From positions 1-24,788 of IMG/VR virus record IMGVR_UViG_3300032086_000866: DNA of 24,788 bases; one strand, written 5' to 3'. Shown here one piece after another: positions 1-24,788 of this stretch. Origin of the DNA: a virus. Each line of letters begins with the position of its first letter. Within the stretch, counting starts at the first letter, position 1. The notes beneath the pieces were generated by a model. That model was not told the DNA's origin. It saw only the letters and a list, made by a program, of their open reading frames with translations, and made no database searches. The position numbers and the translations under genes are program-made.

Positions 1-1229
1 TTTACTTTATTGGCAATATTTTTAAATCTACCATTCCAATTACCAGAATATTCTTTTGTATCTGGAAGATAGTTAGATGGAACTTTTACTTTTAAAAGTT
101 TTAAATCAAATTTTCTGTTTGGGATTTGCGCAAAAGACCGTGCATCTAATGTTGTGCCTATTAATGCGCAACTAGGATAATAAAGCTTATATGGCACAAT
201 TTCAGTAATTGAGCTAAGGCTACCCTCAACTTGGGAGGTATCTGATTGATATTGTGTTGTATCTTCAACTCTAAATACTTTAACGACTCTGTTGACTTTA
301 TTAGGGTTTGGTGGCAAATGTATAGTATTTTCAAAAATATAATCAGATGTAGATAATCCTTTGACAACTTTTACAAAGTATCCACCAGTGTCGTTAAAAA
401 CTAATTCTCCTTTTCTGTAGCCATCATCTCGGGGAACAGGTTCGCTCACTTCATACAAAGGTGGATTGTCAAAGTCAATTTCTCCACTTTCATTACCAAC
501 ATAAATTAAAAACGTAAGCTCTTCTGGAACTTGTTCACTTGACCTTTTTCCAGTTTTAAGTTTGGATAATACGTGTACTGTAAGACTTACTCGAATAATT
601 TCTACCAAAGGATTAACTATGGTGTGTGTTACAGCAAACATATCTTGCTCTTTGTTTTTAAAATATGAATGCAGAGCCGACTTAGAATTAATTTCACTTC
701 TATCGTTATAGTGACTTAATAACTCTTTCGGTGAACTCATTGAGCCTAGTTCTTCAGTTATTGCGTCTTTTATTCCCGCGGTCATACCTAATGTATTTGC
801 GGGTATTAATCTTACATTTTTAGAAATAGTTTGTGACGCAAATTCATAATCGTCAGGAAGAGCATCTTGTACTTCTTTACCTTCTCTATAATCTAAATCA
901 AATATTTTATAATTATAAGTGTCTGAATCGGGATTATAAACTTTTGTTTCATCTAGAAAAACAGATTGCAAAAATGGAAAATTTATTTTTCTGTTGGCCT
1001 TGAAAAATCTTAAAGTATTACCGTTTTTATCTGAAAATCCTTCAATTGGACCTTCTGATATCAAATCAATAATTTGCATTGTACTAGCCGACTCTAGCAC
1101 TTCAAAGTCTTTGCTCAGGTCTGAGTCTAAATCTTTAGATATTCTGGGCGTTCTCGCCCTGCGCGCATTTTCTTTTTTCTCTTCGTAAGAAAGGTATCTA
1201 GAATTAGCATTGTTTGACTTTAAAATCAT
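1..1229 (-). CDS. J: Tail tip attachment protein J, N-terminal part (cut by window edge)
   Basis: This reading frame has no stop from its ATG at 1229 to the left edge, so about 409 residues are visible and the C-terminal part is missing. The start overlaps the stop of gene I as TAATG. Around residues 51-66 the protein reads MQIIDLISEGPIEGF, the hallmark of the N-terminal domain of lambda-type J (TipJ) proteins. Near the cut end it has VPSNYLPDTKEYSGNWNGRF, matching the J-family pattern of a Pro-Ser-Asn-Tyr stretch followed by Tyr-x-Gly-x-Trp-x-Gly. In lambda, J forms the trimeric central tip and binds the receptor; the receptor-binding end would lie outside this window. It follows M, L, K and I in the lambda order, which strengthens the call. 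Whether it ends in its own adhesin domain cannot be seen here. Confidence 0.9.
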   Translation of the reverse strand, partial: MILKSNNANSRYLSYEEKKENARRARTPRISKDLDSDLSKDFEVLESASTMQIIDLISEGPIEGFSDKNGNTLRFFKANRKINFPFLQSVFLDETKVYNPDSDTYNYKIFDLDYREGKEVQDALPDDYEFASQTISKNVRLIPANTLGMTAGIKDAITEELGSMSSPKELLSHYNDRSEINSKSALHSYFKNKEQDMFAVTHTIVNPLVEIIRVSLTVHVLSKLKTGKRSSEQVPEELTFLIYVGNESGEIDFDNPPLYEVSEPVPRDDGYRKGELVFNDTGGYFVKVVKGLSTSDYIFENTIHLPPNPNKVNRVVKVFRVEDTTQYQSDTSQVEGSLSSITEIVPYKLYYPSCALIGTTLDARSFAQIPNRKFDLKLLKVKVPSNYLPDTKEYSGNWNGRFKNIANKV

Positions 1230-1810
1230 TAATTTAAATCCTTTCCTATACCTATTCCTGGCGTCTTGAGAAATCCTATGTTACCAATTTTTTGTACTTT
1301 TCCTTTGTAGCCGTCAAACTCGTAAAGTTGTTGATTTCTTAATGATGCAGAGATAACTGTTGATCCGACCCTTAATCTTCCATACCCAAGCGGAATAGGC
1401 ACTCCCTGGGCCGCAGTATTTACTGGGCCTGAAAATAAATATGATTTTGTTTCTTTTTCTTCTTTTGGTTTGGGCGGCTTGAAAAGTGCCTGCATAATTA
1501 AACCTGTAACAATAGAAACTACTATTGCAGTAATAGTGGCCACAACCCCGCCAGCAACTTGCGGCATTATATGAATATTTTTTGACTGCCTAGGTAAAGA
1601 AGATTCTAATTCTGATTGCTTTTCCAACGTTTTATTATCTACTGAAAAAGTGTAATGTTCAAATTTATCTTGATTTTTGCTAAGAAACTCGGTCAATTTA
1701 CCAGTGTTGGCTTCGATTGCCCACAAAGCTTCTTGAACAGAATCAACTTCAAGCTCCCAATGCTTGCCTAAAGTAGATCCTAACTCTCCATGTAGATATA
1801 CGTTCTTCAT
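1229..1810 (-). CDS. I: Tail assembly protein I (lambda gpI-like)
   Basis: The 193-residue protein begins with a YLHGELGSTLGKHW stretch and a VQEALWAIEANTG helix, the usual start of lambda gpI-type proteins. Residues about 78-84 (IHIMPQV) precede a strongly hydrophobic segment at about 86-110, then a Pro/Lys/Glu-rich linker. The C-terminal part (LFSGPVNTAAQGVPIPLGYG) is also typical of the family. In lambda, I acts at the tail tip together with J and L, and the hydrophobic segment is thought to sit in the tip until ejection. The gene lies 15 bases after K and its stop overlaps the J start as TAATG. The gap before it carries AAGG-rich ribosome binding sequence within the shared leader motif. 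Confidence 0.85.
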   Translation of the reverse strand: MKNVYLHGELGSTLGKHWELEVDSVQEALWAIEANTGKLTEFLSKNQDKFEHYTFSVDNKTLEKQSELESSLPRQSKNIHIMPQVAGGVVATITAIVVSIVTGLIMQALFKPPKPKEEKETKSYLFSGPVNTAAQGVPIPLGYGRLRVGSTVISASLRNQQLYEFDGYKGKVQKIGNIGFLKTPGIGIGKDLN

Positions 1811-1817
1811 CCTTAAA

Positions 1818-1835
1818 CCTTAATATTATATACAC
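1818..1835 (-). promoter_or_regulatory. Leader motif copy before gene I
   Basis: On the minus strand the gap reads GTGTATATAATATTAAGG, followed by TTTAAGG and the ATG of gene I. It contains a TATAAT-like hexamer preceded by TG, and two AAGG Shine-Dalgarno sequences. Related sequences occur before the tape measure, before the gene at 17948, before the SAP-like gene and, on the plus strand, before the gene at 21371. It could be a late promoter, a translation enhancer or both. No convincing -35 box is visible. Confidence 0.45.
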
Positions 1836-2557
1836 GAAATATGTCGATATACAGAGTGAATTCTATCAAAATATTGACCGTCAAGATATGTTTTTCTAGA
1901 TAAAAATTTTCCTTCGTGATGAAAAAACTGATTCTCGCCGCAATAAACTCCAAAATGAGAAAAATATCCATCTATTTCAAACAAAATTAGATCATGTAAT
2001 TTTAAATTTTCTGTGTCTTTTATTTTTTTAAATTTATTTATTTTTAAAAATGTTTTGACAATGTTAATAGTATGCCCACTGTACGCTTGTCCATCTTTTG
2101 TTAAAGCAAAGTTTAGCTCAAAATAACTCAGTATTTTATTTAATATATAATAGTCTACGACAAATCTAAAACAATTTCTTAAATCTGGCACATAATCTCT
2201 TTCGTCAAGTTTTGGTATTTCATAATTTTCTGGAAAATGAAGATAAAACTCTTTAGTTTTTATACTATAAATATAAAATGGTAACTGCCAGTTACGCGCA
2301 GATAATTTATCAAACTCTGATGGTTGAGGTCCAGATATTGTGTGCGAATGATAAATAGACAAAATGTCAAGCCCCTTACTTTTTTCTATAAAACATTGTG
2401 GTGATATTTCAAAATAATTTTCTTTTTGTGCATGAGCATTTTCGCAAGGAACTACTTGTATTTCTTTTAAATTATTTAAGCCAATCAATCCGCAACATTC
2501 GTTTTCTTTTTCATATTCTGCATGAGCTTTTATAAGTTTTTGTATAAAATTATACAT
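1826..2557 (-). CDS. K: Tail tip peptidase K: JAMM (JAB) plus NlpC/P60 domains
   Basis: With the ATG at 2557 the protein has 243 residues. The first half is a JAB/MPN+ domain: Glu20 in an ECCG sequence, then His70-Ser-His72, seven residues, Ser80 and Asp83, a complete HxHx7SxxD zinc-binding motif. The second half is an NlpC/P60-type domain with Cys129 (LRNCF), His201 (FSHFGVYCG) and His213/214 as likely catalytic residues. Lambda K has the same two-domain order and is thought to process tip components and cut peptidoglycan during entry. A longer frame begins at a GTG at 2608, deep inside L, but the ATG at 2557 overlaps the L stop by only 8 bases (ATGTATAA) and starts right at the domain, so it is preferred. 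The ribosome binding site is weak, so translation is probably coupled to L. Confidence 0.88.
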   Translation of the reverse strand: MYNFIQKLIKAHAEYEKENECCGLIGLNNLKEIQVVPCENAHAQKENYFEISPQCFIEKSKGLDILSIYHSHTISGPQPSEFDKLSARNWQLPFYIYSIKTKEFYLHFPENYEIPKLDERDYVPDLRNCFRFVVDYYILNKILSYFELNFALTKDGQAYSGHTINIVKTFLKINKFKKIKDTENLKLHDLILFEIDGYFSHFGVYCGENQFFHHEGKFLSRKTYLDGQYFDRIHSVYRHISCI

Positions 2558-3692
2558 ACCCAAACTTATCGGTGCCAGGAAATCCTCCGAATGGTAATCC
2601 TCCGCCACAATCTTTAAATCTTAACGCGCACCCAGAAATAGTTTTGCTGCATTGATCTTGAACCCAATTTGATTTATCATGTCTTGGATCACTGCCAGAT
2701 ATATTAAAATGAGAAAAAGATACTCCATTAATTTCTGTCACAGCCTTACCTGTTGGTTTTGCTACAAAATACAATTTTATATTTTCGTCTACTTTAAATC
2801 CATCAGAATCAGAATTTAAAAAACTGTCGACACTTACAACATCTCCACTTAAATATATTCCAGTAGCGTTATAAGTACCAGAATTATGAAATGTTTCAGT
2901 GTTAGTATCACCGTCATCATTTAATGTATTCCACGCCACATTGACAGCTGTTGAAAATCCATAGCCACCTGCTTCTGTTGAACTAAAAAATATTTTATCT
3001 TTTGCATCTGCAATTGGAATACCAAGAGCTTGATGAGAATTTTTGTCTTTAAAGCGCTCACGTATATGTGCAAAAGAGTTTCCGTAATTACAACCGTATC
3101 CACGATATACCCAAGTACAATAGTTACTAATTACTTGTCTACTTGGTATTTTAACAGTATCCATTTCCAAAACAGACACCAACTCAAACTCAACTACATT
3201 TTTATCTTCTAAAATTTTTTGGTTTATAACAAACTTATCATCTGGAAATCTAGCGTTTATATCTGGATCTCCAAAAGGATTTGAGTTGTGAAAAAAGTTT
3301 ACTGCATCTAAATATTTTAAAAATATTCTTTTTCTAGTAAAATGCAAGCCAACAAAGTCGTCTCTACCGTTTATAATATCAGATATAAATCCATCAACGT
3401 TTGCAATACGCAGACGCGGGCGAGGCAAAGTTCCGTCACCTTTAATTTCAACTTCTTCAATTTCAACAGGAATAGATTTATAAACTTTGCCATCGTACAC
3501 AATATCACCATTATGAACTTTTCCAGCGTGAAATCTATATATACCTACTCCGTATTTTTTTGCGTTTACCTCGAATAGCTCGACAATAGTGGTTGCCTGC
3601 AAATTGTGAAGTTGCTCTTGCAAATTGTAAGTAGTAACTCCAGTTTGTAAGTTTGGAACTATTATATCATTTCTTTTATCTTGTATTGACAT
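2550..3692 (-). CDS. L: Minor tail protein L with iron-sulfur cysteines and an inserted domain
   Basis: The 380-residue protein resembles lambda gpL. The N-terminal half has the family look (EVNAKKYGVGIYRFHAG, RLRIANVDGFISDII). Cys192 and Cys201 (NYCTWVYRGYGC) and Cys348 and Cys355 (DQCSKTISGCALRF) match the four cysteines that bind a [4Fe-4S] cluster in lambda L. The C-terminus LPFGGFPG is the classic L ending. In lambda the two cysteine pairs lie close together; here about 145 residues separate them. The insert (about 205-345) includes GIYLSGDVVSV followed by LYFVAKP, similar to modules at the N-terminus of the M fusion protein. L forms a trimeric ring between M and J at the tail tip. It starts 5 bases after the M fusion gene ends and overlaps K. 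An extra Cys362 is present. Confidence 0.88.
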   Translation of the reverse strand: MSIQDKRNDIIVPNLQTGVTTYNLQEQLHNLQATTIVELFEVNAKKYGVGIYRFHAGKVHNGDIVYDGKVYKSIPVEIEEVEIKGDGTLPRPRLRIANVDGFISDIINGRDDFVGLHFTRKRIFLKYLDAVNFFHNSNPFGDPDINARFPDDKFVINQKILEDKNVVEFELVSVLEMDTVKIPSRQVISNYCTWVYRGYGCNYGNSFAHIRERFKDKNSHQALGIPIADAKDKIFFSSTEAGGYGFSTAVNVAWNTLNDDGDTNTETFHNSGTYNATGIYLSGDVVSVDSFLNSDSDGFKVDENIKLYFVAKPTGKAVTEINGVSFSHFNISGSDPRHDKSNWVQDQCSKTISGCALRFKDCGGGLPFGGFPGTDKFGYV

Positions 3693-3697
3693 TTTTA

Positions 3698-6600
3698 TTA
3701 ACCTGTTGAATCAGACGTAAATTTATTTCTTATTGTTATAAATCCAGCGTAGCTAGTATTACCAGCTCTTAAACCAAAGTCGGCTATTTTGCATTTTTTA
3801 TGAGCTGGTCTCTCTGCGCTTAAAATCTTTAATCTATAATATCTATAAGCAGTAGTATTATCAATTTCATACGAACGAATTAGTCCAGGAATGGAGACGT
3901 AGTCTTTTGACATAGCAGCAGTATTGAGACCAACTTGCAATGGCACAGGGTTTTGTTGTCTTGGTACATCATTTTCTACTCGATCTAACACAGTATATTT
4001 TGAGTCCTCCAAAGGCTCTCCGCCAACACCATGACCGTTGCCCGCGTTTGTGGCTTGTAACTCCCAGGAAGTTGGTGCGTACACAGTCCCAAATAAGCTA
4101 TTTACATTTGAGTATGTTTGATAGTATTTCATGTCAGCGCCAGCACTGGTGATTGTGTAACTTGAAACTACTTTCTTAATGTCGTCATCGCTTGCATCTT
4201 TTCCAAAGTCATAAACTAAATAATAAGGAAAACCACCTGCGCCTTCAAATAAAACATAATCTGCAGCATTTCCAACGCTGGACGGATGTATTTCTTGATT
4301 AAAAGCTTTCCATGCGGGGTAAGAAGCATTTGTTGCAATCGCATATTGAGATTTGTCAGGGCCATTATTTCTAATACCACTCATGTAGCCAAGGGTATTG
4401 TTATCATTTAGTTCTTTAACATTTGCCGCTCCGCTGTTTCGCGCGGTCAAATATCCTCCTATTCCAATTTGATTTCGGTAAAGCTCTGAGCTTTTTGCAT
4501 TTGTTTCGCTTCTATGGCCACCAGCGATTCCAATTCCGCTTGCGGGAATATTTGTTGTTTCTGACAATATTTCTATGTTACAACCATTTGTTTCTATACA
4601 TAGCCCACCGCTTCCGCCGTATCCATAGTTTCTAGGCTCTGCGCCATTAAGGCCTAGATGTCTTTGTCTTGTGGCTTGTACTGGATGTTCGCCATTTCCA
4701 CCATCCATACCATATCCCCCACCAAAGCCTCCGACACCGCCAGCATTTCTATCTGCCTCGTTGGAATTTTTACTCATCCTGTCAAATGGTTTATAAAAAT
4801 TTAATATGTTATGCTGATCAACAGTATAAATACCTCGCTCTCTAACTTTGCCAGCTATTGATCCGTCACCTCCATCTGATGCAATTTTTAAATTTTTATT
4901 ACCATCATCAAGCAAAACAATTTGAGAACTTTGTCCATTTTGTGACGGCTTGCCTTGTATGACGCCATATGATGTTTTTGCGCTTACACTGTTAATTTGT
5001 TTATTTCTAAATCTGCTTGTATGTTTGGCTCCCTTACCACCAGATGCGCCACCTTTATTTGTTGTCAAAGAATCATTTTTTCTAAAGCCCGCACCTCCTC
5101 CACCTGCGCCTCCAGCTCTAACTTCTAAAGCTATATCAACATTAGCGGTGCCTCGAGTAGTACGCCTTAGTAAAGATTTTGTACTCCGCCTTCGGTCTTC
5201 GCTAATGTCGTCGTTAAATCTATCTACGCCCTGCTTATGACTAATCGCTTTTCCGTCTGTATTAGCTATATTATTGTATCTAACGCCACCTTGTCCACCG
5301 CCGCCTCCTCCACCAACAATAAATCCTCCATTATTTAGTATTTTTACTGGGTGGTCATCATTTTTCCAAGTGGATTGTATGTGTAAAGCTGTGCCACCAT
5401 TTTCTCCGTCAAATGGTTGAGTATTATCAGAGTTATCGTCAAAGCCATTCGGTAGCATGTATATTCCCTCGCTAATTCCCTTGGTCGCTCGCGATGCTAT
5501 CGGCCCAACTCCTTGCAATTCATGAACTGAGCCAACATTTGATTGACTAGCTGATAGCGCATCGGCGCTATTCTTATTTGCATCAGTTAGTTCGGTAGAC
5601 AACGCAAAAGAAGTATCACCAGTATTGTATGCGTCTGCACCCTTACCTCCTGCGCCAATTATTTTAGCTCCTTCTTCTAAAACTATTTTGAGTGCTAACG
5701 GATTGAATATTGAATTAGTTGCCGCAACACCACAATCAAAAGCTGGAACTGATGGGTCGTCTGACATAATAAGCGTGTCAGCTTTTATTACGCAGTGTAT
5801 TCCAGAAAAATATGCGTAATCACTTAAACCTAAGTCTTCCAAAACTTTATCAGCTTCTTTTCTAAGATTAAATTTGTTAAAAAACTTACCATCTGATCCG
5901 TCTAAAACTACTTGTAGTGCGCCGCTTTCAGTGATAACAGCGCCAGTTGCACTTGCTCCAATATTTTCTTTAAACGCTGCGGTAGCAAAAGTTTTTTCAG
6001 AAGAAGTGGCAACTCCTAAAATATCTGTATTTGCGGCTGTAACTTTATAATAATATTTAGACGAAGCTAAGACAGGTTCATGTCTAAACGTTGTTATGCC
6101 AGTAGGTATGCCAGTTGCTAAATAGCCAACCCAATCTTTGTTGCCGCCACCGACGTAACGATCTCTTTCTGTGCGATTACCACCAATTCTTAACCACCCG
6201 TCTTGAGCTCGCTTACCTGAAATTACAGAAAAATCTGAAGCGCTTGGTATGTTTGCTAATTCATCATCATTGCCATTATCCAAAGCAAAAGAAACTGAAA
6301 TACCTGTTGCAGTTTTTGGATCTTGTAACTCCCAACTGCCAGTAATTGCAGCGACGCCAGGAACTTGTCCTACTTTTAAGTTTATTGGTATACCTGGGGC
6401 GGCGTCATGAACAGCTTCACCAACTAAGTCTACTTTTAAATCGCCACTAGGATCTGGAAATAAAAATTCATCAGTCGTAGAAACAGTTAATGCACTATCT
6501 TTTATTCCGCCAAATCCGCCAGGGTCAGCAGTATACATTATTCTGCCTTCGTGAAAACTTATTTTGCTTGCTGCAGCAGTATTTGGAGTTCCGCCGATAC

Positions 6601-8119
6601 CTGCATGTTTGCCAATGTCACCAGTATGGCCCGTTGTAGAAAATATAATATTAAAACGTCCACTATCTCCTGGATACAATTTATAGGTCATAGACGTTGG
6701 CGAATATTCTTTTATTCTGTCGTCTTTTAAATCTTCAAATTTATAAAGACCACTTGCTGCTTGTTTACCAGATAAACTTAATGTAGAAAGAATTGTTTCA
6801 TCTCCACTGTTTACTAAAAACATTCCTGTTCCAGAAGCAAAGCCAGTCATAAACGCGCCAAAATTAATTCCTGTGGTTGCTCCATAAGTTTCAAATCCAT
6901 AATCTTCACCATGAAACGGAGCTAATACTTCTCCATTTTCTGTTGCAATAATTGTAGAAAACACTCTGGCTTTTCTGGTTAAGTCTAATGGATTTTGTTC
7001 GAATTGTAATTCAAATCTGTGATTGTCATCATATACATAAGTGTGTCTCCAATTTTCACAGACAAAACTCCTCATGTCTCCGCTGTGAGGTGCTGGAGGA
7101 TTAAATCTAAACGTTTGATAATTTTGTTTACTTAATAAAAACTGAGATATAGCAACAGCTTCTTTGTTGGATCTACCTTCTAATATCAAACTATATTTTA
7201 AATTGTTTGTATTGATTCCGTCATTAAAACGTTGAACGAAATCATTTTTTATATCAACTGTTGAAAATCTAACATTGGTACTTAAATTGGTTGCTATAGA
7301 AGGTTTAAATATAAATTCTTCGTTTGTCCACAATGTTCCTTTGCCTGTTGGACTATTGTTTACAGTTGCGGTAGAACTTGATGTTCCAGTATAATAATAA
7401 TATCCGTCACAACCACTTAATGTTCCAAGTATACCACCACTATGATAAACAGTGTCATATAAATTGTAAGTTCTTCCAGCTTGCCAAATACCATCAGTAT
7501 TGCCACTTGGTATAAATCTTTCTAACCAACTTGTTGCACTGTTAGTTTCGTTGATAAAACTGGTTTGAATATTTTTTACATCGTTAAATTTTTGCTCTAA
7601 AGAATATCCATCACAAAAGTGCTCGTGCTTTTTATCGTATGGATAAAATGGTTTGAATTGAAAACCAGTGACGCCAGAAACTGCTCCACTTAATGCTTCA
7701 AATGAATGGCTTTCAATAAAATTAGAAATAGCTTTTGCTTCTCTGTCTGTTCTGCCATCGAATGCTAGCGCATAAGTTGCGCGAATATTATTAACAGATT
7801 TTGGTATCAAGGAAAAATATCCATCACCAAAATTTATTCTTTCATTTTTAGCTTCAAATGTTACGCTGCTTCCATATCCAGGCTTAAAGAAAAACTCTCG
7901 ACTCCATTTGCTTGCTGCGCCAGTAGGAGCGTTGGAACTTGCCGCGGCAACATTATCATTACTAGAAGTGTGAGAAGTTTCGCAATAATAATATCCAGAA
8001 TCGACAGGTAAACATCCTGTGTTGTTCAACACGCCGTTACCAGTAAAAAATACAACGTCGAACTTTTTATATTCGTGCGCTGGCTTCCATCCAGAAATTT
8101 GTATATTAGGATTATTCAT
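3698..8119 (-). CDS. Giant tail tip protein: tandem gpM domains, Fn3-like, glycine-rich and F5/8C-like adhesin
   Basis: The 1473-residue protein begins with two copies of a unit. Each copy has a binding-like module (residues 1-78 and 205-268, with DVVFF...GYYYC and DTVYH...GYYYY) followed by a lambda gpM-like domain (79-190 and 270-380, with NFGDGY, a FDGRTDREAKAISNF helix and a late Cys). Residues 385-570 are unassigned beta-rich sequence. An Fn3-like domain spans about 575-713, starting PGIPINL and ending YYYKVTAANT. Residues 715-825 resemble the domain that opens glycine-rich C-termini of J-type proteins (ALKIVLEEGAKIIGAGGKG). A glycine-rich region runs to about 1230 with runs such as GGGGGGGQGG. 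The C-terminus (1245-1455) looks like a discoidin/F5-8C domain (YPAWKAFNQ, YYLVYDFG, SYTIT, SWELQATN, YRYYRLKI). Lambda gpM has only 109 residues. Position between tape measure and L fits M. It probably carries host-binding arms. Confidence 0.75.
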   Translation of the reverse strand: MNNPNIQISGWKPAHEYKKFDVVFFTGNGVLNNTGCLPVDSGYYYCETSHTSSNDNVAAASSNAPTGAASKWSREFFFKPGYGSSVTFEAKNERINFGDGYFSLIPKSVNNIRATYALAFDGRTDREAKAISNFIESHSFEALSGAVSGVTGFQFKPFYPYDKKHEHFCDGYSLEQKFNDVKNIQTSFINETNSATSWLERFIPSGNTDGIWQAGRTYNLYDTVYHSGGILGTLSGCDGYYYYTGTSSSTATVNNSPTGKGTLWTNEEFIFKPSIATNLSTNVRFSTVDIKNDFVQRFNDGINTNNLKYSLILEGRSNKEAVAISQFLLSKQNYQTFRFNPPAPHSGDMRSFVCENWRHTYVYDDNHRFELQFEQNPLDLTRKARVFSTIIATENGEVLAPFHGEDYGFETYGATTGINFGAFMTGFASGTGMFLVNSGDETILSTLSLSGKQAASGLYKFEDLKDDRIKEYSPTSMTYKLYPGDSGRFNIIFSTTGHTGDIGKHAGIGGTPNTAAASKISFHEGRIMYTADPGGFGGIKDSALTVSTTDEFLFPDPSGDLKVDLVGEAVHDAAPGIPINLKVGQVPGVAAITGSWELQDPKTATGISVSFALDNGNDDELANIPSASDFSVISGKRAQDGWLRIGGNRTERDRYVGGGNKDWVGYLATGIPTGITTFRHEPVLASSKYYYKVTAANTDILGVATSSEKTFATAAFKENIGASATGAVITESGALQVVLDGSDGKFFNKFNLRKEADKVLEDLGLSDYAYFSGIHCVIKADTLIMSDDPSVPAFDCGVAATNSIFNPLALKIVLEEGAKIIGAGGKGADAYNTGDTSFALSTELTDANKNSADALSASQSNVGSVHELQGVGPIASRATKGISEGIYMLPNGFDDNSDNTQPFDGENGGTALHIQSTWKNDDHPVKILNNGGFIVGGGGGGGQGGVRYNNIANTDGKAISHKQGVDRFNDDISEDRRRSTKSLLRRTTRGTANVDIALEVRAGGAGGGGAGFRKNDSLTTNKGGASGGKGAKHTSRFRNKQINSVSAKTSYGVIQGKPSQNGQSSQIVLLDDGNKNLKIASDGGDGSIAGKVRERGIYTVDQHNILNFYKPFDRMSKNSNEADRNAGGVGGFGGGYGMDGGNGEHPVQATRQRHLGLNGAEPRNYGYGGSGGLCIETNGCNIEILSETTNIPASGIGIAGGHRSETNAKSSELYRNQIGIGGYLTARNSGAANVKELNDNNTLGYMSGIRNNGPDKSQYAIATNASYPAWKAFNQEIHPSSVGNAADYVLFEGAGGFPYYLVYDFGKDASDDDIKKVVSSYTITSAGADMKYYQTYSNVNSLFGTVYAPTSWELQATNAGNGHGVGGEPLEDSKYTVLDRVENDVPRQQNPVPLQVGLNTAAMSKDYVSIPGLIRSYEIDNTTAYRYYRLKILSAERPAHKKCKIADFGLRAGNTSYAGFITIRNKFTSDSTG

Positions 8120-8877
8120 TATTGATATGCTTGTGTTACTGATATTCCTCCGATAAGGTATCCTTGTTGATCTACGTTAAGTTCTTGTTGTGATATTCTG
8201 CCGCTACAATGAAAATGCTGTAATGCTGTTGAATCATTGATATCAAATATAGAACATTTTAAATTTGCTTCTGTACCTCCGTCATTGATATTTCCTCCAA
8301 TGTTGTCTCCTTGTATTGACATTTGTATATTTGTAGCTTCTTTTGTTACTCTTGTTGGCGTAGTTTCTCCTGCAAGATACACTGGATTTCGTGCAGCTTG
8401 AACAGAATAATTAAAACTTAATGTATGATTCATATTGCTAGGAGTTCCAGCAACAAAAGATTTTATCGAATGAGAATATTTGTCTTTGGCTAATTCTGGA
8501 TCATAACTAGAAGAAATGTTACTAGAAAAAGATCCATAAAAATCAAAAGAACTTTCTACAAGTATTGGTGCATATGGTTGAACTTCAAACCGCATGGATT
8601 TTAAATATGCATTGTCAAATGTTAAACCGCCAAAAGATCCGTTTGTAGAAGTTTCTGCGACTCCTGTTACATCTAAAAAACTTGCAATACTTCCTGTTAA
8701 ATAATGACTAAAACTTAACGTGCCTCTTGCTCCATTTGTTGGTGCGTATCTGTGAATAGTTCCATCTATCAATCTAACAGGCTGAAGACTAGTGTTGACA
8801 TTAATTGAAGCTTGCTGCGCGAAAATACTTTCACCAGCGACCTTTAATAAAACGTCTTCGTATTTTAAAAATGCCAT
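8119..8877 (-). CDS. Tail-tube-fold protein, distal copy (252 aa)
   Basis: This protein is related by eye to the 288-residue neighbour upstream and to the two larger proteins of the plus-strand block. Shared features are a first half with ASINVNTSLQ...TLSFSHYLTG and YLKSMRFEVQPYAPILVESSFDFYG, and a second half beginning MNHTLSFNYSVQAARNPVY. The two halves look like repeats of one tail-tube-like beta domain. It is the most diverged of the four: its C-terminus lacks the ESFSS signature. Its place between the tape measure and the M-type protein suggests a specialised ring near the tail tip, possibly a distal-tail-like adaptor. Start and stop overlap both neighbours as TAATG, which suggests equal production with them. 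Family membership is an inference from pattern; the exact role is not known. Confidence 0.6.
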   Translation of the reverse strand: MAFLKYEDVLLKVAGESIFAQQASINVNTSLQPVRLIDGTIHRYAPTNGARGTLSFSHYLTGSIASFLDVTGVAETSTNGSFGGLTFDNAYLKSMRFEVQPYAPILVESSFDFYGSFSSNISSSYDPELAKDKYSHSIKSFVAGTPSNMNHTLSFNYSVQAARNPVYLAGETTPTRVTKEATNIQMSIQGDNIGGNINDGGTEANLKCSIFDINDSTALQHFHCSGRISQQELNVDQQGYLIGGISVTQAYQ

Positions 8878-9743
8878 TATCTTGTTCTGTTAATATATTT
8901 TGTAAAAGTTAAATTCACCAATGCAACACCGTCTACTTCACTAGAAAAAGATTCATTTACCAATCTTGCATCATCTAAATGAAAAGATGCTAAACTTGTT
9001 CCGTTATCTCCATTAATATCTATATTTACTTTGCCAGTATAAACTCCAGTTAAATAGTTATATAGATTTTTAGTTTGATAGTCATCAATTTCAAGTGTTA
9101 AATTTGTTGTTTGTTCAATTGGATAAATGCTGTCTACTTGCACTGGGAACTTTGCTTTTGTGTCACTTGCGCTAACAGGCAATGCGTATACTGCTTGCCT
9201 TGGACAATTTACTTCGTGACTAAATGAAACAATTCTGTTTGTGGCAGTTTTTAATTCGTCGCAAGTAATTGTCATTGATCCCATGTTTGGCGGCTCAATA
9301 GTTTTATCATTTGCAGAAGCGCTGCCTACACCAGCAGTTTCACTTGCGCTTAGTATTCCAGGTCCTAAGTCTCCATAAACAGAAATATTAGTTGACACAC
9401 TTGGCAAGTTACCAACTTCACAAGATATAGAATATGAAGTTAAATATCCACTGTGAAAACCAAATGATCCTGTACTAACTGCTCCATGTTTATATGTTAC
9501 AACTCCACTAAACGCAAGACTGTCACCTGTCATATTTAACAATGCATCTTCGTTTATCAAAGTTCTTTGTATAGTAAACTCGCCTTCTAATGGTTGATTA
9601 ATAATATTGTTTACATATCCGTGACCAATAACATTTATAGGCTGCTCATTGATGCCATACGAGCCATTGATAGATTGCACACCAGACAAACCAGTGCCAT
9701 TTACAAAAAAGTTTTGCTCGTATGATAATGATGCGTTTTTCAT
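8877..9743 (-). CDS. Tail-tube-fold protein, distal copy (288 aa)
   Basis: The protein shares clear signatures with the 411- and 391-residue plus-strand proteins: GYLTSYSISCEVGNLPSVSTN in the middle matches ITNYSVNASVGAVPTASVS, RIVSFSHEVNCPRQAVYAL matches HINSFSIDLPLGRSVLQRL, and ARLVNESFSSEV...VNLTFTKYI matches ATLDSESFSSSI...VDLSFTATI. The first half (residues about 20-125) and second half (about 165-288) look like two copies of a tail-tube-like domain. It is translated from a TAATG overlap with the tape measure. Being directly downstream of the tape measure, it may build the last tube rings above the tip, or it could be an alternative tube subunit. No signal peptide or membrane segment is visible. 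Confidence 0.62.
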   Translation of the reverse strand: MKNASLSYEQNFFVNGTGLSGVQSINGSYGINEQPINVIGHGYVNNIINQPLEGEFTIQRTLINEDALLNMTGDSLAFSGVVTYKHGAVSTGSFGFHSGYLTSYSISCEVGNLPSVSTNISVYGDLGPGILSASETAGVGSASANDKTIEPPNMGSMTITCDELKTATNRIVSFSHEVNCPRQAVYALPVSASDTKAKFPVQVDSIYPIEQTTNLTLEIDDYQTKNLYNYLTGVYTGKVNIDINGDNGTSLASFHLDDARLVNESFSSEVDGVALVNLTFTKYINRTR

Positions 9744-12700
9744 TATTGATCATTTGATGTTACGTCGCGTAACATTCCGCCTGTTCGTTTTTCTTGTTTG
9801 AGAACTGACAAAACTGCATCGCGTAATCTTGTTGCCATTTCTCTATCTTCTGTACCAGCGTTTCCTCCGTCAACGTTTGCTTCGCCTGTTCCTGTGTTGA
9901 CTGTGATGTTAACAGTTGTGTTGCTTGTGGCATTGTTGTTTGATGTTTCTGTTTTGTTATTGTTTTGTGTGTCGCCTTGTGCTGGAACAAATTGTTGGTC
10001 GCCAACTAGCCCGCCAGTTTGATAGCCGATTCTTCCGCCGCGATTTAATTTGCTAAAGAATGCGCTGCCGTGCCTGCGTACAGTTGATGGATTTACTACA
10101 AATTCTCCGCCAGTCAGCATTGCAGGAATGTTGTCGATGTAGCCGCCACTTTGGTATTCAATAATAACGTTGCCATTTTTATCTTTTTGAATTTTCCTAG
10201 GTTTACGATTCTCAATGGCGTCAATTAATGTAGCATCGCCTTTGAATTTGTCATGTAGACCTCTTCCTCTGTTAAGCATATTGATAATTCCTTGATTAGT
10301 ATTACCCATTCTTGCACCAGGTGCTTGATTTCCATGTCCATAACCTCCCGCTGCATCAATCATTCCCTGTGACGGAGTAAAACCCGAACGGCCAGCACTT
10401 GCAGGAACATTAGGACTACCAATAATTCCAAACTTATTGGCGATTGAGTCGACCAGGCCTTGGAAAAATGACCCCATAGACTTTCTGTCTCCACCTTTTA
10501 TACCTCGCTTTCTCATAGTGTCCATGATTGCCCCAGGAGTACCGCCATGCGGGCCCATTGGTGAAACTGCGCCTCGGAATTTTTCGCCAGCCAATAATCT
10601 TCTTCTTGATTCGGCCAAGGCGTTCATGTGACTACGTGCGTGTGCGGGCATTGGTTTCATCATTCCCGCTTGCTGCCCAGGCTGAAGCATACGTACAGGT
10701 GGAGCCGTTGAAGCTCCAGGTATCATATTGTACCCAGGAGCGAGTCCTGTGTTTGGTCCGCGCGCAGGCCCCATTACTGGATCTTCAAAACCAAATATTC
10801 CAGAAGTAAAGTCCATTTGGTCTTGGGTAGCAGTTGGTTTACTAAAAGCTCCTTTCGCCTTATCCACTCCAAACGCTACCGCACTGCTTACAACGGCTCC
10901 AACAATTGTTTGTACTAATTGGTCTTTTTTAGCTTGAGATGCAAATTTCTTTTGTCTTTGTTTTTCGTGATAATTTTGTATATCAGCCCTTACGTTTTGC
11001 AATATTGGGTCGTTAGCATGAGCAAAGCCACTTAATCTTGGATCTGTTATTCCTAAACGAACAGATGCGCCACCGCCACCTAGTGCGCTGCCCATACCTG
11101 CAACAGGAGGTAAAAATTCATTTTCTTCAATTATTTTATTTAAAGCACTTGATTTTACTCCTGCCGATGCAATTGGAGAAGCAAGTCTACCGCCACTCTG
11201 AAACCTTGGAGCTATGCCAAAATTTAAGCCATCAATTGCGCTTGGCCCACCCAAAGCTTTTACAGCGTTTCTGTTTAATACGTATTCGCCGTCTTCTAGT
11301 AATGCTGGATTTTTGTCACCCGTACGACCACCAGAAATGTACATTCCGTTTTGAGCTTTTATTAAACCACCTTTTTGGTTTCCGCCGAATAATCCTTTAA
11401 GAAAACCTTGGCTCTTTCCGCCTTCTGGAAATAGTGCTCCAGTTAAACTTTGAGCAATACGTTCTGACTGTATTTTGTTGATTGCACCAAAAACAGAAAT
11501 GCCAAAGTCCATCATTGCATTTTTAGCAGAAGATGCGCCAGTGGTAATATTTGAAAAAGCTGTAGCAAAAGAAGAACTAAATCCAGAAGTAAAACGATTT
11601 ACATTTTCCATTGCTGCCGCAGTTTCTCTAAGTTCGTCATTTAGCTGTTCAACGTCTTCGGAAAACTTCATACTATTTTCTAGTTCTCTAAAATTTTCTG
11701 CAGTTTGTTGTACGTTAATGCCTAAAGCTTTAAATTTATCATCTTGTTCAAGAATTTTATTTATATTAGTTTTAGCCACGTCAGTTTCGGCTAGTGCATC
11801 TTTAGTAAGTTTACCTTGTTCATCTACTAATCCTCTCTCAAAAAAACCAGCATGTGATATGGACCTAAGGTCAGCTCTTTGATTATCAGATATAAATCTT
11901 AAATCTTTACGCTCTATTCCCAATGCGCCAGCCTGCAAATCCTTAAGATCAGCTTTGCCTTCTGCCGCGCTTTTAAAAAATTTGTCAAGCACATCAAATT
12001 GACCAGCCTCAATATTAGATCTTATCAAATTTCTTGTCATTAACTCTCCTGCTCCTCCACCTGCAAATGAAATGTTCCCCATGTTTTGAACTAATCCAGA
12101 TCCCGCGTCGCTTATAAACTCTTGTCGTTTTCTCGCTTGTTCTACCCTAACGTCTCTACGTCTTATTTCAGTAGCTTTTTTTTCTAATTCTAAACTAGAA
12201 AAAGCGCCGCTTCCCCTTTGTCTAGCTAATACTCCAGCATCACGAAGTGACACTAGATTTCTTTCTCTTGCTGTGGCAAACGCTCTCTCTTTAGCGGTGG
12301 TCATGCGTTCTAGACTTGCCCTTCTTTGCTCGTTGATTTGGCTTCTAAATATTTCGCCTTTTTGTTTTAGGGCTTCTGGTATTCCTTCTTCTGGAGAAAA
12401 TGGTCCTTTCACAAGCGCTCCAAGCGTATCAACGACACTCTCATTTGCGCCCATTTTAGAAATATTCATAAAGCCACCAGAGCTACCCAGCATTGCACCT
12501 CCGAGACCACCTAACACCATGCCAGGTATACCGCCAAATCTAGAAAATCTAGTAAGTTTGGACATGGCTCCCGTTCTTTTTGCGATCGCTCTGCCAGCAG
12601 CTCCGCCAGCTTTGCCGCCCAAAAATCCTCCTGTTATACCGCCAGTTAAAGCTCCTGGTGCGCTGCCAGTAAATTCAGAAAAAGTTGGATCTAGCATGGT

Positions 12701-15700
12701 TCCCGCTGAGTAAGCCATAAACGCATTCATAGCTGTGTTACCTAGTCCGCCTGGTCCAATTGCAGCTCTACCTAGTAAGTCTTTTTCTGCAGCACGCATT
12801 CGTGTTGTTGCTAAAATGTCATCTCTACTTAAACCAGTTGCCATTGGGCTTGTTGGCCTTGTTAATGCTTTTGCAGTTGATGTGCCAAGTTTTTTCGCAG
12901 GTTCATCTTCTACTCCAGTGATAATAGCTTTAATTGTATCACTGTATCCCGTAGGGGTCATTGACAAAGGTGGGCGTTTAGGATCAATTCCAGGAACAGG
13001 CAACGCAAAGTTTGGCAAGTTTGCAGTTCTTAAATCTTCTCCTTTGTGCATTCTTCGCGCATCTGCAAAGTTGTTTTGTCCAATCGTGGGAGAAATAACT
13101 CCAAAGCCGCCAGGATTAAATGAACTTCTTAGTGCAGTGTTTTGAATTACTTTTGTTTTTACTTGGGATGGATTGATTCCGAGTAAGCCGCCTACTTGAA
13201 GTTTTTCTCTTTTGATTGCATCTCCTATTGGAGCAAAGTTTAAAACTTGACGGTTATACCTTAGTACCTCGTCTTGTATGTGCTGCTTTTGTTCTGGGCT
13301 AAGATTTGCTAAATTACCTTTTTTTACTTGATCTCTGCTAAGCCCAGTAAAATAGGACTCCTTGCCGAAGGCCCCGCGACCTCTGAGCCCACCTGGATTA
13401 TTTATTACATAAGCGCGATATTCCTGGGCAAATCTTTCAAGCATAGCTTGTTCGAATTTTTCTAATTTTCCCTGCCTTTGAGCCTCTTCTCGAAGGCGAT
13501 TTCGTAAAGCTGGATTATGGCCAGAGACTAATTGTTTTTTTATAGCGCTAGCAATAGTTGTCGCATCGCCAGTTGTGAATCCTGCTAATTTCTTTAATTC
13601 CATTGGATCTGTACGTCCTCTGCGATATCGAATTGCATCTATCGCATAGTCTGCTCCCTGCCTACCGCCAGTTCCGACTGTTCCAAAAGTTTTATTAAAG
13701 TATTTTTCCGTGACTTCTCCCATATGCTGATCATAAGCACCACGCTCTTTTTTAGATATGTCCTCTCTTTTTAGCGCGCGGTTGATTCCCTTGTTGACCT
13801 CAATCAAACTTTTTGACCCAGTGTGCGCAGTAATCAGTGCTTCTCTTGCGCGATCTGACAACCCAGGCACAGTAGATACTGCATTTCTCATTCGCCCAAT
13901 CATTTCTTCTTGCTGCCTTGGGCTAAATCCAGCCATTTTTGTTTGCATTTGAAAGCCTGACATAGTTGAGTTTTTTACAATGTCAGCAAGACCAGCAGGA
14001 AGCTCTTTTGCCAAAGCGGCCTTTGAAGCATTTAAATTAAAGGTGCCTCGATAATTTTCTGAAGTGCCAAGCATAGAAGATGAAGTAAATTGAAATGGAC
14101 TACTGCCTACTGCTGTACCGCCCGCTTTTGTTACTCTTGGATTAAATGCTCTAAAGCCGAAGTTTGGCACCTCTGTTGGCGCAAGACCAGGAACCATACC
14201 TCTTAAACCTCTTTTCTTTTTGACAACGTCGCCAGCTTTGTCAACTCTGAATCCACCCATAAAAGCTGCACCTGCCATTCCGCCTGTTAAAGCTGCAGCT
14301 TGCTGTCTTAAAGTTATTTCTTGCTGTAAAAATCTTTGTGTTATTGCCGCTTGTTTATTTACATTGCCTGTGGCTGCGGCCATTTGTGTTTGATAAGCAG
14401 CATTTGTTTGTAATAAAGTGCCAATACCTTGTTGCAGCGCAGCTTGTTGTTTTGCAGCGTTATTTAAGCCAAGCAAGTTCTTTAAACTGCTCATGCCAAA
14501 CACTGTTAGATCTTTAAACAGTTTTATAAATACTCCGCCTATAACAATTAATCCTGGTCCAGTCAAGACATTGCCAATGCCTTTCAGCAAACCTCTGGCA
14601 AAATCACTACCAGTTCCTTCGCCATCTAATACTCCAGTTGTTCCTTCGACCAAAGCTTTAAAGCTGCCGATTAAATCTCTCATTCCAGGAGCTATTGATA
14701 TGTCTCCAATTTTCTTTGCGAGCTCTGTTAACGCTAAACCTGTTTGGGTTGACAGCGCCGCAATAGTTTGGTTGAGCATTTCATTTTTCTTTGCCGCTTG
14801 ATCGGTTGCGCTTGCAGAAACTGCAGTTGCTCTTGCGGCAATACTATTTTGTTTTTGTAAATCTCCAATAGCAGCTTTTAAAATATTGATTTGGAATACT
14901 CCAGCGACCTGCTGGTTTACTGCATCTTTTGCAGATCGTGACAGTCCATCATAAGAGGTTGCTAAATTTTGTAAAACTTTACTGGCTGGTAAAGCAGCTC
15001 CAGATGTGTCTTCTACAGCAATTTTTAATTCTCTTAAAGTTTTTAAAGTTTCGGGCCTTTGTACTCTTGTAAAAATTGTTTTAAAAGCGTTACCAATAAC
15101 GGGGCCACCACGTGCAGTAACTTGCTGTGCGGCAGTTACCATACCAATTAATTCATCCATGCTGAGTCCAGCTTCTTGAGCCACAGCACCAGTTCGGCTC
15201 AACGCTGCTATCAAATCATCTGCACTAACAGCAAATTTAACGTCAACTGCTGCAAGTTTATTGATAATTTGAGTAGTGCTAAGACCAGCTTTTGCAAAAC
15301 CGTTTGTAGCAGCAGTTAAACCTTTTACAGACTCCGCAGCTTTTAAGCCAGTGAGACGAGTAAGAATAAGTGCATCATTTGTGCGCTTTAATGTTTCTTC
15401 AATACTTAAACCTTGACGAGCAAATTCAGTAGCAGCTTCCGCAACAACATCAAAACTTTGTGCAGTATTTTTTGCAACTTTAAATAATCCATCACCAAAT
15501 TTTGTTAACTGACTTTGGTTAGCATTTAAAACGACATTAATATCAGTTAAAGATTTTTCTACGCTAACAGTGACTCTGACTAATTCTTTGAAGGCGTTAG
15601 AAATACCATTAATAACTCCAACACTAGCACCAAATGCAATAACACGTGCGTTAGAAGCTTCAATAGATTTTGTGAATTCATCTGCGTCTGCTCGTATTTT

Positions 15701-15838
15701 TCCAAGCATTCTGCCCAACGGAGCTACTGCTCCTGACGATCTGCCCAAGTTTCTAAACGCCGTTGCTGCCTCGCCTTCTATCGATCTTGCAAGCGTTCCT
15801 TTCTTTGCTACTACTGGTACTTCTATTGCTCTGGCCAT
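9743..15838 (-). CDS. Tape measure protein
   Basis: This is the largest gene, 2031 residues from the ATG at 15838. Residues about 90-400 form the conserved tape-measure domain (phage tail minor/TIGR01760 type), with alanine-rich helices such as AAEAATEFARQGLSIEET and TAAQQVTARGGPVIGNAF. Hydrophobic stretches lie near 425-460 and in a glycine-zipper-like region near 1050-1120, as expected for a protein that enters the membrane on ejection. A typical late motif (GRTGDKNPALLEDGEYVLNR, then a fungal-like QSGG turn) occurs near residues 1490-1550 and again, diverged, near 1893-1944. The tape measure sets tail length; at about 0.15 nm per residue it predicts roughly 300 nm. A TTG 24 bases upstream keeps the frame open, but the ATG has AAGGA 11 bases before it and is preferred. 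Confidence 0.93.
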   Translation of the reverse strand: MARAIEVPVVAKKGTLARSIEGEAATAFRNLGRSSGAVAPLGRMLGKIRADADEFTKSIEASNARVIAFGASVGVINGISNAFKELVRVTVSVEKSLTDINVVLNANQSQLTKFGDGLFKVAKNTAQSFDVVAEAATEFARQGLSIEETLKRTNDALILTRLTGLKAAESVKGLTAATNGFAKAGLSTTQIINKLAAVDVKFAVSADDLIAALSRTGAVAQEAGLSMDELIGMVTAAQQVTARGGPVIGNAFKTIFTRVQRPETLKTLRELKIAVEDTSGAALPASKVLQNLATSYDGLSRSAKDAVNQQVAGVFQINILKAAIGDLQKQNSIAARATAVSASATDQAAKKNEMLNQTIAALSTQTGLALTELAKKIGDISIAPGMRDLIGSFKALVEGTTGVLDGEGTGSDFARGLLKGIGNVLTGPGLIVIGGVFIKLFKDLTVFGMSSLKNLLGLNNAAKQQAALQQGIGTLLQTNAAYQTQMAAATGNVNKQAAITQRFLQQEITLRQQAAALTGGMAGAAFMGGFRVDKAGDVVKKKRGLRGMVPGLAPTEVPNFGFRAFNPRVTKAGGTAVGSSPFQFTSSSMLGTSENYRGTFNLNASKAALAKELPAGLADIVKNSTMSGFQMQTKMAGFSPRQQEEMIGRMRNAVSTVPGLSDRAREALITAHTGSKSLIEVNKGINRALKREDISKKERGAYDQHMGEVTEKYFNKTFGTVGTGGRQGADYAIDAIRYRRGRTDPMELKKLAGFTTGDATTIASAIKKQLVSGHNPALRNRLREEAQRQGKLEKFEQAMLERFAQEYRAYVINNPGGLRGRGAFGKESYFTGLSRDQVKKGNLANLSPEQKQHIQDEVLRYNRQVLNFAPIGDAIKREKLQVGGLLGINPSQVKTKVIQNTALRSSFNPGGFGVISPTIGQNNFADARRMHKGEDLRTANLPNFALPVPGIDPKRPPLSMTPTGYSDTIKAIITGVEDEPAKKLGTSTAKALTRPTSPMATGLSRDDILATTRMRAAEKDLLGRAAIGPGGLGNTAMNAFMAYSAGTMLDPTFSEFTGSAPGALTGGITGGFLGGKAGGAAGRAIAKRTGAMSKLTRFSRFGGIPGMVLGGLGGAMLGSSGGFMNISKMGANESVVDTLGALVKGPFSPEEGIPEALKQKGEIFRSQINEQRRASLERMTTAKERAFATARERNLVSLRDAGVLARQRGSGAFSSLELEKKATEIRRRDVRVEQARKRQEFISDAGSGLVQNMGNISFAGGGAGELMTRNLIRSNIEAGQFDVLDKFFKSAAEGKADLKDLQAGALGIERKDLRFISDNQRADLRSISHAGFFERGLVDEQGKLTKDALAETDVAKTNINKILEQDDKFKALGINVQQTAENFRELENSMKFSEDVEQLNDELRETAAAMENVNRFTSGFSSSFATAFSNITTGASSAKNAMMDFGISVFGAINKIQSERIAQSLTGALFPEGGKSQGFLKGLFGGNQKGGLIKAQNGMYISGGRTGDKNPALLEDGEYVLNRNAVKALGGPSAIDGLNFGIAPRFQSGGRLASPIASAGVKSSALNKIIEENEFLPPVAGMGSALGGGGASVRLGITDPRLSGFAHANDPILQNVRADIQNYHEKQRQKKFASQAKKDQLVQTIVGAVVSSAVAFGVDKAKGAFSKPTATQDQMDFTSGIFGFEDPVMGPARGPNTGLAPGYNMIPGASTAPPVRMLQPGQQAGMMKPMPAHARSHMNALAESRRRLLAGEKFRGAVSPMGPHGGTPGAIMDTMRKRGIKGGDRKSMGSFFQGLVDSIANKFGIIGSPNVPASAGRSGFTPSQGMIDAAGGYGHGNQAPGARMGNTNQGIINMLNRGRGLHDKFKGDATLIDAIENRKPRKIQKDKNGNVIIEYQSGGYIDNIPAMLTGGEFVVNPSTVRRHGSAFFSKLNRGGRIGYQTGGLVGDQQFVPAQGDTQNNNKTETSNNNATSNTTVNITVNTGTGEANVDGGNAGTEDREMATRLRDAVLSVLKQEKRTGGMLRDVTSNDQ

Positions 15839-15850
15839 GGGTCCAATTAT

Positions 15851-15868
15851 CCTTATATGCAATTACAC
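15851..15868 (-). promoter_or_regulatory. Leader motif and ribosome binding site before the tape measure gene
   Basis: The 37-base gap carries GTGTAATTGCATATAAGG on the minus strand. The AAGGA lies 11 bases before the preferred ATG at 15838 and helps decide that start over the upstream TTG. The GTGTAAT and ATATA parts match the other gaps in the window, so this may be a promoter or processing site that adjusts tape measure output. Confidence 0.45.
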
Positions 15869-15875
15869 ATAAAAA

Positions 15876-16877
15876 TTAGCCCATTCCACTTAATTTCATT
15901 AAATCTTGCATATTAAGGGTGCCGCCTTTTTTCTTAGCGGCATCTTCAAGCGAAACTGTGCCAGCCCCCTTGGTTTCAACACCCAATGCCTCAAGATCTT
16001 CTTTTGTAGCGCCAAATAAGCCTGCTCCGCCGTCTCCAGCCTTTTCCATAACTTCTTTAGCTTTTTCACGGCCTTTTGGATTTCGTGCCCAATCAAGTAT
16101 CTTTTGCGGATCTTTGCGTATTTGAAAAGGTATTTCTTCTCCAGAACTAAATATGTTTTTAAACAAAGTTGTATATGAATATAATTTTAATTGATAATTT
16201 GTTAGCTGTAATGTTGCTTTACCAAAAAAGTCTATTGGTTTTTCACATGCTTGTAAATATGTAGAATAAAAATCTTCGATTGCTAATTTTTGAAAGTTTT
16301 CGTCGCTAAATGTTATAAATATTTCATCGTATATACCAGTTACAATATCTAATTCACTTTGTACTAATTCATCAAATTCATCTTGAGTAAATACTCTTTT
16401 TGTAAATTCTCTATCATGATGAAAGCTTCTGATAATGTATAAATCAATACATCGTTTGTCTGCGTATTTTTCACAAGTGTTTCCAAGTAATGCAGATCTG
16501 ACTACCAATTTATCCATAAGCTCTTTACGAGCTTCTTCAATAAGTTTGTCTTGATTGTCTAATTGACTTTGAAGATATAAACCAGATTTGTTTTCTATCA
16601 AAGAATCTATATATTTTTGTTTGTCTTCAATTTCTTTTTCTTCTTTTTTTGACCACTCACCTTCTTGAAACAATATTTCTAAGCTTTCTGCTTCAGTTGG
16701 TATTCCGCGTTTTTTAGCTTTGTTGTAGTGTTCTTCTCTATAATCGTCAATATCTACTTGATCAATCAAGCCTAAATGACGAATATAAATTCTTTTATCT
16801 CTAAAATGAGAAATGCTGTAGCCTTGCGCTACGTCACGTAGTATTCGCTTTAATACAGATACTTTTAACGACTTCAT
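15876..16877 (-). CDS. Unassigned protein in tail-chaperone position (333 aa)
   Basis: I do not recognise this family with certainty. The 333-residue protein is rich in charged helices (for example about residues 55-125, Glu/Lys-rich and probably coiled coil) and ends in a glycine/alanine-rich tail (GDGGAGLFGATKEDLEALGV, then LNMQDLMKLSGMG). It sits directly upstream of the tape measure and overlaps the preceding gene as TAATG. In siphophages this slot usually encodes tail assembly chaperones (lambda G and G-T) that bind the tape measure before tube assembly. The short C-terminal linear segments could serve as such a binding tail. It is longer than most chaperones, and no ribosomal frameshift is needed to read it. 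An alternative is a minor virion protein. Confidence 0.4.
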   Translation of the reverse strand: MKSLKVSVLKRILRDVAQGYSISHFRDKRIYIRHLGLIDQVDIDDYREEHYNKAKKRGIPTEAESLEILFQEGEWSKKEEKEIEDKQKYIDSLIENKSGLYLQSQLDNQDKLIEEARKELMDKLVVRSALLGNTCEKYADKRCIDLYIIRSFHHDREFTKRVFTQDEFDELVQSELDIVTGIYDEIFITFSDENFQKLAIEDFYSTYLQACEKPIDFFGKATLQLTNYQLKLYSYTTLFKNIFSSGEEIPFQIRKDPQKILDWARNPKGREKAKEVMEKAGDGGAGLFGATKEDLEALGVETKGAGTVSLEDAAKKKGGTLNMQDLMKLSGMG

Positions 16878-17641
16878 TATACATCGCCGTTTTCAATATC
16901 TTGATCTAATTTTTGAAAGTCTTCTTTGGTAATGGCGCTTGCATAATACCAATAACTAATAAATGTTGCAATCTTGCCTTGAATTAAGAGATACAGTGGA
17001 TCTTCTTTTTCATCAAGTTCAAAATAATGATTTTCTTTTTCTTCAAAAGTTTCTCCTTTGAAAAATACTTGTGGCTCTTCATCTTCTTCGCGCATGACAT
17101 ATGTTAAATTCAATACGTACCACATAATCGCGCGATTTTGAGCTTTTGTGTCGGCGGTGTGGTTAAACAAAGAAGCATATGCAGTTTCAGTATCGACAAT
17201 ATGTTTTCTTAATGCGGCGATATCTTCTAAAAGTTCAGCCAACCTTTCTTCATCTTCTTTTGTCTTTTTGCCAGTTTTTGTAGAAAGTCGAGTATATTCG
17301 GATTGTATTTCTCCAAGCTTACCATATGATTTTGCTAAACTCTTGGCGTCTTCTTCTGCAACAAGTCCTCCAGTGTCGGTATATTTATTTGCCAGCATAG
17401 CTTTTGTAAGAATGCCGCGTTTTACGCATTGACTCATTTCAATGCTGTACTCCATGTCAGCTTCTTCAACTTGTCGACGATTTGGCTCTTTTAGAATAAT
17501 GCGGACAGGTTCAGATGTTACGACTTCTTCTTCTGCTTTTACTTTTTCTTCCTTGCCCGTTTCTTTGTCTACAATAGTCTTTTCGACTTCTTTTGTAGTC
17601 TTTGTTTCTAAATCTACCGAAAAACTATATATTTCCTTCAT
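16877..17641 (-). CDS. Acidic coiled-coil protein in tail-chaperone position (254 aa)
   Basis: The 254-residue protein is markedly acidic. It starts with a Lys/Glu-rich segment (about 12-45) and continues with EPNRRQVEEADMEYSIEMSQ, a helical region. A coiled coil spans about residues 105-155 (GEIQSEYTRLSTKTGKK onward). The second half contains a MWYVLNLTYVMREEDEEPQ stretch and ends in acidic sequence. Position two genes before the tape measure and coupling by TAATG to the next gene suggest a tail assembly chaperone, perhaps the G-like partner. I see no convincing slippery heptamer near its end, so the two proteins are probably made separately and not as a frameshift pair. The call rests on context. 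Confidence 0.42.
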   Translation of the reverse strand: MKEIYSFSVDLETKTTKEVEKTIVDKETGKEEKVKAEEEVVTSEPVRIILKEPNRRQVEEADMEYSIEMSQCVKRGILTKAMLANKYTDTGGLVAEEDAKSLAKSYGKLGEIQSEYTRLSTKTGKKTKEDEERLAELLEDIAALRKHIVDTETAYASLFNHTADTKAQNRAIMWYVLNLTYVMREEDEEPQVFFKGETFEEKENHYFELDEKEDPLYLLIQGKIATFISYWYYASAITKEDFQKLDQDIENGDV

Positions 17642-17660
17642 ACCTTGTACCTTTATTATA
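17642..17660 (-). promoter_or_regulatory. Ribosome binding site in the gap before the 254-residue gene
   Basis: The short gap reads on the minus strand as ATAATAAAGGTACAAGGT before the ATG at 17641, giving two AAGG sequences. Just upstream, inside the end of the 95-residue gene, is a further AATATAAT. This resembles the AT-rich plus AAGG half of the shared leader motif but lacks the GTGTAA half. Confidence 0.4.
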
Positions 17661-17948
17661 TTAATTTTTAAATTGAAATTCTATTGTGAACTTGTCTAAA
17701 TCATCGTCATTATTGCGAATATTTTCATTGCCCATATCTAATACTTTTTTACGAAGATATTGCATCTTCTTTTCGTCGAAATAATCAGCTTGTTCGATTA
17801 ATTCTTTATGATTGGGTAAATTTTTGCGAAGTTTGCAAAAATGAATGTCATGGTCTGTTTTTAAATCTTCTAATAAAATTAAAAATGTCTTAAATAATTT
17901 CTTAGTATTACGACCATAATAATCGCCTAATAATCCTTTTGCGTCCAT
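17661..17948 (-). CDS. Small unassigned protein ahead of chaperone-position genes (95 aa)
   Basis: This 95-residue protein starts MDAKGLLGDYYGRNTKKLFK and is mostly helical and charged; its C-terminus is acidic, then ends FTIEFQFKN. I do not recognise it. It is the first minus-strand gene after the plus-strand block and reads away from it, so it is the first gene of the transcript that runs through the tape measure and tip genes. Two AGG-type ribosome binding sites (AGGTTTAAGG) precede its ATG. Small proteins in this place can be tail assembly factors, but nothing in the sequence proves that. Confidence 0.55.
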   Translation of the reverse strand: MDAKGLLGDYYGRNTKKLFKTFLILLEDLKTDHDIHFCKLRKNLPNHKELIEQADYFDEKKMQYLRKKVLDMGNENIRNNDDDLDKFTIEFQFKN

Positions 17949-18009
17949 AATTTAAACCTTAAACCTAAATTATATTACACAAAAAACAATAAAAAGTGTA
18001 AAGAAAAGC
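17949..18009. promoter_or_regulatory. Divergent leader between the minus-strand tail operon and plus-strand neck/tube block
   Basis: This 61-base gap separates two genes that read away from each other, so promoters in both directions are expected. On the minus strand it holds GTGTAATATAATTTAGG (17964-17980) followed by TTTAAGG. On the plus strand it holds GTGTAAAG (17996-18003) followed by AAAAGC and the ATG at 18010. TTACAC at 17975-17980 and GTGTAA at 17996-18001 form an inverted pair about an A-rich centre. This could be two back-to-back promoters sharing a regulator site. The plus-strand ribosome binding site is weak. Confidence 0.5.
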
Positions 18010-18462
18010 ATGGCAAGTTTACTTACAGCTGCGGATAAATCAGCATTGAATGATGTCATGGACAGTCTCCATGATACTTTTGCACGCGATATCCAGATAA
18101 TCAAAGAAGCCACAAAAACAGTTACAACTCCTAGTTCAGAGTTTAACTCCGTTTACGGAACCGCTGGATCAACAACAAGTGTTGTAAATGTAACACAATC
18201 TGGCAGTTACAAAGCGAGAGTTCAATATATGAATCAAAACGAAGAATATTTTGCAGACTCTCAACTTGACTCTCAATTAAAAATTAAAATGCCTGCAGGT
18301 AGCGTAAGAATCAAGGTTTCTGGAGATGCACATAGTTATTTAAAAGATGCAAAACGTGTCCAACTGGATGGCAGAAGGTTTACTATTTTTAGTGATTATA
18401 GGCCGCACGGACTTTTTGATGCGAGATTTTATACTTATTATTTAAAGCCGATCGATGAGTAA
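18010..18462 (+). CDS. Probable head closure or neck protein (150 aa)
   Basis: The 150-residue protein starts MASLLTAADKSALNDVMDSL with a helix, followed by a beta-rich second half containing IKMPAGSVRIKVSGDAH and KRVQLDGRRFTIFSDYRPHG and ending in Tyr-rich YTYYLKPID. The pattern of a DG turn, a beta strand and a final strand is seen in small head-tail joining or stopper proteins (SPP1 gp16 or HK97 gp9 type). Its place first in a block of neck and tube genes fits this. Weak sequence support means it could instead be another small connector protein. Its stop overlaps the next ATG by 8 bases (ATGAGTAA), suggesting coupled translation. Confidence 0.45.
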   Translation: MASLLTAADKSALNDVMDSLHDTFARDIQIIKEATKTVTTPSSEFNSVYGTAGSTTSVVNVTQSGSYKARVQYMNQNEEYFADSQLDSQLKIKMPAGSVRIKVSGDAHSYLKDAKRVQLDGRRFTIFSDYRPHGLFDARFYTYYLKPIDE

Positions 18463-19036
18463 TGTTGTAGTTCCAGCAGGAGCAATAGACATTGTTTACC
18501 AGCAGACTGGTAAATTTTTAAGAAAAGATGTCGAGTCGCGACTAATAAAAGAGTTCGAAGTCTTAAAACGAGAAATGTTGTCTGAGTTTAACAATCATCC
18601 AGTAACTCGCGAACTTGAACAAAAAACCAGTGCAGATCCTAGCTCTTTTGTTAGTGTGGGAAGTTTGTTTGGTTTTATTGGTTTTAATCAAAACGATGAA
18701 CCAATTACAGTTGTAAGAGAAATGCTTAAAACGTCGTATATAGCATTTATAAGAACAAAAGGAGCTATTGTAGATTTCAAAGTATATTATCCATCAAAAG
18801 ACGAACTTTTTGACGCAACTCCATTACCGTATGCCACGGGTAGAAGCTGGTTAAAAGGCATAGAAACAGGATTGTCTGGTCTTGGCAGATATTTAAATAT
18901 TGAATCAGATGCCAGTAGGTCTGGAGGAGGTATACAAAGTCAATCACAAGTTCGCGGAGGAAGATTTAAAAATACGAAATATATATCAGAAATACTAAAT
19001 AACTTTATTATAAAAGTCAACAAACTAAAACTATGA
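18455..19036 (+). CDS. Probable tail completion or neck protein (193 aa)
   Basis: The 193-residue protein has a helical start (QQTGKFLRKDVESRLIKEFE), a hydrophobic LFGFIGF motif at about residues 69-75, beta strands (TSYIAFIRTKGAIVDFKVYY) and then LPYATGRSWLKGIETGLSGL, a segment common in neck or tail-completion proteins that ends in a glycine-rich amphipathic helix. HK97 gp10-type proteins occupy the same slot between the stopper and the tail tube genes. The assignment is by position and overall look, not by a diagnostic motif. It is coupled to its neighbours at both ends: an 8-base overlap upstream and ATGA downstream. Confidence 0.42.
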   Translation: MSNVVVPAGAIDIVYQQTGKFLRKDVESRLIKEFEVLKREMLSEFNNHPVTRELEQKTSADPSSFVSVGSLFGFIGFNQNDEPITVVREMLKTSYIAFIRTKGAIVDFKVYYPSKDELFDATPLPYATGRSWLKGIETGLSGLGRYLNIESDASRSGGGIQSQSQVRGGRFKNTKYISEILNNFIIKVNKLKL

Positions 19037-19956
19037 AACCACAATTTCAACATACATTAATGACCAGCTTTTTTCTTTGGTTTGACAACTATTTGCAAAA
19101 GTATGGAGAAGCTTACAAAAACAAAACTGGCGTATTTTATAATATGACCGATGATAGATTGTCAAGTGACTATAATGTTTATTCGTCACAATACAAACAA
19201 TTTATATTTGATAGTGGCTTGCATAGCGGAGTTGTAAATTCACAAGGAACTCAAGGTGCAATAGTTCTCGACAGAGTCAGTGGCCAAAGAGAAGATGGCA
19301 CAGCTTTTGAAATACCTCGCGGAACAAGTGGTTTAACAATAGATTATGATAACGGTAGAGTATTTTTTACTGGTGACGATTCTGGAAATGTGCCTGGCAA
19401 TGATTTATCTTTGAGCGGTCAATTCGCGGTAAAAGACTTTAATATATATATGACAAACCAAACAGAAGAAGATTTGGTTATTGAAAAATTTAAAACAAAT
19501 GATAGATTTGGCGCTATTAACACAACTGGAGTAGAACCTTATGATCAAGTTTTACCAGCAGTTTTTGTTACTTCTGAAAGTGTGCAAAATGAACCATTTG
19601 CTTTTGGCGGATTAGATATTACAAAAACAAACGTAAAAGCTGTTGTTATGACTAGTGATTTATATTGTTTAGATTGTGTATTGTCATTAGCAGCGGACGC
19701 TCAAAAAAGATCTTTTGTGCAAGTTGACTTTGAAGATTTTCCTACAACAGAGTTTGGTGATATAAAGTCAGCAACTTATCCTACAGGATACAGCTACAAT
19801 CAAGTAGAAAGTGACGCATCTGACAGTTTGTTTCATATTGAGTCTGTAGACGTTTCAAAATTAAGTGATCGTGTCAAAAAGCGCGTGAATCCTAACATTT
19901 TTGTAGGATTTATTGATTTTGAAATACACAAATATCGTTCGCCTAGAGCAAATTAA
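19033..19956 (+). CDS. Unassigned structural protein, 307 aa (possible tail terminator region)
   Basis: I do not recognise this 307-residue protein. It begins with an aromatic helix (TSFFLWFDNYLQKYGEAY), has beta-rich middle sequence (LTIDYDNGRVFFTGDDSGNV), and ends with NIFVGFIDFEIHKYRSPRAN. Cys residues appear as a pair in LYCLDCVLSLAADAQ. It lies between the neck candidates and the first tube gene, where tail terminator genes often occur, but it is about twice the usual terminator length. It overlaps the previous gene by ATGA, and its stop is followed by the long leader of the tube gene, so it may end a three-gene neck transcript. Confidence 0.5.
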   Translation: MKPQFQHTLMTSFFLWFDNYLQKYGEAYKNKTGVFYNMTDDRLSSDYNVYSSQYKQFIFDSGLHSGVVNSQGTQGAIVLDRVSGQREDGTAFEIPRGTSGLTIDYDNGRVFFTGDDSGNVPGNDLSLSGQFAVKDFNIYMTNQTEEDLVIEKFKTNDRFGAINTTGVEPYDQVLPAVFVTSESVQNEPFAFGGLDITKTNVKAVVMTSDLYCLDCVLSLAADAQKRSFVQVDFEDFPTTEFGDIKSATYPTGYSYNQVESDASDSLFHIESVDVSKLSDRVKKRVNPNIFVGFIDFEIHKYRSPRAN

Positions 19957-20067
19957 GTGTAAAGTAAAGTATAAAGTTGACTTTTAACTTTATATAAGTT
20001 TAGAAAAAATTTCACATTACAGTAGAAATGTTGTAAACAACAATAACCTTAAACCTTTTTAAATATC
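19957..20067 (+). promoter_or_regulatory. Long leader with hairpin before the main tail-tube candidate
   Basis: This 111-base gap is the longest in the block. It opens with GTGTAAAG (19957-19964), similar to the leader before 18010. A hairpin follows: TATAAAGTT (19970-19978) pairs with AACTTTATA (19986-19994). GTTGT and ACAAC (20030-20041) make a small second hairpin. AACCTTAAACCT (20045-20056) is identical to 12 bases at 17955-17966 but points the other way relative to its gene. No Shine-Dalgarno sequence precedes the ATG at 20068. It probably carries a promoter and a structured 5-prime untranslated region for a highly expressed gene. Confidence 0.45.
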
Positions 20068-21303
20068 ATGGCAAGAAACAGAGTAATTTATCAAAGTGAA
20101 GCGTTGTTTGTGACCCATCAATATACTGGCAACCAAACAATCGACTTAGTAACTAATGGATGCGGTGGCGTTGGCGGCGCAGCTCCTGACTTTGCTGGTA
20201 CACACGCACATATTCCAGCGAAAGCAATGCACCAAATTCATCGCGTTCAAAGTGCAAACTATAATTTTGCAATTAACAGAACTGACATTAATCAATTTGG
20301 ACAGCTAGCTCGTATAGACACAGCTGTAATTGATGCCCCAACGGTAGGACTAGATTTTACATATTTAGTAACGAATGGCGTAAACGAAGACGCTTTAGGA
20401 ATTAGTGTTGATCCTGCAAATTTAAACGATGCAACAACAGTAACAACTTCTGCCATTTCTGGGATCCTTTCAAATATTTCTGGTAGAAACTATCATATTC
20501 TAACGGTAAAAGAAGGATCTGATGCAAATAACTCATCTTTGCAGGCTTCTTCAGACAGCACTGTAATTTCAATTGGAAATGGTTTTATTACTAACTATAG
20601 TGTTAACGCGTCAGTTGGTGCGGTTCCAACAGCTAGTGTTTCCGTCGAGGGCTTAAATATTACCGCTCAAAGCGGCGCAGCATTAATGACCACTCCAGCG
20701 ATTGACCCTGACGCTGGTACACAGGGTACTGCGACATTTGGATTACCTGCTCCAGTTACTGGAGATGTTGATCAAATAATTAGGCCAGGCGATATTAAAG
20801 TTGAATTTATAGGATCTGCTGGCGCACAAGGCACAGGATTATTAACACAATTAGTAGATGCTGACCGCCGAACCGCTGCTCATATTAATAGTTTTTCAAT
20901 TGATTTGCCATTAGGCAGAAGCGTATTACAAAGATTAGGAAATTCTTTTGGCTTTGCCAGAGAAATCGACTTCCCAGTGCAAGTAAGCGCTAGTATTTCT
21001 GCAACAGTTGCAGATTTAAAAGCGGGCAATCTATTTGATGAGCTTTATACGACAAATAAGCATGATATTGTATTAAAAATGCACAGGCCATCAACCGCAG
21101 GCGCTACTCAAGGTGAAGCTCAGTTGGCATATATACTTAAAAATGCAACACTTGACAGCGAATCATTTAGCTCAAGCATTGGAGATAACAAATCTGTTGA
21201 TTTATCATTTACCGCTACTATTGGTGGTCCACAAGATACAACCAACGGGCTATTTATCTCTGGAATTCAATGCGGAATTAATGCTATTAGAGGTTCAGAA
21301 TAA
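20068..21303 (+). CDS. Probable major tail tube protein, two-domain (411 aa)
   Basis: The 411-residue protein looks like two tube-type beta domains in one chain. The first (about 60-195) contains NYNFAINRTDINQFGQL, PTVGLDFTYLVTNG and ITNYSVNASVGAVPTASVS. The second (about 271-387) contains INSFSIDLPLGRSVLQRLG, FPVQVSASISATVADL and ESFSSSIGDNKSVDLSFTAT. Fused double-domain tube subunits are known from phage T5 (pb6), which forms trimers in place of hexamers. The protein has its own leader and a terminator hairpin just downstream, which fits a gene that must be expressed very highly. This makes it the best candidate for the main tube subunit among the four paralogues here. The fold is inferred from pattern only; a baseplate-like or decorating role is the alternative. 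Confidence 0.62.
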   Translation: MARNRVIYQSEALFVTHQYTGNQTIDLVTNGCGGVGGAAPDFAGTHAHIPAKAMHQIHRVQSANYNFAINRTDINQFGQLARIDTAVIDAPTVGLDFTYLVTNGVNEDALGISVDPANLNDATTVTTSAISGILSNISGRNYHILTVKEGSDANNSSLQASSDSTVISIGNGFITNYSVNASVGAVPTASVSVEGLNITAQSGAALMTTPAIDPDAGTQGTATFGLPAPVTGDVDQIIRPGDIKVEFIGSAGAQGTGLLTQLVDADRRTAAHINSFSIDLPLGRSVLQRLGNSFGFAREIDFPVQVSASISATVADLKAGNLFDELYTTNKHDIVLKMHRPSTAGATQGEAQLAYILKNATLDSESFSSSIGDNKSVDLSFTATIGGPQDTTNGLFISGIQCGINAIRGSE

Positions 21304-21328
21304 AATACCATTAAATATAAGTTATATT

Positions 21329-21362
21329 TTACACCACAGTCTTTTGATTGTGGTGTAATTTT
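21329..21362 (+). terminator. Hairpin terminator after the 411-residue tube gene
   Basis: A 13-base-pair stem (TTACACCACAGTC, with one G-T pair, against GATTGTGGTGTAA) closes a TTTT loop, followed by TTTT on the plus strand. It lies 25 bases after the stop codon of the tube gene. The T run is short, so termination may be partial, letting some transcripts reach the next gene. The 3-prime arm contains the GTGTAA that begins the leader motif of the next gene. Confidence 0.7.
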
Positions 21363-21369
21363 ATATAGG
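21353..21369 (+). promoter_or_regulatory. Leader motif copy before the 391-residue gene
   Basis: The plus strand reads GTGTAATTTTATATAGG and the ATG follows after one further base. The sequence matches the minus-strand copy before the tape measure. The AGG is too close to the ATG to be an ordinary Shine-Dalgarno sequence, which argues that the motif is kept for transcription or another role. It overlaps the 3-prime arm of the terminator hairpin. Confidence 0.45.
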
Positions 21370-21370
21370 C

Positions 21371-22546
21371 ATGAGGAACAGGATAGCATATCAAAACGTA
21401 GGATTATTAACTGGACCATCTCCAGCATATCAAGTTCATAGTGGATCTGATGGCTCTTCAAAGTTAACCGCATTAAACTTAGTTCAAGCAGCAAGTTTTG
21501 ATATTGGAATAAATCGCGCTGAAGTTAAACAAATCGGGGGGAATACGCTGGCCGCAAGACAGCCCGTTTTGCAGCCGAATGTTGCTTTAGGATTCACTTA
21601 TTTATTAACAGATGGAATAAATGAAAAAACATTAGGTTTTAATGTTGCTGGTAATACTTCTTTTTTAAGTGGGGTAACTGGCAATGATGATAGAAACTTC
21701 TTCTTGTTTGTTACTAAAAATCAACAAACAGATTTTAATTTACAAAGTGGATTTAACGATCTTAGTGTTTTAAGTTTTGGCAATTGTTATGTAAATAACT
21801 ATTCTTTGGAAGCTTCTGTGGGCGCATTACCAACTGTGTCATTAGATTATTCCGCGTCTAATGTAAGATTTGACCAAACAAGCGGAACTTACAATCCTAG
21901 TCATAGTAACCCTAAATATGATAATATTTATGCTTCTGGAATTATTCCCGCTGTAGATAGAGATAACGGAACACTAGCAACTGATTTTGACAACTTTGGA
22001 TACGTAGTAAAAGGCGGTAGCACACAAGAAACATTATCGTCTTTGGGTGGAGTATTTCACACTGGAGATACTAAATTTATAGAACCTGGAGACATTCACG
22101 TAGAATTTTCAAACCCCAATATAGGAGGTATACGTTTAAGTGGTTCACAAAAAATGCATGTACAATCTGTTTCAATAAACGTTCCAGTAAACAGAACTGA
22201 TTTATACGGTTTTGGATCTAAATATGTTTACGACAGAAGGGCAGAATATCCAACATTAGGACAAATAGAAATATCCGCCACTGCAACAAATGTTGTTACT
22301 GGACAAACTGATACCATATTTTCTAAAGATGATGTTTATCAAATGGAATTGTTGTTTAAAAAATCTAGCTCGCCAACAAATGCCACTGACACGGTTTTAA
22401 CAAAATTTCAAGACGCTAAAATAGTTGCGCAGTCTATAAATCAAACAATTGGCTCAAATATGTCTTTTAACGCGACTTTCTCATTTGAGTGCAGTGCCAG
22501 TAAGGGATTCTTATTTAGTGGCCTTGCAGCGGACGTGGGGGACTAA
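21371..22546 (+). CDS. Second tail-tube paralogue (391 aa)
   Basis: The 391-residue protein is a clear paralogue of the 411-residue protein upstream. Both begin alike (MRNRIAYQ against MARNRVIYQ), which supports this start. Other shared segments are GINRAEVKQIG, FTYLLTDGINEKTLGF, NNYSLEASVGALPTVSLDY, IEPGDIHVEF and VQSVSINVPVNRTDLYGFG. The same two-domain layout is visible. It could be a minor tube ring, for instance at the head-proximal end, an alternative tube subunit, or a decorated tube protein. A usable Shine-Dalgarno sequence is missing. The stop codon abuts the stop of the convergent minus-strand gene with no base between them. Confidence 0.6.
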   Translation: MRNRIAYQNVGLLTGPSPAYQVHSGSDGSSKLTALNLVQAASFDIGINRAEVKQIGGNTLAARQPVLQPNVALGFTYLLTDGINEKTLGFNVAGNTSFLSGVTGNDDRNFFLFVTKNQQTDFNLQSGFNDLSVLSFGNCYVNNYSLEASVGALPTVSLDYSASNVRFDQTSGTYNPSHSNPKYDNIYASGIIPAVDRDNGTLATDFDNFGYVVKGGSTQETLSSLGGVFHTGDTKFIEPGDIHVEFSNPNIGGIRLSGSQKMHVQSVSINVPVNRTDLYGFGSKYVYDRRAEYPTLGQIEISATATNVVTGQTDTIFSKDDVYQMELLFKKSSSPTNATDTVLTKFQDAKIVAQSINQTIGSNMSFNATFSFECSASKGFLFSGLAADVGD

Positions 22547-23053
22547 TTAGACTATATTCTCGCGGTTACCTGTTACTGGAGCTACTCGAACATCAGTTCC
22601 TGCAACTTGCCTTGGTTGAGCTTGATAGTAATTATAAGCATAAACTTGTTTTTCTAACTCTTCTTCTGCGTCTTTTGCTAACCCGCGATATGTTTTAGCA
22701 ATTTCGTTTTTGTTTGTGCGAGTAATCATAGAATCACCTTCACGCAAAGAAATAAAATCTACACTGCTATCAATGCCTTTTAATACATTTCTAGCCTTTT
22801 TACGATAAAAATGTTTTAAATATAATTGTTTAAATATTCCACTTTCTTCGTAGCCAAATTTATTTTCTGGGACAATTTTAATATTATCCGTAACACCAAT
22901 ACCAGAACCGCTAAATGAAGTAAATATTAAAGTATTTAGCTCACCAATATTATTTTCAAACCACCCTGAAATTTGGCTCAGAGTGGCCATGTCTGTATCA
23001 CTGTCAAATTCATTGACAAAAACACTATTAGCTAATACTTTAAATTCGTTCAT
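22547..23053 (-). CDS. Probable head-tail adaptor protein (168 aa)
   Basis: The 168-residue protein has an early helix (ISGWFENNIGELNTLIFTSF), a YLKHFYRKKARNVLKGI helix and a segment LREGDSMITRTNKNEIAKTY followed by a long helix with acidic residues (LAKDAEEELEKQVYAYNYY). The GDS plus N-x-x-E-x-A-x-x-Y-R pattern and the mostly helical make-up fit connector/adaptor proteins that sit on the portal (HK97 gp6 or SPP1 gp15 group). It is coupled to the SAP-like gene by TAATG, two genes after the capsid gene, where adaptors are commonly found. No diagnostic catalytic motif exists for this class, so the call is moderate. Confidence 0.5.
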   Translation of the reverse strand: MNEFKVLANSVFVNEFDSDTDMATLSQISGWFENNIGELNTLIFTSFSGSGIGVTDNIKIVPENKFGYEESGIFKQLYLKHFYRKKARNVLKGIDSSVDFISLREGDSMITRTNKNEIAKTYRGLAKDAEEELEKQVYAYNYYQAQPRQVAGTDVRVAPVTGNRENIV

Positions 23054-23472
23054 TAGAAACCTTCAGACATTAATTTTTTTACTTTATCGAACTGCGGATC
23101 ATTTGGATCAATAATTGGCTTTTGCTCGCCAGTAGCATATCTGCGGCCTTTTGTTTGACTGACAAATTCTTTTACTAGCTTTTGCTTAAGAGCTGACCTG
23201 TTACCAGATGGAAATACTCCAGCTTCTACTGCCAAAGCTTGCATATCTGTTAAAGTCATATTTGACAAATCATCCTTAAAAACTTCTAAATCATTAGTTT
23301 TAAATACTGTTGTTTGATCCACGCCTAGAAGCTCTTCAAGTTCTCTAACTTTATCAACTTCTAGTTTTCCGTCCATTAAATTAAGTTGTTCCAACTCAGA
23401 CTGTTTTTTAGCAACCGTCTTTTTTCTAGGCTTCTTAGCAGAAGCTTTTCTTTTTGAAGTAGTCTTTTTCAT
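23053..23472 (-). CDS. Lysine-rich SAP/HeH-like protein (139 aa)
   Basis: The first 25 residues are strongly basic (MKKTTSKRKASAKKPRKKTV). Residues about 69-103 read LSNMTLTDMQALAVEAGVFP then SGNRSALKQKLVKEF, the helix-extended-loop-helix pattern of SAP or HeH domains, which bind DNA in many proteins. The C-terminus has NDPQFDKVKKLMSEGF. Placed between capsid and adaptor, it may contact packaged DNA inside the head or help at the portal. Small SAP/HeH proteins next to capsid genes are also seen in other tailed phages, sometimes linked to DNA end or maturation functions. An AAGGA ribosome binding site lies about 12 bases before the ATG. Confidence 0.6.
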   Translation of the reverse strand: MKKTTSKRKASAKKPRKKTVAKKQSELEQLNLMDGKLEVDKVRELEELLGVDQTTVFKTNDLEVFKDDLSNMTLTDMQALAVEAGVFPSGNRSALKQKLVKEFVSQTKGRRYATGEQKPIIDPNDPQFDKVKKLMSEGF

Positions 23473-23493
23473 ATTTTATAATATTTCCTTATA

Positions 23494-23518
23494 CCTTTGA
23501 ATTCTATTCTTATTACAC
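23494..23518 (-). promoter_or_regulatory. Variant leader motif downstream of the capsid terminator
   Basis: On the minus strand, after the capsid terminator, the sequence begins GTGTAATAAGAATAG and ends in AAAGG, followed by TATAAGGAAAT before the ATG at 23472. It has the GTGTAAT and AAGG ends of the shared motif with a longer spacer. It would let the SAP-like and adaptor genes be transcribed separately from the capsid gene. Confidence 0.4.
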
Positions 23519-23540
23519 TTTTTAAGTTAAAAATAGAAAT

Positions 23541-23568
23541 AAAAAACCCGCCCCAAATGGAGCGGGTT
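23541..23568 (-). terminator. Intrinsic terminator after the major capsid gene
   Basis: On the minus strand AACCCGCTCC pairs with GGGGCGGGTT around an ATTT loop (10 base pairs, one T-G), followed by a run of T residues. It begins 22 bases after the capsid stop codon. The GC-rich stem in an AT-rich region and the T tract make this a strong classical terminator. It limits read-through from the very highly expressed capsid gene into the downstream genes. Confidence 0.9.
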
Positions 23569-23589
23569 AAGAGTTTGTGTCGATATGGA

Positions 23590-24744
23590 TTACAGATCGA
23601 TTGCAACACCAACAATAGCTCTGTCGTCGAGGACCACGCGACCCTCTTCAATAGAACCATAGTAGCCAATCTTCTGCTGACGCACACTGTACTGATCATC
23701 AGCAACTAAGCTGAACTCAGAACCAGTCTCACTGTCAACTGCGATTGCACGAACAAAAGCATCGCGGCTACGATCAATACCGATAACCAAGTCATCAGCA
23801 TCACCATGATCGAAGGCGCTGTCGCCACCGTTCGGGTTGTCATCCATCTGAGCAGAACCAGCCAAACCAGCGAAGATCTTAGTGAACTTCTTGTTTGGAC
23901 CGAGCTCGTGAATTTCCATTACGCTTACGCCGTAGAACTCAGGGATACCAGCGCTAGTGTACATGCCAGCACGCACTGAATCTGGAGCAGCAATTAAGTT
24001 GTCCGCAGAAGCAGCGACGGCGCCGTCAGCATCTCTAGTGTTGATTGGGTTGTAGGCCATCTCACGAAGATCTTCAACAGTCTCAGGAGAAACGATAAGA
24101 TCCGTGATACCAGCGCTACCAGCCACAGGAGTTCCGCCAGCAAACGAAGGACGAATTCTCTTGGCCAAGGTCAACAAGGCGTTAAGGTCATCCAACAAGA
24201 AGCGGCCAGCCTGGTTGCTAGCAAATGTATGCTTCTTAGTTGCACCATCAATGGTGGTAGAAGCGTTTGCTAATGCACCCAATAACAAGTTACCAGAAGT
24301 TCTCTCCTGCTTCAGAAGAATTTCCTGGGCAGCACGAGTGAAACTTTTGCTAACTACGTCCATTCTCGAACGAGAAGCATATTTCTTGTCAAAAGAAACT
24401 GCGGTGTCGAGTTTGTAAGTAGCCAACTTCACTTCGTTGTGAGAAGGAGTAACTTGGTTGGTGGGAAGACCACCTGGAGCGTGTGAGCTGTAAACGTTAA
24501 TGTAGTCTTCGTCGGCTACATCGTAATAAACATCCAAGGGGATGCTGGGGTTGTCATCAGCATTAAACTGAAGCGGGGTGAACAAGTTGCTCAAAGTAGG
24601 AGCGTTGTTAACCACTTCGTTAATCACTGGGCCGATAAACTCGGCTAAAGCAACCTGAGCTTCGTAAGCAACATCTCTGTTCTTAGAGGCCATTGCCTGA
24701 ACTAACTCAAGCTGTTCATTTGTTCTTTTTAAGGTAATATTCAT
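23590..24744 (-). CDS. Major capsid protein (HK97-like fold)
   Basis: The 384-residue protein has the features of an HK97-fold major capsid protein: a helical N-terminus (NEQLELVQAMASKNRDVAYE), central LANASTTIDGATKKH and LDDLNALLTLAKRIRP segments resembling the spine and A-domain, and a C-terminus with AFVRAIAVDSETGSEFSLVA and a YYGSIEEGRVVLDDRAIVG strand set that is typical of such proteins. It forms the icosahedral shell. Its sequence is visibly richer in G and C (28 of 60 in one counted line, against 13 of 60 in one adaptor-gene line) and uses many C-ending codons, as for a very highly expressed gene. An AAGGA ribosome binding site lies 10 bases before the ATG, and a terminator follows. 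No separate scaffold or protease gene lies within the window. Confidence 0.85.
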   Translation of the reverse strand: MNITLKRTNEQLELVQAMASKNRDVAYEAQVALAEFIGPVINEVVNNAPTLSNLFTPLQFNADDNPSIPLDVYYDVADEDYINVYSSHAPGGLPTNQVTPSHNEVKLATYKLDTAVSFDKKYASRSRMDVVSKSFTRAAQEILLKQERTSGNLLLGALANASTTIDGATKKHTFASNQAGRFLLDDLNALLTLAKRIRPSFAGGTPVAGSAGITDLIVSPETVEDLREMAYNPINTRDADGAVAASADNLIAAPDSVRAGMYTSAGIPEFYGVSVMEIHELGPNKKFTKIFAGLAGSAQMDDNPNGGDSAFDHGDADDLVIGIDRSRDAFVRAIAVDSETGSEFSLVADDQYSVRQQKIGYYGSIEEGRVVLDDRAIVGVAIDL

Positions 24745-24788
24745 TGTATTTATTTCCTTTCTATACTCTAAGATTAGACGTTAAGTTT
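24745..24788 (-). promoter_or_regulatory. Capsid gene leader and ribosome binding site (cut by window edge)
   Basis: On the minus strand the leader reads GAGTATAGAAAGGAAATAAA and then TACA before the ATG. AAGGA at 24759-24755 gives a well spaced Shine-Dalgarno sequence, the best in the window. TATAGAAAGG resembles the AT-rich plus AAGG half of the shared motif. A promoter may lie in part outside the window. Confidence 0.5.

Follow-up and report, generated by a model that had tools for sequence, protein, structure and literature searches.

In most known siphophages the distal tail ring is a hexamer that leads from a six-fold tube to a three-fold hub, with identical subunits in two conformations. 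The hub-facing hairpin of gpM has the consensus FGDGY-SQRxxxGLN. In lambda, six gpMs with two E-loop conformations form a three-fold ring on gpL/gpJ (PMC10721106). In T1 gp37, a beta-hairpin (residues 25-44) mediates the 6-to-3 change, connecting a ring of six-fold symmetry with a hub of three-fold symmetry (PMC11945409), and by our alignment this hairpin spans FGNGY...Q....G.N. Other tails carry fused subunits. The tubes of P74-26 (PMC10034513; PDB 8ed0) and T5 (pb6, PMC5717097) are two-domain trimers. T5 has in addition a trimeric ring protein, p140, between the tube and the distal ring, and its distal protein pb9 is a single-domain hexamer between three-fold rings (PMC10038345). For the archaeal virus HFTV1, the parts of the report considered here (PMC12494034) describe the BTC protein gp41 as a pseudo-hexameric trimer with two homologous domains, directly above the trimeric hub and below a single-domain hexameric tube. 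Finally, gp24 of Alishewanella phage LSH1 is homologous to gpM; it has a decoration domain added at its N-terminus and a single gpM domain, and was modelled as a six-fold ring (PMC13243795).

The stretch of DNA analyzed here (the window) is a virus record of 24.8 kb with a minus-strand tail block in lambda-type order (Table 1). Along this strand the order is TMP, p288, p252, tip gene, L, K, I and J. Compared with the lambda-type M-L-K-I-J order, two extra tube-like genes stand between the TMP and the gene in gpM position. The tip gene lies between tape measure and gpL, as expected for a gpM / PF05939 distal tail protein. It departs from the norm of one gpM domain in about 110-250 aa, with two domains in 1473 aa. 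Scans of genome contigs detected no relative and hence gave no host lineage. The insertion in gpL falls between conserved cysteines. In a second gpL, from contig L009 (10495-11397), the insert resembles the modules that precede gpM, with a Y..GD.V...Y....P..W look. As listed, the open reading frame of the gpK-like gene shares about 59 bases with that of gpL (2550-2608), and the K start may therefore be further in.

Table 1. Tail features of the window (aa, residues of the respective protein; hairpin sequences given with the feature).
Feature	Position	Strand	Basis
Two-domain tail tube protein, 391 aa	21371..22546	+	weak PF18906 and phrog_290 matches
Two-domain tail tube protein, 411 aa	20068..21303	+	half-versus-half profile comparison
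Tape measure protein (TMP), 2039 aa	9743..15862	-	length and position
p288, two-domain tail-tube-like ring protein	8877..9743	-	closest folds: tube of P74-26, p140-type ring of T5/DT57C
p252, probably a tail-tube-like ring protein of two domains, encoded between TMP and tip gene	8119..8877	-	weak link to p288
Giant tail-tip (distal tail) protein, 1473 aa	3698..8119	-	gpM position, PF05939 and phrog_14 matches
N-terminal module 1, aa 8-76, CBM5/12-like pattern, weakly supported	7892..8098	-	best E 0.015 among six members
gpM domain M1, aa 75-188	7556..7897	-	PF05939 and profile E
M1 hub-facing hairpin, aa 96-110, NFGDGYFSLIPKSVN	7790..7834	-	FGDGY kept; QR and G of second half gone
Module 2, aa 209-267, repeat of module 1, in M1-M2 linker	7319..7495	-	repeat pattern
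gpM domain M2, aa 267-376	6992..7321	-	PF05939 and profile E
M2 hub-facing hairpin, aa 289-303, DIKNDFVQRFNDGIN	7211..7255	-	FGDGY gone; QR...DGIN kept
C-terminal arm, aa 388-1473	3701..6958	-	FN3-like part, glycine-rich part, conserved C-terminal domain
gpL hub protein, Fe-S type cysteines, insertion before last cysteines	2550..3692	-	TIGR01600, E 2.1e-50
gpK-like peptidase	1826..2608	-	phrog_30
gpI-like tail tip protein	1229..1810	-	phrog_32
gpJ-like central fibre/hub protein, N-terminal part, cut by window end	3..1229	-	position

Judged by its sequence, the tip gene encodes a distal tail protein that belongs to the lambda gpM family and arose by tandem duplication; both halves are gpM. With hmmscan, PF05939 matched twice within the one open frame. 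Scanned alone, M1 reached 42.7 bits (E 8.4e-11) and M2 59.6 bits (E 4.5e-16), both above the Pfam gathering cut-off of 39 bits, and phrog_14 (minor tail protein) also matched each half separately. Profile-profile comparison with single-copy gpMs gave E 2.4e-20 for M1 and 1.3e-21 for M2. M1 against M2 gave E 7.1e-14, which identifies them as homologous domains that arose by internal duplication. Against the PDB, the profile of the M2 half found lambda gpM (E 2e-5); a match of the M1 profile to ThreeFoil was rejected as a chance GDGY repeat. An AlphaFold2 model of residues 1-387 was of low confidence (mean pLDDT 46.7), with M1 especially poor. Its top PDB fold was lambda gpM 8iyk (E 9.9e-6, rmsd 2.6, target TM 0.76), followed by the T1 tail-tip complex (9l9p_H, matching gp37). 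A match of this model to the T5 tube was set aside (rank 32, rmsd 25). Thus the two gpM domains that a sequence-only reading had placed at 6980-8119 are found there: each segment on its own belongs to the gpM family, and the best fold of the low-confidence model is that of lambda gpM. Neither outcome that would have spoken against that reading, a gpM alignment of a single segment or a fold outside the family, was observed. The pairing of FDGRTDREAKAISNF with LEGRSNKEAVAISQF and of FCDGY with FVCENW, proposed in the same reading, is right by the family alignment.

A module with the pattern W...Y..xD.V....YY......P....W is repeated ahead of each gpM domain. The two units of a binding-like module plus a gpM domain, as originally proposed, are therefore present, while the likeness of the modules to CBM5/12 is weak and below cut-off. 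For modules 1 and 2, no match to CBM5/12 (PF02839) exceeded the curated score; two of six members gave a match at all, and module 1 of the window itself gave none. In the C-terminal arm, the FN3-like stretch received weak Pfam support, in L003 only. The C-terminal domain has a discoidin-like look, and neither the Pfam nor the PDB profile search backed discoidin. From its position and domain style we guess that the arm is a probable host-binding appendage.

The tandem gpM was found in seven other IMG/VR viral contigs and is thus no assembly artefact. Identity to the tip protein of the window was 98% for L001, 69% for L002, 67% for L003, 43% for L006, L007 and L008, and 42% for L011, which is partial. 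M1 and M2 each form a clade in the tree (support 100/100 and 100/99), and the duplication is therefore older than the divergence of the tandem-bearing phages. Branching among the module-bearing gpMs was not separated. The census of other viral contigs covered 227 gpM open reading frames, none of which held two full gpM domains (longest 251 aa). Of these, 120 were collected via the canonical hairpin motif; since such a scan selects canonical gpMs, 107 were added via a gpL motif independent of gpM. Six or seven of the 227 gave two HMM pieces. These pieces had no overlapping profile coordinates and were therefore counted as single domains split by insertions. Among cultured phages, tblastn of M2 hit one place per record in 167 records, a search in which a diverged second copy is easily missed. 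The phages phiCbK and P74-26, known for three-fold tubes, gave no PF05939 match.

The two gpM domains differ in the hub-facing hairpin. A set of 30 non-redundant single gpMs, selected via gpL, showed 97-100% conservation for residues 25-29 (FGDGY in lambda numbering), 100% for G36 and N38, 87% for Q31 and 80% for R32. M1 continues with FSLIPKSVN after FGDGY, so that Q31, R32 and G36 are absent. In M2, IKNDF replaces FGDGY and VQRFNDGIN is retained. The motif FGDGYxQRxxxGxN is complete only when M1 (25-29) and M2 (31-38) are taken together, and the single-copy relatives L009 and L010 retain both hairpin halves. NFGDGYFSL and RFNDGIN had been taken as equivalent places, which the family alignment corrects: RFNDGIN lies about eight columns further on. 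FGDGY (lambda 25-29) corresponds to IKNDF in M2 (aa 290-294), and RFNDGIN (aa 297-303) to lambda 32-38 (RAPAGLN). The hairpins were also scored against 33 single-copy gpMs with a leave-one-out procedure. At lambda 24-29, M1 scored 16.9 to 20.4, within the range of the singles (minimum 15.9), and M2 scored -6.8 to -17.9, below all 33. At lambda 30-38, M1 fell below all 33, and M2 remained positive with 2.2 to 15.3, low in the range of the singles and in one of four cases below it. Scores for the alpha-helix were ordinary in both domains. Such complementary loss in the hub-facing hairpin would be expected if M1 and M2 alternate within one ring, each at one of its two kinds of position.

That each half lacks some conserved family residues could also mean that one gpM domain sits in the ring and the other is a decoration or remnant outside the hexamer, the more so as M1 additionally lacks P76 and W89 and carries an insertion of 9-26 residues. 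However, the two halves show similar conservation (window versus L006: M1 44%, M2 43% identical), helix and core positions are kept in both, and the losses are complementary instead of being concentrated in one half. We therefore regard a ring with one gpM domain per chain as improbable.

We consider it quite likely that three fused chains form one trimeric, pseudo-hexameric ring in which the hairpin contacts are split between M1 and M2. In this ring, each of the three chains would place M1 beside M2. Above this ring would stand tube-type rings of two-domain proteins, themselves trimeric, and below it the gpL/gpJ hub, likewise a trimer. After the duplication the hairpin contacts would have been divided, FGDGY going to M1 and QR..DGIN to M2. 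The two alternating hairpin states, which the single gpM of lambda reaches by flexing, would here be encoded separately; the fusion probably hard-wires the lambda-type hairpin alternation in one ring. Each chain would have a pair of modules facing outward and a long C-terminal arm, so that the ring would present three adhesin arms. From these data we infer the stoichiometry (three copies of two domains), the single ring, the specialization for hub partners and the binding to the host.

Hairpin divergence would also arise with M1 and M2 in different rings, and the model of residues 1-387, at its mean pLDDT, does not distinguish side-by-side from stacked domains. Six chains could build a stack of two hexameric gpM rings, M1 above M2, with M1 hairpins touching M2 and only the M2 hairpins touching the hub. 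The hairpin difference between M1 and M2 fits such different neighbours, and the 60-residue module plus linker could span one ring height. Yet the hub-facing M2 should then keep the canonical hub motif, and it is M2 that has lost the nearly invariant FGDGY. There would also need to be room for six chains of 1473 aa between three-chain rings, and the fused tube-fold proteins T5 pb6, p140, P74-26 and HFTV1 BTC all place both domains in one ring. Stacking has, in our estimate, a slim chance. Still less probable, and barely worth crediting, is a chain that is cut after synthesis into M1 and M2 as separate subunits of an alternating hetero-hexamer: its ring contacts would be identical to those of the fused ring, but folded modules, conserved in all relatives, flank the linker on both sides. 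A trimeric, pseudo-hexameric ring is thus the best we can infer by sequence and analogy, strengthened by the split hairpin and by the literature on lambda, T1, T5 and HFTV1.

Of the tube-like proteins of the window, p288 and the 411-aa and 391-aa proteins are homologous to each other, and p252 is weakly tied to p288 (N halves E 0.002, C halves E 0.003). N halves compared with C halves of the pooled tube family, including p252, gave E 2.9e-4 over 105 columns versus 0.07-0.7 for unrelated pairs. The AlphaFold2 model of p288 was of low confidence (mean pLDDT 47.8), and its best PDB folds were all tail proteins, aligned over the full length. They comprised the P74-26 tube 8ed0 (E 2.6e-5), the p140-type tip chains of DT57C and T5 (8hqz_L, 9ioz_A and 7qg9_G, the last with E 1.6e-4), an SH-Ab15497 tail protein, the T5 tube and an HFTV1 tail chain. 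The half-versus-half result and the folds of p288 support the two-domain tube proteins that the sequence-only reading had assumed. Because the best matches of the p288 model include the tubes of P74-26 and T5, which are trimers of two-domain chains, three-fold symmetry all the way along the tail, tube and hub included, is plausible here. This single tail locus has four tube-like genes: one pair lies on the plus strand (20068-22546), the other (8119-9743) separates the tape measure gene from the tip gene. A further two-domain tail-tube paralogue lies far from the tail operon in the G002 contig (L276:1019-3526, minus strand), and also in G001 (47473-48600); over its first 350 residues it is similar to the 411-aa tube. 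In G002 a long repeat region with a beta-propeller look follows, which suggests decorated tube rings.

Two-domain tubes also occur together with a single gpM. Full-length homologues of the two-domain tube were found in two single-gpM records, G003 (L009) and G010 (L152), and likewise in G011 (L163), where the homologue has 291 aa and the profile match is partial. G015 (L228) gave a partial match. In all four, an N-terminal module precedes the single gpM. No two-domain tube match was obtained in lambda, RHph_TM16, Vibrio phage NF and seven other gpM-bearing records, some of them short fragments. In L228, a Hint/intein-like domain (PT-HINT E 3.3e-13, Intein_splicing 2.5e-6) stands at the start of the gpJ-like protein (3577-12291, 2904 aa). 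As the sister phages combine a two-domain tube with a single gpM, the fusion of gpM is not required by tube symmetry. The simplest reading suggests that the tube was fused first, which gave a 3-6-3 order like that of T5, and that gpM followed (3-3-3). The earlier proposal that fusion avoids a six-to-three mismatch is plausible as far as a three-fold tail is concerned, but such avoidance cannot be a strict need. A 6/3 step may remain at the head end of the tail, by analogy to the T5 tail terminator, which is a hexamer according to the title of PDB 8bcp. To a more detailed version we give an even chance: M1 and M2 are specialized for different hub partners, one domain for gpL and the other for gpJ, the tail is truly three-fold through tube, ring and hub, and the sister phages keep the intermediate with two-domain tube and single gpM.

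Compared with the described systems, the window protein shares with lambda gpM (PF05939; PDB 8iyk, 8k35) and T1 gp37 the sequence family, the place before gpL, the gpM fold and the hairpin on a gpL/gpJ-type hub. In contrast to these single-domain proteins with six copies, it has a fused pair, modules, a long arm and a divided hairpin motif. LSH1 gp24 resembles it in the extra N-terminal domain and differs in having one gpM domain instead of two. As in T5, two-domain tube proteins and an extra two-domain ring protein stand over the distal tail protein, which is pb9 in T5 and a fused gpM pair here. The hexameric distal ring of T5 below a fused tube indicates that tube fusion does not force fusion of the distal ring. 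The likeness to P74-26, best fold match of p288, concerns the tube and not the distal ring. The HFTV1 BTC, as far as described in the portions of that report cited above, shares with the window protein the origin of two homologous domains by duplication and fusion, although its tube differs from the two-domain tube-like proteins here; these portions describe no fused adhesin arm for the BTC. With this one precedent, the window protein is not the first fused distal ring, and a fused trimeric distal ring can exist. In the window phage, two subunit conformations appear to have been written into one chain by evolution, and the divided hairpin motif predicts which gpM residues serve which hub partner. 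The series from lambda (single tube domain, single gpM) through the sister phages (two-domain tube, single gpM) to the tandem clade (both fused) outlines how a fully three-fold tail could plausibly have arisen step by step.
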